Source: Pseudodesulfovibrio sp. S3
GTDB lineage: Bacteria > Desulfobacterota > Desulfovibrionia > Desulfovibrionales > Desulfovibrionaceae
Length of the DNA stretch: 64,000 bases
Direction of reading: 5' to 3'
Assembly (NCBI RefSeq): GCF_004025585.1
Contig: NZ_QTZO01000006.1
Span: 62,001 to 126,000, forward strand
Below the pieces are notes generated by a model. That model was not told where the DNA came from, ran no database searches, and saw nothing but the letters and a program-made list of their open reading frames with translations. Within the stretch, counting starts at the first letter, position 1; every line of letters begins with the position of its first letter. The position numbers and the translations under genes were made by a program. Of the stretch, positions 1 to 64,000 are shown in pieces.

Positions 1-332
1 GGCATGTCGCCGCGAAGGGCCAGCACGTTTTCTATGCCCGCCTTCAGCAGCCTGTCCATATACAGGGCTATGGCGTCCCGTTCGGCGCCGACGCAGGTAA
101 GGTGCGCCATGGTCGTCAGGCCGAACCGTTTGTTAACGGCGGCGGCGATCTCAAGGGTGTTGTCCTGCAATTTGCCCCCGGCACCGTATGTTACGGAAAC
201 GAACAACGGATCAAGGCCGGCCAATCGGTTGACCTGATCAAGGAAGCCGGGCCACTGGGCCTGCTCCTTGGGCGGAAAGAATTCAAGGGAGAGGAATCGT
301 TCGGAGTGTTGGAGTGCGTCTATGATCTTCAT
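1..332 (-). CDS. metF: 5,10-methylenetetrahydrofolate reductase, N-terminal part (gene runs off the window)
   Basis: The minus strand reads from an ATG at 332 to the window edge without a stop, giving about 110 residues. It begins MKIIDALQHSERFLSLEFFP and contains FVSVTYGAGG, TTMAHLTCVG and NVLALRGDM. These match the N-terminal half of the MetF TIM barrel: the catalytic Glu lies in SLEFFPP and the folate/FAD-binding segments follow. MetF reduces methylene-THF to methyl-THF, the methyl donor that MetE uses. The gene lies 72 bases downstream of metE on the same strand, so the two probably form one transcript and share the metE leader control. Only the 3' end is missing. Confidence 0.93.
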   Translation of the reverse strand, partial: MKIIDALQHSERFLSLEFFPPKEQAQWPGFLDQVNRLAGLDPLFVSVTYGAGGKLQDNTLEIAAAVNKRFGLTTMAHLTCVGAERDAIALYMDRLLKAGIENVLALRGDM

Positions 333-404
333 TGCATATCCTTGCCTTCATGGAGGGCAGGCAGTCGGTCGCCTGCCCTCGGGTTATGTGGTCGATGGTC
401 GGTT

Positions 405-2675
405 TCAGGCGTATTCCCGGCGCAGTCTGGCAGCGGCCCGGACCATGTTGCCGAGCGAGGCGGTGGTTTCCGGCCAGGCCCGGGTCTTGAGACCGCAATC
501 CGGATTGACCCAGAGCCGTTCTGCGGGGATGACCTTCAGCGCTTTTGTGAGGAGCGAGTATATTTCGTCCGTGTCGGGGATGCGGGGGCTGTGGATGTCA
601 TAGACGCCGGGGCCGATCTCTGCCGGGTATTGATATGCATTGAATGCGTCGAGCAGTTCCATGCCGCTGCGGCTTGCCTCGATGCTGATCACATCGGCGT
701 CCATTTCGGCAATGGACCGCATGATGACGTTGAATTCGCTGTAGCACATGTGGGAGTGAATCTGGGTGGCGTCCGCGACTCCGCCCGCCGCGAGCCGGAA
801 GCAGTCCACTGCCCAGCGCAGGTAGGCTTCCTGCTGGTCCTTGCGGATGGGCATCCCTTCGCGCAAGGCGGCTTCATCGATCTGGATGATGTTGATCCCG
901 GCGGCTTCGAGGTCCACGACTTCGTCCCGAATGGCCAATCCGATCTGGCGGCAGACATCTTCGCGCGGGAGGTCGTTGCGGACGAAACTCCAGCACAGTA
1001 TGGTCACGGGGCCGGTCAACATGCCTTTCATGGGCCTGTCCGTCAGGCTTTGGGCATACACGGCCCAGTCCACTGTCATGGCTTCCGGGCGGGAGACGTC
1101 GCCGTAGATGATGGGCGGCTTGACGCAACGGCTGCCGTAGCTCTGGACCCAGCCGTTTGACGTGAAGCAGAACCCTCTGAGCTGCTGGCCGAAGTATTCG
1201 ACCATGTCGTTCCGTTCCGGTTCGCCGTGTACCAGGACATCAAGTCCCAACGCTTCCTGGCGGTCAACGACTTCGGATATTTGTGCTTTCATTGTTTTGG
1301 TGTATTCCGCTGCCGACAGTTGCCCCTGTTTGTATTGCAGCCGCGCTTTTCGTATCTCGGCTGTCTGTGGGAACGAACCGATGGTCGTGGTCGGGAAAAG
1401 GGGGAGTTTCAGGCGTTCCTTCTGGACAACGGAGCGCACGGCAAAAGGCGATGTGCGCTCGTACATCCGGGGCGTGACGGCCTGGACCCGGCTGCGCGTC
1501 TGTTTGTCCACGACATCGGCATGAGCGCCCCTGGCAAGCAACGACATGGTGTTTTCGTTGAACAGGGCCGGTTTTTCATTGGTGATTGCGGCCTGTTTCA
1601 GCGCGTTGATTTCGTCGCACTTCTGTACGGCGAAGGCCATCCATTGCTTCAGTTCCGGGGCCAGTTCCGTCTCGTTCGAGGCGTCCATGGGGGAGTGGAG
1701 CAGCGAGCAACTGGAACCGATCATGATTTGGTTCGTCTTCACTTTCTGGGAGGCGGCATTCACTTTTCTGAGGGCTGTTTCCAATTCGGTTTTCCAGACG
1801 TTTCTGCCGTCTACCAGGCCGAGCGACAGGGTCATGTGCGGCGGCAGCGTGTCCAGGATGCGTTCCAGTTGCCTGCGGCCGCGGACCAGGTCGACATGCA
1901 GGCCGTTGACAGGCAGGGACAATGCCAGATCGAGGTTGTCGTCCAGTTCGCCGAAGTAGGTGGTGAGTAGCAGTCTGGCGCTGAGGGCTGCGGACTTGAG
2001 TTTCGTGTAGGAGAGCCTGAAGGCCTGTCTGGCCTCTTCCGTGAGGTCCGTGCACAGGATCGGTTCGTCGATCTGAATCCAGGAGCAGTGCGCGTCAAGC
2101 TCGGCTATGATCTCGCAATAGACATTGGTGATGCTTTCCAGATGATCCCAGCGGTTGCATGTGCCCACTTCCTTGGCGAGCATGAGGAATGTTACAGGTC
2201 CGACCAGGACCGGTTTCGGGGAGTATCCGAGTTCTCTGGCTGCCAGGGCGTCTTCCAGCAGGCGGGAATTGGATTTTTCGAAACGCATGTCCGGAGTCAA
2301 TTCCGGGACTATGTAGTGGTAGTTGGAATCAAACCACTTGGTCATTTCCATGGCCGGGATGCCGTTTTCGGCATGTCCACGTGCCATGTGAAAATATGTT
2401 TGCAGATCAACTCCGCTGCCTTCCCGTTGGAATCGCGGAGGTACGGCCCCGAGTTGGGCTATGGTGTCGAGAACGTGGTCGTAAAGCGAGAAATCTCCGA
2501 CCGGCAGCAGGTCCATTCCGGCCTTGGCCTGAATCTCCCAATGCCGTTTTTTGATGTCTTCGGCGATGGCGATCAGAGCGGTTTCTGTCGTTTCTCCCCG
2601 CCAAAAGCTCTCCAAGGCCCATTTCAATTCGCGGTTGATTCCCATTCTGGGAAAACCCAGCACGTGCGCGTTCAT
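405..2675 (-). CDS. metE: Cobalamin-independent methionine synthase (5-methyltetrahydropteroyltriglutamate-homocysteine methyltransferase)
   Basis: The 756-residue product has the full length and two-barrel layout of MetE. It starts MNAHVLGFPRMGINRELKWA. The C-terminal barrel carries the zinc-ligand segments IHSHMCYSEF and NPDCGLKTR and the motif TTIGSFPQT. The enzyme transfers the methyl group of methyl-THF-polyglutamate to homocysteine in the cytoplasm without B12. GGAG lies just before the ATG at 2675. The leader carries a cobalamin riboswitch, which fits repression of the B12-independent enzyme when B12 is present. An inverted repeat overlaps the probable promoter. metF follows downstream. 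No defects are visible. Confidence 0.97.
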   Translation of the reverse strand: MNAHVLGFPRMGINRELKWALESFWRGETTETALIAIAEDIKKRHWEIQAKAGMDLLPVGDFSLYDHVLDTIAQLGAVPPRFQREGSGVDLQTYFHMARGHAENGIPAMEMTKWFDSNYHYIVPELTPDMRFEKSNSRLLEDALAARELGYSPKPVLVGPVTFLMLAKEVGTCNRWDHLESITNVYCEIIAELDAHCSWIQIDEPILCTDLTEEARQAFRLSYTKLKSAALSARLLLTTYFGELDDNLDLALSLPVNGLHVDLVRGRRQLERILDTLPPHMTLSLGLVDGRNVWKTELETALRKVNAASQKVKTNQIMIGSSCSLLHSPMDASNETELAPELKQWMAFAVQKCDEINALKQAAITNEKPALFNENTMSLLARGAHADVVDKQTRSRVQAVTPRMYERTSPFAVRSVVQKERLKLPLFPTTTIGSFPQTAEIRKARLQYKQGQLSAAEYTKTMKAQISEVVDRQEALGLDVLVHGEPERNDMVEYFGQQLRGFCFTSNGWVQSYGSRCVKPPIIYGDVSRPEAMTVDWAVYAQSLTDRPMKGMLTGPVTILCWSFVRNDLPREDVCRQIGLAIRDEVVDLEAAGINIIQIDEAALREGMPIRKDQQEAYLRWAVDCFRLAAGGVADATQIHSHMCYSEFNVIMRSIAEMDADVISIEASRSGMELLDAFNAYQYPAEIGPGVYDIHSPRIPDTDEIYSLLTKALKVIPAERLWVNPDCGLKTRAWPETTASLGNMVRAAARLRREYA

Positions 2676-2780
2676 GTCTACTCCATGGTTATGGGTGAAA
2701 GACCAAGAGCGTGTACCTCGCAGCAGCAGGACCCGTTTGGATTCTGTGCCAAACCATCCGGCGACGAGGTTGTTTGCTCC

Positions 2781-2912
2781 CTGGCAAGACGTCTTCTGGC
2801 TTCCGGCCCCATCATGTTGAATCCCTTCCCTGAATCGGTGGTCATCAACGGGTTTTGCCGGTTACAGCGGCGCGTCCGCAGCGGTTTTTCACCGCTTTCC
2901 GTTTCTTGCCGA
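2781..2912 (-). promoter_or_regulatory. Cobalamin (B12) riboswitch in the metE leader
   Basis: Read on the minus strand, the leader has the conserved core GCGGTGAAAAACCGCTGCGG, followed by CGCCGCTGTAACCGG. Further on comes the B12-box-like GCCAGAAGACGTCTTGCC (2783-2800). The outer helix can form between GGCAAG near 2909-2904 and CTTGCC near 2788-2783. Core, box and closing helix are in the usual order. The element ends about 105 bases before the metE ATG. The stretch between can fold further (ACCTCG with CGAGGT, and GTTTGG with CCAAAC). Whether it acts on transcription or translation cannot be told by eye. Confidence 0.92.
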
Positions 2913-2917
2913 ATCAC

Positions 2918-2939
2918 TATATCAAGATGTATTGATATA
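2918..2939. promoter_or_regulatory. Palindromic operator overlapping the metE promoter
   Basis: Perfect 8-base arms TATATCAA and TTGATATA flank a 6-base centre. On the minus strand the right arm runs into a TATAGT that would serve as the -10 box just upstream of the riboswitch, so a bound repressor would block RNA polymerase. The AT-rich form suits an ArsR-family operator. SahR is known to control methionine-cycle genes in Desulfovibrionales, so it is the obvious candidate. The assignment to SahR is inference. Confidence 0.6.
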
Positions 2940-3178
2940 TTAAGGTGCGGGAAAAGGCAAGCCCTCGGTTTCGTGAGGGCCAATAGGGGTGTTTGGAATT
3001 ATTCCTGTCTTTTAATCAATGGGTTAGGAACAACGGCGGTTGACGCATGTGGAGCAGTGCGTCCGGCAGGCGAGCCAGATGGCGGGTCCGTCCTTTCCGG
3101 AGTCATTGGGGGGTATTGTGCTTCAGTGTGAATAGAATTAAATGAAATATATTATCATATATAAAGCTGGAGGCTGCC

Positions 3179-3682
3179 ATGCGTCCCGCTCTCGCGTCCA
3201 TTTTCTTTTTTGATGGTGTTATGCGTCCCGGTCCCGGTCCATGCCTTCGATTGTGGCAAGGTTGCCTTCGGCACCCCCCTGAGCGAGCTGGATGGCGGCA
3301 ATTTCATCCTGTATATGGAAAAAGACGGGGTGAGCTACTACAACTATACCGGTCCCTGCCGCACGGCCCTGCATGAGTACACCAATCCGGCCATTGCCTT
3401 CGCCGCTGTTGACGGCCGCATCTACGCACGCATCGTCCAAACCTTTGACGGTATAATATAAACCAGGCCCTGGCCAAGATTCAGGTCAAGGCCGGGCCGC
3501 CTGCCAAGACCTACAAGGACGGCGAATGGGACGTGTACGCGTGGAGCTTCCCGGATGACGTCGAGAGCAAGCTGAAGTTCAACCCCCGTACCGGTGAAAT
3601 CCGCTCGGCGGTATATTACACCCCCCTTCGCGCCAAACTGAAGGAAACCAAGACCGATCCAGCCGAAGTGCCGACGAACTAA
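3179..3682 (+). pseudogene. Small secreted protein gene interrupted by two frameshifts
   Basis: Three in-order pieces make one plausible protein of about 165 residues. From ATG 3179, removing one T from the T-run near 3207-3212 joins MRPALASIFF to LMVLCVPVPVHA, a complete signal peptide. The next frame continues FDCGKVAFGTPLSELDGG and stops at 3459. Adding one A near 3455 continues into NQALAKIQVKAGPPAKTYKD up to the stop at 3682. Both shifts lie in homopolymer-like runs, so sequencing error and true decay are both possible. The reconstructed protein is periplasmic or secreted, with Cys residues early in the mature part. I recognise no family. Confidence 0.6.
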
Positions 3683-3714
3683 ACCTGTGCCACAGGTTTT
3701 CATGAAATGAATTG

Positions 3715-3750
3715 AAGGGCCGGAGCGAGTGATCGTTCCGGCCCTTTTGG
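3715..3750. terminator. Intrinsic terminator between convergent genes
   Basis: The stem AGGGCCGGA / TCCGGCCCT is followed by TTTT. It lies between the broken secreted-protein gene (plus) and the L,D-transpeptidase gene (minus) and may serve both strands. Confidence 0.8.
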
Positions 3751-3771
3751 GTGACTCGTGAACCTTTTTGC

Positions 3772-4614
3772 TCAGGGCAATCCCCATGCCTTTCGGAGTC
3801 GGACATAGGCAGGCTCAGGCAGTTGCACCAGTATGGGGAACGCTGCCGGGGTCAGCCAGTGGATGAGTTCCTGCAGAGAACGCTCGCTCATGGCGGTGCA
3901 CCCGGCTGTTGGCGAACCTTGGGGGTTTTGGATATGCAAAAATATACAGGAACCGCGGCCCGGCTCCGGGTGGTCGGAATTGTGCCCGACAAAAACACCG
4001 AGGTTGTAGACATTGTCTTTGCGCTGCATGGTCTCGGCACTGTTCCACGGGGCCGTTGAACCGGTCGGCAATCGTTGCGTGGTGTTGTAGTGAGCTGATC
4101 CGGGATCATCCACACAGAACAAATCCGATTCCACATCCAGTACGGGCATGGCCGTTCCTGCGATCTGCTCAGGGTCGTAGGCAAAGGCATAGGGCAGGGT
4201 GAAGATGCCGGCAGGAGCCTTTCCGTCCCCTTCGAATTTCCTGGGTTCACCGGGGAGGATTGCATCCGGGGGATGAAGCCCCAGACCCCAGCCCTGACCG
4301 CCTTTGCCCAGGATGACGGCAACCGGTTCGCCGGTTTGCAGCCAGGTGCCGTCAGACGTCCGCGCATATCGCCGCAAGGTGCCGCTTCGGCTTTCCCAGT
4401 TCGGGGCGGTCACAACAATCAGCTGACGGCTTTTTTGCATCCATGCGGACTGGTTCTTATCGGCAGAAATAGAGGGCGGTTGAGGAGCATCCATGGCCCA
4501 GGCGGGAGCGGAGGATAAAAACAGCAGGGCCAGCAGTAGGCATTTAAGGCATCTTTCGGGAAAAGTCGTGAGAAAATGGGGTGTCGAATGGAATAATGCT
4601 TGTGGTGTTGGCAT
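3772..4614 (-). CDS. Exported L,D-transpeptidase (YkuD-like) domain protein
   Basis: The 280-residue product has a long N-terminal signal region: a hydrophobic core at about 25-36, ending APAWA at 40. The rest is one YkuD-type domain. The active-site signature is present as H227 (FLHIQN) and SPTAGC with Cys239, and a GDGKAPAGIF segment at about 129-138 is typical of this group. Such proteins form or hydrolyse 3-3 or protein-peptidoglycan links in the periplasm. GGAG precedes the ATG. It is convergent with the preceding gene and stands alone. The specific substrate is not predictable. Confidence 0.85.
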   Translation of the reverse strand: MPTPQALFHSTPHFLTTFPERCLKCLLLALLFLSSAPAWAMDAPQPPSISADKNQSAWMQKSRQLIVVTAPNWESRSGTLRRYARTSDGTWLQTGEPVAVILGKGGQGWGLGLHPPDAILPGEPRKFEGDGKAPAGIFTLPYAFAYDPEQIAGTAMPVLDVESDLFCVDDPGSAHYNTTQRLPTGSTAPWNSAETMQRKDNVYNLGVFVGHNSDHPEPGRGSCIFLHIQNPQGSPTAGCTAMSERSLQELIHWLTPAAFPILVQLPEPAYVRLRKAWGLP

Positions 4615-5039
4615 GATGTCGTCTCCGGATTTTGTAGGATCATTCGGACTTCAGAAGTAAATAACATCGTATTCAGTGATAAATCAACTGATACGGTCAG
4701 GTACAATTATTGGAGTGTCCGGCAGGGATGCTGGTGGAGCGGGGCTGCCTGAAATATTTATTGCTGATATGAATACGATTTTAATTTTTAATTCATGTAC
4801 AAGGTTCTACTGAAATAAGTAATATAGTAAATGTGTATGTCTCGAATGTCGTAACAATGATGTTGTACAATGAAAATCAATTTTAAAATCATATGAACGG
4901 CTGTTTATAATTTTACAGAGTGCTAAATTGTCCATGTTAATTAGGTTGTTAATTGTTGTTATTAGGAGTTTGTTGTTTTAAAAAAATGTCTGACTGGGCG
5001 AATTATTTTTTTGTGATCATCTTTTTTGGAAAATATTGC
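4615..5039. other. AT-rich intergenic region, no gene supported
   Basis: This stretch between the transpeptidase start and the promoter at 5040 is much richer in A+T than its surroundings. The only reading frame that crosses it (from 4953) lacks a ribosome site and runs through a terminator, so I do not call a gene. The first part probably holds the transpeptidase promoter. Confidence 0.5.
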
Positions 5040-5067
5040 TTGACTTCCCTCAAAAATTGTTTAGATA
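5040..5067 (+). promoter_or_regulatory. Sigma-70-type promoter
   Basis: TTGACT (5040-5045) and TAGATA (5062-5067) are separated by 16 bases. Transcription would start near 5074, ahead of a structured stretch and a strong terminator. Confidence 0.55.
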
Positions 5068-5073
5068 GTAAAT

Positions 5074-5188
5074 ACAACACCAGCCGCACCCGTGAAGGCG
5101 CGGTCAAACTGTGGCCAGAGCTGGTTGTGATTAATACAAGTCTATATAGGAGCCGTGTGTGCAACTTGTACACGGTTCCTTTTTTTTA
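5074..5188 (+). ncRNA. Candidate small RNA or attenuated leader upstream of the RRM gene
   Basis: A likely promoter lies just upstream. The ~115-base transcript would contain nested helices: ACCAGC 5079-5084 with GCTGGT 5120-5125, and CCGC with GCGG inside. It ends in an intrinsic terminator: AGGAGCCGTGT, loop, ACACGGTTCCT, then eight T (5148-5187). No ORF of note fits inside. It lies 44 bases before the RRM protein start, so it may be an independent sRNA or a leader whose terminator is regulated. I do not match it to a known RNA family. Confidence 0.5.
5148..5187 (+). terminator. Intrinsic terminator ahead of the RRM gene
   Basis: An 11-bp stem (one G-T pair) is followed directly by T8. It ends the candidate RNA and lies upstream of an unrelated start codon, so either read-through or a second promoter feeds the RRM gene. 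Confidence 0.8.
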
Positions 5189-5231
5189 GTGCACGGGCGC
5201 TATATCATCATCACGTTTTAGGAGAATTTGA

Positions 5232-5495
5232 ATGTCTAAGAATCTTTATGTCGGCAACCTGTCCTGGACTTCTACTGAAGACGAAATTCGTGCAGCCTTT
5301 TCAGCTTATGGCGAAGTCACTTCCGTCAAGCTGATCGAGGATCGCGAAACAGGTCGCCCCCGTGGTTTCGGTTTCGTCGAAATGGACGACGCCGGTGCGC
5401 GTGAAGCTATCGCCAATCTGGACGGTAAGGACTTCGGTGGCCGTAATATCAAGGTCAACGAAGCCAAGGCTCGTGAAGAGCGTCCCCGCTGGTAG
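5232..5495 (+). CDS. RRM-domain RNA-binding protein
   Basis: The 87-residue product is a single RNA recognition motif and little else. RNP-2 is LYVGNL (residues 5-10) and RNP-1 is RGFGFVEM (about 44-51), both with the aromatic residues that stack on RNA. Small single-RRM proteins of this type occur in cyanobacteria and in Desulfovibrio relatives and are often cold-induced; that regulation is not shown here. AGGAGAATTTG precedes the ATG. The gene is monocistronic, with a terminator on each side. Confidence 0.93.
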   Translation: MSKNLYVGNLSWTSTEDEIRAAFSAYGEVTSVKLIEDRETGRPRGFGFVEMDDAGAREAIANLDGKDFGGRNIKVNEAKAREERPRW

Positions 5496-5521
5496 TTTTT
5501 GTCTTTAAGCCGTAAGGCATC

Positions 5522-5557
5522 AGGCGCCTGTCTTTTATGAGACAGGCGCCTTTTTTT
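5522..5557 (+). terminator. Intrinsic terminator of the RRM gene
   Basis: A perfect 11-bp stem AGGCGCCTGTC / GACAGGCGCCT is followed by T7. Confidence 0.92.
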
Positions 5558-5696
5558 GTGCCTTGGCCTCAGATGTCCGGGATGCGAAGAGGTGCCTGCG
5601 TCCAGTGGGCGGGCCGGGTTCATTCCATCTGTTCTATTTCCGATCAAGAGTCAGCCTGTCTGTGGCCGGGTCTGGCGGCAGTCCCGGCCACAGATG

Positions 5697-6722
5697 TCAG
5701 GCGCCCTTGCCGAAACCGCACACCGGGTAGCGGCATTCGGCGCATCCTTCGCAGAATCCGCCGTGGCCGAGATTGAGGATGTCCTCATGGGTCACGTCCT
5801 TGCCCGCCAGGATGCGGGGTATGATCAGATCGAAGATGCTGGCGCGATAGTACATGACACAGCCGGGCAGGCCGACCACCGGCACGTCGCCGATCTTTGC
5901 CAGCATGAACATGGCACCGGGAAAGGTGGGGGCGCCGTAGGCCACGACCTCTGCACCGGCCCTGCGGATGGAAGCGGGCGTCTGATCGTCCGGGTCCACT
6001 GACATGCCGCCCGTGACCACCACGAAGTCGGCGCCGTCCGCGATGAAGTCCTGAATGGCCTCCACGGTCATGGCCGGATCGTCCGACACGAGTTTCTGGC
6101 CGATGGGGGTGGAACCGTATCCCTTGAATTTTGTGCGGATGACCGGACCGAACTTGTCCTTGATGCGGCCGTTGTAGACTTCGCTGCCCGTGGTGACGAT
6201 GCCTACACGGCACGGTTTGAGCGGACGGACCTGAATGAGCGGTGGGTTTGTTCGGAGCAGGGTTTCGGCTTCGGCCACGATTTCCTCGGTGACCACCAGC
6301 GGAATGACGCGGGTGCCGGCCATTGCCCGGCCCTTGCTCACGAGCTGGTTGGTGTGAATGGTCCCGAAGATGACGTCCTTGACCGAGTTCAGTTTGAACA
6401 GGATGTCGGTGTCGATGTCGAGCAGTCCGTCGTGGGCGGCGCACAGGGTGATCTTGCCCTCCACCGGGGCGCTCAGGGTGATGCCGGGACCGGCGGCTGC
6501 CTCGGCTATGCGGCGGGCGGCCTCGTCCTCGTGAACGTAGCCGTCCCGGGGGTCGAAGACGTAGAGATGCTCCTTGCCGATATCCAGCAGGGTGGGAATG
6601 TCCGCTTCCGTGACCACATGGCCGCGACGGAAAGCAGGGCCTTTTTCGCTGCCGGGAATGATCCGGGTGATGTCGTGGCACAGGACGGTGCCCACGGCAT
6701 TTTCAACGTGTATGGTTTTCAT
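5697..6722 (-). CDS. Molybdopterin-binding (MoeA/MogA-fold) protein of the hydroxylase cluster
   Basis: The 341-residue product has a MoeA-like N-terminal part (VGTVLCHDITRIIPG, then EDEAARRIAEA) and a MoCF-type binding domain at about 175-320. That domain shows VGIVTTGSEVYNGRI, FVVVTGGMSVDPDDQT and VVGLPGCVMYY. It ends in a Cys-rich tail (CEGCAECRYPVCGFG) that could bind a metal or cofactor. It is shorter than MoeA (~410). It is the last gene of the molybdenum-hydroxylase block, 29 bases after the BCCT gene, so a role in inserting or tailoring the cofactor is likely. The exact step is inferred. Confidence 0.82.
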   Translation of the reverse strand: MKTIHVENAVGTVLCHDITRIIPGSEKGPAFRRGHVVTEADIPTLLDIGKEHLYVFDPRDGYVHEDEAARRIAEAAAGPGITLSAPVEGKITLCAAHDGLLDIDTDILFKLNSVKDVIFGTIHTNQLVSKGRAMAGTRVIPLVVTEEIVAEAETLLRTNPPLIQVRPLKPCRVGIVTTGSEVYNGRIKDKFGPVIRTKFKGYGSTPIGQKLVSDDPAMTVEAIQDFIADGADFVVVTGGMSVDPDDQTPASIRRAGAEVVAYGAPTFPGAMFMLAKIGDVPVVGLPGCVMYYRASIFDLIIPRILAGKDVTHEDILNLGHGGFCEGCAECRYPVCGFGKGA

Positions 6723-6751
6723 GACAACCTCGTAGTGATGCGAATGAATGC

Positions 6752-8332
6752 TTACAGATCATGCGGCGTGCAGGCGGCGGAATCGTATTCCACCCAGCCT
6801 GTCTGCCCGTATTCCTTGAGGAATGAGGCGACGCCGATGCAGACCACGCCGAGTACGGGCAGTCCGACCACGATGGACGCTGTTTGCAGTACCGACAAAG
6901 GACCGTCGATGAGCATGATGCCCGTGGGAACCAGGCCGAGGGACATGGCCCAGAACAATCTGTTCCAGCGGGCAGGCTCTTCGTCGGGGGTGAGTTTGCG
7001 CGTGGTGGTGGCGGCCAGTGCAAAGGAGACCGCGTCAAAGGTGGTGGCCATGGAGATGGCCGTGACCCCGGCAAAGACGAGTTTGTAGAGGGGGGCCATG
7101 GGGATGAAATCCGCAATGGCCATGATCGCGGTGGCTCCCTTGACGGTCTTGACCATGGTCACCACGTCAAGCTGGCCGGTGAGCTGAAGGTGCAGGCCGA
7201 AGTTGCCGAACACGAGATAGAAGCATCCGCAGCCCAGCGAGGCCACGATGACCGGGCCGAGCACGACTTCGCGGACTGTCCGGCCACGGGAGATCTTGGC
7301 GATGAACAGGGACATGAACGGGGCATAGGCCACGAACCAGGCATAGTAGAATACGGTCCAGTCCTTGGTGAAGCCCGAGGTGCTCATGGGGTCCATCCAG
7401 GTGGCCATGGTGATGAGCTCGGAATACATCAGGCCTAAGGACGTGATGGCCATGTCGGTCAGGAAGACGGTCGGGCCGACGATGAAGACGAACAGGAGCA
7501 GGGCCATGGCGATGAGCACGTTGAAGTCGGAGAGGTTGCTCAGTCCCTTTTTGAGACCCAGGCTGGCAGAGATGCAGAATATGGCTGTGACGAAAATCAG
7601 GGTGCCGAATTCCAGCGCAAAGGAGTGCTCCAGCCCGGTGACCGAGGCAACGGCCGCAGCCACGATGGGGATGCCCAGGCCGAGGGCCGTGGCGGAACCG
7701 GCCACGAGACCCGTCATGAACAGGATGTCTATGATCTTGCCGGGCCAGCCGTTGGCCTTTTCACCGAGCAGGCCGGTACAGGCCTGGGAAATGTTCAGGA
7801 TGGGAACGCGCTTGACGTAGTAGCTGTAGCCGATGGGCACGGCCAGCACCGCATAGATGGACCAGCAGATCGGACCCCAATGAAACATGCCGTAAGCACA
7901 GCCCCACTGGGCAGCCTTGAGGGAACCGGCGGGTTCGCCGTGCATGGGATAGGCCGCATAATATGCCCAGTCGATGGAGCCGCCGAACATGATGCCTGCA
8001 CCCACACCGGCACAGAAAAGCATGCCGATCCAGGAAAAGGTCGAGTATTCGATTTTGTCTCCGAGCCGCTTGCGGGAAAAGGGGCCGAAGGCGAACCACA
8101 TGAGCAGGATGAACGTTCCGGCCCCGAACAGCATGTACAGCCAGCCCATCTCCACGGTGACGAATGTGAACATCGTGTTGATGACCCGTTCACCTGCCTC
8201 GGGAAACAACAGGAGCGGAATGCACGTGGCCAGGATGATGGACAGTGCGCCGAAGAAGCATACCGTGCAGACGCCGCCTTTTTCCGGTGGGCACATCGGA
8301 AGCGGTGTACGCGGACTCATTTCTCTTGTCAT
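6752..8332 (-). CDS. BCCT-family betaine/carnitine/choline-type transporter
   Basis: The 526-residue inner-membrane protein has about 12 membrane segments and the BCCT signatures GVGAGIMFGGSIDWAYY and MFHWGPICWSIYAV. I chose the ATG at 8332 because GGAGGG lies just before it; an in-frame extension to 8473 would overlap yqeC. The family imports or exchanges quaternary ammonium compounds. Placement inside a molybdenum-hydroxylase block suggests it moves the substrate or a product of that enzyme rather than an osmolyte. This is inference. Confidence 0.9.
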   Translation of the reverse strand: MTREMSPRTPLPMCPPEKGGVCTVCFFGALSIILATCIPLLLFPEAGERVINTMFTFVTVEMGWLYMLFGAGTFILLMWFAFGPFSRKRLGDKIEYSTFSWIGMLFCAGVGAGIMFGGSIDWAYYAAYPMHGEPAGSLKAAQWGCAYGMFHWGPICWSIYAVLAVPIGYSYYVKRVPILNISQACTGLLGEKANGWPGKIIDILFMTGLVAGSATALGLGIPIVAAAVASVTGLEHSFALEFGTLIFVTAIFCISASLGLKKGLSNLSDFNVLIAMALLLFVFIVGPTVFLTDMAITSLGLMYSELITMATWMDPMSTSGFTKDWTVFYYAWFVAYAPFMSLFIAKISRGRTVREVVLGPVIVASLGCGCFYLVFGNFGLHLQLTGQLDVVTMVKTVKGATAIMAIADFIPMAPLYKLVFAGVTAISMATTFDAVSFALAATTTRKLTPDEEPARWNRLFWAMSLGLVPTGIMLIDGPLSVLQTASIVVGLPVLGVVCIGVASFLKEYGQTGWVEYDSAACTPHDL

Positions 8333-8402
8333 GATTCCCTCCAATCTTTCAGAGCTGTAGTGAAAACACAAGACAGTTAGCGTTAATGCTCGATCGCAAT
8401 CC

Positions 8403-9179
8403 TTATGGATTGATTCTGTACAGGGTTTGCCGGTGGCAACTTCCTGCGAACCATGGAAGCATCCTGGCGGCATCGTTTCCGGCCAGTTCGACTTTGAAGC
8501 GGTGGACCAGTTCCCTTCCGCCGGGGATGTCGGCCTTGTTCAGGAGGACGATGCGTTCACAATTTGGCGGACATCCTTTGAACAGCCCGCCTGGGGCCAT
8601 GGTCACACTGATCATGTGCGCCGCAGAGAGAGACTCCCCAAGGGCCGCGCCGGTGATCCCGGCAAAATGTTCGGGGCGATGGACTGTTTGATCCGAGAAG
8701 GGATTGCCCAGTGCGTCCAGGCCCATGACGCCGATGCAGATGTCGGACTGGAACGGAATGACGGGTTCGTGAGGACCAGGTGCCTTGAGCGGCTTACGCG
8801 CTGCGCCGTCAGCTTCCACCAGGATGGCATCGGCCACACCGGAGTGGTGCAAAGCGTCGACTGTTTCCGGGGCCAGTCCGATGAGTTTTCCTGTGGCTTT
8901 GTCGTATCTTTTGGCTGTGACGATACAGGAATTTTCTCGTAACGCCCGGCGCAACCGGTCCAGGTAATCCGGGCCATCGGCCAACAGGACGGTCTCGACA
9001 TCTTGGAGCGGGAGGATTTTGGTGGTCGTGGTGACAACCACCCGTTGCCCGGCAGCGACCCTGCTCATGGCGATCCAATGGAGGAGTGACGTCTTTCCTC
9101 CCGCTCCGATGACGGTGACAAGCCGGTGTTCCGGCGAGGTGAATGCGGCAGGCGCGCTCAGGGGGGCGATCCTGTTCAT
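8403..9179 (-). CDS. yqeC: Selenium-dependent molybdenum hydroxylase accessory protein YqeC
   Basis: The 258-residue product has a nucleotide-binding P-loop-like VTVIGAGGKTSLL near the N terminus, VTTTTKI, AILVEADGAARKPLKAP and LLNKADIP. These are the hallmarks of the YqeC family, which is found with selenium-dependent molybdenum hydroxylases. The start at 9179 overlaps the yqeB stop as ATGA; an in-frame GTG lies six bases upstream. Its biochemical role is not established. Context argues for maturation of the Se/Mo centre. Confidence 0.87.
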   Translation of the reverse strand: MNRIAPLSAPAAFTSPEHRLVTVIGAGGKTSLLHWIAMSRVAAGQRVVVTTTTKILPLQDVETVLLADGPDYLDRLRRALRENSCIVTAKRYDKATGKLIGLAPETVDALHHSGVADAILVEADGAARKPLKAPGPHEPVIPFQSDICIGVMGLDALGNPFSDQTVHRPEHFAGITGAALGESLSAAHMISVTMAPGGLFKGCPPNCERIVLLNKADIPGGRELVHRFKVELAGNDAARMLPWFAGSCHRQTLYRINP

Positions 9180-9991
9180 GCGCACCGCAGGAAAAGATGT
9201 TCGCAGATGGCTTCAAGGACGCCGCCGCCGATGGCGAGAGCCTTGTCGGAAACCTCGTTGCAATAGGAGATGGTGCCTCTGGGGTCCACGTCGGCGAGCT
9301 TGGTGCGTTTCATGACCGGGGTATTGGTTCTGAGCAGACCCCGGATGACGCCGGACAGTGCCGCCACCACCGGGGTGTCGTTCACGAAGCCGAAGACGTC
9401 GCCTTTTTCCACCACATGGCCGATGTCGAAAGAAGAGGTGAAAATGCCATCGTGCTCGGCCCAATGGACACGTTCGATGGAAAATCCGGCGATGGTGCCG
9501 GGGATACCCGTGTTCGGGGCGGCGGGGCCGTAGGTGATGACGCGCCCGAGATGGTGGCCGCGTTTGGTTTCGATGACCCTGTGCACGTCCTGTCCCGCAG
9601 TGAAGCCCGGCCCGAGGCCGATGACCAGGGGAGCCTGGGCCTTGCTGGTGCCGAGATTGCGTTTGGCGAGAATGGCATCCACCAGCACGTCCGGTTGCAC
9701 CAGGGGCAGGGAGTTGGCTTGCGGGTCGACCAGCACCGGGATGTCCCCTGCGGCCCATGTCTTTTCGAGATGATCCGGGGACGAGACGAGTACTGCCTTG
9801 ACGCCTTCCACAGTCATTTCAGCGTGATAGACCGCTTCGGAAAAGGCCACGGTTCTGCGTACGGCCAGAGGGCTGGGCGTTTCCAGCAGCAGGACACGGG
9901 ACAATCCGGCCTGGTAAAGCCGCAGGGCCACACCGGTGGCGAGGTCTCCTGCGCCGCGAATGGCAATGGTGGGAATGTTCATGGTATACAT
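9176..9991 (-). CDS. yqeB: Selenium-dependent molybdenum cofactor protein YqeB (EF2563 family)
   Basis: The 271-residue product begins MYTMNIPTIAIRGAGDLATG, a Rossmann-type GAGDLATG nucleotide-binding turn. Further motifs are VIGLGPGFTAGQDVH and the C-terminal AIGGGVLEA. The family is a genomic marker of selenium-dependent molybdenum hydroxylases and is thought to place labile selenium on the cofactor. AGGAAAACAGC precedes the ATG. It sits 9 bases after mocA and overlaps yqeC, so the three are translationally linked. Confidence 0.9.
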   Translation of the reverse strand: MYTMNIPTIAIRGAGDLATGVALRLYQAGLSRVLLLETPSPLAVRRTVAFSEAVYHAEMTVEGVKAVLVSSPDHLEKTWAAGDIPVLVDPQANSLPLVQPDVLVDAILAKRNLGTSKAQAPLVIGLGPGFTAGQDVHRVIETKRGHHLGRVITYGPAAPNTGIPGTIAGFSIERVHWAEHDGIFTSSFDIGHVVEKGDVFGFVNDTPVVAALSGVIRGLLRTNTPVMKRTKLADVDPRGTISYCNEVSDKALAIGGGVLEAICEHLFLRCA

Positions 9992-10000
9992 GCTGTTTTC

Positions 10001-10615
10001 CTAGGCTGTATTTGCATCGTAATTGGCAAGAAGCCGTTGATATTGTTGCTCTGTGTCTACGTCGATAAACGGTCCGACCTCATGGATGCGGACCAGGCGC
10101 AGGGCAAGTCCGGGTGAACCGAACAGTGGCCGCGCCCCAGTGTCGCCTTCCAGTTCGAAGACTTTCGGGAACCACGAGGACGGGATGGTGATGGGGTTGC
10201 CGCGCATGCCTTCCTGTACCGGGGCCACCCAGCACTCTGGCTGCTGGGCGAAAGCGCCTATGAGCATGTCAATGGCCGAGGCCGTGATCAGGGGTTGGTC
10301 TCCCAGAAGGGCCATGCACCCGTCGGCGTGGTCCATGACCGAGCGCAGGCCGGTCTTGAGAGACTCGGCCTGGCCCATGTCGCGATGGACGCTGGTGACG
10401 ACGTTGCAACCGGAGAGGTCCACCGTGCGCCGCAGTTCAGCCCCTTTGGGCAGCACCACGGTCACGTCTTGCAGGGCGGAGTTGCGGGCGGCGTTCACCA
10501 CATGTTGGAGCAAGGGGAGCCCCCTGAAGGGCAGGGACAACTTGTCCCTGCCCATACGGGCGGCTTTTCCGGCGGCGAGAATGATGCCGGAGACGTTCGC
10601 GGAATGATGGTACAT
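10001..10615 (-). CDS. mocA: Molybdenum cofactor cytidylyltransferase
   Basis: The 204-residue GT-A-fold nucleotidyltransferase starts MYHHSANVSGIILAAGKAAR. It has the NTP-binding LAAGxxxRMGxxK loop, a GLRSVMD segment, a GDQPLIT metal/nucleotide motif and GNPITIP. MocA-type enzymes make molybdopterin cytosine dinucleotide, the cofactor form used by xanthine-dehydrogenase-family enzymes. That fits the hydroxylase genes directly upstream. AAGGAAG precedes the ATG at 10615; a longer frame to 10741 would run into the neighbouring gene and is rejected. Confidence 0.9.
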   Translation of the reverse strand: MYHHSANVSGIILAAGKAARMGRDKLSLPFRGLPLLQHVVNAARNSALQDVTVVLPKGAELRRTVDLSGCNVVTSVHRDMGQAESLKTGLRSVMDHADGCMALLGDQPLITASAIDMLIGAFAQQPECWVAPVQEGMRGNPITIPSSWFPKVFELEGDTGARPLFGSPGLALRLVRIHEVGPFIDVDTEQQYQRLLANYDANTA

Positions 10616-10637
10616 GCCAAACTTCCTTGATTGAAGA

Positions 10638-11621
10638 TTACTTGAGGCAGTCCATGAGGGTGTCGGCCACAATGGTCCGTGCCATCTGTACCTTGAATCC
10701 GTTCTGGAGCAGGGGCTTGGCTTCGGTAACGGCGGCCTCACCGGCCTCCCGGGCCAGTTCTTCCGTCAGCTCCCTGCCCATGAGCAACGCTTCGGATGCT
10801 TCGCAGCGGCGGGGGTTGTTGTATACGCCGTTGAGGCAGATGCGTGCGGCGGTGACCTTGCCGTCGGTCATGCTCACGGATGCGGCGCAGTTGACCAGTG
10901 CGAAATCGATGGATTTGCGGTAGGCGATTTTTCTGAAGGCGCTGACCTGACCGGCTTCGGGCAGGGGGACCACTATTTCGGTGACGATTTCATCCCGCCC
11001 GAGCACCGTGGACTGTGCGCCCATCTCGGCGGAGAAGAACGCGTCGATGGCAATGTCGCGCTTGGAGGTCTTGACCGTGGCGTTCAGGACGATGAGGGCA
11101 GGAGCCGTGTCGCTGGGGTTCACCGCGATGCACTTGTTCACCGCGCCGAAAATGGAGTGGTAACGGTGGTCGCCGGGAACGGCCAGGCATTTCTGGCCGC
11201 CTTTGCGCACGCAGTCGATGCGGCCTCCGATCTTGTCCGGGTAGCGGTAGTACCAGCAGCGGTTCTCCTGGCAGATGTTGCCTGCGATGGTGCCCATGTT
11301 GCGCAGCAGGGGAGACGCCGTGCGGCGGGCTGCTTCGGCCAGGCCGGGCCACTGTCCCTTGACCGTGTCGGATTCGGCTGCTTCGGTCAGGGTGACGAGC
11401 GCCCCGACGTGCAGGCCGTCTTCCTCCACGTGAATGTCCTTGAGGCCGGGGATGGTCTTGAGGTTGACGATTCTCTCCGGTGCTTCCATCCAGAGGTTGT
11501 CCTTGAGGCAGCCCATCAGGTCACTGCCTCCGGCCATGACGTAGGCAGGGCCTTCTCCGTCGTTCAGGAGAGAAACCGCCTCTTCAATGGAGGTGGCGTC
11601 AAAGTGATTGAAACGTTTCAT
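10638..11621 (-). CDS. Molybdenum hydroxylase FAD-binding subunit with an extra Cys-rich (probable 4Fe-4S) insert
   Basis: The 327-residue product is a CoxM/XdhB-type FAD subunit. FAD-binding segments are MAGGSDLMG (29-37) and MGTIAGN (109-115), and the C-terminal CO-dehydrogenase flavoprotein domain follows. Between them is an insert with Cys117, 122, 137 and 145, containing RCWYYRYPDK. An extra [4Fe-4S] loop at this place is known from 4-hydroxybenzoyl-CoA reductase beta subunits, so an additional cluster is likely. Its ATG overlaps the stop of the large subunit by one base. It passes electrons between the Fe-S subunit and an acceptor. Confidence 0.9.
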   Translation of the reverse strand: MKRFNHFDATSIEEAVSLLNDGEGPAYVMAGGSDLMGCLKDNLWMEAPERIVNLKTIPGLKDIHVEEDGLHVGALVTLTEAAESDTVKGQWPGLAEAARRTASPLLRNMGTIAGNICQENRCWYYRYPDKIGGRIDCVRKGGQKCLAVPGDHRYHSIFGAVNKCIAVNPSDTAPALIVLNATVKTSKRDIAIDAFFSAEMGAQSTVLGRDEIVTEIVVPLPEAGQVSAFRKIAYRKSIDFALVNCAASVSMTDGKVTAARICLNGVYNNPRRCEASEALLMGRELTEELAREAGEAAVTEAKPLLQNGFKVQMARTIVADTLMDCLK

Positions 11622-13990
11622 TATTTTTTCCTCCCTCTGGCTTCGATCTTGCCCAGGCCAATGAGGATGCTTTCAGGGGTGTACGGCGTTTGGGTGAGGC
11701 GAACGCCGATGGCGTTGTAAATGGCGTTGGAGAATGCGGCCAGGGTGGGGCAGGCAGCGCCTTCGCCGCAGGCCGTGGCTCCAAACGGATGGGTCGGATC
11801 GCCGGGTTTCTCGATGACGATGGGATCAACGTCGCATTCCATGATGGTGGTGTGACGGTAATCCACCCAGTTGGGGGTCATGAGCCAGCCGTTGCGTTTG
11901 TCCATGATGCAGTCATTGCCGAGCATGGCATTGTCCACGCCGTGGCGGGAGGTGGAAAGCTGGCCTGCAACGATCTTGGGGTTCAGTGCCTTGCCCACGT
12001 TCTGGGCCATGGTCACCAGGACGTTCTCGATCATGCCGGTCTCGGTGTCGATGTCCAGGGAGATGAACTGGGCACCCTTTTCCTTGGGGATGAACACCTG
12101 GTCGCTTCTGCCGTCCTTGAGTCCGTTCGGGTGGGGTGAGTTGTTCACGTAATATCCGGTCACTTCGTGGATTCCGCCGTAGTGGCCGCGCGCGCCGAAG
12201 GCTTCGGCAAAGGTTACGCCCCTGTCCGGGTCGTTGATCATGCGGACGCCCTTTTCATTGAGCTCCAATTCCGCCGGGGCAACACCCATGACGCCTGCGG
12301 CCATGGCGAGAACCTGCTTTTTGGCATCCATGGCGGCCTCGAAGGTGGCCCAACCCTGAATCCAGGTGCCGCAACTGTTGGCCACGAGGGTGGCAAAGGG
12401 TGTGGAGTCGGTGTCGTGACAGACCAGGCCGATCTTTTTGTAGGGCAGGCCCAGGACTTCGGCGACGATCTGGCATTGGACGGTGTGCTGGCCCTGACCG
12501 ATGTCGGCCACGGCGCAGACCAGGGCGGCCGAGCCGTCCGGGTAGATCTTGACCATGGCTTCGGAGGAGTTGCCCGGTCCGGGGCGGCCTGCGCCCATGG
12601 CGAAGATGGCCACGCCCATGCCGTGACGGATGCGGCCCGTCTTTTCCTTCGGATGCTGCCAGGTGTTTTTCCAGTCCAGCTTCTCCGCGCCTGCGTCGAG
12701 GCAGTCGCGGATGCCGGAGGAGGATATGAATGCGGATTTGTAGACCAGCGGGTCCCAGCCGGAATCGATGTCGCCTGCGCGCATACAGTTCATCTTGCGC
12801 AGTTCCACCGGGTCGATGCCCAGCTCATAGGCGGCGATGTCCATGGTGGTTTCCACGGCAAACGTGCCTTCGGGGGCGCCGTATCCCTGCCATCCGGCAG
12901 CGGGCTGCCTGTTGGTGTTCACGTAGCGGATCTTGCCGCGCAGATGCTTGCAGTTGCGGGAGTACAGGACCGCGCCGGTTGCGAGCATGGCGTTCTTGGC
13001 GGGGTACTTGTCGCCGCCGGAACCGGTTTCCTGCCAGTGGGACATGTCCATGGTCGTCAGGGTGCCGTCTTTCTTGAATCCTATTTTAACATCGGTCCGG
13101 CTTCCGCGCGACCAGCCGCTGACCATCTCTTCTTCTCGGGAATAAGGGCAGTGAACGGGTTTTTTCAGGTGGAGGCAGGCGAGTCCCGCGATCATGAGAT
13201 AGTGGGAGGCGATGTTGCGGTCCAGCGGGAAGGCGTTCTTGCCGCCGAAGCTGGAGCCGGTGAACGGGGCCACGTAGTTCACCATGCTGGACGGGATGCC
13301 CAGGGCCTGGGCCAGGCAGAGCTTTTCGTCATGCATTCCCTGAGAGTGGGTGTACACATGGAGCTTGGTGCCGTCGAAGTCGGCGGTACAGCCGCGCGGC
13401 TCCATGGCCGGGCCTTTGCAGTAGGCGTACTTGAGCGCTTTCTGGTCGATGATGTAGTCGGCTTCTTCAAAGCCCTCGTCTATGTCGCCGAAGCCGTTGT
13501 AGTCGGACGGGGTCTTTGTCTTGAACAGGCCGGTTTCGGGGTCGCGGTCGCTCAGGTAGGCGTGGAATGCCCAGTCCTGGCAGTTGTCGACGCCCTCGAA
13601 AACCTGGGGAGCGCCTTCCTTCATGGCGTCTTCCAGGCTGGCAACGAACTTCTTCTTTTCGTATTCGACCCTGATGAGCCCCATGGCCTCTTCGGCAATG
13701 GTCTCGTCGTCGGCGATTACGGCGGCCACGAGGTCGCCGACGTAGTAGAGTGATTTGCGGAACGCCGTGGGGTAATTCTCGTGGGTCATGACGAGGTGGA
13801 CGCCGGGGACGGCCTGGGCCTCGGTCGTGTCTATGGAGAGGATGTCGGCTGCCGGATACGGGCTGCGCAGGATGCGGGTCCGGAGCATTCCCGGCAGGAT
13901 GAAGTCGGCGTAGTACCTGGCCTCGCCCGTGACGCGGGCGCGTCCGTCCTTCTGGCGAACGGATTTGCCTATGGATGTCAGTTCAGTCAT
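11621..13990 (-). CDS. Molybdenum hydroxylase large (molybdopterin-binding) subunit, xanthine dehydrogenase family
   Basis: The 789-residue product has the N-terminal a/b hammerhead domain (KDGRARVTGEARYYADFILP) and the molybdopterin-binding domain. Motifs include APFTGSSFGGKN, GWQGYGAPEGTFA, DIGQGQHTVQ and the active-site ACGEGAACP with the catalytic Glu near residue 743. The start at 13990 overlaps the small-subunit stop as ATGA; 26 upstream in-frame codons lie inside that gene and are excluded. With yqeB/yqeC/mocA downstream, a selenium-dependent hydroxylase is likely. The substrate (purine, aldehyde or aromatic thioester) cannot be read from the sequence. Confidence 0.92.
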   Translation of the reverse strand: MTELTSIGKSVRQKDGRARVTGEARYYADFILPGMLRTRILRSPYPAADILSIDTTEAQAVPGVHLVMTHENYPTAFRKSLYYVGDLVAAVIADDETIAEEAMGLIRVEYEKKKFVASLEDAMKEGAPQVFEGVDNCQDWAFHAYLSDRDPETGLFKTKTPSDYNGFGDIDEGFEEADYIIDQKALKYAYCKGPAMEPRGCTADFDGTKLHVYTHSQGMHDEKLCLAQALGIPSSMVNYVAPFTGSSFGGKNAFPLDRNIASHYLMIAGLACLHLKKPVHCPYSREEEMVSGWSRGSRTDVKIGFKKDGTLTTMDMSHWQETGSGGDKYPAKNAMLATGAVLYSRNCKHLRGKIRYVNTNRQPAAGWQGYGAPEGTFAVETTMDIAAYELGIDPVELRKMNCMRAGDIDSGWDPLVYKSAFISSSGIRDCLDAGAEKLDWKNTWQHPKEKTGRIRHGMGVAIFAMGAGRPGPGNSSEAMVKIYPDGSAALVCAVADIGQGQHTVQCQIVAEVLGLPYKKIGLVCHDTDSTPFATLVANSCGTWIQGWATFEAAMDAKKQVLAMAAGVMGVAPAELELNEKGVRMINDPDRGVTFAEAFGARGHYGGIHEVTGYYVNNSPHPNGLKDGRSDQVFIPKEKGAQFISLDIDTETGMIENVLVTMAQNVGKALNPKIVAGQLSTSRHGVDNAMLGNDCIMDKRNGWLMTPNWVDYRHTTIMECDVDPIVIEKPGDPTHPFGATACGEGAACPTLAAFSNAIYNAIGVRLTQTPYTPESILIGLGKIEARGRKK

Positions 13991-14481
13991 CAGATCTGCT
14001 CCTTTGCCATCTTCCTGGCCGCGCTGCGCACGGCATTGATGATGTGCTCGTAGTTGTTGCAGATGCATATGTTGCCGCCGAGCGCTTCCTTGATCTCATC
14101 GTCGCTGGGGGTCATGTTCCTGCTCAACAGGTACTTGGTGGTCATGATCATGCCGGGGGAACAGAAGCCGCATTGTGCGCCGTATTCCTCAAGCCACGCT
14201 TCCTGGATGGGGTGGAGTTCGCCGTTTTGGGACAGCCCTTCGATGGTCTCGATGGTCTTTCCGTCCTGCTCCACGGCCAGGACCATGCACGCGGGTACGG
14301 CCACGCCGTTGATGAGCACGGTGCAGGCGCCGCATGCCCCTTCGCCGCACGCCTCTTTGGTTCCGGTATGGTGACAGTCGTTGCGAAGAACCCTGGAAAG
14401 GGTCCAGTGCGACTCCACCGGGATCGACAGGACCTCTTCGTTCACTGTCAATGTGATGAGTTTTTTTCGTTGTTCGGTCAT
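13990..14481 (-). CDS. Molybdenum hydroxylase small subunit with two 2Fe-2S clusters
   Basis: The 163-residue CoxS/XdhC-type protein has a plant-ferredoxin-type cluster bound by Cys45, 50, 53 and 65 (CGEGACGAC...C). The C-terminal helical-domain cluster is bound by Cys104, 107, 139 and 141 (CGFC...CIC). All eight cysteines are present. It passes electrons from the Mo site to the FAD subunit. It is first of the three subunit genes, ahead of the large subunit by an ATGA overlap. Confidence 0.96.
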   Translation of the reverse strand: MTEQRKKLITLTVNEEVLSIPVESHWTLSRVLRNDCHHTGTKEACGEGACGACTVLINGVAVPACMVLAVEQDGKTIETIEGLSQNGELHPIQEAWLEEYGAQCGFCSPGMIMTTKYLLSRNMTPSDDEIKEALGGNICICNNYEHIINAVRSAARKMAKEQI

Positions 14482-14603
14482 GATGCTTCCCTTTGTCGAA
14501 CGTTGTCGGTCGGCCTGTATCCGGCCAGAGTTCTTGATGAATAACCTGTCTCGCAGGCGCGTTTGTCCGTTTCCCGCAACAGGGTCGCGGGAGGAAATTC
14601 GTC

Positions 14604-14628
14604 GGGGCAGGCCCGAGGGCCCGCCCCA
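14604..14628 (-). terminator. GC-rich hairpin between transporter and hydroxylase genes
   Basis: The near-perfect stem GGGGCAGGCCC / GGGCCCGCCCC has a short loop and no T-run on the minus strand. It may attenuate rather than end transcription from the DMT gene into the hydroxylase genes. Confidence 0.45.
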
Positions 14629-14647
14629 TTATGGAGTCAAGGCGCTG

Positions 14648-15574
14648 TTAGGCTTGGTTGGGGGCGGCTTCCAGTTCGGGCTTTTTGCCGCCGCGGCTGG
14701 CCCAGGCGATGCCGCCGATGATCAGTGCCCCGGAGATGAAGTGAACCGAGTTCAGCTTTTCACCGAGGAAGACAAAGGCGAAGATGCCGCCCCACAGGGG
14801 CAGGGAATAGTAAATCATGCCGCACAGCTCGGGACCGGCCTTTTCAAGGCCGATGTTCCAGGTCCACCAGGCGATGATGGAGGAGCAGATTGCGGAGAAG
14901 GTGATGGAGAACAGGACGATGCCGTTCATGTTGAAGACCATGCTGGGCTGGGTGGATTCCCAGATGACGCAGGGTATGAGCATGAGCACGGCAAAGAAGG
15001 ACATGAGGTACATGATGGTGCCGCCGGACAAGCCTTCAGGCGTCTTTTTGAGAATGATGCTGTAGACGGCGAAACCCACGGCTGCGGCGAGCATCAGGAT
15101 GTCGCCGGCGGCGAAATGCATGCCGAGTATCTGGTCGATGTCTCCGTTCGAAACGAGGTAGAAGGAGCCGAGCAGGGCCACGATACAGCCTGCCCAGGTG
15201 TTCAGGGACTGCTTCTGGCCCATTCCGGCTGCGATCATGACGATGAAGATCGGGGTGGTGACGGAAATGAGAGACAGGTTGATGGCAGAGGTGGTCTGTG
15301 CTGCGAAATAGCTGAGCGGAGAGTATGCGGCCACACCGAACAGTGCCGCGGCGATGATTTGCGGCAGGAAAGTCTTGGCCACGGGCCATTCCTTTTTCAC
15401 TTTCGGCAGCATGAAGGTGGAGAGAATGAGCAGAGCCATGCCCCAACGGGTCGCACCCAGGGTCATGGGTGAGATCTGGCCGACAGCCAGACGGGCGATG
15501 ATAAAGGCCCCGGCCCACAGGACCGTGGCAAGCAAAGCGTACAGTGATCCAACGACTACTTGATTCTTAAACAT
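14648..15574 (-). CDS. DMT-superfamily (EamA) permease
   Basis: The 308-residue inner-membrane protein has ten membrane segments as two EamA repeats (LYALLATVLWAGAFIIARLA at the start of the first, MLAAAVGFAVYSIIL at the start of the second). I chose the ATG at 15574 because GAGGAGAAAAA precedes it; 78 more in-frame codons lie upstream without support and cover the promoter. Family members export amino acids, nucleobases or other metabolites. A sigma-54 promoter with repeated regulator-type sites lies upstream, and the hydroxylase genes follow on the same strand. Confidence 0.9.
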   Translation of the reverse strand: MFKNQVVVGSLYALLATVLWAGAFIIARLAVGQISPMTLGATRWGMALLILSTFMLPKVKKEWPVAKTFLPQIIAAALFGVAAYSPLSYFAAQTTSAINLSLISVTTPIFIVMIAAGMGQKQSLNTWAGCIVALLGSFYLVSNGDIDQILGMHFAAGDILMLAAAVGFAVYSIILKKTPEGLSGGTIMYLMSFFAVLMLIPCVIWESTQPSMVFNMNGIVLFSITFSAICSSIIAWWTWNIGLEKAGPELCGMIYYSLPLWGGIFAFVFLGEKLNSVHFISGALIIGGIAWASRGGKKPELEAAPNQA

Positions 15575-15791
15575 TTTTTCTCCTCGAAGTTTGTTCATTC
15601 GCCGGATCTTGAGTCCTTGGGTCGCCGGAGTTTTTTCCCGATATGCCCCCATGTCGGAAAAGCGGCGAGCGAAACGGCTGTGCGGATACGGTGAATGCAG
15701 TTCCAGTTTTCCCTCAGTTGCGTGTTGAATGGCCCCTCCTTGCAGGACGTGAGCGATAGAATTTTTTTTGCATTGTGTCGTTCTGCATAGA

Positions 15792-15808
15792 AGCAACTGA
15801 TATGCCAA
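15792..15808 (-). promoter_or_regulatory. Sigma-54 (-24/-12) promoter of the DMT/hydroxylase block
   Basis: The minus strand reads TTGGCATATCAGTTGCT. GG and GC stand ten bases apart, as the TGGCA-N6-TTGC consensus requires. It is about 220 bases before the permease ATG and about 100 bases downstream of the TGAGTC repeat array, a normal enhancer distance. Confidence 0.8.
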
Positions 15809-15900
15809 CGAAGTGCGCGAAAAAATATTTGATTTAATATAATAAAATCAAGATATTAAAGCGTGTAGCTAATTGATCGGTCAATCGGGGTGCAGATGAT

Positions 15901-16000
15901 GAGTGAGTTGGTTTTGACTCACAATTTTGTGAATAATGAGCCGGACGCGCGTACGTCCTGCTGAGTCAAAAAAGACTCAAAGAGTCGTTTATGACTCAGT
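15901..16000. promoter_or_regulatory. Array of TGAGTC/GACTCA inverted repeats (probable enhancer sites)
   Basis: Three inverted pairs can be seen: TGAGT with ACTCA (about 15904-15922), TGAGTC-A6-GACTCA (15962-15979), and GAGTC-GTTTAT-GACTC (15982-15997). The last overlaps the stop of the regulator gene. The spacing and repetition suit cooperative binding of a TyrR-type sigma-54 activator, most simply the adjacent one. Confidence 0.7.
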
Positions 16001-17353
16001 TTTTCCGGTGTGTTTGCGGATGAGGCGAGAGGCGCGGCTTTGGCTGATGCCCATTGCGGAAGCGATCTTGCGGGAGCTGCCATGCATGGCAATGGCGTCT
16101 AGGATCAGTTTTCTTTCCATGGATTCCAGCACTGCGTCGAGGGTGGTGTGGCCGATGCCCTCCGGCAGTGACGGTGTGGTTTGATAGAGGGTGGTGGGCA
16201 GGTTGTCGATGGTGATGGTGTCACCTTCGGTAGTGACCATGAGGCGCTCCACGAGGTGGGCCAGTTCGCGGACGTTGCCCGGCCAGGAGTGTTGGCACAG
16301 GAGGGATTGCGCTTCAGGCGAGAGGCGCTTCGAGGAGCCGTATTTTTTCCCGTAGTGGTTGAAGAAGTAGAAAATGAGCGGGACCAGATCTTCCCTGCGG
16401 TCGCGCAGGGGAGGTATGGTGATGTCGAAGACGTTGAGCCGGAAAAAGAGATCCTGACGGAACGTGCCGTCTGCGGCCATGCGTTCCAGATTGCGGTTGG
16501 ACGCGGCCAGGATGCGGACGTCGGCCGTGACGGTCTGGGAACTGCCCACGGGCCGGTATTCCATTTCCTGCACGGCGTGGAGCAGTTTGGCCTGCATGGG
16601 GAAGGGCAGTTCCGAAATCTCGTCGAGAAACAGCGTTCCGCCCTTGGCTTTGGCAAAGAGGCCGCCGCGGGCGTTGGTGGCACCGGAAAACGCTCCTTTC
16701 ACATGGCCGAAAAGTTCGGATTCGAACAGTTGATCCGGGATGGCCGCGCAGTTGACGACCACGAACGGCTTATCCTTGCGGATACTGTTGGCGTGGATGA
16801 ATTTTGCCAGCAGGCTCTTGCCGCAGCCGGATTCCCCGAGGAGCAGGCAGGGTGCGGTCAGGCTTGCGACCTTGCGTGCCGATTGCACCACGTTTTCCAT
16901 GGCGGTGCTGTGATAGATGAGGTCTTCGGGGTGAGGTTCTTCGGCCATCTCAAGGCTGAGTTCCACTTCGTCGAGACTGGGGATCTGTACTTTGTGCAGG
17001 CTGTCCCGGACGTTGAGCACCACGTATTCTATCTCGCCGTTGTCATCGAATATGGGATTGGCGATGGTCAAGACATCCAGCCCGAGGTAGGTCTTCTGCT
17101 CCTGTTTGATCGGCCGCTTGTGCTCATATACCGCGGGCAGTGCCGGACGGTTCCAGGCAGCGTGTTTGCGGACCACTTCCCAGAACGGCAGGCCGACCAT
17201 CTGTTCCTGCGTGAAGCCGTAATGCCGCTCGCATGCCTTGTTCACGTACAGCATATGGTAATTGTTGTCATAGATGATGACCTCATCGTGCAGGTTGTCG
17301 ATGAGTCGAGCAAAGGTCTCGAAATCCAGTCCGAAATGTTCTGTCTTGGTCAT
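15989..17353 (-). CDS. PAS-domain sigma-54-dependent transcriptional activator
   Basis: The 454-residue product has three parts. An N-terminal PAS sensor (about 10-115) contains DEVIIYDNNYHMLYVNKAC. A sigma-54 AAA+ domain (about 145-375) has Walker A GESGCGKS, the sigma-54 contact loop as GAFSGA rather than GAFTGA, and Walker B GTLFLDEI. A C-terminal TyrR-like helix-turn-helix reads KIASAMGISQSRASRLIRKH. It would activate the -24/-12 promoter at 15,792-15,808. The PAS domain probably senses a small molecule. It is divergent from aspT, which shows no sigma-54 promoter. Confidence 0.92.
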   Translation of the reverse strand: MTKTEHFGLDFETFARLIDNLHDEVIIYDNNYHMLYVNKACERHYGFTQEQMVGLPFWEVVRKHAAWNRPALPAVYEHKRPIKQEQKTYLGLDVLTIANPIFDDNGEIEYVVLNVRDSLHKVQIPSLDEVELSLEMAEEPHPEDLIYHSTAMENVVQSARKVASLTAPCLLLGESGCGKSLLAKFIHANSIRKDKPFVVVNCAAIPDQLFESELFGHVKGAFSGATNARGGLFAKAKGGTLFLDEISELPFPMQAKLLHAVQEMEYRPVGSSQTVTADVRILAASNRNLERMAADGTFRQDLFFRLNVFDITIPPLRDRREDLVPLIFYFFNHYGKKYGSSKRLSPEAQSLLCQHSWPGNVRELAHLVERLMVTTEGDTITIDNLPTTLYQTTPSLPEGIGHTTLDAVLESMERKLILDAIAMHGSSRKIASAMGISQSRASRLIRKHTGKTES

Positions 17354-17522
17354 GAAATCGCCCTATGGTTGCCGTTCCCGGTCTTGAGCGAGCGGGAGCA
17401 TCGGACTTCGTATAGCAAAACGTTGTCGGAATGACCATCCTGACGCTTTCGGTCTACCCCCTGGGCATGGCTTCCGTCCGATGCGGTTCCCCAAAAGAGG
17501 CCGGTTGTTTTTTTATTGGTGC

Positions 17523-17549
17523 TTGCTTTGACAACCGTTGGCGTATAAT
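17523..17549 (+). promoter_or_regulatory. Possible promoter of aspT-aspD
   Basis: TATAAT at 17544-17549 is preceded by TTGCTT at a short 15-base spacing. The 17,354-17,590 divergent region holds no gene. The -10 is convincing and the -35 is weak. Confidence 0.35.
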
Positions 17550-17590
17550 GAAGATATTGCTATATAAAACACACTAATCTCCCTTAAATC

Positions 17591-19288
17591 ATGGAGCAAT
17601 CAATGGAAGTACTCAGGGCGAACCCTTTTATGGCGCTTTTTCTCGCGTTGGCTTTTGGCTACTTCATCGGCAAATTCAAGGTCGGCAAATTCCAGTTGGG
17701 CGGCATTGCCGGGACATTGATCGCTGCCGTGATCATCGGCCAAATCGGAATCCAGGTGGACGACAGCGTCAAGAGCATCTTTTTTGCGCTCTTCATCTAT
17801 GCCGTGGGATACAGTGGGGGGCCGGAGTTTTTCAGTTCGATCAACCGCTCAACGCTGGCCCAGGTCGTTGCGGCCATTGTCATGACGGTGACCGGGCTGA
17901 TCACGGTGCTGTTTTTTGCCAAGCTGTGCAACCTGGGCGTGGGCCTGGCTGCGGGGCTTGCCGCCGGCGGGCTGACGCAATCCGCCATCATCGGTACGGC
18001 GGGAAGTGCCATAGACCTTCTCGGCCAGGCCAAGGCAACGACCGACAGCCTGAAAGTGGACATAGCCGTAGGTTATTCAGTCACCTACATTATCGGTTCG
18101 CTTGGCCCCATCCTGATGATCACGGTCGTGTTTCCGATGCTTTACAAGTGGGACCTGAGGCAGGAGGCCGTCAAGCTGGCGCAAAAGCTGGGCGGAGGCG
18201 GCCGGGAGCTGGGCGAAGGGGAGTACACGCCCTTGGCGCGTGTCGGGTCCAGGGTCTACAGGGTGTCGGCCGCAGCGGCCATAGTCGGCCACGGGCGCAA
18301 TTTCCTGGAGGACCTGTATGCCGGTTCGTTGCGGGTGGAAGCCGTCCTACGCCAGCAGGAGGACGTGCCCGTTGACGATGCACTGGGGTTCCAGCCGGAC
18401 GACCTGGTGATGGTCACGGGATTGTCTTCCACGTTGGAGAAGTGCGCTGAATCCATCGGCGAAGAACATGAAGACGAAGATGAACTCTTCAACATCGTGG
18501 AAGAATCCAGAAAGATAGTTGTTACCAACAAGAAATTGCATGGGCGCACTCTGGATGAGGTGCATCACGCAGGCGAAGGCAAACGGTACGGCGTCTTCTT
18601 TACGGCACTCGCCCGCATGGGCCACTCCATGCCCCTGTTGCCCAAGACCGAGATCCATACCGGCGACGAACTTACCCTGACCGGCTCCAAGCGTGATCTC
18701 GACAGGATCGAGAAGCTTGTCGGTTACAAATCGCCTTCCCTGCACGCCACGGAATTCATGACCTTCGGCCTGGGAATGGTGGTCGGCTATCTCCTCGGGC
18801 TGTATTCGTTCCACGTCGGTTCCGCTCAAGTCAGCCTTGGCAGCGGCCTCGGCTGCCTGGTTTCCGGGCTGCTGTTCGGATATATGCGAACCAGGCATCC
18901 CAGGTTCGGCGGAGTGGATACCGGAGCGATTTCCTTTCTCCAGACTTTCGGGCTGGCAGTGTTTGTGGGCGTGGTCGGCCTGAACGCGGGCGAGGCCGCT
19001 CTGACCACGATCAAGGAGCACGGCGTCACGCTCATCTATCTGGGAGCGGGGGTGGCCATCATTCCGCAAGTCCTGGGGTTCGCATTCAACTACTATGTAT
19101 TGAAGATCAAGAACCCGGTTGTCGCGATGGGTGTGGTCGCGGGCAGCCGCAGCGCCAATCCCGCTTTTTCGGCGTTGCTGGACAAGACCGGGAATGCCAC
19201 GCCGGTGAGCGCCTTCACCGTCACCTACGCCCTAGCCAACATACTGCTCACCCTTTGGGGGCCGGTCATCGTGGCCGTGTTGAGTTAG
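17591..19288 (+). CDS. aspT: Aspartate:alanine antiporter (AspT/AAE family)
   Basis: The 565-residue inner-membrane protein has two membrane halves of about five segments each, around a cytoplasmic region with RCK/TrkA-C-type sequence (about 205-385). Both halves carry the AAE GxxxG-rich pattern (GLAAGLAAGGLTQSAIIGTAG; VVAGSRSANPAFSALLDKTG). AspT exchanges external aspartate for internal alanine, an electrogenic step. Immediate pairing with aspartate 4-decarboxylase 50 bases downstream supports that specificity over other family members such as YidE. Confidence 0.9.
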   Translation: MEQSMEVLRANPFMALFLALAFGYFIGKFKVGKFQLGGIAGTLIAAVIIGQIGIQVDDSVKSIFFALFIYAVGYSGGPEFFSSINRSTLAQVVAAIVMTVTGLITVLFFAKLCNLGVGLAAGLAAGGLTQSAIIGTAGSAIDLLGQAKATTDSLKVDIAVGYSVTYIIGSLGPILMITVVFPMLYKWDLRQEAVKLAQKLGGGGRELGEGEYTPLARVGSRVYRVSAAAAIVGHGRNFLEDLYAGSLRVEAVLRQQEDVPVDDALGFQPDDLVMVTGLSSTLEKCAESIGEEHEDEDELFNIVEESRKIVVTNKKLHGRTLDEVHHAGEGKRYGVFFTALARMGHSMPLLPKTEIHTGDELTLTGSKRDLDRIEKLVGYKSPSLHATEFMTFGLGMVVGYLLGLYSFHVGSAQVSLGSGLGCLVSGLLFGYMRTRHPRFGGVDTGAISFLQTFGLAVFVGVVGLNAGEAALTTIKEHGVTLIYLGAGVAIIPQVLGFAFNYYVLKIKNPVVAMGVVAGSRSANPAFSALLDKTGNATPVSAFTVTYALANILLTLWGPVIVAVLS

Positions 19289-19338
19289 TCCTTTTTGACA
19301 TGTGTGCACATTAAAATGCCAACCGCCAGGAGAAGACA

Positions 19339-20907
19339 ATGAGTCCAGAACTTAGCCCATTCGAACTGAAGGATCAATTGATCGAGTTTGCCGAAAAATC
19401 CGACAACCACATGATGCTCAATGCCGGGCGCGGCAACCCGAACTTCCTTGCCATCTATCCCCGGCAGGCCTTCATCCGCATGGGTGAATTCGCCCTGGAG
19501 GAGTCGGGCAGGTCCTACGCCTACCTGTATGGCGGATTCGGCGGCTCCAGCGTGAAAAAGGATATAGGTGCACGTTTCAATGAATACCTGATACGGAACA
19601 AGGGGTTGCCTGGCACCCTGTTTTTACGGGCCTCCTTTTCCTACATGACGGATCAGTTGGGTATGGATCTCGATGAAGTCGTCTTCGAATTCTGCGAGGC
19701 CTACCTGGGATGCAATTATCCGGTGCCTCCGAGGATGCTGCGTTCAATGGAAAAAGTGGTGCGTGAATACTTTGTTAAAGAAATGTATGCCGGAAAAACC
19801 GCATTGAACGAGTTCGACGTGTTCGCCACGGAAGGCGGCACTGCGGCCATGACCTATATCTTCCAGTCCCTGAAGCACAATCGACTGCTGCACGCCAAGG
19901 ACAAGGTGGCCATCGTCACCCCGATCTTCACCCCGTATCTGGAAATCCCGGTGCTTCCCGAGTACGGGCTGGACGTGGTCACGCTTGAGGTCGAGGAGGA
20001 TATGGGCTGGCAGCTCAGCGCGAAATCCATCAAGCAGCTTGAAGACCCGGCCATCAAGGTGCTCTATGTCGTCAATCCCTCCAATCCGCCCTCGGTCAAG
20101 ATGAGCACCTCTGTCCTGGAATCCATTGCCGAACTGGTCAGGACAAAGCGGCAGGACCTGATGGTCATCACCGACGACGTCTATGGAACCTTTGCCGACG
20201 ACTTCCTTTCCCTGGCGGCCATGATCCCTGCCAACACCTTGTTGGTGTATTCGTTTTCCAAGTATTTCGGCGCGACCGGCTGGAGGCTCGGAGCCATCGC
20301 CCTTGCCGGGAAGAACGTTTTTGACGACAAATTGCGCGCCTTGGGCGATGCGGACAAGGCCATTCTGGCTGACAGGTACAGCTCTTTGACCAAGGACGTC
20401 CCCGGGTTGAAGTTCATTGATCGTCTGGTGGCCGACTCTCGTGCCGTGGCCCTGAACCATACCTCTGGCCTGTCGCTCCCGCAGCAGCTTCAGATGGCGT
20501 TGTTTGCCCTGTTCTCCCTCATCGATTCCCATGACGAATACAAGTGCGCCACCAAGACGTTGATCCGCAGGCGTTACGCCCGGCTGATGAGCAGCATCGG
20601 CGTGGAGCCCCAGGGCGATGAAAATGCGGTGAACTACTATACCCTGCTGGATTTACAGCTCCTGGGCGCGCATTTCTATACCGACGAGTTCGGCGAGTGG
20701 GTGTTGTCCAACAAGGAGGATATCGACTTCCTCTTTACCATTGCCAAGGAATGCGGCGTGGTCATGTTGCCCGGCAACGGTTTTGACGACTCCCATCCGT
20801 CAGCGCGGGTCTCCCTGGCCAACCTCGCGGAGTGGCAATACGAGGCCATCGGCAAAATGACCCGGAAGGTGCTGGACGAGCTTTTTCAGAAGTTCTGCAC
20901 TAAATAA
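19339..20907 (+). CDS. aspD: Aspartate 4-decarboxylase (bifunctional aspartate aminotransferase type)
   Basis: The 522-residue fold-type-I PLP enzyme has the family's long N-terminal part (NAGRGNPNFLAIYPRQAF) and the PLP lysine in VYSFSKYFGATGWRLG. Other motifs are VVNPSNPPS and ITDDVYG. It splits aspartate to alanine and CO2, consuming a cytoplasmic proton. With AspT this exports alanine and builds proton-motive force. CAGGAGAAG precedes the ATG. Length and motifs match AspD rather than ordinary aspartate aminotransferase (~400). Confidence 0.93.
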   Translation: MSPELSPFELKDQLIEFAEKSDNHMMLNAGRGNPNFLAIYPRQAFIRMGEFALEESGRSYAYLYGGFGGSSVKKDIGARFNEYLIRNKGLPGTLFLRASFSYMTDQLGMDLDEVVFEFCEAYLGCNYPVPPRMLRSMEKVVREYFVKEMYAGKTALNEFDVFATEGGTAAMTYIFQSLKHNRLLHAKDKVAIVTPIFTPYLEIPVLPEYGLDVVTLEVEEDMGWQLSAKSIKQLEDPAIKVLYVVNPSNPPSVKMSTSVLESIAELVRTKRQDLMVITDDVYGTFADDFLSLAAMIPANTLLVYSFSKYFGATGWRLGAIALAGKNVFDDKLRALGDADKAILADRYSSLTKDVPGLKFIDRLVADSRAVALNHTSGLSLPQQLQMALFALFSLIDSHDEYKCATKTLIRRRYARLMSSIGVEPQGDENAVNYYTLLDLQLLGAHFYTDEFGEWVLSNKEDIDFLFTIAKECGVVMLPGNGFDDSHPSARVSLANLAEWQYEAIGKMTRKVLDELFQKFCTK

Positions 20908-20931
20908 GTGTTCGTGTCGGCCCATGAGTAT

Positions 20932-20959
20932 GAGCCAACTGGCCTGGGTCAGTTGGCTC
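20932..20959 (+). terminator. Hairpin after aspD
   Basis: A perfect 10-bp stem GAGCCAACTG / CAGTTGGCTC closes an 8-base loop. No T-run follows, so termination would be Rho-assisted or partial. Confidence 0.5.
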
Positions 20960-21064
20960 GTGCGCATCCTTGGTGGAGAGCTTCTTCATGATGGGGTTTG
21001 ATCAAAGGTATCTGAGGCACCCTTTCTACGAACACCACCATTCTTAACTGAACAGGAAAGAACC

Positions 21065-21526
21065 ATGTATGTCATCTACCTGGCTGTTGCAGGGGTTGCC
21101 GGTGCCGTCATCCATATCCTTGTTTTCGGCTCACCCGTTGCAAATACGCTGCTGGCATGGCTGTTGGGCGTCAAGGTCGGCTTGGGCGGGATCTGGGCTT
21201 TCATGGGGCACTATTTCAAGTCTGACGAAGTGGCAGAGTACATCGGATGGCCTTCCGGAAGTCCGTTTCAAAAGGAAATAGCCTTTGCCAACCTTGCCTT
21301 GGGTATCTGCGGTGTCCTGAGCTTCGTGCTACAGGGCATGGCCTGGCGGTACGGATTCTGGCTGGCGACCATGGTCTTTGCCTCGATATTCCTGGGCGGG
21401 GCATTCTCTGTGCATGTGAAAGACATCAGGAAGCGGCGCAATACCCATCCGGGGAATGCCGGTCCGGTCTTTTTTGCGGATATCTTGGCGCCAATGGTGC
21501 TGTGGGCGCTTTTTCTGGCCTGTTAG
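21065..21526 (+). CDS. Small integral membrane protein (DUF6790-like)
   Basis: The 153-residue protein has four membrane segments (about 5-25, 30-50, 80-98, 105-125) plus a hydrophobic C-terminal segment. GMAWRYGFWLATMVF and GGAFSVHVKDI between helices resemble the DUF6790 membrane family. AGGAAAGAACC precedes the ATG. No function is known. It follows aspD at about 160 bases and probably has its own promoter. Confidence 0.7.
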   Translation: MYVIYLAVAGVAGAVIHILVFGSPVANTLLAWLLGVKVGLGGIWAFMGHYFKSDEVAEYIGWPSGSPFQKEIAFANLALGICGVLSFVLQGMAWRYGFWLATMVFASIFLGGAFSVHVKDIRKRRNTHPGNAGPVFFADILAPMVLWALFLAC

Positions 21527-21554
21527 CGAAGCGCATTTGGCCCGAATTAAACAA

Positions 21555-21645
21555 GAAGGCCCCATGGTGACATGAATCACTGTGGGGGCTTCGTGCTTTC
21601 TGAAATCAGGAATCGCAATTGATCCTATGGTCTATTGCAACGTGT
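21555..21645 (-). repeat. Decayed tRNA-type attachment site with its terminator (att0)
   Basis: The hairpin GGCCCCATGGTGA / TCACTGTGGGGGC is followed 17 bases later by a stretch starting GGAATCGCAATTGATCC. The att copies at 45.46 and 47.54 kb read GGAATCGGAATTGAACC at that place, with the same 17-base spacing in the 47.54-kb copy. The rest is degenerate (TCTATTG for TCTACTG). Read on the minus strand it is a worn tRNA 3' half followed by its terminator. It also closes the membrane-protein gene at 21526. It marks a possible old left junction. Confidence 0.6.
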
Positions 21646-21713
21646 CTTGTGAAATCGCTATGATGAATTCGCAGCCGTCTGGAATTGTTATCTTCACCTG
21701 GCGCCGCAGGGGA

Positions 21714-22868
21714 TCATTTGTATTCTTTGCAGGCATTCACCGCACTGACGGCGGTGAGCAGCGCCTGTTTCACCATGGAGTCGGAAAGCATGTATTCATC
21801 GGGAGTGTGAAACTTGGCTCCCGATGGTCCCATGCCGTCAACAACCGGAATACCGGCCTGTGACACCGTGTTGGCGTCCGAGCCGCCGCCTCGGAAAACC
21901 GCCTTGACGTCCATGCCGATTTCCTTGGCCGATGCTTCGACGATGGAATAGAGGCCCAGGATCGTTTCGTTGGTGACCATGGGGGGGCGGTTGGTCAGGA
22001 TTTCGATATGCCCGGAAGTTCCTTCCACGGTCGAGGTGGCGGCGATGTCCATGATTCTGGCCCACACGGCATCGCCCTTGTCCGTGTTGAGGAAACGGGT
22101 TTCGCCGCGGACCGTTGCCTTGGCGGCCACGGTATTGGGATTTGCGCCGCCTTCTATGAGGCCGATGTTCAGGGAGGTTCCTTCGTCGGGGTCGTTCAGG
22201 GCCTCAAGGGCTGTGATCTTGTGGGCGATCTCCACGATGGCGCTGGGCTTGGGGAACGAGCAGTGGCCGGCGTGAGCCGCTTGGCCGGTGACCGTGAGGT
22301 CGTAAACGATGCGCCCCTTGCGCCCGGTAACGACCTCGCCGCCCATGCCGGAGCCTTCCATGACAAAGCAAAAGTCGCTTTTCCTTGCTTCTTCAACGAT
22401 CAGGTTGCGGGAATGGGGTGACCCGATTTCTTCGTCCGCATTGAAGAAGAATCCCAGGGGCAGGTGCTCCTGGCCCGCAGCGGCCAACGCCTTTGCCGCG
22501 AAAATGCCGATGACCAGCCCGCCTTTCATGTCCGTGACGCCGGGGCCGAAAACCTTGTCGGCGTCCCGCCGGAAGGTGTCAAATCCCATTTCGGGCGCGA
22601 AGACCGTATCCATGTGGCCCACGAGCAAGGGGCCACCGCCGCGTGCGATGCGGGCCTGGTTTTCGGCAACGAGGTTGTCGCCGGTGAAGTCGTTGGACAG
22701 GCGGCGCGTAGTGAAGCCCATGCCGTGCATGACCTCTTCAAGGACGTCCACGACCCGGTTCACGCCCTCCGGATTCGCGGAGTAACTATTGATATTGACC
22801 AACTGTTCCAGCAGGTCGAACATCTCTGATTCGTGTGCGGTCAGGTATGAATTTATGGTGTCGATCAT
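21714..22868 (-). CDS. M20-family metallopeptidase (glutamate carboxypeptidase/ArgE-like)
   Basis: The 384-residue di-zinc hydrolase shows metal-site motifs PLLVGHMDTVF (His, Asp), GPGVTDMKGGL (bridging Asp), NADEEIGS (catalytic and metal Glu) and the C-terminal GMGPSGAKFHTPDEY (His). The dimerisation lid lies between about 180 and 290. I chose ATG 22868 because GGGAG precedes it. It hydrolyses an N-acyl amino acid or short peptide in the cytoplasm. It is transcribed divergently from the peptide ABC operon, so it probably processes the imported ligand. Confidence 0.88.
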   Translation of the reverse strand: MIDTINSYLTAHESEMFDLLEQLVNINSYSANPEGVNRVVDVLEEVMHGMGFTTRRLSNDFTGDNLVAENQARIARGGGPLLVGHMDTVFAPEMGFDTFRRDADKVFGPGVTDMKGGLVIGIFAAKALAAAGQEHLPLGFFFNADEEIGSPHSRNLIVEEARKSDFCFVMEGSGMGGEVVTGRKGRIVYDLTVTGQAAHAGHCSFPKPSAIVEIAHKITALEALNDPDEGTSLNIGLIEGGANPNTVAAKATVRGETRFLNTDKGDAVWARIMDIAATSTVEGTSGHIEILTNRPPMVTNETILGLYSIVEASAKEIGMDVKAVFRGGGSDANTVSQAGIPVVDGMGPSGAKFHTPDEYMLSDSMVKQALLTAVSAVNACKEYK

Positions 22869-22917
22869 GTCTTGCTCCCTGGTCTTTATGAATGTGAACA
22901 GCATTTGTATTTATAAA

Positions 22918-22931
22918 TTGCCAGTTGGCAA
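22918..22931. promoter_or_regulatory. Palindrome in the divergent M20/peptide-ABC control region
   Basis: TTGCCA-GT-TGGCAA lies between two divergent genes that look functionally linked. It is a candidate operator for a shared regulator, which is not identified. Confidence 0.4.
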
Positions 22932-23044
22932 AATTAAATTCAAAAAAATCAAGCTGAGGAGAGAAAAACCTATAGTCATTGCGTTTAAAGTGAATTTATG
23001 GCATTTTTTTGAGTCATTTTTTGAAAAACAACAAGGAGATAATC

Positions 23045-24613
23045 ATGAAAAAGAAATTGTTGATCAGTTTTGTCGTCATGGCAAGTCTGATGCTTGGCGC
23101 ATCCTTTGCGATGGCCAGGGATCTGACCCTTGGCCTCAAGGGGGAGCCCACCTCTCTTGATCCGCATTTCCACAACGTCACCAGCAACAACGAGAACTCT
23201 CTTTTCATCTTTGATCGGCTTGTTAATCAGGACTATCGCCAGAAATTGGAGCCGGGTCTGGCCGAATCGTGGACGCCCGTCAATGACACCACCTGGGAAT
23301 TCAAGTTGCGCAAGGGCGTTACATTTCATGACGGCTCTCCCTTCACCGCCGAAGATGTGAAGTTCACCATTGAGCGTATCCCCAATGTCCCGAACAGCCC
23401 GTCTTCTTTCACTTTCGCTGTTTCCGCCATCACCGAGGTGGAGATCATCGATCCCCACACCATCAGGGTACATTCCGAAAAGCCGTCTCCGCTCATGCCG
23501 CGCAACTTCGCCGCTTTCAACATAGTCTCCAAGAAGGCTGCCGAAGGCATGACCACTGAAGATTTCAACTCCGGCAAAGCGGCCATCGGCACCGGCCCCT
23601 ACAAGCTGGTCGAATGGGCGCGCGGCGACAAGATCGTCTACGAGCGCAACGAGAACTACTGGGGCAAGAAACTGCCTTGGGAAAAGATTATCGTCCGTCC
23701 CATCTCCAATGACGGCACCCGGGTCGCCGCCCTCAAATCCGGCGATGTCGACCTGATCAACTTTGTTCCCCCCGCAGACATGAAGCACCTGGAAAAGGCT
23801 GAAGGCGTGACCCTGTCCAAGTCTTCCTCCACTCGCCTCATCTACCTGCATCTCGACTCCGATCGTGACGACACCCCCATGGTCACCGACAATGACGGCA
23901 ACAAGATCAAGAATCCCATGAAGGACGTGCGCGTTCGCAAGGCCATTTCCAAGGCCATCAACCGGGAAGCCATTGCCTCCCGGATCATGGACGGTCTGGC
24001 CATTCCCGCTGCGCAGATGCTGCCCGACGGATACGAAGGCACCTCTCCGAACCTGAAGCCCGAGAAGTACGATCCCGCCGGTGCCAAGGCTCTCCTGGCC
24101 GAAGCCGGGTACCCCGACGGATTCAGGATCACCATCCACGGTCCCAATGACCGTTACGTCAACGACGGCGACATTGCCCAGGCCATCGCCCAGATGCTGA
24201 CCAAGGTGGGCATCAAGACCGAAGTCAACACCATGCCCAAGGCCGTGTACTTCGGTAAGGCTTCCGCCCTGGAATTCTCCCTGATGCTCGTTGGTTGGGC
24301 CACTGACACGGGTGAGCACTCCAACTGCATCGGCTCCCTGCTGCACACCTACGACAAGGAAAAGGGCTACGGCGCTTCCAACCGGGGCCGTTACTCCAAC
24401 CCCGTGGTTGACCAGAAGATGGAAGAGGCCCTGGTCACCGTTGATATGGAAAAGCACAACAAGCTGCTTATCGAAGCCGTTGAAATCGGCATGGGCGACG
24501 TCGGCATCGTGCCCATTCACTATCAGGTCAACGTTTGGGGCACCAAGAAGGGCCTCTCCTACCACGGTCGTACCGATGGTTACACCCTGCCCTATGAGAT
24601 CCAGGGAGAGTAG
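23045..24613 (+). CDS. Peptide/nickel-type ABC transporter substrate-binding protein (family 5)
   Basis: The 522-residue product has a Sec signal peptide (MKKKLLISFVVMASLMLGAS, ending FAMA) and then a DppA-like mature protein. LKGEPTSLDPHF, AESWTPVNDTTWEFKLRKGV and the FHDGSPFTAEDVKF signature are all present. It binds a di/oligopeptide or related ligand in the periplasm for the permeases that follow. AAGGAG precedes the ATG at 23045. It is first gene of a five-gene operon. The exact ligand is unknown. Confidence 0.93.
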   Translation: MKKKLLISFVVMASLMLGASFAMARDLTLGLKGEPTSLDPHFHNVTSNNENSLFIFDRLVNQDYRQKLEPGLAESWTPVNDTTWEFKLRKGVTFHDGSPFTAEDVKFTIERIPNVPNSPSSFTFAVSAITEVEIIDPHTIRVHSEKPSPLMPRNFAAFNIVSKKAAEGMTTEDFNSGKAAIGTGPYKLVEWARGDKIVYERNENYWGKKLPWEKIIVRPISNDGTRVAALKSGDVDLINFVPPADMKHLEKAEGVTLSKSSSTRLIYLHLDSDRDDTPMVTDNDGNKIKNPMKDVRVRKAISKAINREAIASRIMDGLAIPAAQMLPDGYEGTSPNLKPEKYDPAGAKALLAEAGYPDGFRITIHGPNDRYVNDGDIAQAIAQMLTKVGIKTEVNTMPKAVYFGKASALEFSLMLVGWATDTGEHSNCIGSLLHTYDKEKGYGASNRGRYSNPVVDQKMEEALVTVDMEKHNKLLIEAVEIGMGDVGIVPIHYQVNVWGTKKGLSYHGRTDGYTLPYEIQGE

Positions 24614-24635
24614 GTTCCGCACCGATTGTTAACAT

Positions 24636-24667
24636 GAGGGGGCGCGGTCGTCGCGCTCCCTCCTTTT
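24636..24667 (+). terminator. Attenuating hairpin between binding protein and permease genes
   Basis: GAGGGGGCGCG / CGCGCTCCCTC followed by CTTTTCCT. Partial termination here would give more binding protein than membrane components. Confidence 0.6.
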
Positions 24668-24690
24668 CCTCAGAATATTGAAGGATATAG

Positions 24691-25665
24691 ATGCTCGCTT
24701 TTCTCATCCGCAGAATTACGCAAAGCGTCATTGTGCTGTTGGTCATGTCGGTTCTGGTCTTTGTCGGCGTCTTCTACATCGGCAATCCCATCGACATCCT
24801 GATTGCGCCTGACGCTTCCCCGGCAGAATATGCCCGCGCCGTCAAGGAGCTGGGCCTGGACCTGCCTCTATGGGAACAATATTTCATTTTTCTCAAGGGA
24901 GCCCTGCATGGCAACTTCGGCAATTCGTTCGTCTACAACGAACCTGCCCTCAAGATCATCCTTGACCGCCTTCCGGCCACCCTTGAGCTTGCTTTCACCG
25001 CCATGGTCATGGCCATATTCGTCGGCATTCCCCTGGGCTTGGTCGCCGGTATCCAGCACGATAACTGGATCGGTCGCAACATCATGCGGTTTTCCATCCT
25101 CGGCTTCTCGCTACCCACATTCTGGGTAGGGCTGATGCTCATCATCATATTCTCGGTGCAACTCAACTGGCTGCCGTCAGGGGGACGGGGCGAGACCACG
25201 GAATTTCTCGGCATGCATCTGAGTTTTCTGACCTGGAAGGGGCTGTCCTATCTGATCCTTCCGGCCACGAACCTCGCCCTGTTCAAGACTTCGCTCGCCA
25301 TCCGCCTGACCCGCGCCGGTGTGCAGGAAAACCTGCAGATGGATTACGTGAAATTTGCCCGTGCCAAGGGGCTGTCCAATACCCGCATCATCGGGGTGCA
25401 TGTCATGAAGAATATCATGATCCCGGTCATTACCGTGCTTGGCATGGAGTTGGGCAACCTCATCGCCTTTGCGGTTGTTACCGAGACGATCTTTGCATGG
25501 CCCGGCATGGGCAAGCTGGTCATTGACTCCATCGGCGTGCTCGACCGGCCGATCATCGTTGCCTATCTTTTGATCACGGTGACCATGTTCATTTTCATCA
25601 ATCTGATCGTGGATGTCATGTACTCGATCCTAGACCCCCGGGTTCGCCTGGGCGACCAGCGCTAG
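24691..25665 (+). CDS. Peptide ABC transporter permease (DppB-type)
   Basis: The 324-residue inner-membrane protein has six membrane segments, the N-terminal signature MLAFLIRRITQSVIVLLVMS of DppB/OppB proteins and the EAA loop around ARAKGLSNTRIIGVHVMKN that contacts the ATPases. It forms one half of the membrane channel with the next gene product, 9 bases downstream. Confidence 0.93.
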   Translation: MLAFLIRRITQSVIVLLVMSVLVFVGVFYIGNPIDILIAPDASPAEYARAVKELGLDLPLWEQYFIFLKGALHGNFGNSFVYNEPALKIILDRLPATLELAFTAMVMAIFVGIPLGLVAGIQHDNWIGRNIMRFSILGFSLPTFWVGLMLIIIFSVQLNWLPSGGRGETTEFLGMHLSFLTWKGLSYLILPATNLALFKTSLAIRLTRAGVQENLQMDYVKFARAKGLSNTRIIGVHVMKNIMIPVITVLGMELGNLIAFAVVTETIFAWPGMGKLVIDSIGVLDRPIIVAYLLITVTMFIFINLIVDVMYSILDPRVRLGDQR

Positions 25666-25674
25666 GAGGGAATC

Positions 25675-26562
25675 ATGACAGTAAAACTGGAATCCCTGTT
25701 CTGGCTCGCGGTCAAGCAATACTTCGAGAGCCGTGTGGCCGCCCTCGGCCTGGTCGCATTGGTGGCAATCATTGCCGTGGCCCTTCTTGCTCCGTACATT
25801 TCGCCACAGAATCCCTATGACCTGATGACTATCGATGTCATGGACTCCAAGCTCACTCCGGGAACAAAGTCCATGGATGAATCCATTACCTACGTGCTTG
25901 GCACCGACAGTCAGGGGCGCGACATGCTCAGCTCCATCCTGTACGGCTTGCGCATCAGCCTCGGCGTGGGTGTCGTTTCCACCATCATAGCACTCATCAT
26001 CGGCTCCATCATCGGTCTTTGGGCGGCATACAAGGGAGGTAAGATCGATTCCTTCATCATGCGAACGGTCGATTTGCAGTTAAGCTTCCCGGCCATTCTC
26101 GTGGCGCTTATCCTGTTGGCAATCCTGGGCAAGGGGATCGACAAGATCGTCCTCGCCCTGGTCATCGTCCAGTGGGCTTACTATGCCCGCGCCATTCGCA
26201 GCAACGTGCTGGTGGAAAGAAACAAGGAATATGTGGAAGCTGCGAAATGTTTGGCCCTGCCGCAAAGGCGCATCATGTTCGGGCATGTATTGCCCAACTG
26301 TATGCCCGAACTCATTGTCATTTCCACGGTCAAGGTGGCGGGTGCCATTGCCCTGGAAGCGACGCTGTCGTTTCTTGGCCTGGGAATGCCCATAACCAAG
26401 CCGTCCCTGGGGCTGCTTATCGCAAATGGTTTCAAGTTTCTCCAGTCCGGCTACTACTGGATCAGCGTTTACCCCGGCGTGGCTTTGCTTATCTTGATCG
26501 TCTGCATCAACCTGGTCGGGGACAGGCTTCGTGACGTGTTGAACCCGAGGATGAAACGATGA
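25675..26562 (+). CDS. Peptide ABC transporter permease (DppC-type)
   Basis: The 295-residue protein has the DppC/OppC layout: a short cytoplasmic N terminus, a first membrane helix, a periplasmic loop with YVLGTDSQGRDMLS, then five more helices. The EAA loop is EAAKCLALPQRRIMFGHVLP. GGAGGGAATC precedes the ATG. Its stop overlaps the start of the next ATPase gene by 4 bases. Confidence 0.93.
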   Translation: MTVKLESLFWLAVKQYFESRVAALGLVALVAIIAVALLAPYISPQNPYDLMTIDVMDSKLTPGTKSMDESITYVLGTDSQGRDMLSSILYGLRISLGVGVVSTIIALIIGSIIGLWAAYKGGKIDSFIMRTVDLQLSFPAILVALILLAILGKGIDKIVLALVIVQWAYYARAIRSNVLVERNKEYVEAAKCLALPQRRIMFGHVLPNCMPELIVISTVKVAGAIALEATLSFLGLGMPITKPSLGLLIANGFKFLQSGYYWISVYPGVALLILIVCINLVGDRLRDVLNPRMKR

Positions 26563-27545
26563 CTGCTCCACTGCTCGACATACAAGATCTCCGGACCTAT
26601 TTCTACACTCGGGCCGGTGTGGTCAAGGCGGTCAACGGCATATCCCTCACCATCAACAAGGGAGAGGTCATCGGCATCGTCGGCGAATCCGGCAGCGGCA
26701 AATCCGTGACCGGCTTTTCCATCATGGGCCTTGTGGATCGACCTGGCAAAATAGCAGGCGGTTCCATCAAGTTCAAAGGGCGGGAGCTGGTCGGCCAGTC
26801 CGAAGCCCAGTGGCGGTCCTTCCGCGGCAACGAAGTCGCCATGATATTTCAGGACCCCATGATGACCCTCAACCCGGTCCTGCGCATCGATACGCAGATG
26901 ATCGAGGCCATACGGGCTCATGAAAAGGTCTCCAAAGCCGAGGCGCTTCGCCGTTCCATCGAGGCTTTGGCCCTGGTGGGCATCCCATCACCAGAAGAGC
27001 GCATCAAGGCCTACCCGCACCAGTTTTCCGGCGGCATGCGCCAGCGCGTGGCCATTGCTACCGGGCTGCTCAACAACCCGGATCTGATCATTGCGGACGA
27101 GCCGACCACGGCGCTGGACGTCACCATCCAGGCACAGATCCTCTCGGAGATGCAGAAGCTCTGCCGCAAGACCGACATGGCCCTCATGTGGATCACCCAT
27201 GACCTGACAGTCATCGCCGGATTGGCCCATCGCGTTGCCGTCATGTACGCGGGCACCATCATCGAGGAGGGGCCGGTGCAGGATGTGCTCGACCGTCCGC
27301 TGCACCCCTATACCGAGGGGCTTATCGGCTCGGTCCCCGGCCGGAACAAGCGCGGCGGAAGGCTGTACCAGATTCCCGGCACCACGCCGTCCATGATAAA
27401 CCTGCCCGAAGGGTGTCCGTTCAGGATGCGCTGTCCCCGAACCACGGATGAATGCCTTGAAGTGCCGCCGGTGATCGTGATGGAAGACGGCCGCAAGATC
27501 TGCTGTTTTCATCCGGGCGAACAATCACATATGAAGAACGGATAA
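26559..27545 (+). CDS. Peptide ABC transporter ATP-binding protein (DppD-type)
   Basis: The 328-residue ATPase has Walker A GESGSGKS, signature [12 protein letters not shown], Walker [13 protein letters not shown] and the switch His in WITHDLTV. The C-terminal oligopeptide-transporter extension with [19 protein letters not shown] carries the Cys cluster often seen in DppD/OppD. It pairs with the next gene product to power import. Confidence 0.95.
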
Positions 27546-27549
27546 GTAT

Positions 27550-28554
27550 ATGAGTGAAACCACGACCCCTTTCATCCGTTGCGAAGGTATCAGCCGGATA
27601 TTTGAAAAGAAGCTGGATTTTGCCAGCAGGATCGCCCGTTCCATGGGAGCCAATATCAGCGACGAGCGGGTGCAGGCCGTTGATGACGTCGATTTATACG
27701 TCATGCCGGGCGAGGTGCTCGGCCTGGTCGGCGAGTCCGGCTGTGGCAAATCGACTCTGGGGCGCATGATATGCGGTATCCTGCCGCAGTCTTCAGGCAA
27801 GTTGTTCTACAAGGGCCAGGACGTGGCCGAGATGAATACTGCCGAGAAGCTCGATTACGCCATCAACGTCCAGATGATATTCCAGGACCCGTTTGCCTCC
27901 CTCAACCCGCGCAAGAGGGTCAACAAGATAATAGGCGAGGCCCCGCTCTATCATGGCCTGACCACAGCCAAGGAATTTGACACGTACCTGGACGACGTCA
28001 TGAACCAGTGCGGCCTGGACCCGGAATACAAGAATAGGTATGCGCACCAGTTTTCCGGCGGCCAGCGGCAGCGAATCGGTATTGCCCGCGCCATGGCAGT
28101 CAAACCGGAATGTCTGGTCTGTGACGAATCCGTGGCCGCCCTCGATGTCTCCATTCAGGCGCAGATCCTGAACCTGTTCATGGATTTGCGCGAAAAGCAT
28201 AATCTGACCTGCCTGTTCATTTCCCATGACCTCGGCGTGGTGGAGCATATCTCCGATCGCATTGCCGTCATGTATTTGGGCCGTATCGTGGAGTCGGCGC
28301 GTGTGGACGATCTTTTCGATTCTCCCTTCCACCCGTATACGCAGGGACTGCTCAACGAGGTGCCGAGACTGGACAAGCGAGGCGTGGATTTTTCACCGCT
28401 CATCGGTGAGATTCCGTCTCCGCTGGATCCGCCCGGCGGCTGCCATTTTCATCCGCGTTGCTCCTACGCCATGGACATTTGCAAACAGGAAGCGCCGAAG
28501 CTGCGGGAAATCGCCCCCGAACGTTTCGCCTGCTGCCATCTTGATTCAAAATAG
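27550..28554 (+). CDS. Peptide ABC transporter ATP-binding protein (DppF-type)
   Basis: The 334-residue ATPase has Walker [12 protein letters not shown], signature [12 protein letters not shown], Walker [13 protein letters not shown] and [13 protein letters not shown]-terminal Cys-containing extension reads [14 protein letters not shown]. In the Walker B region it reads DES where DEP is usual, a conservative change. It is the last gene of the operon, four bases after DppD. Confidence 0.94.
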
Positions 28555-28639
28555 GGGTGCCTTTTTCGGTTTTAAACCTGCGAGCGGCACGCGGAGGGTA
28601 GGCTTTTAAGCTGATATCCCCGTCGAAACAGTCCGTGCA

Positions 28640-28677
28640 AACAGCCCCACAGTGAAACTGCTCACTGCGGGGCTGCT
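28640..28677. terminator. Hairpin ending the peptide-ABC operon
   Basis: The stem CAGCCCCACAGTGA / TCACTGCGGGGCTG resembles the hairpins next to the tRNA-type att sites, but no tRNA-like sequence follows it. A short T-run exists only on the minus side. Confidence 0.6.
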
Positions 28678-28889
28678 TGCATATGGAGAATATCTCCGGC
28701 AGTGGGCAAGTGGCTGTTGTTCCTCTTTGCCGCGATACCGAAACCATGTTCTTTGAATCACGTTCAGATAGCACTATCCAACAGTCGGAACTCATTATAT
28801 GAGAGAGGAATAATCCAATATTCAACGGACAGAGTACTCCAAAGCCTGTTCGCAAGAAAGACACTCAACAATGATATAGGGTCCCTGAC

Positions 28890-31052
28890 ATGAGCAGCAA
28901 AAGCAAGTTCGGCACATTCGGAGGAGTATTCACCCCTTGCACGCTGACCATTCTCGGCGTGATCATGTTTCTTCGCCTTGGAACCGTGGTCGGGCAGTCG
29001 GGGTTCATCAATGCCATCATCATCCTTGCTGCGGCCAAGACCATAACACTGCTCACCACCATCTCCCTTTCCGCCATCTCCACCAACACGCGGGTCAAGG
29101 GCGGTGGGGCCTACTTCATGATCAGCCGCAGCCTGGGAGTGGAATTCGGTACAGCCATCGGCTGCTTTTTCTTCCTCGCCCAAGCCATTTCCGTGTCCAT
29201 GTATGTCGTGGGCTTCACCGAAGCATTCATGGCGACCTTCAACAATATTCCATTCTCTTTCGTGACGGTCGCTACCATCGTCAACGTCATTTCGTTCATT
29301 TTCGTTTTCATAGGTGCCGGCTGGACCATCAAATTCCAATTCGGTATTCTTGCCATTCTCCTTATCTCCATCGGCTCATTCTTTCTGGGCGCCGCTCCTC
29401 TGTTCTCCGTGGAAACCCTCATGGCAAACGCCACTCCGGCCTATACTGGGCAGGGCAGTTTCTTCATCATGTTCGCCCTGTTCTTCCCGGCAGTTACCGG
29501 CATCATGGCGGGAGCCAACATGTCTGGCGACTTACGCGATCCGGCCCGCTCCATTCCGGCAGGCACGTTTTCCTCCATCACGGTTACCGGAATAATCTAT
29601 GTTGTCATGATTTTATTGTTGGCAGGGGCCAACACTCAGCAGGCACTTATTGCTGACACCATGATCATTCGCAGCAACGCCCTGTATCCGGCGCTCATTC
29701 CGTTGGGCATTTTTTCCGCCACCCTTTCCTCTGCTCTGGGCAGTATGATGGGAGCGCCTCGCATTCTGCAGTCGCTTGCCAAGGACAAGGTCTTTTCTTG
29801 GCTCAAACCCTTTGCGGCAACCTCCGGCGGAGAACCGCGCACCGCGACCATAGCCACATTCGTCATAGCGCAAGTGGCAATTATGGCTGGAAACCTGAAC
29901 AGTATAGCTCCCGTCATCACCATGTTTTTCATGCTCACTTACGGAACCCTCAACCTCGCTTGTTTTTACGAAGCCTATTCGCGCAATCCAAGCTTCCGTC
30001 CGAGTTTCCGCTACTACAGTTGGGTCACGGGGCTTCTCGGATGCGTCAGTTGCATGGGGGTGATGTTTCTCATAAACGCACTCTGGGCGGTCGTGTCCAT
30101 CGGCTGCATGGGCTTGTTGTTCTGGTTTGTCAGCCGGGCAGGGATAGTGGCCAGGTGGGGAGACGTTTCCAGCGGCTTGGCCCTTGAACGTGCTCGCAAG
30201 GCACTGCTCAAGCTTGAAGATGAACGGTACCATCCAAAAAATTGGCGGCCCATCATCCTTGCCCTCTCCACTCGTTCATGGAAGAGCAACAATCTCTCGC
30301 AATTCGGTCACTGGCTTGCAGCAGGCAGAGGCATTCTTTCCCTTGCCCAGATACTCTATGGGGATATTGAAGACAAAATGGTTCGAAGGGATAGTGCGGA
30401 AAGGCTCTTGCGCAAATTCATTGCTGATGAAGAGTTGGAGGCATTCCCAGTCGTAATCGTTGATGAAGGGCTTGAGGATGGCATAAAGGCATTGTTGCAG
30501 TGTCATGGGATTGGCGGCCTGCGTCCGAACACGCTTCTGATAGGTTTTCGAGAAGCGCAGGACGACCCCAGTGATTACATCCTCGCCATAACCCACGCCA
30601 TGGCACTGGAGAAGAACATCGTTTGCATCCGCCAGAACCAGAATGCGGCATCCTGGGAAACAACAGGCGACCATATCAACATTCTGTGGGAAGGGATGCA
30701 AGACGGCCTGCTCATGCTGATCTTTGCACACCTCATTATCGAGAACAACGAGTGGCGCCGCCATGAACTGGTGCTTCTTGTTCCGGCCACTCCGCAAACG
30801 GACAGGGACGGCATGACGGAGAAAATGCGCACCATTCTGAGCATGGCACGAGTTAAAGCAAGCATTCGCTTCATTGAAGAGGACGAGTCCGTTGCCGGGT
30901 GCTGCTCCGGCCGGCAGGGGTTGACTCTCCGCAGTATGCCCCGGCCTTCCGGCAGCCCGGAAGAATACGTCAACCATCTCAGGGAGCTTACCGAGGGCAT
31001 GGGCGACACGATTCTTGTCGCCTCCGCAGGAGATGTGACGGTGGAGTCGTAA
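28890..31052 (+). CDS. APC-superfamily permease, cation-chloride cotransporter (SLC12)-like
   Basis: The 720-residue protein has 12 membrane segments in residues 1-430 and a cytoplasmic C-terminal domain of about 290 residues. The start GTFGGVFTPCTLTILGVIMF and TRVKGGGAYFMISRSLGVEF, with GSMMGAPRILQSLAKD, match bacterial relatives of the Na-K-Cl cotransporters. The C-terminal part has the layout of the SLC12 C domain. It may move K+, Na+ or Cl- or an amino acid; the ion cannot be assigned from sequence. Weak AGGG lies before the ATG. It appears monocistronic. Confidence 0.85.
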   Translation: MSSKSKFGTFGGVFTPCTLTILGVIMFLRLGTVVGQSGFINAIIILAAAKTITLLTTISLSAISTNTRVKGGGAYFMISRSLGVEFGTAIGCFFFLAQAISVSMYVVGFTEAFMATFNNIPFSFVTVATIVNVISFIFVFIGAGWTIKFQFGILAILLISIGSFFLGAAPLFSVETLMANATPAYTGQGSFFIMFALFFPAVTGIMAGANMSGDLRDPARSIPAGTFSSITVTGIIYVVMILLLAGANTQQALIADTMIIRSNALYPALIPLGIFSATLSSALGSMMGAPRILQSLAKDKVFSWLKPFAATSGGEPRTATIATFVIAQVAIMAGNLNSIAPVITMFFMLTYGTLNLACFYEAYSRNPSFRPSFRYYSWVTGLLGCVSCMGVMFLINALWAVVSIGCMGLLFWFVSRAGIVARWGDVSSGLALERARKALLKLEDERYHPKNWRPIILALSTRSWKSNNLSQFGHWLAAGRGILSLAQILYGDIEDKMVRRDSAERLLRKFIADEELEAFPVVIVDEGLEDGIKALLQCHGIGGLRPNTLLIGFREAQDDPSDYILAITHAMALEKNIVCIRQNQNAASWETTGDHINILWEGMQDGLLMLIFAHLIIENNEWRRHELVLLVPATPQTDRDGMTEKMRTILSMARVKASIRFIEEDESVAGCCSGRQGLTLRSMPRPSGSPEEYVNHLRELTEGMGDTILVASAGDVTVES

Positions 31053-31349
31053 TCGCCAGGACGGTCTTTTGTTTGGATTCGTTTTCGTATGCAGTCGACC
31101 CTGTCGGGAAAGGACAAGCGGGTCAGTGTTCCGTCGAGCAGACGCCGAAGGGCAGCTGTCATCGTCTTTCTCCTTGTCACTGCACGCTTGAGCAGATGAG
31201 AGTCCACAATCTCAAATGATTCCATAGGGACCATTATGGAGCGGCTGCCTCGTGCGGCAATCGTTTGAAACTTTGTGGCATATGAAAATATGACGAAGTC
31301 GGGGTAGGCCGCAATGCCCATTTCTTGCGGCCAAAAAAACATAAATTTC
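31053..31349. other. Intergenic region without a supported gene
   Basis: A minus-strand frame beginning near 31160 (MTAALRRLLDGTLTRLSFPD) has an AAGGAG before it but runs antisense into the permease gene. I see no other structure until the promoter at 31350. Confidence 0.4.
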
Positions 31350-31412
31350 TTGACAGAATTGTCGCAAAAGGTAGGGTTGAGGACACTCGCGCAATCGATT
31401 GCGCAAACGATT
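31350..31412 (+). promoter_or_regulatory. Promoter with LacI-family operator for the ribose-type operon
   Basis: TTGACA at 31350-31355 and a weak TAGGGT about 16 bases on make a plausible promoter. Just downstream is the perfect 16-base palindrome GCGCAATCGATTGCGC (31389-31404), with a partial second copy GCAAACGATTG. The central CG and GCAA arms are typical LacI-family half-sites. The LacI-type gene at the operon end is the probable ligand. Confidence 0.75.
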
Positions 31413-31450
31413 GTATCGGATTCATTCATTACTACTTTGGAGGTAACCTG

Positions 31451-32392
31451 ATGAATTTCACTAAAAAACTTACTGTTGCGGTAATGTCGCTGGCGTTTGT
31501 CTGCACTGTTGCAATCGCGCCTGCAATGGCTGAGAAACCGGTTGTCGGCCTGGTCATGAAATCCCTGGCCAATGAGTTCTTCAAGACCATGGAAGAGGGG
31601 GCGCGCAAGTTTGCCAAGGAAGACGGAACCTTCACCCTGATTCCTGTCGGCATGAATTCCGAAACCGACATCGACACCCAGGTCAGTGCCATGGAAAACT
31701 TCATCGCACAAAAAGTCGACCTCATCGTGGTTGCTCCGGCTGATTCCGTGGGCATGACCATTCCTGTCAAGAAAGCTGTGGACGCAGGCATCACCGTCGT
31801 CAACTTCGACGTCACCCTGAATAAGGAAGCACTGGTGAAGGCCGGTCTGCCCAAGGATTTCCTTTTCGTCGGTCCTGACAATGCAGACGGCGCCGAGATG
31901 GTGGGCGACTACCTTGGCGAGACCCTGGGCAAGGGCGCCAAGGTCATCATCATCGAAGGCAACCCCGGTGCAGACAATGCTAAGCAGCGTAAAGCCGGTT
32001 TCATGCGCTCCGTGGAGAAGTTCGACATGAATCTCCTGACTTCCCGCACCGCCCATTGGGAGACCGAGGAAGCCAATACCCTGATGACCAACCTGCTCAC
32101 CATGCACCCGGACGTTCAGGGCGTGATGTGTGCCAACGACTCCATGGTCCTGGGTGTTGAAAAGGCGATTGCCGCTGCCGGTATGACCGGCAAGATCCAG
32201 ATCGTCGGCTTCGACAACATCGGCGCTGTTCAGGAACTGATCAAGCAGGGCAAGTGCCTCGCCACCATCGACCAGTTCGGCCCTGAAATGGCTGCCAACG
32301 CCATCAAGGTCGGTTTCAGGATTCTCGGCGGCGAAAAGCTGACCGGTTGGCAGAAGACCCCCATCAAGCTCGTGACCAAGGCTGACCTCTAG
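31451..32392 (+). CDS. Ribose-type ABC transporter substrate-binding protein
   Basis: The 313-residue product starts MNFTKKLTVAVMSLAFVCTV and has a Sec signal peptide cut after APAMA. The mature part is a periplasmic-binding fold of the RbsB type: VGLVMKSLANEFFKTMEEGA, DLIVVAPADSVGM, GVMCANDSMVLGVEKAI and GFDNIGAVQELI. I chose ATG 31451 because GGAGGTAACCTG precedes it. It binds a sugar, and the ribokinase in the operon suggests ribose or a related pentose. Confidence 0.9.
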   Translation: MNFTKKLTVAVMSLAFVCTVAIAPAMAEKPVVGLVMKSLANEFFKTMEEGARKFAKEDGTFTLIPVGMNSETDIDTQVSAMENFIAQKVDLIVVAPADSVGMTIPVKKAVDAGITVVNFDVTLNKEALVKAGLPKDFLFVGPDNADGAEMVGDYLGETLGKGAKVIIIEGNPGADNAKQRKAGFMRSVEKFDMNLLTSRTAHWETEEANTLMTNLLTMHPDVQGVMCANDSMVLGVEKAIAAAGMTGKIQIVGFDNIGAVQELIKQGKCLATIDQFGPEMAANAIKVGFRILGGEKLTGWQKTPIKLVTKADL

Positions 32393-32410
32393 CCTATGGT
32401 GTGGTTGTCA

Positions 32411-32440
32411 AGGCGGCGGGCCTGAGCGTCCGCCGCCTTT
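32411..32440 (+). terminator. Attenuating hairpin between binding protein and ATPase genes
   Basis: The stem AGGCGGCGG / CCGCCGCCT is followed by TTT. Its place after the first gene suits higher expression of the binding protein. Confidence 0.7.
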
Positions 32441-32483
32441 CATTGATTCGTTATCTATTGGGATGCAGTGCGCGGGGGCGTGG

Positions 32484-34016
32484 ATGGACAAGAGTGACAA
32501 TATTCTGGAGCTTCGAGGAATAACCAAGAAGTTCCCTGGCGTCATCGCCTTGCATGACGTCGATCTCGACATCAAGGCGGGTGAAGTACACGTCCTGGTG
32601 GGCGAGAACGGCGCGGGCAAATCAAGCCTCATCAAGGTGTTGTGCGGCATCTACATGCCCGATGAAGGGACCATGCGCTATCAGGGGCAGCCCTATCTGC
32701 CGCAGACGCCGCACAAAGCCATGGAAGCGGGAATCCGGGTGGTCTATCAGGAATTCAACCTCCTTTCCTATCTCTCTGTCGCCGAGAATATCTTTTTCGA
32801 TGACCTGCCCCGAAGATGCGGACTGGTTGATTTCAAGACGCTCTATCGAAAGACGCAGGCCCTGCTTGACCTTGTCGGGCTGGATATCTCCCCCAAGACG
32901 CCGGTGGAACTGCTCGGCGTAGCCCAGATGCAGCTCATTGAAATCGCCAAGGCCATTTCATCGGACAGCAAGGTGCTCATCCTGGACGAACCCACGGCCA
33001 CGCTCTCCTCCAAGGAGATCGACATGCTGTTCGGCATCGTCGCCAAGCTCAAGGCCAAGGGGGTGACCATAATTTTCATCTCGCATCATCTTCAGGAAGT
33101 GTTCGACATCGGTGACCGTATTTCAGTCCTGCGCAACGGCGCAAATGCCGGTACCCACGTTGCCGCCGACATTACCATCCCGGAGATCGTCAAGCTCATG
33201 GTGGGCCGGTCCATGGACGAGGAGTACCCGTTCAAAGACGATGTGCCGGTGGGCGAAACCATGTTCAGCGTGGAAGGTTTGCGCTGCAAGGGTGGCAGGC
33301 ATTCAGTCTCTTTTGCGGTCGGCAAGGGCGAGTTGCTCGGCATTGCCGGACTGGTCGGGTCGGGTCGGACCGATGCGGTCCGCGCCATCTTCGGGGCAGA
33401 CGCCAAGGAGAGCGGCACGGTCACCCTGCACGGGAAGACCCTGGACATCAGGAACCCGCGTGACGCCGTGGAAAACGGTATTTGCCTGCTCACGGAGGAC
33501 CGCAAGAATCAGGGGCTTATCCTTGAGATGTCTTGCGCGGTGAACACCACCATCACCGACCTGCCGGGCGTGGCGAAATACGGCTTCATTCAGAAGGACG
33601 TGGAACGGGAGGTCGCGGAAAAACTGGCCGCGGACCTTGATATCAAGACGCCTTCCGTCGACCAATGGGTAGGCAACCTTTCCGGCGGCAACCAACAGAA
33701 GGTCGTTCTCGCCAAATGGCTGTACCGCAATGCCGAGGTGCTGATTTTCGACGAGCCGACGCGCGGCATCGATGTGGGCGCCAAGTATGAGATTTATCTT
33801 TTGCTCTGGAAGCTGGCCGCTGCGGGCAAGGCTATCATCATTGTCTCGTCCGATCTGCCGGAGATGCTCGGTATCTGCCACCGCATCATCACCTTCTCGG
33901 ACGGCAAAATCACGGGCGAGCTGGGCCGCGGGCAATTCGATCAGGAACGGATTCTGGCCTTGGCATATGAAGAATACATCCAGAACGACGCACCGGTGTC
34001 GTCAGGAAATGCATAA
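32484..34016 (+). CDS. Ribose-type ABC transporter ATP-binding protein (double ATPase)
   Basis: The 510-residue RbsA/MglA-type protein has two ABC domains. The first has GENGAGKSSLIK, LDEPTATLSSKEID and ISHHLQEVF. The second has GLVGSGRTDAVRAIF, LLTEDRKNQG, LSGGNQQKVVLAKWL and FDEPTRGIDVGAKYEI. The first domain's signature is the altered LLGVAQMQLIEIAK, as is usual in this family. GGGGG lies before ATG 32484; an ATG 21 bases upstream is possible. It energises the single permease that follows. Confidence 0.92.
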   Translation: MDKSDNILELRGITKKFPGVIALHDVDLDIKAGEVHVLVGENGAGKSSLIKVLCGIYMPDEGTMRYQGQPYLPQTPHKAMEAGIRVVYQEFNLLSYLSVAENIFFDDLPRRCGLVDFKTLYRKTQALLDLVGLDISPKTPVELLGVAQMQLIEIAKAISSDSKVLILDEPTATLSSKEIDMLFGIVAKLKAKGVTIIFISHHLQEVFDIGDRISVLRNGANAGTHVAADITIPEIVKLMVGRSMDEEYPFKDDVPVGETMFSVEGLRCKGGRHSVSFAVGKGELLGIAGLVGSGRTDAVRAIFGADAKESGTVTLHGKTLDIRNPRDAVENGICLLTEDRKNQGLILEMSCAVNTTITDLPGVAKYGFIQKDVEREVAEKLAADLDIKTPSVDQWVGNLSGGNQQKVVLAKWLYRNAEVLIFDEPTRGIDVGAKYEIYLLLWKLAAAGKAIIIVSSDLPEMLGICHRIITFSDGKITGELGRGQFDQERILALAYEEYIQNDAPVSSGNA

Positions 34017-34034
34017 GTAAAACGGGGACATGGT

Positions 34035-35015
34035 ATGAATTTAAGAAAGCTTGCGTACCTGCTGCTCAGAGAGGCCGGTATTGGTGTGGCCCTGGTGTTG
34101 ATTGTCGTCATTTTCATGTTCGCCGCACCGAATTTTGCCTCGTCCATCAACCTGATGAACATCTGCACCCAGATCAGCATCAACACCGTCATCGCGGTAG
34201 GCATGACCTTTGTCATCCTGCTGGGCGGCATTGATCTTTCCGTGGGGTCTGTCCTGGCGCTGTGTACCATCGTGGCCGGGCTGACCATCACGAACGAAGC
34301 GTTTTCACCGGGCATGGCCATCTTTCTGGCCGTGCTGGGGTCCCTTGCCGTGGGCGCGGTTTGTGGCCTTTTCAATGGCTTCGTGTCTGAACGCTGGAAA
34401 ATACATTCCTTTGTCGTCACGCTGGGTATGCTCAACATCGCCCGCGGGGCTGCGCTTCAGATCAGTGATTCCAGAACCCTGTTCGGTTTTCCCGAAGCAT
34501 TCTCCGACCTCGGCGCACAGTCTGTTTTCGGCCTGCCGGTCATCTTCATCATGGCTTTGACCCTGGTCATCGTCGGGACCATCATTCTCAATCGGTCCGT
34601 GTTCGGCAGGATGATCTACGCCATCGGAAACAATGAGGAAGCGGTCCGCCTCTCAGGCCACAACACCATCGTTTACAAGATTGCGGCCTTTGTCATCTGC
34701 GGCGGCTGCGTGGGCATCGCCGGGATCATGTATATGCTCCGCCTTTCCATGGCCAGCCCCATCCTCGGCGTGGGATTCGAGCTCAATGCCATTGCAGCGG
34801 TCGTCATCGGCGGCACCAGCATGATGGGCGGCAAGGGTTCGCTGGTGGGCACGTTCCTTGGCGCCTGCATCATCGGCGTGTTGAACAACGGACTGCTCCT
34901 GCTGGGCATGGGTGACTTTGCGAGACAGATAGTCACCGGCCTGATCATCGTGGCGGCCGTTGTCATAGACACCTACAGAAACAGGGTTTTGAGCACGATT
35001 CATGTGATTGAGTAG
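34035..35015 (+). CDS. Ribose-type ABC transporter permease
   Basis: The 326-residue RbsC-type membrane protein has eight to ten membrane segments. TFVILLGGIDLSVGSVLALC and AAVVIGGTSMMGGKGSLVGTFLG are the family's two best-conserved stretches, and NEEAVRLSGHN is the ATPase contact loop. GGGGACATGGT precedes the ATG. The ribokinase start follows within a few bases. Confidence 0.93.
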   Translation: MNLRKLAYLLLREAGIGVALVLIVVIFMFAAPNFASSINLMNICTQISINTVIAVGMTFVILLGGIDLSVGSVLALCTIVAGLTITNEAFSPGMAIFLAVLGSLAVGAVCGLFNGFVSERWKIHSFVVTLGMLNIARGAALQISDSRTLFGFPEAFSDLGAQSVFGLPVIFIMALTLVIVGTIILNRSVFGRMIYAIGNNEEAVRLSGHNTIVYKIAAFVICGGCVGIAGIMYMLRLSMASPILGVGFELNAIAAVVIGGTSMMGGKGSLVGTFLGACIIGVLNNGLLLLGMGDFARQIVTGLIIVAAVVIDTYRNRVLSTIHVIE

Positions 35016-35019
35016 TCCT

Positions 35020-35946
35020 ATGCCAAAAAAGAAATTAGTCGTTATCGGCAGCGTCAATGCCGATCATGTCCTTCAGTTGGAGACTTTTCCACGTCCTGGC
35101 GAGACGGTTGTCGGCCATGGTTATCAGGTCATTCCCGGTGGCAAGGGGGCCAATCAGGCTGTGGCGGCTGCCAGGCTTGGGGCGGATGTTTCCTTTGTAG
35201 CCTGTGTGGGCGACGATGATTTTGGAACAAGGATGGTAGAGCGGTTTCGGGATGACGGAATCGACACTGCCGGTATCACGACCATGACGGATATGCCGAC
35301 CGGCATCGCCCTGATTCAGATTGCGCGTAGTGGGGAAAACAGCATCGCCATTTCACCCGAGGCCAATGGAGCATTTACTCCAGAGATTCTTGAAACGAAC
35401 ATGGCTCTTCTTCGGAAGGCCGACATGGTTCTGATGCAATTGGAAATCCCGCTTGAAACCATTGAAGTCGCGGCGCGGGAAGCGCGGAGGGGCGGGGCCG
35501 TCATCGTTCTCAATCCCGCGCCCGCCCAGCCTCTGCCGGATTCCCTGTTGTCTGATCTGTCCGTTATCACCCCCAACGAGACAGAGGCGGAACTGCTTAC
35601 CGGCATCAGGGTCGAAAATGAGTCCGATGCGCGCAATGCCGCCCAGGTTCTGCATGACAAAGGTGTTGAAACGGTCATAATAACCCTTGGGGAGAAGGGA
35701 GCCTATTTGAGCTCCCCCGAAGGCTCGCGTCTGGTCAGGGGGTACGAGGTTCAGGCTGTTGACACAACGGCTGCCGGTGATACCTTTAACGGAGCTTTTG
35801 TCGCTGCCTTGCAACAGGGAAGGGGCGTCTGTGCGGCCGTTGAGTTTGCCCATGCTGCCGCAGCCATTTCCGTCACCCGCATCGGCGCGCAGACGTCTAT
35901 CCCCGGCATTGACGAAGTAAACGAGTTTATCAAGGCGAATCATTAG
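35020..35946 (+). CDS. rbsK: Ribokinase (PfkB family)
   Basis: The 308-residue product begins MPKKKLVVIGSVNADHVLQL. It has substrate-binding PGGKGANQAVAAARLGADV and the catalytic VDTTAAGDTFNGAFVAAL with the anion hole and general base. It phosphorylates ribose or a close sugar after uptake. An in-frame TTG lies 12 bases upstream. RbsD is absent, so the sugar must isomerise to the kinase-competent form unaided or the substrate differs. Confidence 0.9.
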   Translation: MPKKKLVVIGSVNADHVLQLETFPRPGETVVGHGYQVIPGGKGANQAVAAARLGADVSFVACVGDDDFGTRMVERFRDDGIDTAGITTMTDMPTGIALIQIARSGENSIAISPEANGAFTPEILETNMALLRKADMVLMQLEIPLETIEVAAREARRGGAVIVLNPAPAQPLPDSLLSDLSVITPNETEAELLTGIRVENESDARNAAQVLHDKGVETVIITLGEKGAYLSSPEGSRLVRGYEVQAVDTTAAGDTFNGAFVAALQQGRGVCAAVEFAHAAAAISVTRIGAQTSIPGIDEVNEFIKANH

Positions 35947-35951
35947 ATTAT

Positions 35952-36956
35952 ATGGCGACTATAAAGGACGTAGCAAAACTTGCAGAGGTCTCGACTTCAA
36001 CGGTCTCCCACGTGCTCAACAAGACCCGCTTTGTCAGCGAAGATACTTGCGAGCGCGTGAACAAAGCTGTTCGCCAGTTGAAATACCGTCCTTCCTCCAT
36101 TGCCCGCAGCCTGAAGGTCCAGCGAACCAACACGCTGGGCATGCTGGTCACGGCCAGCAGAAATCCGTTTTTCGCCGAGGTGGTGCACGCTGTGGAAAGG
36201 CGTTGCTATGAGCGGGGATTCACGCTTTTTCTGTGCAATACCGATGGGGATGTCAAACGCATGGAAGCCAACCTCGACGCCCTTGAAGAGAAGCGCGTGG
36301 ACGGCTTGCTGCTCCTTTGCAGTGAGGTGAACAACGATATCCTGCGGCTGCTCGAAGCAGAGCGGAGCACGCCCACGGTCGTCTTTGACTGGGGACCGGA
36401 GTCGGACAATGTCGACCGCATTTACGACAACTCCCCGGATGGCGGGTATATGGCCGCGCGGTATCTCATAGAAATGGGCCATGTCGAAATCGGCTGTGTC
36501 ACCGGCCCGTTGGAACGGCGGTCAGCCGCCGAACGTCTCGACGGCTTTCAAGCGGCCATGCGTGAAGCGGGCCTGCCCGTCCGCAAGGAGTGGATCATTG
36601 AAGGCGATTACGACTGCGAGGGCGGCATCAGGGCCATGCGGCAACTCCTGGGGTTGACCGGCCATCCGACGGCCCTTTTCGTTTGCAACGACATGATGGC
36701 CTTGGGTGTGATCAACGAGGCCGCACGCACAGGGCTGCGTATCCCGGAAGACATGTCCGTCATCGGCTATGACGACATCTATATCGCCCGGTACATGACC
36801 CCGCCCCTCACCACCATTCACCAGCCCAAAAGCGAGATCGCGGCCATGGCCGTGGACAACCTCATTGACCGGCTGGACAGCAGGCGCGATCTGGGCCAGG
36901 TCATCAGGGTTGAGCCCCGGCTCGTGGAACGGGAGTCGGTCCGCAAGATAATCTAG
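35952..36956 (+). CDS. LacI-family transcriptional regulator of the ribose-type operon
   Basis: The 334-residue product has the LacI helix-turn-helix at the N terminus (MATIKDVAKLAEVSTSTVSH) and hinge RPSSIARSLK. A periplasmic-binding-type effector domain ends with DMSVIGYDDIYIARYMTPPL. It is close to RbsR/PurR. It lies 5 bases after the kinase as last gene of the operon, so repression through the palindrome at 31389-31404 would be autoregulated. The effector is presumably the sugar or its phosphate. Confidence 0.92.
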   Translation: MATIKDVAKLAEVSTSTVSHVLNKTRFVSEDTCERVNKAVRQLKYRPSSIARSLKVQRTNTLGMLVTASRNPFFAEVVHAVERRCYERGFTLFLCNTDGDVKRMEANLDALEEKRVDGLLLLCSEVNNDILRLLEAERSTPTVVFDWGPESDNVDRIYDNSPDGGYMAARYLIEMGHVEIGCVTGPLERRSAAERLDGFQAAMREAGLPVRKEWIIEGDYDCEGGIRAMRQLLGLTGHPTALFVCNDMMALGVINEAARTGLRIPEDMSVIGYDDIYIARYMTPPLTTIHQPKSEIAAMAVDNLIDRLDSRRDLGQVIRVEPRLVERESVRKII

Positions 36957-37049
36957 TTCCAACCGGCGGCGTGCGGCACACGCTTGCATCTGAAATACAG
37001 GCCGACATACGTCCGGAACTCAGTTCTGGGCTGGGCGCGGAGTTATAAA

Positions 37050-37085
37050 GAAAGCCGTTTATTCTTAGGAATAAACGGCTTTCTC
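37050..37085. terminator. Bidirectional terminator
   Basis: A perfect 16-bp stem AGAAAGCCGTTTATTC / GAATAAACGGCTTTCT has T-rich ends on both strands. It separates the convergent LacI and decarboxylase genes. Confidence 0.9.
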
Positions 37086-37104
37086 GGTTCGTGTCGTTTC
37101 AGGG

Positions 37105-38376
37105 TTATTTCACTGTTGCGATGCGGGAGCGCACGGGGATATTGCTTGAATCAAGTCCAGGGGTCTGGCCGTGCAGATCGAATTCCAGGCTCACTTCCGG
37201 TCTGAAGATGAGCACGTGGGTTGAGCCGCCGAAGTGGAACATGCCCAGTTCGTCTCCCTTGTTCACGTGCTGTCCTTCATACACGGTGAACTCGTTGGAG
37301 GAGACTTCGGCCATGCCCACGAACATCACGGCCATGAGGCCGATGGCGGGGTTGTCTGCTTCAATGAATACGAGTCCTCGGGAGGCGACCTGGGTGATGT
37401 AACCCTGCGAGCGGTTCGGACCGGCCGGATCAACGCCTTCGGAGAGCGCCTCGGCGTAGTAGGACCCGTCGATGAGTTCCGTCTTGACGATTTTCCCGCT
37501 CACCGGGCTGTGCCAGCGGTGATAGCTCAGGGCGCTCAAGAAAGCCTGGTAGATGGTGCCGCCCACGAACTGCGAGGCAAGGGGGTCTCCGTCCAGCATG
37601 TGATAGAGCGAGTAGGGTTGCCCCTTGATCCAGAACGTGTCGCGGAGCTGTACGTTGGTGGCGAGGTTGAAGGGTGCTGATTCACATGCGTTGGCGATCA
37701 CGGCGTCGTTTTTCGGACTGGCCACCGGGCGGCGGCCTTCCCTGAATTGGCGGGTGAAAAAGTTGTCCCAGGAGGTGAACCCGTAGTAGGGGGCCTTGGG
37801 GTTGCATATGAAATCATCCACAAAAGTCGGCATGGCCTTCTGCGCATCGCGTCCGAACCAGCCCTTTGCAGGATCAGTGCTCAACACGGAGCGCGAATCC
37901 GGCGAATCCAGGAAAACGGCCCATTGGGCCAGTATCTTTTTCAGCTGGCGGTTTACCTTGGGGTTGAGGAAGGCGGTCGCCCCGGCATGGGTCGCCATGG
38001 GCCAGTTCAGTATGGCGTTGAGAGGGAAGCCCACAAGCCCGGTTTGGTTGAATTCGGGGGCCTGCACGATGATTCGGTTCATCTCCTGAAGCATCTGCTG
38101 ATAGCTGCGAATCTGCGGTTGGCCCGTGGGGTCAGTCAGATAAGGTTCCTTTTGCGGCACCTCTTCAAACATCTGCGTAAAAAGCATCAGCAACTCGGGA
38201 TCGTTTTCGATCAGTTCTTTGAACTCCTGGACCACGGGCAGCAACGGAGCCTGGGCCAGTTCTTTTTGGGCAGTAGCCGGGGCCATGTTTGTGGCCTGAA
38301 CCGGCAATGCCATAGAGAGAAACACTCCCAAACAGATGACCGCCAGAATTCTTGAAAAATACCTGTGTCCTGCCAT
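37105..38376 (-). CDS. Exported phosphatidylserine-decarboxylase-family protein
   Basis: The 423-residue product starts MAGHRYFSRILAVICLGVFL, a signal peptide ending about PVQAT. An N-terminal PSDC-like region (about 50-190) precedes the pyruvoyl decarboxylase domain, which has SWDNFFTRQF, SYHRWHSPVSGK and the self-cleavage site FGGST near the C terminus. AAGGAG precedes ATG 38376. In this family the serine of LGST/GGST becomes the pyruvoyl group. Housekeeping Psd enzymes lack such a leader and N domain; this version resembles the PsiD-like group, which includes amino-acid decarboxylases. The substrate is unknown. Confidence 0.82.
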   Translation of the reverse strand: MAGHRYFSRILAVICLGVFLSMALPVQATNMAPATAQKELAQAPLLPVVQEFKELIENDPELLMLFTQMFEEVPQKEPYLTDPTGQPQIRSYQQMLQEMNRIIVQAPEFNQTGLVGFPLNAILNWPMATHAGATAFLNPKVNRQLKKILAQWAVFLDSPDSRSVLSTDPAKGWFGRDAQKAMPTFVDDFICNPKAPYYGFTSWDNFFTRQFREGRRPVASPKNDAVIANACESAPFNLATNVQLRDTFWIKGQPYSLYHMLDGDPLASQFVGGTIYQAFLSALSYHRWHSPVSGKIVKTELIDGSYYAEALSEGVDPAGPNRSQGYITQVASRGLVFIEADNPAIGLMAVMFVGMAEVSSNEFTVYEGQHVNKGDELGMFHFGGSTHVLIFRPEVSLEFDLHGQTPGLDSSNIPVRSRIATVK

Positions 38377-38952
38377 GCCGGAATCTCCTTGAAAGTAATA
38401 GGCCCAATTATGCAATTCGAGTTTTGTCAGCGCCCCGAGCGGGGCCAGACAATTAAACTATTATTTCGCACCTCGCCCGGTTCCAGTCAAGCAGATAGCA
38501 CTCGGCGCCCGAGATGGAGCAGCGAATACAATACGAAACGGATGCAATAGGGGAAAATGTGTTACGGGAGATTGCTATGGTAACTGTGCTGGAAGGAAGA
38601 TGCTACCAATCTGAACTCATCTGGCAATTGCGGGCTGTCTAAAGGGACGACTGTCAGACCAAGTATGAACCACTGCAATTGACCGCGGAACGTCGTATCA
38701 AGGCAAGGAATGCCGTGAATTTCACGCACGGCTGTTGCCAATACAGCCCCGCGCCAGGCGTAGAACATCCAGGAGTGTTGTCTGACCGGACTGCGCAGCC
38801 AGCAGTCTGTATACAAATTGCCTTAGCTGAAGTTTGGCCGTAAATGGCCTTTCTCTTTCAACATTAGATCCGGTCCGTTCCTGTGAATGACGGTATGGAT
38901 CGTTACTCGCTGCGCAGTGCCGGTCATGGCTTTTCCTATGGGGCTTTGTCAG
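38377..38952. other. Intergenic region, no convincing gene
   Basis: A minus-strand frame 38562-38816 (84 codons) contains GLTVVPLDSPQLPDEFRLVA, which faintly resembles the end of a LysR effector domain. It has no start signal or DNA-binding part. At most it is a remnant. Confidence 0.35.
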
Positions 38953-39732
38953 TTAGTCGTAATATTCTGGGGCTTGCTTGATCTTCTTCCAGCTTTCAGG
39001 GTCATGGCCGGTGACGATGGTCGCGTTGCGGGTGGTGGCCAGACGGCGCATGGTCTCCACGCTACGAACGGTCGCGCCTGCGTTCCACATCAGACCGGGC
39101 AAAGTGCCTTTTTCCAGGTTCCCTTGGGTGTAGCAGGCGTCCGCCGCAAAGAACATGGGCCCGGAATTGGGCAGATCGACAAGGACCGATTGATGGCCCG
39201 GCGTATGCCCCGGCGTGAAGTAGATAACGATGGACCCGTCCCCGAAGAGATCATATTCGTTGTCCTGCCATCCTTCAAGGATCATCCAGTCCACATCCTT
39301 ATCGAAATCCTTTCGGATATAGGCCGCCTTCATGTACGGGTCGGGTACATACGCAAAGTTCAGTTCATCGCGCTGCACCACGTAACGGGCATTGGGGAAA
39401 TGGCCTACGCCCCCTGCATGGTCGAGGTGCAGGTGTGACAGGATGACGTAATCGATGTCCTCCGGGGTGACACCGGCCTTCTTAATGGCATTGCCACACC
39501 ATTGGTCTTCGGTCATGACTACATCATAGGCTGCGAGAATGCCGCCCCAGTGCTCTTCTTTGTTGTGTACTGTTTCCAGGGCGTTGCCTGTGTCGAACAA
39601 GACCTTCCCTTTGGGATGGTCGATGAGAAAGAACGGGACCGGCACGTCAAAGGCTTCACCGACACCCTCGTTTAGCGTGAAAAAATGCTTCTGGCTTTTC
39701 AGTATTCCGGCTTCGAACATGTATAAGCGCAT
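38953..39732 (-). CDS. Metallo-beta-lactamase-fold lactonase (AttM/BlcC/AiiA-like)
   Basis: The 259-residue product has the dinuclear zinc motif SHLHLDHAGG (His100, His102, Asp104, His105), His180 in TPGHTPGHQS, Asp198 in AADAC and His243 in TGHDPESW, all as in AHL/gamma-butyrolactone lactonases. These hydrolyse lactone rings, giving 4-hydroxybutyrate from gamma-butyrolactone. The next two genes upstream encode the dehydrogenases of the following steps, as in the Agrobacterium attKLM (blcABC) operon. That makes a catabolic role likelier than quorum quenching alone. Confidence 0.88.
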   Translation of the reverse strand: MRLYMFEAGILKSQKHFFTLNEGVGEAFDVPVPFFLIDHPKGKVLFDTGNALETVHNKEEHWGGILAAYDVVMTEDQWCGNAIKKAGVTPEDIDYVILSHLHLDHAGGVGHFPNARYVVQRDELNFAYVPDPYMKAAYIRKDFDKDVDWMILEGWQDNEYDLFGDGSIVIYFTPGHTPGHQSVLVDLPNSGPMFFAADACYTQGNLEKGTLPGLMWNAGATVRSVETMRRLATTRNATIVTGHDPESWKKIKQAPEYYD

Positions 39733-39795
39733 CTTATACCTCCATGTTGATTGTGCGGTGAAGCACTGTGCGTCTCACCGCTTTTCCTTGCCCCG

Positions 39796-41160
39796 TTACC
39801 CTGCGCAAATGCTTTTGATATTGACGAATTCCCTGATGCCGAAGGACGAAAGTTCCCGGCCATAGCCAGAGCCTTTTATGCCGCCGAAGGGAAGCGCCGG
39901 ATCACTGCGAACCATGCCGTTCACGAACACTGCTCCGGCCTCAACGCGCCGGGCAAGTTCCAGCCCCTTCTCCTCGTCGCCGATCCACAAGGAACCGCCC
40001 AGACCGAATGGTGTGTCGTTGGCCATGGCAAGGGCTTCTTCTTCGCTGCTTGCGCGGAAGACCAGAGCCACCGGCCCGAAGAGTTCCTCGCGGCATACAT
40101 CGGCCTCGGACGGGACGTCGCAGATGATGGTCAGTGGGTAGAATGCACCCGGGCCGTCCGGGATGGAGCCGCCGCGTACCAGTACGCCGCCCGCCTTGAG
40201 TGCGCGGTCTACCTGTTTCTGCAATCCATCGCGAAGTTCGATCGAAGACATGGGGCCTACGGCCGTTGTCGGATCCAGGGGGGGGCCGACCTTCAATCCA
40301 TCCATGGCCTTTGAAAGGGCTTCAACAAAGGCGTCGAATACGTCTTCCAACACAATGAATCGCTTGGCGGCAATGCAGGTTTGACCAGCGTTGCTGCATC
40401 GGGAGAGCGCGGCAATGGATGCTGCCTGCTGTATATCGGCGTCTGGGAAGACGATAAAAGGATCACTGCCACCGAGTTCCATGACGCTTTTTTTCAGGCG
40501 TGCTCCAGCGGCTGCGGCAACCTTGCGTCCGGCTTCTTCGCTCCCGGTCAGGCTCACGGCCACCACGGAATCCTGGTCCAGCACTGTCTCGACCTGACCC
40601 GCGCCAATCAGCAGCGCCCGGAAGACGTCTTTGGGGAAATCGCTTTGTGCAAATGCTTCTTCGATGGCCAGCGCGCACTGGGGGACATTGGAGGCGTGCT
40701 TCAGGACCATGGTGTTGCCTGCCATGAGCGTGGGCGCGGCAATACGGAGCACCTGCCAGAACGGGAAGTTCCAGGGCATAACCGCTAAAACCGTGCCCAT
40801 GGGGGCGAAGTCCACAAAGGCCTTTCTGCCGCATCCGGGCACGGGCTCGCTGGTGAGCATGGCCGCGCCGTTATCCGCGTAGTAGTCACAGACAGCCGCG
40901 CATTTGAGTGCCTCGCCCCGGCCAGAACTGATTGCTTTGCCCATTTCCTTTGCCATAATCAGGGCATAATCGTCGGCCTTATCGCGCAGGATCCCGGCCA
41001 GACTGCGGAGGCATGTGGCCCGCTCGGCAAAAGAAGTCTTGCTCCATGCCGTATAAGCTTGGGCGACCGCTTCCACTGCGGCCACGGTTTTATCCGGGCT
41101 CAATTCTTCGAACTGTTGTTCAACTACGCCCGTGGTCGGGTTCAAACTCTGAATTGTCAT
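39796..41160 (-). CDS. Succinate-semialdehyde dehydrogenase-type aldehyde dehydrogenase (AttK/BlcA-like)
   Basis: The 454-residue ALDH has the catalytic Cys262 in NAGQTCIAAKRF, the base Glu228 in VMELGGSDP and Asn131 in MPWNFPFW. The short length fits the Sad/YneI branch of semialdehyde dehydrogenases. AAGGAG precedes ATG 41160; the 33 upstream in-frame codons have no support. It would oxidise succinate semialdehyde to succinate, the last step from gamma-butyrolactone or 4-hydroxybutyrate. It lies between lactonase and alcohol dehydrogenase on one strand. Confidence 0.9.
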   Translation of the reverse strand: MTIQSLNPTTGVVEQQFEELSPDKTVAAVEAVAQAYTAWSKTSFAERATCLRSLAGILRDKADDYALIMAKEMGKAISSGRGEALKCAAVCDYYADNGAAMLTSEPVPGCGRKAFVDFAPMGTVLAVMPWNFPFWQVLRIAAPTLMAGNTMVLKHASNVPQCALAIEEAFAQSDFPKDVFRALLIGAGQVETVLDQDSVVAVSLTGSEEAGRKVAAAAGARLKKSVMELGGSDPFIVFPDADIQQAASIAALSRCSNAGQTCIAAKRFIVLEDVFDAFVEALSKAMDGLKVGPPLDPTTAVGPMSSIELRDGLQKQVDRALKAGGVLVRGGSIPDGPGAFYPLTIICDVPSEADVCREELFGPVALVFRASSEEEALAMANDTPFGLGGSLWIGDEEKGLELARRVEAGAVFVNGMVRSDPALPFGGIKGSGYGRELSSFGIREFVNIKSICAG

Positions 41161-41325
41161 GTCTCTATCGCTCCTTTGCGTGCTGCGTATGCATTCAGCG
41201 GTCAGGTTGTCTTGGCTGTCCAGGCCGACAAAGAGGGCTGTGTGCCGTTGGGTTGCCATTTGCCCATGCTTACGCCGTTAAAGGTTCGGGAGATTTCTCC
41301 TGTAACAAGAGCGGGTGCAACGATA

Positions 41326-42480
41326 TCACAGGGCAGCGCGGTAGATTCTCTCGGCGTCGGTGACCAGCAGCTTGCGGGGGTTGTTGGCCAGCAAACGGGT
41401 AACCTTCATCACGCTTTCGGCCAGGGAGGGTACCGCTGCTTCCTTGACACCGTATTCACTCAGGTGCTGGGGAACATTGAGATCCTCGGCAAGTTCAACC
41501 AGAGCGTCGATACCGAGTTGGGCTGCCTGGCGGGGACTCAGCCCCTCGGTGGACAAACCGAAGAACGTGGGCAGTTCTGAGAAACGTTCCAGGTTGCCGA
41601 TCATGTTGAAGCGCATCACAGGGACAAGCATGATGGTGTTGGCTACGCCGTGGGGGATGTGGTACTCGGCGCCGATGGGGTAGGCGAATGCGTGAACTGC
41701 GGTTACGCCTGCATTTGCGAAGGCCATGCCCGCGAGCAGGGATCCGCGTAGCATGCCGCTTCGGGCTTTGATGTTGGTGCCGTTCGCATATGCAGTTCGA
41801 ATGCTGTTGTAGATGAGGACAATGGCTTCCCTGGCCAGGATGTCGGACATGTCGGTAGCATTCTTGGAAGTATAGGCCTCAAGGGCGTGGATAAGGGCGT
41901 CCATTCCCGAAGCCGCAGTTACGTTCGGTGGCAGCCCGAGGGTCAACTCTGGATCGAGGAGGGCGCATGACGGAAACAGGTACGGGCTGACCACGCCCTT
42001 TTTAAGTTTCTCATGCTCGTCGGAGAGGATGACGATGGGCGTAACTTCGCTGCCAGTCCCGGCCGTGGTGGGGATGAGGATAAGCGGAAGGCCGGGCTTC
42101 TTGATCAGGTCAATGCCGAACATCTCTGTGACAGGTTGGTCGTTGCTGGCCAGCACGCTGACGATCTTTGCTATATCCAGAGAAGAGCCTCCGCCGATGC
42201 CGATGACGGCCTCGGCTCTGGAAGAGTGCAGCAGGGTAAGCGCTTCATCGGCTATTTCGTAGCGCGGGTCTGCTTCGACCTTGTCGAATCTGGCGGATTT
42301 GACATCGCCGTTTTTGAGAATGTCTTCCAGTCTGTCAACTATTCCGGTGCCGACAAGGCCGGGGTCGGTCACTATCAAAACATTGCGAGCATTAAGCCGA
42401 GATAACTCATCGACAATAGAAGCAATGCTTCCCTCGCCGAAGAGAACTCGTTGTGTGGTGCTGAATGATTCGTAAGACAT
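41326..42480 (-). CDS. Iron-containing alcohol dehydrogenase (4-hydroxybutyrate dehydrogenase-like, AttL/BlcB-like)
   Basis: The 384-residue group III ADH begins MSYESFSTTQRVLFGEGSIA. It has NAD-binding GIGGGSSLDIAK, the TTAGTGSEVTPI loop and metal ligands Asp and His in ASGMDALIHALEAY, plus AHAFAYPIGAEYHIPHG. GGAGG precedes ATG 42480. It would oxidise 4-hydroxybutyrate to succinate semialdehyde, bridging the lactonase and ALDH steps. It is the first gene of the three after a control region rich in inverted repeats. Confidence 0.88.
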   Translation of the reverse strand: MSYESFSTTQRVLFGEGSIASIVDELSRLNARNVLIVTDPGLVGTGIVDRLEDILKNGDVKSARFDKVEADPRYEIADEALTLLHSSRAEAVIGIGGGSSLDIAKIVSVLASNDQPVTEMFGIDLIKKPGLPLILIPTTAGTGSEVTPIVILSDEHEKLKKGVVSPYLFPSCALLDPELTLGLPPNVTAASGMDALIHALEAYTSKNATDMSDILAREAIVLIYNSIRTAYANGTNIKARSGMLRGSLLAGMAFANAGVTAVHAFAYPIGAEYHIPHGVANTIMLVPVMRFNMIGNLERFSELPTFFGLSTEGLSPRQAAQLGIDALVELAEDLNVPQHLSEYGVKEAAVPSLAESVMKVTRLLANNPRKLLVTDAERIYRAAL

Positions 42481-42897
42481 GCTGAGACCTCCATGTATGG
42501 TGTAGGTTGCCATGTAACAACGTGTATGGTTATTAACTCCGCAAACAAGAAAAATTTAAGATACTCAATCATGCAGTATGAAGCAGGAAACGTTTCATTG
42601 ATGAACTACAATCAACAAACATACCAAACTTATACAAAGTGACTGCTTTTCTTTTTCCGATGTTTTATGTCATTAAATTTTATATCGTTACATAAATAGA
42701 TTGACTGAACGGTCAACATCTGGTTGTTGTCATGCAAACTTGGAGATCCGATGCCTTTTTACATCGGTCATGTTGTCTTTGAGGTGGCTGCTGGTTAAAG
42801 TTACCTTTATTCAGTCAGTTGGGCGCTGATGCATAGTTGCTTTCACTGATGCATGTATGCATCGGCTGCTGACGGGTTTGTATGGGCGGGAGGTTGG
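42481..42897. promoter_or_regulatory. Control region of the lactone-type operon with three inverted repeats
   Basis: Three inverted repeats are visible: TTGAC-N6-GTCAA (42701-42716), CCGATG-N8-CATCGG (42748-42767) and GATGCAT-GT-ATGCATC (42848-42863). A further GATGCAT stands about 20 bases before the last. They lie 220-380 bases upstream of the dehydrogenase ATG, where a sigma-54 activator would bind. I could not find a good -24/-12 element between them and the gene. The best GG-N10-GC lies inside AATCGGAAAAAGAAAAGCAG and fits poorly. Confidence 0.5.
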
Positions 42898-42949
42898 CAC
42901 AGAAGAAAAGGCGGGGATGTCTTTCGACTGCCCCGCCTTTTCTTCTGTG
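42898..42949 (-). terminator. Strong terminator of the CBS-PAS regulator gene
   Basis: A perfect 19-bp stem CACAGAAGAAAAGGCGGGG / CCCCGCCTTTTCTTCTGTG lies just below the regulator stop. It insulates the operon that follows on the same strand. Confidence 0.85.
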
Positions 42950-42960
42950 TTTGGCAGTAG

Positions 42961-45054
42961 CTAGAGCGTGCTCAGCCCATGTCGTTTCATCTTGCGGACA
43001 ACAGTGGATTGATCGATTCCAAGGGCACGGGCCATGGCCCGGGTGCTTTGATGTGCTTGAAGCGCACGGGACAGGACGTTGCATTCGGTTTCATCGAGGA
43101 TGTCCCGCAAGGATCTGCCTTCGGTGGGGCTGGAAAAACCTGGGCATTCGCTCGGGTCCAGACCGCGGATACCCCGAAGGGCGTCCTGCTTGGTGATGAG
43201 ATCGCCATGAGCCATAACGACCAGACGTTCCACCGTATTTTCCAGTTGCCGAACATTCCCCGGCCAGTCCGTATTGATCAGCACATCCAGGGCATCGGTC
43301 TCTATTTGTTTGCTCAACCCGTGCTTCTGGTTGAAGATTCCCAGGAAATGATAGATGAAGTCGAAAATGGCTTCCTGGCGTTCGCGCAGTGGCGGAATAT
43401 ACACGGGGACCACGTTGAGGCGGTAGTATAGATCTCTGCGAAACAGTTTTTGCTTTACCATTTCCTCAAGGTTTCTATTTGTGGCGGTGATGATGCGGAC
43501 ATCCACGGTAATCGGGGCGCTTCCGCCGATGCGTGCGAAGGTCTTGTCTTGTAGTACTCGCAGCATTTTTGCTTGCAATCCCAAAGGCATTTCGCCGATT
43601 TCATCCAGAAAAATGGTGCCCTTGTCGGCTTCTTCGAACAACCCTTCCTTGCCAGCCCGCAAGGCTCCCGTAAAAGCGCCCGGTGTATAGCCGAATAGTT
43701 CGGACTCCAGCAGGTGTTCGGGGATGGCGGCACAGCTCACTTTTACAAATGGCTGGTCTCTTCGGGAACTGTTCTCGTGAAGTAGGGCGGCCACTACTTC
43801 TTTACCCACACCGGAGTCTCCCAAAAGCAAGACCGTGGAATCCACTTTAGCCAGACGTGTTGCCTGCGCGTAAACTTCCTTCATGCGTTTGGAGCGGATA
43901 ATGATATTCGGTTTGTGGTCCACGTTCCGCCGTAATGAATCCAGTTCCTTTTTATACTGGGTATGCAGGCGTGACAGGTGTTCAAGCTCCGCCTGCAGGT
44001 TTCGCAACTCCGTGACATCGCGGACATTGGTGACTACTCGCCAGATATTGCCGTCATGGTCCATCACTGGGGTTCCGGTGACGACAATAGTCTTGGTGTT
44101 TTTGATTTTTTGAATGATGGTTTCGGTCGTTTTGCTTTGCAAGACGCGCAATGTAACCGATTCATTGTAGTAGCCTGCCGCGACCAACTCTCCCATGGTT
44201 TTGCCGAGGACCTCGTCGGTGCGGATGCCGGTGATCCGTTCGTAGGCCCGGTTTATGCGCAAGGCGCGCCCTTCGCCGTCAGTGATGAAAAAACCGTCAA
44301 ACGACGAGTCGATGATCGCGTGTAGTTCTTTGGACAAGTCCCGCAAGTCCCTCAGCTCACGTGAGCGTATGACTTGGTCCTGTACATTCTGCAGCAGCAC
44401 CATGAACTTGAAGGGGCTGTCATCCGCATGCACTTGCCAAATCATCGGCAACAGTCGAACGGATTCTTTCCAGGCCATGTAGATGGATTCCTGGTCAACG
44501 GGATCAACCTCGATTTCGAACCCTGCATCGCGCAGCACGTTCGCAAGCGTTCGGCCGCAAAGCTGAGTGCGGTCCAGACTGCACAACATGTCGGCAGACA
44601 CATTGTGCCAACCGATGGTCCAGTGGCTGTCCACCAGAAACATCGGCGCGGGCAGGCCGTGGAAAAAATCCTGATACGGCATCCGCTCTGCATGCTGAGC
44701 ACCGTAGATGCTATCAATGACGGTCGTGGTATCCATGCCGCCCACCACTGAATCTTCATCAAGAACCGCAAGGAAATTGCAACCTTGCCAGTCGATTCCA
44801 GATACGTCCTCGTCTGGGCGTATTGTGCAGAAAATGGGTTTTGCATGACAGGAGATTGTATCCGACATGGACGCACCGTTGGCAAGGGCCTGAAGGAGTT
44901 CTTCATGGGTGAACACCCCTGCAAGGTCCCCGCGGGAATCAACTATGCTGGCACCTTGTGTCTGCTGGTGCCGGAAAACAAATGCGGCATCCCTCAACGT
45001 GGAGTTGACGTCCAACGATACGATTGGGGCTTGCATGATATCACGAACTCGCAT
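42961..45054 (-). CDS. CBS- and PAS-domain sigma-54-dependent activator
   Basis: The 697-residue product has a CBS pair (about 1-115, MRVRDIMQAPIVSLDVNSTL) and two PAS-type regions (about 125-225 and 245-365). The sigma-54 AAA+ domain (about 385-620) has Walker A GDSGVGKE, GAFTGA intact, and Walker B GTIFLDEI. A TyrR-like helix-turn-helix lies at the C terminus (RAMARALGIDQSTVVRKMKR). CBS domains usually bind adenine nucleotides, so energy state and a small ligand may both feed in. It lies directly upstream of the lactone-type genes. Confidence 0.9.
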   Translation of the reverse strand: MRVRDIMQAPIVSLDVNSTLRDAAFVFRHQQTQGASIVDSRGDLAGVFTHEELLQALANGASMSDTISCHAKPIFCTIRPDEDVSGIDWQGCNFLAVLDEDSVVGGMDTTTVIDSIYGAQHAERMPYQDFFHGLPAPMFLVDSHWTIGWHNVSADMLCSLDRTQLCGRTLANVLRDAGFEIEVDPVDQESIYMAWKESVRLLPMIWQVHADDSPFKFMVLLQNVQDQVIRSRELRDLRDLSKELHAIIDSSFDGFFITDGEGRALRINRAYERITGIRTDEVLGKTMGELVAAGYYNESVTLRVLQSKTTETIIQKIKNTKTIVVTGTPVMDHDGNIWRVVTNVRDVTELRNLQAELEHLSRLHTQYKKELDSLRRNVDHKPNIIIRSKRMKEVYAQATRLAKVDSTVLLLGDSGVGKEVVAALLHENSSRRDQPFVKVSCAAIPEHLLESELFGYTPGAFTGALRAGKEGLFEEADKGTIFLDEIGEMPLGLQAKMLRVLQDKTFARIGGSAPITVDVRIITATNRNLEEMVKQKLFRRDLYYRLNVVPVYIPPLRERQEAIFDFIYHFLGIFNQKHGLSKQIETDALDVLINTDWPGNVRQLENTVERLVVMAHGDLITKQDALRGIRGLDPSECPGFSSPTEGRSLRDILDETECNVLSRALQAHQSTRAMARALGIDQSTVVRKMKRHGLSTL

Positions 45055-45172
45055 TGTGCCTCCACTTGTAGAAGATTCCCATAAAGCATAGTATTAACAG
45101 TAGGGGGAATCAAGGCCCGACAAAATAGAAGTGAGAGGTGGCCCCGGTTCTTGGGGCCATTGAGCGCTTTTT

Positions 45173-45352
45173 TCACGGTTGTGCTTCAGTTTTCTTGCGG
45201 GAGACGAACTGGCCTTTGTTCATCCCGGTATCGATTCCTTGACCCCATGCGTCGACCTCAGCTTGGTACTTGAAAGCCTTGCTTTGCGTGGGCTGGCCTT
45301 TCTTGCGGATGCGGACTTCCCACTTATGGCCTCGTTTGCGGATGGTTGCCAT
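45173..45352 (-). pseudogene. N-terminal remnant of a phage-type integrase
   Basis: The 59-codon frame starts MATIRKRGHKWEVRIRKKGQ and contains FVSRKKTEAQ. This is the arm-type DNA-binding start seen in tyrosine integrases of Desulfovibrio-type prophages. The core-binding and catalytic domains are missing and the frame ends with a stop. It lies 100 bases left of an att copy, where an integrase gene normally sits, so it is probably the debris of an earlier element. Confidence 0.6.
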
Positions 45353-45410
45353 GGCTGTATCTTTTCTTGATTTTACAGGAGCAGGACTGGAGCATTATGG
45401 AAAATTGGCA

Positions 45411-45499
45411 CAGAAAAAGGGTCTAGCTTGATGCTAAGACCTTAATATTCTTGCAGTCAGGAATCGGAATTGAACCGACGATCTACTGATTACGAATTG
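45411..45499 (-). repeat. Attachment site att1: tRNA 3' half plus terminator
   Basis: On the minus strand the sequence runs from an anticodon loop (TTCGTAA) through TCAGTAG and the T arm GTCGGTTCAATTCCGAT. After a diverged acceptor end it continues into a terminator-like hairpin (GTCTTAGC / GCTAGAC) with T5. The arm and loop lengths fit a tRNA, but the 5' half is absent. It marks the left end of the first small element. Confidence 0.8.
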
Positions 45500-45555
45500 T
45501 TGGTGAGGGTGTGGTGATATACATTGTATTTGCCTGAAAACATTCTCTTTATTCG

Positions 45556-45663
45556 ATTGTGGCAGAGTGCGGTATCTTTTGGATACTGCTGAAAACCGCC
45601 TTAAACTGCCTGAAATTGTCCGCATCTGGCGGACAGTGCGTACAATTTGCGTGCAGTTAATGG
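45556..45663 (+). repeat. Element left end with integrase arm-type repeats (copy 1)
   Basis: GCGGTATCTTTTGGATACTG, a GAAAACCG...AACTGCCTGAAA stretch, GTCCGCA and GTGCGTACAATTTGCGTGCAG follow att1 in order. The same order recurs after att2 and att3. The TGCGTACA repeats look like arm-type sites. Confidence 0.7.
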
Positions 45664-45748
45664 GGAACGAGCCAATGCGTTGGGGGCCATTGGCCTAGCT
45701 TTTTCGGCTTTCAGGCTCTTGTTTGGGGATGGCATTGGTGGTGGCAAT

Positions 45749-46315
45749 TTATTCATCAGAGTCAAAATATAAATACCAGTTGTCTTCACCCTCAATTTTT
45801 CTTTGGATCCACCAATGTGATGACCTGATTGCTTTGGGTTCAAAGTCGTCGATGCTATCTACCAAAATGGATGCATCTCTTGGATATGGTTCGTATGCGT
45901 AACCCTTGCATGAACCTGGCGAAAGAAATCCAATGCAACTGGAGTAAAACCGTACACGTACTTCGCCTGTTGGCGAGTACATAACCTGAATACCGTCATC
46001 TATCGAAATTTCTTTGAACAGCTTTCTGTATTGGACAATTCTCTCAGGAGCATCGCTCCGGGAGATTCCATCAGCCAATTTGTACCAGTTGTGACCTACT
46101 CGTATTATGTCGCTGTCTTCTTGCACTTTAGCTATTATTTCATCAAAGATCGCCCGGTTATCAACAAAGTTTTGAATCAAGACTTCATCGGTGTCATGAG
46201 GCGGGAATGCTAGCTCCATAAGGAGCCAACACACACCTACGAGTAAGGTGCAAAGGAATGTAAATGAAAGAAAAATCCATTTAATTGATTTTGCGACTGA
46301 ACGTCCCCAATGCAT
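45749..46315 (-). CDS. Membrane-anchored small protein, possible partner of the toxin-like gene
   Basis: The 188-residue protein has an N-terminal transmembrane anchor (about 11-34, WIFLSFTFLCTLLVGVCWLL) and an outward domain. That domain starts DTDEVLIQNFVDNRAIFDEI, a pattern seen in many short periplasmic proteins of unknown function, and includes two Cys near 129 and 136. It is 72 bases downstream of the toxin-like gene on the same strand. Position and anchoring suggest an immunity or delivery role; the sequence does not prove either. Confidence 0.6.
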   Translation of the reverse strand: MHWGRSVAKSIKWIFLSFTFLCTLLVGVCWLLMELAFPPHDTDEVLIQNFVDNRAIFDEIIAKVQEDSDIIRVGHNWYKLADGISRSDAPERIVQYRKLFKEISIDDGIQVMYSPTGEVRVRFYSSCIGFLSPGSCKGYAYEPYPRDASILVDSIDDFEPKAIRSSHWWIQRKIEGEDNWYLYFDSDE

Positions 46316-46387
46316 ATTTGATCACCACCTCCATCCAAAGGCAAGCGATGGGAGAAATCTCAACTCCCGCGCCTGTCACAAGTGTCA

Positions 46388-47116
46388 TTAAAAAGGGTAA
46401 TCTTGCCCTTTGCGAATCATTTGATTGTCTCGGGGGTCATCAAACCAAGTACGGTACCATCTCCATTCGTGGGTATCTTTTTTCAACTGCCAAGCTCCCG
46501 CTGCCGCACGAGCAAAGGTTACATTGATGCCCATCGTTTGTGTGTAGAGTCCATAGTGGTAATTACCGAAGTCTTCATATTCGGGGTGGCCTTCTTTTTT
46601 GTAGTCATAGTTTTGTTCACTACGAAAATTGTCGTATATCCAAGAACATTTATAGAGGAATGTCAATTCGTCGATACATGCCGCCCGTATGCTGTCGATG
46701 GAGTGTACGCCAGAGAAGTTTGCCTTTTCCAGAAAGTCGTCAACCTCCTTTGCGGCTTTTTGCTGGCATTCTTTTGCAATGCGCTTCGCCTCGGCAATGT
46801 TGGCAGATAAATCTACACCGGGAGGAACAATCATTGCTTCAGCCCTTCCAGAAACTCTATAAGCTGTGAACACCTCTATTTCGCATTTACAGTTTGGATG
46901 CACAGGGCCTGGATTTTCCTCGAACCATAGTCCGTTCATGGCTTGGCACTTGTCGCATGCTTTTGGTTTGGGGTGGTACCGCCAGTATTTCTTGAGCGCA
47001 TCTGGGTCAGTTGTTTTATAGGACTTCCCTGTGGCCGTCGCGGACATGTGTTTAGGCATGCCGTACACCAGTTGGTTTTCTCCAATGTGTTGAACCCATT
47101 GTTCTGACATTTTCAT
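46388..47116 (-). CDS. Toxin-like protein with a CxxC...HPNCKC motif
   Basis: The 242-residue protein has a short N region and then Cys54, Cys57, His73, Cys76 and Cys78 (CDKCQAMNG, VHPNCKCEIE), a likely metal-binding knuckle. The same kind of motif occurs in MuF/SPP1-gp7 head proteins and toxins linked to them. The C-terminal part has HYGLYTQTMG, ARAAAGAW and FDDPRDNQMIRKG. His, Ala-rich helix and DN..G in this order recall the DUF6973 toxin-type domain (tentative). A second, broken copy lies in the next element. I infer an effector; activity is unknown. Confidence 0.55.
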   Translation of the reverse strand: MKMSEQWVQHIGENQLVYGMPKHMSATATGKSYKTTDPDALKKYWRYHPKPKACDKCQAMNGLWFEENPGPVHPNCKCEIEVFTAYRVSGRAEAMIVPPGVDLSANIAEAKRIAKECQQKAAKEVDDFLEKANFSGVHSIDSIRAACIDELTFLYKCSWIYDNFRSEQNYDYKKEGHPEYEDFGNYHYGLYTQTMGINVTFARAAAGAWQLKKDTHEWRWYRTWFDDPRDNQMIRKGQDYPF

Positions 47117-47131
47117 TTCTCTTTGTGAGTG

Positions 47132-47275
47132 GTTTTCGTAACAGCGCCCAACGCGCTGTTCAAAGTTGCGAAAACCGTATCACGGGTTTTCAGGCCAAAA
47201 TGGGCAAAACACGGAGATGTCGGTGAAATGCAGCCTGATGTCGGTCAAATGCACGGCGCGGTCGGTGAAATACAC
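47132..47275 (-). promoter_or_regulatory. Leader hairpin and three 21-bp iterons upstream of the toxin-like gene
   Basis: GTTTTCGTAAC (47132-47142) pairs with GTTGCGAAAAC (47165-47175), and ACAGCGC with GCGCTGT inside. Further upstream GTCGGTGAAATGCA begins at 47219, 47240 and 47261, exactly 21 bases apart (two helical turns), with one or two mismatches. The arrangement suits a cooperative repressor or replication protein. The same layout occurs upstream of the second copy. Confidence 0.7.
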
Positions 47276-47492
47276 CCAAGAAACGGCATTTATCGCTTGA
47301 CAGGTTTTGGGAAAAGGTCGGTTTTCGTGCATTCAGTGCGCTAGTATGTCGTCTTGCAGGAGGGCTGCAGGTAAACTGATGGAAATCAGTAGGTCTAAGC
47401 AGGCAACTTATTGAAATCATGAAGAATGACTCGAAGATGTCCGCAAATTGTCCGCACAAAACAATCAGTTTTGACCCTTTCACTATGAAATA

Positions 47493-47587
47493 GAAAAAGC
47501 CCTAAAGTGACATAACTCACTGAGGGGCTTGATCATTCCGTGGAGCCGGGAATCGGAATTGAACCGACGACCTACTGATTACGAATT
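47493..47587 (-). repeat. Attachment site att2: tRNA 3' half plus terminator
   Basis: This is the cleanest copy. Minus strand: loop TTCGTAA (anticodon CGT, Thr type), stem TCAGT, variable AGGTC, T arm GTCGG-TTCAATT-CCGAT, acceptor TCCCGGC and TCCA. After 17 bases comes the hairpin AGCCCCTCAGTGAG / CACTTTAGGGCT and TTTTTC. No 5' half follows on the right, so it is a junction, not a gene. Confidence 0.85.
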
Positions 47588-47649
47588 TGTTGGTGAGGGC
47601 ATGAAAGAATGGGTGGTATCTGACTAAAAATGTTCTCTTTTCTAGTTGA

Positions 47650-47740
47650 CATCGAGTTGCGGTATCTTTTGGAAACTGCCGAAAACCGTCTAAAACTGCC
47701 TGAAAAAGTCCACATTTTGCGTACAGTTCATAAGGGGCGT
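47650..47740 (+). repeat. Element left end with integrase arm-type repeat (copy 2)
   Basis: GCGGTATCTTTTGGAAACTG, CGAAAACCG, AACTGCCTGAAAAAGTCC and ATTTTGCGTACAGTT align with the ends after att1 and att3. Only one TGCGTACA repeat is kept. Confidence 0.7.
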
Positions 47741-47762
47741 TTTGCCCATTGGCGTCGTCAAA

Positions 47763-48245
47763 TTATAGGTGTTCATTCCCTGTTTTCATGGTGGTGTATT
47801 CAAAGAAATGCCTGCGAAGTGGTGGCAAGGTCGCGAAGCAAAGGACGGCGATGTTGAACGCTGTGGGGATGCCATAGAACAAAGCATTGCCGAGATCCCA
47901 TTTCCCATCAAGAATTAATGAGATACAGGGCCACCCGGGGAAAGCGATACAGGGGATTGAAGCGAGTATGTCCAAAGGACGTCTTTTGTACAGCTCAGGC
48001 GATTTGTTAATGAGCCTGGCAATGAGGTGCGTATTAGCAAGTACGAAAGCAGCCATCGCACCCCATAAAGCCCATGCAAATGGGGTCCAGTAGTTGAAAC
48101 TGAGTGTGATCGCATCAAGCAAAAAAAGGCCGGTACCCATAACTAAAAATGCGCCAACAGCGATTGTCTGGACCGACAGCCCTAAGAGCAAGACCAGGCG
48201 AACAGCTCTAGGTACATTACGATTCAATTGTTCTTGGTAATTCAT
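47763..48245 (-). CDS. Four-helix membrane protein, possible partner of the broken toxin-like gene
   Basis: The 160-residue protein has hydrophobic segments at about 14-36, 50-72, 95-112 and 120-142, and short charged ends. It has no recognised family. It follows the broken toxin-like gene in the place occupied in element 1 by the membrane-anchored protein, so a swapped immunity-type partner is possible. Confidence 0.55.
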   Translation of the reverse strand: MNYQEQLNRNVPRAVRLVLLLGLSVQTIAVGAFLVMGTGLFLLDAITLSFNYWTPFAWALWGAMAAFVLANTHLIARLINKSPELYKRRPLDILASIPCIAFPGWPCISLILDGKWDLGNALFYGIPTAFNIAVLCFATLPPLRRHFFEYTTMKTGNEHL

Positions 48246-48344
48246 GTTGTCTATATGTTATGCTGAGGGGCTGTAGTCAAGCATTGAAAGTGGGGCTGCT
48301 GTTTCGCATACCCACTTCCAATGACGACAAGGAACTCGCCTCGT

Positions 48345-49013
48345 TTACTTGATTAAAGGAGATTTTTGTCCTTTAATGACCATCTCATTGTCTCTGGGGT
48401 CGTCGAACCAAGTTCTCCAGAAGCTTATCTTGGAGGTTAACGAAAATACCTGAGCCGATCCCGCTGCAGCTTGGGTAAAAGAGGCATTCAATCCAAGTGC
48501 TTCCGTATATAGGTCATAGTGATGATTGCCGAAGTCCTCGTATTCGGGATGCCCACCTCGTTTGTAGTCGTATTTGGCTCCATCTTTGAAATTGAAGAAT
48601 ACCTATATGCATTTCAATGAGAAACTTGCTGTGGAATATGGCGGGAAGTTAAAAATGAATGACTCACAAATCCTTTTTATCCGCCTTGCTTCCGCAATAT
48701 TGGCTGCCAAATCGACACCTTGTTGCACAATGATGTCCCGGGATCGTCCCGTGACTTTGATCGCCTCGAACTCTTCAATTTCGCATTTGCAGTTCGGGTG
48801 AACCGGGCCGGGCCGACTTTCAAACCACAGCCCTTTCATCGCTTGGCATTTGTCGCATGCCTGTGGTTTCGGATGATATCGCCAATAAGTCGTTCTATTC
48901 GGCTGGCTCTCGTTCTTGGCGCCCCCACCTGCCACTGCCGACATTTGCTTTGGCAGACCATAAACCAGTTGATCATCCCCGATGTGTTGAACCCATTTCT
49001 CTGCCATCTCCAT
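48345..49013 (-). pseudogene. Broken second copy of the CxxC...HPNCKC toxin-like gene
   Basis: The first 110 codons match the intact copy at 46388-47116 closely (WVQHIGDDQLVYGLPKQMSA; CDKCQAMKG; VHPNCKCEIE; DLAANIAEARRI). The frame then ends at 48603. The C-terminal part resumes in another frame: YDYKRGGHPEYEDFGNHHYD, and FDDPRDNEMVIKG to a stop at 48345. About 50 codons present in the intact copy are missing or scrambled between them. It is therefore a deletion plus frameshift, and loss of activity is likely. Confidence 0.8.
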
Positions 49014-49023
49014 TCTCCTTGTA

Positions 49024-49168
49024 GTTTTCGCGAACAGGGCCCGGTGCGCCGCTCAGAGTTGCGAAAACCGTATCATGGGATTTTGAGTCGAAAAGGGCGA
49101 AACAAGGAGGTGTCGGTGAAATGCAGCACGATGTCGGTCAAATGCACAGTGCGGTCATTGAACTACAC
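49024..49168 (-). promoter_or_regulatory. Leader hairpin and iterons of the second toxin-like copy
   Basis: GTTTTCGCGAAC / GTTGCGAAAAC flank the leader (49024-49068). GTCGGTGAAATGCA-type repeats begin at 49112, 49133 and 49154, again 21 bases apart; the third is the most diverged. Spacing is conserved although the downstream gene is broken. Confidence 0.65.
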
Positions 49169-49340
49169 CAAAGAAACAGTGTTTTTAGCTTGACGGGTTT
49201 TCGAGATAGTGAGTTGGGAGCCTACTGATGGGAATCAGTTGGTCTCAACAATCAACCTGCTGAAATCATGAGACACGGGCATTCATTGTCCGCAGATTGT
49301 TCGCACAGAAAAGTCAGTTTGACACGGCTCATGCAGGGAC

Positions 49341-49436
49341 AGAAAAAGCCCCTCGGTGACATAACTCACTGAGGGGCCTATCTTTTCCTGTTGCCAGAAG
49401 TCGGAATTGAACCGACGACCTACTGATTACGAATTG
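49341..49436 (-). repeat. Attachment site att3: tRNA 3' half plus terminator
   Basis: Same layout as att2 with the anticodon loop, AGGTC and T arm kept and the acceptor end changed (GACTTCTGGCAAC). The terminator is GCCCCTCAGTGAG / CACCGAGGGGC with T5 on the minus strand. It is the left junction of the large element. Confidence 0.85.
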
Positions 49437-49491
49437 GTATGGATGTTTTGGGTGTGTGGCCTGTATTGCTTTGAAAAGATTGATATTGTTT

Positions 49492-49600
49492 GAAATGTCG
49501 AGAGGTCGGTATACCCTGGAAACTGCCGAAAACTACCCAAAATTACCGAAAAGTGTCCGCATTTTGCGTACAGTTTGCGTACAGTTTTTAAGGAGCGCTG
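49492..49600 (+). repeat. Element left end with integrase arm-type repeats (copy 3)
   Basis: GTCGGTATACCCTGGAAACT, CCGAAAAC, GTCCGCA and then TTTGCGTACAG-TTTGCGTACAG (49563-49584) in direct repeat. Order and spacing match the ends after att1 and att2. The matching repeats at the right end run in the same orientation. Confidence 0.75.
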
Positions 49601-49659
49601 ACTAACTGATTATTGGTCATTTGGTCGTCTGAATTTGGGGCCGTTTAATCCCCTTTCCC

Positions 49660-50703
49660 TTATTCTTCAAAAAACGATAGTGCGGCCTGCTTGGCCGTCG
49701 AGTTGTCCAATGAGTTTAAGCCATCCCGGAAATACTTGTTCCAGTTGGGGCCGCGTTGCTTGAGGTCCTCATGTGCTTCAAGCAAGGCGTCCGGATCGTC
49801 TTCCATGAGTAGCTCGATGAGCTGTTGAGCTTGCAGCAGATCCTTGCGCCGTTTGGCCGTTTCTATGGAATCGCGACGTTGGGAGACAATCAGCTTGTGC
49901 AGTGCGAACCGAGCGGGTGACGGGACGTGCGTTAATGCGCCACCGCCGACGAGCATGACTGTTTGCACGGAATCAACGACGAGGAAATCCAAAAATCGTT
50001 GAGGGTGTCCATGTGTTTTGAGGGTTCGTGAGTGGATTGGTCCTCGGCCAGGACCGGAAAAGGGCATGAGTACATCAAGTCGAAGCTTGTCCTTGTTGAT
50101 GTATGATACCGGAGGCGTCCTGGGGTCTATTCCAGGGACTTCGCTGAACGTGTCATCAAGCTGTTTGAGGATGTCGAGCAGTGGGACATCAAGCGAATCG
50201 TCCTTTACGGCGAGAGAAATAGCGTCGGCTTGCGTCATGTCCACATCCATGGTGTAGAACGCGGCCTGTCCGAATTTTGCCCCCAGCATCGCGCCATAGG
50301 CTTGGAAGGCAATGGTCCCGACAAGGATGGCTTTTTCAAGCACTCCCGCTTCATGCAGGCCCAGGAGCAGGTTGGCCAGCTTGCCCGTCGGGGCCGCAAC
50401 TCCAGATGACTTGAGGGTGCTGATAATTTCGCCCCGGCTTGTGTAGCCCGTTTTGGCCGCTTCGAATCTTTCCACCTTGAGGGCCAGTTCAGTGTCGCCT
50501 GCGGGGCCGATGTATTCCCTCTGCTGATATTTCCCCGGAGTCGTCCGTCTGCTTTTTTGGAAATACCAATGGTCTTGGCCGTCAACGGGAACCGTGACGA
50601 TACTGCCGCTCAAAGGCCAGAGTTCAGGATCACGGGGCTCGGCTCTGCATTGATCAACAAGCTCGGCAAACAGGCTGTGAGTTATGATGGGAAGTCGTTT
50701 CAT
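49660..50703 (-). CDS. GSU2403-type nucleotidyltransferase-fold protein
   Basis: The 347-residue protein has a DNA-binding-like N region and a nucleotidyltransferase-fold centre. AILVGTIAFQAYGAMLG is followed by TMDVDMTQADAISLAV, giving the DxD acidic pair. The C-terminal region holds PSPARFALHKLIVSQRR. This matches the NTP_transf_8/GSU2403 family, found near mobile elements. Such proteins may act as adenylyl-transferase toxins or antitoxins, which is not shown. The start may also be a TTG 18 bases upstream. A 117-residue partner is encoded upstream. Confidence 0.7.
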   Translation of the reverse strand: MKRLPIITHSLFAELVDQCRAEPRDPELWPLSGSIVTVPVDGQDHWYFQKSRRTTPGKYQQREYIGPAGDTELALKVERFEAAKTGYTSRGEIISTLKSSGVAAPTGKLANLLLGLHEAGVLEKAILVGTIAFQAYGAMLGAKFGQAAFYTMDVDMTQADAISLAVKDDSLDVPLLDILKQLDDTFSEVPGIDPRTPPVSYINKDKLRLDVLMPFSGPGRGPIHSRTLKTHGHPQRFLDFLVVDSVQTVMLVGGGALTHVPSPARFALHKLIVSQRRDSIETAKRRKDLLQAQQLIELLMEDDPDALLEAHEDLKQRGPNWNKYFRDGLNSLDNSTAKQAALSFFEE

Positions 50704-50749
50704 GAAGCGACTATAATTCAATTTGAGAATGAAGTATAGTGCTGCGTGG

Positions 50750-51103
50750 CTAGTATTCTTCCCGTTCGATCGGGCTGCGCATGGTGTCGATGACTTCGGA
50801 ATGAATCTCGATATCGAACCACTTTTTCAGAAGTCGTCTGTCCATGTTCTTAGGCCAAAGCTCTTCCCGTGTATCCCAGGCTTCGCATTGCATTTTTATG
50901 ATCGTCTTGCTTTGTTTCAGGACGAACTCAAAGGCTTGCTCGTCCGTGTCGAATTCAGGGATAAGCAACGCCATGCAATCTTGCTCTCTGGCTTGCTCCA
51001 GTGACGGTATCAAGTCCTCATCGCCGTCAGGCAACGAGGTCATCCAGTCTATGTATCCCTGCTTCGGCTTCAGAACGGCAAGAAGCCTATTGATAATCCT
51101 CAC
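50750..51103 (-). CDS. Hypothetical protein upstream of the GSU2403-type gene
   Basis: The 117-residue acidic protein (MRIINRLLAVLKPKQGYIDW; IHSEVIDTMRSPIEREEY) has no signal or membrane segment. I do not recognise a family. It is 46 bases before the nucleotidyltransferase-fold gene on the same strand, which suggests a two-gene unit. Confidence 0.65.
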   Translation of the reverse strand: MRIINRLLAVLKPKQGYIDWMTSLPDGDEDLIPSLEQAREQDCMALLIPEFDTDEQAFEFVLKQSKTIIKMQCEAWDTREELWPKNMDRRLLKKWFDIEIHSEVIDTMRSPIEREEY

Positions 51104-51219
51104 GGTGGTTTCTCCGTTTGAATTTGAGGTTGTAAGATGTCGTTTCGGATAGGATCGATTAACTGATCATTAACCAATTGGTCGCCAGCGGATTGTCACA
51201 ATCTGAGAGTGAATAATGG

Positions 51220-51924
51220 CTACTCATTGAGTTTTGCTAACGAGTCAGAAAGATACTGGAAACAAGGATTCGCCCACTCCATAAATGTGGCTAGAGCCAT
51301 GAGTAAGTCTTGAGCCTCATCTTCCTCGTACCCACACCAAACGAGAGTTGGGGTGCCGTCTATTTCAGCTGTATGGCGTCCATCAAGAGCACCTGGGTTT
51401 GAGTGGACTTCGCTAGAGAGCAAAGAGTAGCAGGTATGGTACATTTGCTCTTGGTTAATGGCTTTCCATCTTTGGTCGATTTCCATCTCATAGTAACATT
51501 CGGTGTTGTCGATTTGGATAGCCGCCATTTTTTCTCGTATAACGGCCTTGTATTCTTCAGCGTTCCTAATTTCGCCCGCTTTGTACGCCTGTCTTGCCTG
51601 ATTGGTGATCTTGTTGCCAAATTTAACTTTTTCCATCCACGCCCCCATAAGTGCAGATTCGTCGTCGCATTGATCGATCATTAGGCGGCAATTGACAACA
51701 CAATCTCCGGCAGTTCTTACTATTGCAGGAATTACGATGTGATGTTTGTGCCGAGCGCATGTGATAATTGCTTCGGATGTCTGAACAAGGCTTGCCAAAT
51801 GTGCCCACGTAAGGGCTGTTTTTGGGGTGTGGTTCAACCCTTTAAGGGAGTTAAGCCAGGCAGATAGTTTCTTGTTTTCGTGCTTGATATCCTTGATGAG
51901 TTTGCGGGTGCTTGGTTTGTCCAT
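51220..51924 (-). CDS. DUF5677-like hypothetical protein
   Basis: The 234-residue, largely helical protein contains LLSSEVHSNPGALDG with a conserved His, after ARHKHHIVIPAIVR. This arrangement is seen in DUF5677-type proteins that often occur in accessory regions. The function is unknown. It stands alone on the minus strand; its start is followed upstream by the 51925-52189 gap, which holds the promoter of the next, divergent gene. Confidence 0.6.
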   Translation of the reverse strand: MDKPSTRKLIKDIKHENKKLSAWLNSLKGLNHTPKTALTWAHLASLVQTSEAIITCARHKHHIVIPAIVRTAGDCVVNCRLMIDQCDDESALMGAWMEKVKFGNKITNQARQAYKAGEIRNAEEYKAVIREKMAAIQIDNTECYYEMEIDQRWKAINQEQMYHTCYSLLSSEVHSNPGALDGRHTAEIDGTPTLVWCGYEEDEAQDLLMALATFMEWANPCFQYLSDSLAKLNE

Positions 51925-52189
51925 GGATATATTCTCCCATTTCCTAAGCTAGAAGCCGTAGTCCAGAAAGTTGGCAACGGCTTCCCTGATGATAGGTGCT
52001 TACGAGTTTCTGAGTTCGTTTGTGGCACGGCCTATCTGAAGAAGCAAACGCTAACTCTTTTTGCGCCTACTCTGCGCTGCTCTCATCTTTTTTGATTTAG
52101 TCTGGATTAATTCATTTTAACCTTTCGCCAGCGCATATTCAGACGGGCATGTTGGGGTTGAAGATTCAACCTATAACCAAGGAGGCTTC

Positions 52190-52867
52190 ATGCCCAACCC
52201 AAAGAAGAAAGGTCGATCGAAGAAACAGGAAACGAAGCACAGGCTGCTTCAGTTGGCAGATCGAATCAATGAAGCGTGGCAAAGGAGAGCGGAAGATCTT
52301 CTTGAAATGGGGAAGCTGCTCAATAAGGCCAAACCGTTGCAGAAGATAAAGGGGTTCAAGCAGTGGGTGAAGGACAAGCTTCCTTTTAGTTATTCATCGG
52401 CAAGGAATTATATGAATATTGCCAACGCATTCGAATCACCCGATGAAGTTAAGCAATTTAGTGTCAGGAGTTTGGTATTGATGTCCAAACGCGATTTCCC
52501 TAAGGGGTTGCGGCACGATATTGTTGAGTCAGCAAAAATGGGGGAAGAGTGGGATGTCGAGCGAATTCAGCGAAAATGGGATGATGCTAAAGAGGATATT
52601 GACCTAGAGGAGTTAGCTCCTGAGGACGTAGATGAGAATTGCCGCAAGACTCGGTCAAAGGATGCCAAGGCAACTTGCAAAAAACTGACGAAAGCAGAGA
52701 AGACCAAAGCCGCAATCAGACACCTTTCTGTCGCAGCTAAACTTGCTGCTGCTAATGTTGGAAAACGTAAGAAGATAAATCCGAAAGCAAAAAGTAACTA
52801 CGCAAAGAAGATCAAAAAGATTCAGGCACTTCTTGAGGCGATTTTGAAAGATCTTGAGAAGAAGTAG
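52190..52867 (+). CDS. DUF3102-like basic protein of the replication region
   Basis: The 225-residue, Lys-rich protein (MPNPKKKGRSKKQETKHRLL) has LLEMGKLLNKAK and GFKQWVKDKLPFSYSSARNY at about 40-75. This is the helix-turn-helix-like part of DUF3102 proteins found on plasmids and phages. A highly basic, Ala/Lys-rich C terminus (about 155-225) would bind DNA. AAGGAGGCTTC precedes the ATG. It is 87 bases before the Rep-like gene and may help replication or partition. Confidence 0.65.
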   Translation: MPNPKKKGRSKKQETKHRLLQLADRINEAWQRRAEDLLEMGKLLNKAKPLQKIKGFKQWVKDKLPFSYSSARNYMNIANAFESPDEVKQFSVRSLVLMSKRDFPKGLRHDIVESAKMGEEWDVERIQRKWDDAKEDIDLEELAPEDVDENCRKTRSKDAKATCKKLTKAEKTKAAIRHLSVAAKLAAANVGKRKKINPKAKSNYAKKIKKIQALLEAILKDLEKK

Positions 52868-52884
52868 AGTCCAACAGTTGGACT
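52868..52884. promoter_or_regulatory. Perfect inverted repeat before the Rep-like gene
   Basis: AGTCCAAC-A-GTTGGACT follows the DUF3102 stop directly and lies about 70 bases before the Rep-like start. It has no T-run. It may be an operator or part of a replication origin. Confidence 0.45.
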
Positions 52885-52954
52885 GGGGAGCACTTGTCCA
52901 TAGTATATACTAACACTAAAATATTCACATAGATAAGCAAAACAGGTGATTCTG

Positions 52955-53980
52955 ATGATAAAAAGTCAATGCAAGAATTTGGGGACTCGTAGCAATGGGT
53001 ACGGTGCCTTTGTACACAAGGTCTTATCAAAGATAGTTCAGGTTAAACCGCACATCCACAGGGTCGAATTATTCCTTAAAACTGGTCAGATTGACGTTTT
53101 GAGTCATAACCTGATGGCCTTCGCACCAAAGAAGGCTGAGATCAAAGACCCGACGTACCGCGAGGTGAAATACTTCAATCTTAGGGGCGTAAAGTTCTCT
53201 TTGAACTGGTGGTCTGAAAGTAACTACCCGGACTTTAGGATTAAAGCTGTAAACCCAACACCAGAGGCGCTCATGGAGCTTAACCGTAGGGTTCCAGATT
53301 TGGTTGTGAGCTACGTCGAGTACGCCGTGGATTTCGTGTGCAAAGAAAGTAGGGATGTTCTGGGTGTTCATTGGCTACTACGTCGTTACCTGTGGTTTCC
53401 CGGTCATACTGGGGCGGGAACCTGTGCAGGCAGTCCATTCTTGGGTGTGGATGATCACAGGGCTGAAAACAGCGTGTCTTACTTTTGGAACGCAGGAAAG
53501 AAGCCCAATGCTGTTAAGATTTACGAACGTGGACCTGATGCCCTCAAGCGCATGAAGGAAGATGGAAAACCATGGTGGCATATGGATGATGTGGATCGGG
53601 TCCGTCTAGAATTCATCTTAACGGATGAAAGGGGCAAGTATCATCTCAAAAAGTATGGTGTGCGTAACTTAGAGGGCTTTTTTCTCTGTCCCCGGATGGA
53701 AGCCATATTAGGCGGCAAATTCAAATTCTGTGTTTTTGAGGGGCATGGGGATTATCCTCAGGAATGGGGCTCTTACTGTGAGGTCGATGACTGTGGCGGA
53801 ATCGATTCTTTTCACCTGGAACGCCTTGCAGCAGAGCGCCGAGGGGTCAATATTAACGTTGCATGTGTGGAAGCTGCTTCGATGGCTCCTCTTTCGAGGG
53901 TTATAAAAGCCAAACTGAGAAGATTTGATGAGGAGTGGCGTCAAGCTGTGATGGACGTCTATGAAAGGCGATTCGGCTAA
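52955..53980 (+). CDS. Replication-initiation (Rep_trans-like) protein
   Basis: The 341-residue protein has VSYVEYAVDF at about 116 and VKIYERGPDALKRMK, then the acidic pattern DDVDRVRLEFIL at about 210. These segments recall rolling-circle Rep/replication-initiation-factor proteins, where a Tyr or acidic centre nicks the origin. The match is by pattern only. It would give the element a circular replicating form, as in many satellites and integrative elements. GTG 52946 is an alternative start. Confidence 0.55.
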   Translation: MIKSQCKNLGTRSNGYGAFVHKVLSKIVQVKPHIHRVELFLKTGQIDVLSHNLMAFAPKKAEIKDPTYREVKYFNLRGVKFSLNWWSESNYPDFRIKAVNPTPEALMELNRRVPDLVVSYVEYAVDFVCKESRDVLGVHWLLRRYLWFPGHTGAGTCAGSPFLGVDDHRAENSVSYFWNAGKKPNAVKIYERGPDALKRMKEDGKPWWHMDDVDRVRLEFILTDERGKYHLKKYGVRNLEGFFLCPRMEAILGGKFKFCVFEGHGDYPQEWGSYCEVDDCGGIDSFHLERLAAERRGVNINVACVEAASMAPLSRVIKAKLRRFDEEWRQAVMDVYERRFG

Positions 53981-54015
53981 AAATCATTATGATGTCCACC
54001 TCAGACGGTTGGTTC

Positions 54016-54046
54016 AAGAGGGGGGGGCGTCTTGCCCCCCCCTTTT
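54016..54046 (+). terminator. Intrinsic terminator after the Rep-like gene
   Basis: GGGGGGG-CGTCTTG-CCCCCCC followed by TTTT. Confidence 0.9.
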
Positions 54047-54050
54047 CATG

Positions 54051-54338
54051 TTAATTATCGAGCGCTGTTGTTACCGCTTTGATGCCCTCAAGGAGAGATT
54101 TTCGTTTGTTCTTACTCTTGGTCATGCTGGCAATCCTCAGAAGCAGATCCAGGGAATCTGCTGCTAATGCGTCGAGGTGCCTAGGAGAGCGTTTTTTTAT
54201 CATGTCGATGTCAAGGTAGAGTTGCTTTACACTCAAAGTTTGACTTTTCTTTCCCTTAACCAGTTCCTCAATCGCGGCCTTTGTCATCTTCATGGTCCCT
54301 CCGTCAGCTTCAGTGTCGATTTGACTTTTACGAGCCAT
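54051..54338 (-). CDS. Small hypothetical protein
   Basis: The 95-residue basic protein (MARKSQIDTEADGGTMKMTK ... SLLEGIKAVTTALDN) is predicted helical. I chose the ATG at 54338, which lies 17 bases from the divergent gene at 54355; longer frames would run through that gene. A DNA-binding or antitoxin-like role is possible but not recognised. Confidence 0.55.
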   Translation of the reverse strand: MARKSQIDTEADGGTMKMTKAAIEELVKGKKSQTLSVKQLYLDIDMIKKRSPRHLDALAADSLDLLLRIASMTKSKNKRKSLLEGIKAVTTALDN

Positions 54339-54354
54339 TATTGTATTATAACAT

Positions 54355-54561
54355 ATGAAAATAATAGGATTAAGTGCAACAAGCCGTGCTTGCGTATACG
54401 GCGATCTGCTCCACTCCGAAGACGGCGAAATCTTCGTCTTCAGGGATGCCATCATAACCAAGCTCGGCTTGCTGTTTCTTGTCGAATACAACAATAAACT
54501 GATATTCCTATCGCTAGAAGAAGTGGTCGAGGAAATCATCTGCAAGGAATGGAAAGAATAG
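54355..54561 (+). CDS. Small protein preceding the C39-like protein
   Basis: The 68-residue protein (MKIIGLSATSRACVYGDLLH) has mostly beta-type hydrophobic alternation and no recognised family. Its end overlaps the next start by 13 bases, so the two are translated together. Real but of unknown function. Confidence 0.6.
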   Translation: MKIIGLSATSRACVYGDLLHSEDGEIFVFRDAIITKLGLLFLVEYNNKLIFLSLEEVVEEIICKEWKE

Positions 54562-54947
54562 TTCAGGAAGACGCCACCGGTTGTGGCCTTGCGTGCGTGG
54601 CAATGGTGGCAGGAGCGACCTATGCCGAGGTCCGTCGGGTTGCCGTGGACTTATTGGGGTTCGACACTTACGGGCCATTTTACACGCATAATTACGATCT
54701 TAGGTGTCTGCTAGCAGAGTATGGCTACACCCTGTCTCGGTATACTCCCTTTAAGTCTTATGCTCCCATTGGGCCACTGAGCATTTTGGAGATCGAGAGG
54801 ACCGGGGAAAACAACCATTGGGTTCTGCTCGTAAAATGTGGACTGGATATGTTCGTGCTTGATCCTGCGCAGCATATTACGACGACAAGGCGGCGGGATT
54901 GGAATCGGCTGAAGGTCGAAAGCTATATGAATGTCAAGAGGCTGTGA
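54549..54947 (+). CDS. Peptidase C39-like (papain-fold) protein
   Basis: The 132-residue product begins MERIVQEDATGCGLACVAMV, with the oxyanion Gln (6) and nucleophile Cys12 of the C39 fold. His97 lies in GENNHWVLLV and Asp105 in MFVLDP, so all catalytic positions appear present. C39 domains normally sit on bacteriocin ABC exporters; here the domain is free-standing, with no exporter nearby. It may process a peptide encoded nearby or act as a toxin-like hydrolase. Confidence 0.7.
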   Translation: MERIVQEDATGCGLACVAMVAGATYAEVRRVAVDLLGFDTYGPFYTHNYDLRCLLAEYGYTLSRYTPFKSYAPIGPLSILEIERTGENNHWVLLVKCGLDMFVLDPAQHITTTRRRDWNRLKVESYMNVKRL

Positions 54948-54949
54948 GA

Positions 54950-54985
54950 AATGAGAAAGGGAGGCTCAAGCCTCCCTTTCTCATT
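54950..54985. terminator. Bidirectional terminator
   Basis: A perfect 17-bp stem AATGAGAAAGGGAGGCT / AGCCTCCCTTTCTCATT with a two-base loop separates convergent genes. Confidence 0.85.
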
Positions 54986-55598
54986 AGTCGTAGATGGCGT
55001 CCAGAACGCCTTGGAGCTTGTCTTGGTGGAGCGGCACCGTGCCCAGAGGGAATTGCACGGCTATCGGCCCCCAGGCGTCGTAATCAACATAAGATAGCGA
55101 GAACGTCTCGCCGTCTGTGTTGATCGTCCATTGGAAGGTTGCGATGCTGCCCGTCGGGGCCAGCTTTTGGCAGGCTGCTTCAAGCAGAGCTTTATCCACT
55201 TCCGCGCGAGGCGCTGAGCCTTCCCCGGACACAGCTTCATGGACTTGCTGGTATTCCGGCTCAGGCAATATGGCTTCGGCAAACGGTTGGAATACGTCAG
55301 GCGTTATGCCCAGGTAAGCGGAGTTCAGGATGTTGCTGACATAATTGTCGTGTAGGGTTTGGGAAATCCTGCCGGAGAACTCAACTACTCGTACCTTTTT
55401 GTCCGTTTCAAATGCTTCCCACTTCGGGCCATCAAAGCTGGCATCAAAGGCCGGGCCAATGGTTGTGGTCGGATACCCATTCATGGTCCCGTCTTTGACG
55501 AGATCAACGTCATTCTGGAAGCATCCGGCCAGTGCCAGAAGAGCCACTACCAAGATTGGGATAAAGATAGCATTGTTTCGCTTCTGAATTATCTTCAT
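54984..55598 (-). CDS. Putative lipoprotein
   Basis: The 204-residue product has a lipoprotein signal (MKIIQKRNNAIFIPILVVAL, lipobox LAGC, Cys26) and then a soluble domain (VRVVEFSGRISQTL, VPLHQDKLQGVLDAIYD). Function unknown. It follows the small membrane protein gene with only one base between, so the two are co-translated. Confidence 0.7.
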   Translation of the reverse strand: MKIIQKRNNAIFIPILVVALLALAGCFQNDVDLVKDGTMNGYPTTTIGPAFDASFDGPKWEAFETDKKVRVVEFSGRISQTLHDNYVSNILNSAYLGITPDVFQPFAEAILPEPEYQQVHEAVSGEGSAPRAEVDKALLEAACQKLAPTGSIATFQWTINTDGETFSLSYVDYDAWGPIAVQFPLGTVPLHQDKLQGVLDAIYD

Positions 55599-55599
55599 C

Positions 55600-55890
55600 T
55601 TATGCCCCCTGTACTATGTAGAGGACAGCTCCGGTGATCGCGCTGGTCACGCAGAACACGATGATGGCGTTCATCCAGCTAAATGCCTGTTCGCCTACCG
55701 GAAGCTCTTTCCTGGCCTTAATTCCCGCGTAGATGTGGACGGCAATCGCCGTGAGCGGGATGAAGCTCAGTGCGCCCATGATCAGGCCCTTAACGAGCTT
55801 GCCGTACCCGGCGAAATACATACCGCCGAATAGAAGTCCCATCCAACTGAATCCTTGTTTTGGGGCTGCCCCTGCACTTGTCTCTGCCAT
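55600..55890 (-). CDS. Small inner-membrane protein
   Basis: The 96-residue protein has three hydrophobic segments (about 14-27, 32-55, 70-93) and an aromatic-rich start GFSWMGLLFGGMYFAGYG. Unknown family; similar short proteins carry a GFSWxGxxFGxxY start. Paired with the lipoprotein gene. Confidence 0.65.
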   Translation of the reverse strand: MAETSAGAAPKQGFSWMGLLFGGMYFAGYGKLVKGLIMGALSFIPLTAIAVHIYAGIKARKELPVGEQAFSWMNAIIVFCVTSAITGAVLYIVQGA

Positions 55891-55966
55891 CGCTCCTCCG
55901 TCGGGTGTGAATTGAGATTCTGCACTGGATTATGGTCAGACCGTCTATCCAAAGCTCAACCAATGT

Positions 55967-55991
55967 AGAGTATACTCTGTAGTAGTATAAT
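55967..55991 (+). promoter_or_regulatory. Operator palindrome and -10 of the XRE gene
   Basis: AGAGTATACTCT (55967-55978) is a perfect 12-base palindrome placed where the -35 of TATAAT (55986-55991) should be. It lies between divergent genes. Autorepression by the XRE protein is the simplest reading. Confidence 0.6.
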
Positions 55992-56035
55992 CAACAAGTC
56001 AAGCACTGTGCGAGGTACTGAAAAAGGAGTTTCAT

Positions 56036-56284
56036 GTGCCTACAAAGAGCTTGAATGATTACTCGGAAGCAGAGCGGACCCTGATGGCTGAATTTGGCGA
56101 GAGGGTACGCGTATTGAGGGAAAAGGCCGGCCTGTCTCAGGAGGGGCTAGCGGAAGAAGCTGACGCACACAGGACGTATGTCAGCGGTCTAGAACGGGGA
56201 AGGCAGAACATTTCCCTGCTGACGATGAAGAAGTTGGCAGAGGCGTTGTCGGTTGAAATGGTGGAGTTGGTTTCCGGCCTCTAG
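56036..56284 (+). CDS. XRE-family helix-turn-helix regulator
   Basis: The 82-residue product, with a GTG start, has ERVRVLREKAGLSQEGLAEE and RTYVSGLERGRQNISLLTMK, a complete lambda-repressor-type helix-turn-helix. It resembles the short controller proteins of restriction-modification and other accessory systems. AGGAGTTTCAT precedes the GTG. It ends 11 bases before the stop of the convergent recombinase gene. Confidence 0.85.
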   Translation: MPTKSLNDYSEAERTLMAEFGERVRVLREKAGLSQEGLAEEADAHRTYVSGLERGRQNISLLTMKKLAEALSVEMVELVSGL

Positions 56285-56295
56285 GGGCCTCGGCT

Positions 56296-56919
56296 CTAGC
56301 TCAAAATGAGTTCCGCTAGGGGTTGGTTCGCCTCCGGCAGTAAATCGGCGTAGAGGCTGGTCATGTTCAGGCTAGCGTGGCCGAGTTGTTTTTGGACGAA
56401 TCTCAAGCTGTTCGTCTTGGCTAGTAAGTGTGTGGCGTATGTGTGTCGAGCGCAATGAATGGAATAGTGATCAGGTAGCCCTGCGGCTTTGACTGCGTTT
56501 TTGAAAGAAATGCTGAGTGCTGTAGGGGTGAAGTGCTTTCCTGCACGTCCAGCGAACAGAGGGGCGTGGTTATCTGTATCCTGGCCCCACTTCTCTTTTA
56601 GCCGGATAAAGCTGTCGATATGGGCAGCAAGCTTCGTATCGAAGTAGACCACCCTCGGTTTTCCCCGTTTTCCCTTCTTGACGAATAGCGCCCGCTCTGC
56701 ATTGTACTGCTGTACGTCTTTGACCCTCAGGGCCGCGATCTCGTGCACACGTAGTCCGGTTCTGAGAGCCAAATGCACAAGCATATACCGGACGGGCCAA
56801 GTGGTCCGTTTGCGGATCAAATCTGCTTCAGCGCGGGTTATGCAGCATTGGAGAATTTGACCGATTTCGGCCAGCGAAAAGAACTTTTGCCGATTGACTA
56901 AATATTCTGATGTTTTCAT
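56296..56919 (-). CDS. Short tyrosine recombinase (catalytic domain)
   Basis: The 207-residue product has Arg in LRTGLRVHEIAAL, Lys in VKKGKRGKPRV, HCARHTYATHLL (His-x-x-Arg), LGHASLNMT and the nucleophile in TSLYADL, so the active site is complete. The core-binding domain is reduced to about 40 residues, much shorter than XerC/D or phage integrases. Its job is unclear: cassette inversion, dimer resolution or movement of the neighbouring AT-rich genes. Confidence 0.82.
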   Translation of the reverse strand: MKTSEYLVNRQKFFSLAEIGQILQCCITRAEADLIRKRTTWPVRYMLVHLALRTGLRVHEIAALRVKDVQQYNAERALFVKKGKRGKPRVVYFDTKLAAHIDSFIRLKEKWGQDTDNHAPLFAGRAGKHFTPTALSISFKNAVKAAGLPDHYSIHCARHTYATHLLAKTNSLRFVQKQLGHASLNMTSLYADLLPEANQPLAELILS

Positions 56920-57012
56920 ATAAAAGCATAGCAAATTTTTATGATAATGTCAATTTTCATAAAATTTTGCTTTACAGATAGTCTTTATGGAAGAGAAAAA
57001 TCATTTCATTGG

Positions 57013-57687
57013 CTATATGGCAGCAACTACTGCCTCTCTGAGCAAATCTCTTTTTACTAAGCTTTTGCAATCAACTATCTTGATGTGCCCAGAGTTAGAG
57101 GCGATTAGTTTAGCTGTCGATGATATGTCTACAAAAGATATAGTCGCTGAAGCAATAGTATATTTTTGAAAGTAATCTTTTGCATTGTTACGTACATCGC
57201 TTGAACTTTTAATAATCATTTCAGCTTGAGTGTCATTTGATAGGCTTATGTCTTTGCACTTAATGATTCTTACTCGTATTCTTATGCCTATATTTTCAAA
57301 ATAAGTAATTAATCGTGGTATGTTCATTAACTGTTGTGCAATTTCTGTTTCATAGTTAGTTATTTTCCCTAGATGGTTTATAAGCCCAAGAAGCTTGCGT
57401 GGTGGATCGTATATTTCAATAAAGCCGTAGTCGTTTCGTATCTGAAAAGTGGTATGAACAAATGTTTCAATCGGAATAGTTGTTATATTCCCATTGTAAT
57501 CTACAACACTTTCTATCATATGAATTTTTTCAGTGAACTTTGCCTCAATAACATTCTTATTAAGTTCATATAAGGTGAACCCTTGATCTTCGCTATTAGA
57601 AAATTTATGAAGAAGGATTGCGTTTCCTATCTCCTCAAGGCTTCGTTGGCTGCGAAATGATAGCCATCTATATGATTGGCTTTGCAT
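57013..57687 (-). CDS. Third gene of an unrecognised three-gene cassette
   Basis: The 224-residue protein (MQSQSYRWLSFRSQRSLEEI) has no signal or membrane segment and alternates beta-like segments (FTLYELNKNVIEAKFTEKI, FIEIYDPPRKLLG) with a C-terminal IKIVDCKSLVKRDLLREAV. No family recognised. It overlaps the preceding gene by 20 bases, so it is translated with it. Base composition is far more A+T-rich than the chromosome. Confidence 0.75.
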   Translation of the reverse strand: MQSQSYRWLSFRSQRSLEEIGNAILLHKFSNSEDQGFTLYELNKNVIEAKFTEKIHMIESVVDYNGNITTIPIETFVHTTFQIRNDYGFIEIYDPPRKLLGLINHLGKITNYETEIAQQLMNIPRLITYFENIGIRIRVRIIKCKDISLSNDTQAEMIIKSSSDVRNNAKDYFQKYTIASATISFVDISSTAKLIASNSGHIKIVDCKSLVKRDLLREAVVAAI

Positions 57688-58777
57688 TGTGTTGCTCTTC
57701 TCGTATTGAGGAATACACCCTTTGGGCAGTATTTTCGATTAGTCGAAGATATTGAGTTTTTTCGTGTGGTTTTAGTTGTTTGCGGTTTTGAGTGTACCCC
57801 TGGTCTAGTCCCGTATATACGCCGAGTACATTGTATCTAAAATGGGTACAGTCTTTGGCGTTGTGAAATTGAGCTTCAAACTCAAGCTTACTTCTTGGAG
57901 TTGATTGCTTCTCTGCGGTCCACCTAATGCTGGTGATGTAAAAGCCGCTTTGAGCTAGGGATTGAAATTCTTTTGAGGAGAGAAGAGACTCGCCTTTAAG
58001 TATCGCGTTCTCCACTATTCCGACTAGCTCCTGTTCTGCTGCGGAGTAATCATCATCGGAGGAAGCGTCATCATCCGTTGTGTTTGTTGTGTCAGCGTGG
58101 TTGACGTTAATTTTGGTAACTCCGTGCAACTTGTAGCCTTCGATGCTGGATATCAGACGTTTGAAAAAATCGGAGCGTATTTCGTGAGAAGGAATGCCAG
58201 AAAAATCGAGGGATTCTTTTTCCATAGGACCCGTTTTCTGCTGTTCAATTTTGTCAATGATTGTATCAACAATATCATGTACTCGGTCATTTGCAGGATG
58301 GCGTATTTTAGTTTTTCCATCTACTATCTCTATCTCAATCTTTGCTTCTTTATGAGTCCTCTGTCGAAGTCTTGTCATCGATCTGTCAATTTCTGTGTAT
58401 TGGACGTCAATGATGACTTTATTGTCTATGATCGCCATAGAATATGCTTCATTATTATTGTCGCGTGCTAATTTCAGAGATTCAAACGCATTGTCGATCT
58501 CTTCTTTCTTTACCACTTCACTCAAAGATGTCGATGCCGTTTTTTCTGATCTTGCTGATGAGGAAACGGTTTCTATAAGATGGGTATAGTCATTATAGTC
58601 ATGTGGCAATGATGAAATATAATCTACCAGATGCTCTCTATTAGCTTCTTCCGACACAATAATTCCTCTTCCTCTCAGTATCTCAACCAAAAGGTTGATT
58701 GTAACTCTTTTTTTTGTTGAGTATAGAGCGTCATAAATATCTGCATCTGACGCATAAAATAAAGAATTATTATTCAT
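57668..58777 (-). CDS. Second gene of the three-gene cassette, SAP/HeH-like N terminus
   Basis: The 369-residue product has residues about 10-55 (ADIYDALYSTKKRVTINLLV, then ILRGRGIIVSEEANREHLVD) resembling a short helix-extended-helix or SAP-type nucleic-acid-binding module. An acidic linker (TDDDASSDDDY) at about 234-245 precedes a C-terminal domain (SGFYITSIRWTAEK, RYNVLGVYTGL). The overall family is not recognised. It overlaps both neighbours and is of the same unusual composition. Confidence 0.75.
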   Translation of the reverse strand: MNNNSLFYASDADIYDALYSTKKRVTINLLVEILRGRGIIVSEEANREHLVDYISSLPHDYNDYTHLIETVSSSARSEKTASTSLSEVVKKEEIDNAFESLKLARDNNNEAYSMAIIDNKVIIDVQYTEIDRSMTRLRQRTHKEAKIEIEIVDGKTKIRHPANDRVHDIVDTIIDKIEQQKTGPMEKESLDFSGIPSHEIRSDFFKRLISSIEGYKLHGVTKINVNHADTTNTTDDDASSDDDYSAAEQELVGIVENAILKGESLLSSKEFQSLAQSGFYITSIRWTAEKQSTPRSKLEFEAQFHNAKDCTHFRYNVLGVYTGLDQGYTQNRKQLKPHEKTQYLRLIENTAQRVYSSIREEQHNAKPII

Positions 58778-59753
58778 ACCGCATCCCTATCTCTACTGTT
58801 GAGTAGCTTGTAACAATATTAGTTATTCTGCGTAACGAAATAGACTTTATTTTTTGTGCGAAAAAATCATCATTTCTCATGCTAATATAATCTTTAACCG
58901 CATTTTCAAACATTACATTTGCAATAGGTGATGCGTTTGGTAAGTTGATCATTATTTTTTTAGATTCGTTTAATAGTTGGTAAGTGCATAAATAATCAAT
59001 TAGATAAATAAACTCTTCCTTCGTATTCCCAGGAGTTCTCATGTAAACGGATATTCCAAATCCTTTTGATGCATCTCCGTCAATATTGTAGCGCATTATT
59101 TGCCATGGGCCTGTCAGCATCTCCAGCGTTGCCGGGTGGCTAACAGGGGCGTGCGCGTGTTTGAGTCTTGAGGTGGTAGGGTAGTAAAATGAACAGTTTT
59201 GGCTATCAGGTATCTTGGTGCAGTCCTCTGCGCCTCTCAGGGTTGCAATGTCATTGGTGACAGTTTTTAGGTAACAAATGTCGTAGGGGGAGAGCACGAA
59301 AATTTTATTTTTAGGTGCTATATTAACTCGTCGCATTGCCTTGTCGAGCAATTGACCAAATTCTAAGTCGTACCCTCCGTCATGGTTATATATGAAGAGA
59401 AGCCCAAAAACTTCATAGTTTTCAGGCGGAGCGTACAGTGTTTGCCATTCGCCACTTACCTTTGCGCACTCGATAGCCATGTCTAGGCTTTGGATCGCTC
59501 CGCAAATCTGGTCCCGTGTGATCGATCCTTTTTTGTAGCTTTTGAGATCGGTATTTATACAGGATATACTGTTTCGGTATGGCTCAATATAATGAAAAAC
59601 TACATCACTAGGATGTGTTTTTTTACTGTGCTTTTGGGGGCAAACGCATTTCCAGTCTACATTCATCGGTCCTTTAGTAGTCCACTTGAATTGCTTAAAA
59701 ATATGGCTAGAAATGTCCTCTGCCATTATTGCAATATTAGCTGTTTCACTCAT
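58770..59753 (-). CDS. First gene of the three-gene cassette, possible PD-(D/E)XK nuclease-like protein
   Basis: The 327-residue product has HPSDVVFHYIEPYR and then ISCINTDLKSYKKG: Asp50 followed by Asp69-Leu-Lys71 on adjacent predicted strands, the spacing of a PD-(D/E)XK core. ITRDQICGAIQSLDMAIECA follows as a helix. The rest (about 110-327) is unrecognised. A nuclease role is inference from this pattern only. It overlaps the second gene by 8 bases and is preceded by a 307-base AT-rich divergent region. Confidence 0.7.
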   Translation of the reverse strand: MSETANIAIMAEDISSHIFKQFKWTTKGPMNVDWKCVCPQKHSKKTHPSDVVFHYIEPYRNSISCINTDLKSYKKGSITRDQICGAIQSLDMAIECAKVSGEWQTLYAPPENYEVFGLLFIYNHDGGYDLEFGQLLDKAMRRVNIAPKNKIFVLSPYDICYLKTVTNDIATLRGAEDCTKIPDSQNCSFYYPTTSRLKHAHAPVSHPATLEMLTGPWQIMRYNIDGDASKGFGISVYMRTPGNTKEEFIYLIDYLCTYQLLNESKKIMINLPNASPIANVMFENAVKDYISMRNDDFFAQKIKSISLRRITNIVTSYSTVEIGMRYE

Positions 59754-60061
59754 TGTGCATCCCGTTTATTCTCATTTAAATTTGTGTGTGTAATGTCAGT
59801 CTGTTGATTTGAATTGTTTGCAAGTGTGCTGAGACGAAGAGTCCAATTTTATTAAATATATATCCTGTTTTTAGTATTTTGTAAATGAGATATCGAGAAT
59901 AGAGTTGGAGGTTTAGAGGTTTTGACAAGTATGGATGTTGAGTTTATCTCGCTGAATTATTTAGAGTATTGCGTAATATTCGTTACAGTTTAGCAAGAGG
60001 CCAAATTGGTACTCAAGGTCTTTGTTGAAGTGATTAAAAATTTTCCGTAAGCTAATAAGTT
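59754..60061. promoter_or_regulatory. AT-rich divergent control region
   Basis: It holds the promoters of the three-gene cassette (minus) and the 276-residue gene (plus). TTGACA near 59923 with TATCTC 17 bases on could serve the plus gene. No gene is present. Confidence 0.35.
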
Positions 60062-60892
60062 ATGAAGCTCAAAATAGAAGAAAATAGTTCTGCGGATTAT
60101 ATTTCGGCCCGAATTAAGAGCACGATCTTGTATCCAAAAACAACAAAAGCTAATGACAAGCTTTCCCGAGACGAAGAACAGTCTAGAGGGCGAGAGAGAG
60201 CATTTTGGTCGTTTTATTTGGGCAGCTTGTCAGACGATGATGTTATGAAAATTATGACTCCAAGCCTTGTGAGGTTTTTAAATGAGAGTGATTCGTTGGA
60301 CAGCTATAATAAAAAGTGGGATGCGTGCAAAAAAAAGATATATACAGTCTACTCTTTGATGAGGTTGATATACTCCGGAACATATTATCAGGGTCAGCCG
60401 ATGAGCTATTTGGCAGCTGTTGAGAAGTATGTTGATCGCGCAATACATGAGTATGTGAGTGCCCCAGAGCTCGTTGAAAGTGGTGTTTTTGGCAACGAGA
60501 CCTGTGATGAGCTTGCAAGAATACCAGAAGATAGGAAATATAAGATCAATACTAGCTCAGTAAAAAATCATTGGAACGAATTGCGAGAAGTGGCTCATAT
60601 CTGCACAGCTTGGTATTCAGTGAAGCCAGGTGGCGCTGAGAGCAATTCAGAACGCCGTGTTCGACTGCTGGAGGTGCTGAGGCTAGCGAGTGCGCTGTAT
60701 GATTTCGGAACCAAGCATGTTGTTCCCAAGAGTCGTGGAGCGCTCCTTGATCCAGCAACGACATGGACTCTCCCTGATAGCTTTGACAGCTTTGGCCTTT
60801 GGGATGATGCGCTTATTTTGCTAAGCCGCTCAGACTTCGAGTTTTATTCCGTCAATTGTTTTTTCCTTGATCAGATGGAAGGGCTTGATTGA
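60062..60892 (+). CDS. Hypothetical protein divergent from the three-gene cassette
   Basis: The 276-residue soluble, mostly helical protein (MKLKIEENSSADYISARIKS; LRLASALYDFGTKHVVPKSR) belongs to no family I recognise. Its composition is like the cassette and it shares its control region. It may be a fourth component or separate cargo. Confidence 0.65.
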   Translation: MKLKIEENSSADYISARIKSTILYPKTTKANDKLSRDEEQSRGRERAFWSFYLGSLSDDDVMKIMTPSLVRFLNESDSLDSYNKKWDACKKKIYTVYSLMRLIYSGTYYQGQPMSYLAAVEKYVDRAIHEYVSAPELVESGVFGNETCDELARIPEDRKYKINTSSVKNHWNELREVAHICTAWYSVKPGGAESNSERRVRLLEVLRLASALYDFGTKHVVPKSRGALLDPATTWTLPDSFDSFGLWDDALILLSRSDFEFYSVNCFFLDQMEGLD

Positions 60893-60960
60893 ACAGAATC
60901 GTCTGGACTAATTCAGATTAACTTTTTTTAGTACTTTCCTCCTTGCCTTATCGTTAAGGC

Positions 60961-61200
60961 ATGAAGGACGGACATCCCACTTATACACGCATAGAGCGGA
61001 GCCATTGGCTCAAGATGGGACAGGCAATGAGTATGCTCAATGTCTGCCGTGATACCATGCGCTCTTATTGTGTGCAGGGGCTTGTCCGAGCGGAAAAGCT
61101 TCCGTCTGGTCATTGGCGAATAGAGCAAGGGAGCATTGAGCAACTCTTGCAATGCAGAGATGAGTTGATTGTTGAACACTTGCGGAGACTTATGCTATGA
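60961..61200 (+). CDS. Excisionase-type helix-turn-helix protein
   Basis: The 79-residue product has MGQAMSMLNVCRDTMRSYCV and LVRAEKLPSGHWRIEQGSIE, a MerR/HTH_17-type DNA-binding fold as in excisionases. It overlaps the integrase by 4 bases (ATGA), so the two are co-expressed. It would bias the integrase towards excision. Confidence 0.8.
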   Translation: MKDGHPTYTRIERSHWLKMGQAMSMLNVCRDTMRSYCVQGLVRAEKLPSGHWRIEQGSIEQLLQCRDELIVEHLRRLML

Positions 61201-62207
61201 AAGTAGGCATAATGGGACTCCGTAAGCCCTTTAAAAGAGGTAACAAGTGGTACTATGAAATCAACCGGAAACGGATGAGCCTTCGTACCTCGAAAAAGTC
61301 TGAAGCCATGCAGCTCTTTGCTGAGATTGTCCGGCTATATCAATCCGGTCGTCTTGAAGAGCTGAAGCAAGAGGAATGCAAGGTTTCTCTTGGGCAGTTT
61401 GAAGACGAATACCTTGTTTGGGCTGAGTCTACCCAAGAGCCGAAGACATTTCAGGCCAACCGGCTTGCGCTGCGTAAGCTGCTAGAGGTTGAGAAGCGTT
61501 CGGTTCAGTTGGAGGGCTTAGGGTTCAGGTCGTTGGACAACCTCGTTGCCAAGTGTAAGGGCAATAGTCTGAAGTCAACGACAATCAATAACTACATCCG
61601 GCACATTCGAGCTGTCTTCAACAAGGCCGTTGATTGGGATTACGTGAAAGAGAATCCCTTCAAAGGCTACAAAGAGTTGAGGGCTGCCAAGCGGCCACCC
61701 GCGTTCCTTTCCGCACAGGAATGCACGAATCTCATCAAATCCATAGAGGATACAGAACTTCGCCGTTTTGTGATTGCTTTGCTGTACACAGGGCGGCGCA
61801 GGGGAGAGCTGTTTGCGCTTGAATGGGCAGATATCGATTTCGAACGGGATTGCTATCTCGTTCGCAAGAGTAAGACTCATTTGGCAAAGCGTTATCCAAT
61901 GCATCCTGAGTTCCGTGCAGTCCTGAAATCCTTCGATGACCGCCAGGGGCGTGTTTTTAAGCATTGGGTACACCCGGACACATTAACCGGGCTTGTGAAG
62001 CAGGCTTTGGTTGATGCCGGGCATCCTGACATGCGTTTGCACGACCTTCGACACACGTTCGCGTCGAATCTGGCGGAGGCAGGTGAATCGCTTCAGGCGA
62101 TCGGTGAGCTATTGGGGCACACCGACAAACGGACTACGGAGATTTATGCTCATTTATCTGATCATCATCTCCGGGCGTCGCTGAATCGTTTGAAGCTGGA
62201 TGTCTAA
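61197..62207 (+). CDS. int: Tyrosine integrase of the 13.5-kb element
   Basis: The 336-residue product has an N-terminal arm-binding part (MGLRKPFKRGNKWYYEINRK) and a core-binding domain at about 65-150. The catalytic domain has Arg in YTGRRRGELFAL, Lys in KSKTH, HDLRHTFASNL, LLGHTDKRTTE and Tyr in IYAHLSDH. All active-site residues are present. It lies 640 bases from att4, and the TGCGTACA repeats near both ends are its probable arm sites. It could also act in trans on the two small elements. Confidence 0.93.
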   Translation: MKVGIMGLRKPFKRGNKWYYEINRKRMSLRTSKKSEAMQLFAEIVRLYQSGRLEELKQEECKVSLGQFEDEYLVWAESTQEPKTFQANRLALRKLLEVEKRSVQLEGLGFRSLDNLVAKCKGNSLKSTTINNYIRHIRAVFNKAVDWDYVKENPFKGYKELRAAKRPPAFLSAQECTNLIKSIEDTELRRFVIALLYTGRRRGELFALEWADIDFERDCYLVRKSKTHLAKRYPMHPEFRAVLKSFDDRQGRVFKHWVHPDTLTGLVKQALVDAGHPDMRLHDLRHTFASNLAEAGESLQAIGELLGHTDKRTTEIYAHLSDHHLRASLNRLKLDV

Positions 62208-62223
62208 TCGAAAGGAGAATGGT

Positions 62224-62736
62224 ATGAAAGTCGGATTATTGGGATGTGGAGTTAAAAGTGCACGAGCAGTAGATGAAGCAGTCGCATATTATTCTCTTGG
62301 CTTCTTTGAGGACGAGAGTCAATTTGATGTGTTGTGTTGGCCACAAAGCGGATTAAGAATTGATATGTTCGAACGGCTAGTCATCGTCGTAGACATCTTT
62401 GATTATGGTAGTTGCGTTATGGGAATTAGAAAGACACGAGACATAAAATCGTTATCGTATTCAAATGTAATTTTGTTTTTTTTACACCCAGAGGCGATGT
62501 TAGATCTGTTTGATGAGGATCGATTTCAGGACGACCTTGACGTCGATTATGATCCCGGAAATCCTCCTGAATATAGGCATCTTGATGCATTGCGAAATGG
62601 CCTTTTGGGGGTGAGATTCGAATATTGCTATGAGTCTTTTGGAGGGGGAAACGGACGGGATATCTTGGCAAATGCGCTTATCAAGTATCTTGATAGTCTT
62701 CAGGACTATTACGAGATGCTTGGTTCTGAGGGCTAA
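62224..62736 (+). CDS. Hypothetical protein downstream of the integrase
   Basis: The 170-residue product starts MKVGLLGCGVKSARAVDEAV and is acidic, with MLDLFDEDRFQDDLDVDYDP. No family recognised. A good AAAGGAG precedes the ATG; an in-frame ATG at 62200 overlaps the integrase stop. It sits between int and the attachment site, a place often held by element-regulation or defence genes. Confidence 0.65.
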   Translation: MKVGLLGCGVKSARAVDEAVAYYSLGFFEDESQFDVLCWPQSGLRIDMFERLVIVVDIFDYGSCVMGIRKTRDIKSLSYSNVILFFLHPEAMLDLFDEDRFQDDLDVDYDPGNPPEYRHLDALRNGLLGVRFEYCYESFGGGNGRDILANALIKYLDSLQDYYEMLGSEG

Positions 62737-62757
62737 CGACAATGAAAGAAGGTCAAG

Positions 62758-62781
62758 TGCGTACAAAATGCGTACAGTTGC
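62758..62781 (+). repeat. Right-end integrase arm-type repeats
   Basis: GTGCGTACAAAATGCGTACAG carries two direct TGCGTACA copies, the same orientation as those at the left end of the element (49563-49584). Confidence 0.65.
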
Positions 62782-62800
62782 CATGTTAATCAAATGAAGA

Positions 62801-62889
62801 AAAGCCCCTCGGTGACATAACTCACTGAGGGGCTTAGCTTTTCCTGGAGCCAGGAGTCGGAGTTGAACCGATGACCTATTGATTGCGAA
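62801..62889 (-). repeat. Attachment site att4: diverged tRNA 3' half plus terminator
   Basis: The minus strand reads CAATCAATAGGTCATCGGTT, then CAACTCCGACTCCTGGCTCCA, with several changes from att2 in the anticodon arm. Then comes the hairpin AGCCCCTCAGTGAG / CACCGAGGGGCT and TTTTC. It is the right junction of the large element. No 5' tRNA half follows, so the intact tRNA is not here. Confidence 0.75.
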
Positions 62890-63077
62890 ATGGAATATGA
62901 CCATAATGATAGCCGGTTGGTTTGTAGTTCGAATTGACATAACTCCTGAGTGGGATCAACTTAGATTAATTGTAACTATCGTCCTGTTTCTGAACATTCC
63001 AGACGTTAGCCCCTGTGACAATCCCTGTGGCTGGTTTCAGGCATTGGAGAAATTGATATTTGCCGAAAGAGGTAGTT

Positions 63078-63689
63078 ATGTTTGTTAAACGATATTTGTC
63101 GAAGTATTTGTTGCTTTCCGTACTGTTGCTTTTCGTTTGTCTGATCGCGGCCTGCGCGACGCATCCGTTGGGTATGAGCGACGAGGAGTGGAGTCAACTT
63201 ACTCCAGAGCAAAGACTTGAAGCTCGAAAGCAGGACGAACAGATCAAGCTTGAACGCGAGAGGATTCGGCTGGAAGAGAAGCAGCAAAGGGAAGAGGCGG
63301 AGTTGCGCCAGGATATAGCTGACGGGATGATCCTCTCCTTCCGTCCGGAGAGGGCTTACTGCATGGGTGGAGACAAGTGCGGCCGGGATTCCTTTGGCGA
63401 ACTCATCCTTTCCATGAAGCGGATGGCCGAGGTGGATAAGGTCTTGTTCCTGGCAGACGACAACATCGGGTCAAAGCGCGACGGCAAGGTTTTGGTATAC
63501 GCCGACGACGCGCTCGTCGCCGCCGACATAGACGTAAAAGCCTACGGTGAGTGGCACCAAATTCTCGTGGGCCGTCCTGCCCGAAACATTACCCTGCGAG
63601 CCCAGGGAGACGACGAGGTGAACATTCACCAGGTCAAGGTGTTTGGTAGCTGGATCGATGGGAATGCCAACTACCTGATCGTGAGGTAA
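63078..63689 (+). CDS. Putative lipoprotein with coiled-coil and beta domain
   Basis: The 203-residue product has a lipoprotein signal with lipobox IAAC and a charged coiled-coil (about 45-90, LERERIRLEEKQQREEAELR). A beta-rich C-terminal domain (about 100-203) holds two Cys (YCMGGDKCG) and ends VFGSWIDGNANYLIVR. I chose ATG 63078, at the basic-hydrophobic signal. Function unknown. It is convergent with the partial gene that follows. Confidence 0.75.
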   Translation: MFVKRYLSKYLLLSVLLLFVCLIAACATHPLGMSDEEWSQLTPEQRLEARKQDEQIKLERERIRLEEKQQREEAELRQDIADGMILSFRPERAYCMGGDKCGRDSFGELILSMKRMAEVDKVLFLADDNIGSKRDGKVLVYADDALVAADIDVKAYGEWHQILVGRPARNITLRAQGDDEVNIHQVKVFGSWIDGNANYLIVR

Positions 63690-63737
63690 TCGAAGTCGTC
63701 GGTCACCTTGCGATTAGTACGTGATGATTTGTGCCCG

Positions 63738-64000
63738 TCAGTGCAGACGGATGCCTTGGATGAAGACCGGATTTCGGGCGTCGAATCGAATCCTAAGTTG
63801 CCTGGGAGCGGCAAGTCCGATTCGATGTGAGGAGTTTGTTTTCTCCTTTTGTTCGTACGCCCTGACGTATTCCCAGTTCCCTTTGTCATTGACCCGCTGG
63901 TCCAACCAGAAGTGCAATGGGCCACTTCCGCAGGTTTCGCTTTGTTGGATTTCAATGCTGTCGATCATTCCGGGTTTGTTGACGCTGAGGATCAACTCTA
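63738..64000 (-). CDS. C-terminal part of a gene entering from the right edge
   Basis: The frame is open to the window end; the visible 87 codons read LILSVNKPGMIDSIEIQQSE and end FDARNPVFIQGIRLH. The DARNPVFIQGIRL end resembles the beta-type end of the lipoprotein at 63078-63689, so the two may be relatives. The start lies beyond the window. Confidence 0.55.
   Translation of the reverse strand, partial: ELILSVNKPGMIDSIEIQQSETCGSGPLHFWLDQRVNDKGNWEYVRAYEQKEKTNSSHRIGLAAPRQLRIRFDARNPVFIQGIRLH

Follow-up and report, generated by a model that had tools for sequence, protein, structure and literature searches.

A divergent Rst_3HP anti-phage operon with a predicted nuclease and a predicted RdgC-type fold on an apparent integrative element of Pseudodesulfovibrio sp. 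S3

A compact cassette of three overlapping genes in Pseudodesulfovibrio sp. S3 raises the question of whether it represents a new defence system or a known one in divergent form, and what its three proteins may do. The window, i.e., the whole stretch of 64,000 nucleotides that was analysed (contig NZ_QTZO01000006.1, positions 62,001 to 126,000), had been given a preliminary description from its letters, in which the cassette appeared as an A+T-rich candidate for an undescribed defence system on a mobile element. The three minus-strand ORFs and their two short overlaps are located where that description had placed them (Table 1), and Pfam identified the flanking XRE gene, solo recombinase, xis-like gene and integrase that it had named. 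The cassette is indeed rich in A+T, with a GC content of 37–41% at 57–60 kb of the window vs. 54–63% in 37 of the 44 one-kb segments between 1 and 44 kb. An additional ORF of 276 aa (60062-60892), which separates the cassette from the xis/int module, gave no match in Pfam, NCBIfam or PHROGs.

Table 1. Features of the three-gene cassette and its surroundings, in window coordinates.
Feature	Coordinates	Strand	Remarks
Hp1	59753..58770	-	327 aa; ORF as placed in the preliminary description
Hp2	58777..57668	-	369 aa; 8-nt overlap with Hp1
Hp3	57687..57013	-	224 aa; 20-nt overlap with Hp2
XRE/Cro-type regulator	56036..56284	+	HTH_3 3.5e-14 (Pfam); neighbour
Tyrosine recombinase, 212 aa	56296..56934	-	Phage_integrase 7.5e-28 (Pfam); neighbour, outside the system
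xis-like protein (HTH_17), carrier element	60961..61200	+	HTH_17 2.4e-6 (Pfam)
Integrase of the carrier element	61197..62207	+	Phage_integrase 7.6e-24 (Pfam)
Left tRNA-Thr-like repeat	49344..49440		direct repeat family D1; presumed attachment site
Right tRNA-Thr-like repeat	62800..62896		family D1, 89% identical to left; presumed attachment site

Comparison with known defence models indicated that the cassette is almost certainly a divergent Rst_3HP operon, and the window copy, too, may act against phages. Each protein matches its own PADLOC model over nearly the whole length (Hp1, PDLC03004, 2.7e-65; Hp2, PDLC03005, 6.2e-50; Hp3, PDLC03006, 1.5e-8), and the models Hp1, Hp2 and Hp3 are consecutive entries in PADLOC-DB. 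In the Vibrio phage record PQ189388 the homologous genes are labelled Rst_3HP__Hp1, Hp2 and Hp3, and our own profiles recovered the same three labelled genes. The P2 hotspot is flanked by gpA and by gpQ, which encodes the portal; the relatives in a P2-like phage of Klebsiella, and those on a plasmid of E. coli that also carries phage genes, have the replication endonuclease on one side and the portal gene on the other. Based on the PADLOC matches, the labels of PQ189388 and the hotspot position of the relatives, we assigned the cassette to the named defence system, whose prefix 'Rst' presumably stands for Rousset. According to Rousset et al. 2022 (PMC9122126), the P2-phage hotspot system 3HP protects E. 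coli from P1, out of a panel of eight phages, and its proteins have "no clear predicted domain"; the tie between these statements and the model names is made through the shared names (3HP, Hp1-3) and the hotspot. The DefenseFinder paper (PMC9090908) lists Rst_3HP among systems that are mostly prophage-encoded. The earlier view that the cassette is undescribed and corresponds to no named system has therefore to be abandoned, as Rst_3HP was described in 2022 and is included in both PADLOC and DefenseFinder, while the proposal of a defence cassette on a mobile element agrees with matches to Rst_3HP models on an apparent integrative element. The system thus already has a name, its anti-phage activity was reported in 2022, and the window cassette is a distant member.

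Searches with Hp1 yielded 297 relatives at E <= 0.001, and direct searches gave 5 matches for Hp2 and 3 for Hp3. Gene order was examined at 81 loci besides the window, consisting of 67 viral contigs, 2 genome contigs, four phage records and eight plasmid records (out of the 8 and 21, respectively, that had an Hp1 match). All 81 were found through Hp1 and are silent on Hp2 or Hp3 standing alone; they are not independent, and the loci on viral contigs are viral by the choice of collection. Hp2 comes after Hp1 in 78 of the 81 loci and Hp3 is next in 76, with the five shortfalls (L011, L055, L070, L071 and L073) being contig ends, so that the co-occurrence elsewhere, on which the preliminary reading depended, was found. 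Since each protein matches its own PADLOC model and the order recurs in 76 loci, the three genes are more than a chance grouping. The ORFs overlap at 63 of 78 Hp1-Hp2 junctions and at 56 of 76 Hp2-Hp3 junctions, both of which are upper bounds because the first possible codon was used as the start. Among the carriers are P2-like phages, filamentous Pseudomonas phages, and IncR and IncN plasmids. In the filamentous Pseudomonas phages 54-4 and 99-2, whose records are 13 kb long, the whole 3HP operon sits at one end, a large cargo for a filamentous phage. Among 395 genomes drawn from the phylum of the window, Hp1 was detected in its own genome only, which fits horizontal acquisition. For Hp1, 93 rows were aligned, i.e., the window protein, 53 of the 297 homologues and 39 of 40 locus proteins, after removal of those more than 85% alike and of the truncated L070. 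The Hp2 alignment combined the window protein with 39 of the 42 locus proteins that remained after the same 85% filter and P0121, P0124 and P0125, leaving out P0122 (own fragment) and the truncated P0123; that of Hp3 combined the window protein with 39 of 42 locus proteins and P0127 and P0128.

The repeat copies at 49344 and 62800 enclose both the cassette and the integrase, from which we infer a carrier element about 13.5 kb long that belongs to a tandem series at tRNA-Thr. Repeats resembling the 3' end of tRNA-Thr are found at 45448, 47496 and 49344, within 45448-49481 of the window, and at 62800; a more distant copy is present near position 129640 of the contig, which also has an intact tRNA-Thr(CGT) gene at roughly 168954-169029. 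ARAGORN detected no tRNA in the window or the next 18 kb. Several integrative elements or remnants seem to be stacked at the one tRNA-Thr(CGT) site. In a neighbouring remnant, positions 46388-47116 of the window encode a protein with an Ntox44 (bacterial toxin 44) C-terminus, and the DNA at and before the start of this gene is repeated about 1.9 kb away (77–81% identical; repeats 47040-49201).

Structure prediction suggests that Hp1 is very probably the nuclease effector and would cut DNA. The AlphaFold model (pLDDT 91.6, pTM 0.89) contains, at about residues 1–160, a predicted PD-(D/E)XK core of alpha-beta-beta-beta-alpha-beta topology, whose adjacent strands bear the (D/E)xK motif and acidic residues, with E3, D50 and D69-x-K71 as the presumed active site. 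The preliminary description had proposed a PD-(D/E)XK nuclease from D50 and D69-x-K71 on neighbouring strands; these residues are located in or at such strands of the model (E46-49/E51-56 and E63-73), and the predicted endonuclease core lends weight to that proposal. The presumed catalytic residues are invariant in the alignment of Hp1 homologues, and the structural neighbours include the restriction enzymes FokI, HindIII, MspJI and EcoO109I. A profile search of PDB sequences with the Hp1 homologues gave zero matches. The model has a second alpha/beta domain at about residues 155–315, which is possibly a second, inactive endonuclease-like fold. This domain aligns with RNA-polymerase chain E, which we take to be RPB5, and with Avs3.

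GAPS4, a two-gene nuclease system at which the preliminary description had hinted, turned out to be related to the first two proteins as remote homologues. The window Hp1 matches NCBIfam GapS4a at 6.7e-7 with 28.8 bits, far below the 270-bit cut-off, and the window Hp2 gave no GapS4b match in NCBIfam (cut-off 300 bits). A plasmid-borne E. coli Hp2 matches NF047934 GapS4b at 2.2e-5 (23.5 bits); the E. coli Hp1 (L078) had no NCBIfam match, and neither did a Vibrio Hp2 (L007) at E <= 0.1. A true GapS4a (347 bits) was present in one of 369 genomes of another class (L108), adjoined by a true GapS4b (429 bits) with an 8-nt overlap, and this locus and two plasmid loci (L109 and L110) formed the comparison set. 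When profiles were compared by hhalign, Hp1/GapS4a reached 96.9% and Hp2/GapS4b 88.6%, against maxima of 1.3% and 2.3%, respectively, in 60 column shuffles for each pair; four mismatched pairs did not exceed 0.5%. An hmmsearch of the three GapS4 loci with the 3HP profiles found neither GapS4a nor GapS4b; the Hp3 profile also found nothing in them, which says little, as its sister profiles missed GapS4a and GapS4b too. According to the gene tables, a third operon gene is absent from all three loci: the gene after the pair is on the other strand in L109 and L110, and in L108 a 171-aa ORF follows 108 nt on. Read from the alignments, E3, the C/H residues and the first Asp are common to Hp1 and GapS4a (3/3). 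GapS4a has S-x-K (SVK, SAK and SAK in L108, L109 and L110) where Hp1 has the invariant D-x-K. On the basis of these sequences, we place 3HP beside GAPS4, probably as a sister system to which a subunit was added, and not within it.

By the same kinship, Hp2 would be a GapS4b-type partner that binds Hp1. Two of the five database matches of Hp2 carry PF26110. Near its N-terminus Hp2 has retained an RG(I/V) motif with an S after it, which is present in part in GapS4b too, and this stretch may be what was first taken for a SAP/HeH module. No profile match supports such a module, which is absent from the Pfam results for the window Hp2 (E up to 10) and from the 25 families listed, out of 33, for the 43 Hp2 proteins (E up to 0.1). 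Weak matches to DUF4518 (best 1.5e-5, below cut-off) occur in 8 of these 43 proteins, at residues about 10–104 of the homologues L017, L022, L026, L037 and L041; none was found in the window Hp2.

The third protein, previously left as unknown, now has a predicted RdgC-type fold; its sequence gave no match to PF04381 (RdgC) at E up to 10. Of the 224 residues, 205 align with RdgC in the predicted fold, which also aligns with Iml3 and CENP-L. RdgC proper is a ring-shaped dimer whose DNA binding is non-specific and which restrains RecA. PF04381 is likewise absent from the 17 families matched by the 42 Hp3 members (E up to 0.1), and hhalign of Hp3 with E. coli RdgC gave 0.1%. The window Hp3 has 10–22% identity to the 39 locus proteins, and 70% and 59% to two metagenomic proteins. 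Judged from the model, Hp3 is likely an RdgC/Iml3/CENP-L-fold protein, perhaps RexA-like as well, that binds DNA by its fold, in line with the earlier expectation of DNA-binding partners beside the nuclease; that it is also the sensor has a little under an even chance. Within the phylum, 22 of 59 genomes have a match to RdgC (PF04381), the own genome being without one. The 20 RdgC-matching proteins that were fetched (L084-L103) match over about the first half only, within model positions 7–167 of 298.

Taking these parts together, we favor, with reasonable but not high confidence, a scheme in which Hp1 would be the nuclease effector, Hp2 its partner and Hp3 the DNA-binding subunit. Hp1, Hp2 and Hp3 would associate in a single complex that stays inactive on host DNA. 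Hp3, which probably binds or encircles DNA, would recognise, with Hp2, a DNA form that arises when a phage or plasmid replicates or recombines; this recognition would let Hp1 cut DNA and thus stop the infection. That the trigger is a replication or recombination intermediate is a tentative proposal. Equally speculative is the broader idea that 3HP and GAPS4 may be two branches of one DNA-surveillance nuclease superfamily, with an RdgC/RexA/CENP-L-type clamp, Hp3, as the added sensor of 3HP. The system would then resemble Rex exclusion with a DNA-cutting effector, and Hp3, which may descend from a phage RdgC, would be loaded on recombination or replication intermediates needed by phages such as P1 and recruit or activate Hp1-Hp2. 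RexB, for comparison, is a membrane protein.

The tightly overlapping operon would also suit the stoichiometric partners of a toxin-antitoxin-like abortive system, in which Hp1 would be a toxin directed at host DNA, held by Hp2 and/or Hp3 and freed when a phage product inactivates the partner; the fast-changing Hp3 would suit an inhibitor or target mimic. Nevertheless, two conserved partners, one of them with a predicted DNA-binding fold, exceed the needs of a toxin-antitoxin pair, and the GapS4a/b pairs, which by the gene tables are without a third gene of this kind (3/3 loci), suggest that Hp3 is not needed for restraining a related nuclease. We consider this alternative unlikely. A restriction-like action, with Hp2 and Hp3 recognising the target and Hp1 cutting foreign DNA according to sequence or modification state, would account for the restriction enzymes among the structural neighbours of the PD-(D/E)XK core and for the A+T-rich mobile location. 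It appears improbable, however, as a methyltransferase is not part of the conserved three-gene unit, and the protection reported concerns P1 out of a panel of eight phages, whereas broad restriction would be expected to affect more of them.

Alternatively, the cassette could be a recombination or maintenance module and not a defence system, with an RdgC-like clamp and a nuclease that aid the recombination of the element itself. RdgC itself is associated with recombination, phage proteins with Hp3-like folds include several that are annotated as recombination proteins or exonucleases, and many carriers are phages, although the largest collection searched is viral by design. We regard this reading as very improbable, given that an E. 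coli system of the same kind is reported to protect against P1 (PMC9122126), that relatives occupy the P2 defence hotspot, flanked by portal and replication genes, and that Hp1 was found in only one of the 395 genomes of the phylum sample, its own, as for cargo.

The predicted parts of the nuclease scheme turn three 'hypothetical proteins' into a testable proposal and tie 3HP to GAPS4, and, by the models, a DNA-binding fold of the RdgC/RexA/kinetochore type would be part of a nuclease defence system. If true, this would provide a handle on how such systems distinguish phage from host DNA. In the portions of open-licence PMC papers searched, we met no mechanism for Rst_3HP, which does not imply its absence from print, and within the same set of papers no reading as an RdgC-fold sensor joined to a GapS4-like nuclease.

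The nucleases of Shedu (SduA), Hachiman (HamA) and Can2/Card1 have partner proteins that differ from Hp2 and Hp3, and the profile search of PDB sequences found no sequence relation between them and Hp1. Within the group of DNA-binding folds of RdgC, lambda RexA and Iml3-Chl4 (CENP-L/N), the predicted fold of Hp3 is similar to those of RdgC, Iml3 and CENP-L, sequence similarity not being detectable, and E. coli RdgC is 79 residues longer than Hp3. To our knowledge, no RdgC, RexA or Iml3-Chl4 (CENP-L/N) protein is a partner of a PD-(D/E)XK nuclease. GAPS4 differs in the S-x-K of GapS4a and in the lack of an Hp3-type third gene, and is similar in that GapS4a and GapS4b, the remote homologues of Hp1 and Hp2, have the same order and a similar short overlap. 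In comparison with Rst_3HP, the window copy apparently sits on a tRNA-Thr integrative element and not on a P2-like prophage, and the window Hp3 is very divergent from the aligned locus proteins; nevertheless, all three proteins match this system, in the same order, with overlapping genes and a location on a mobile element.
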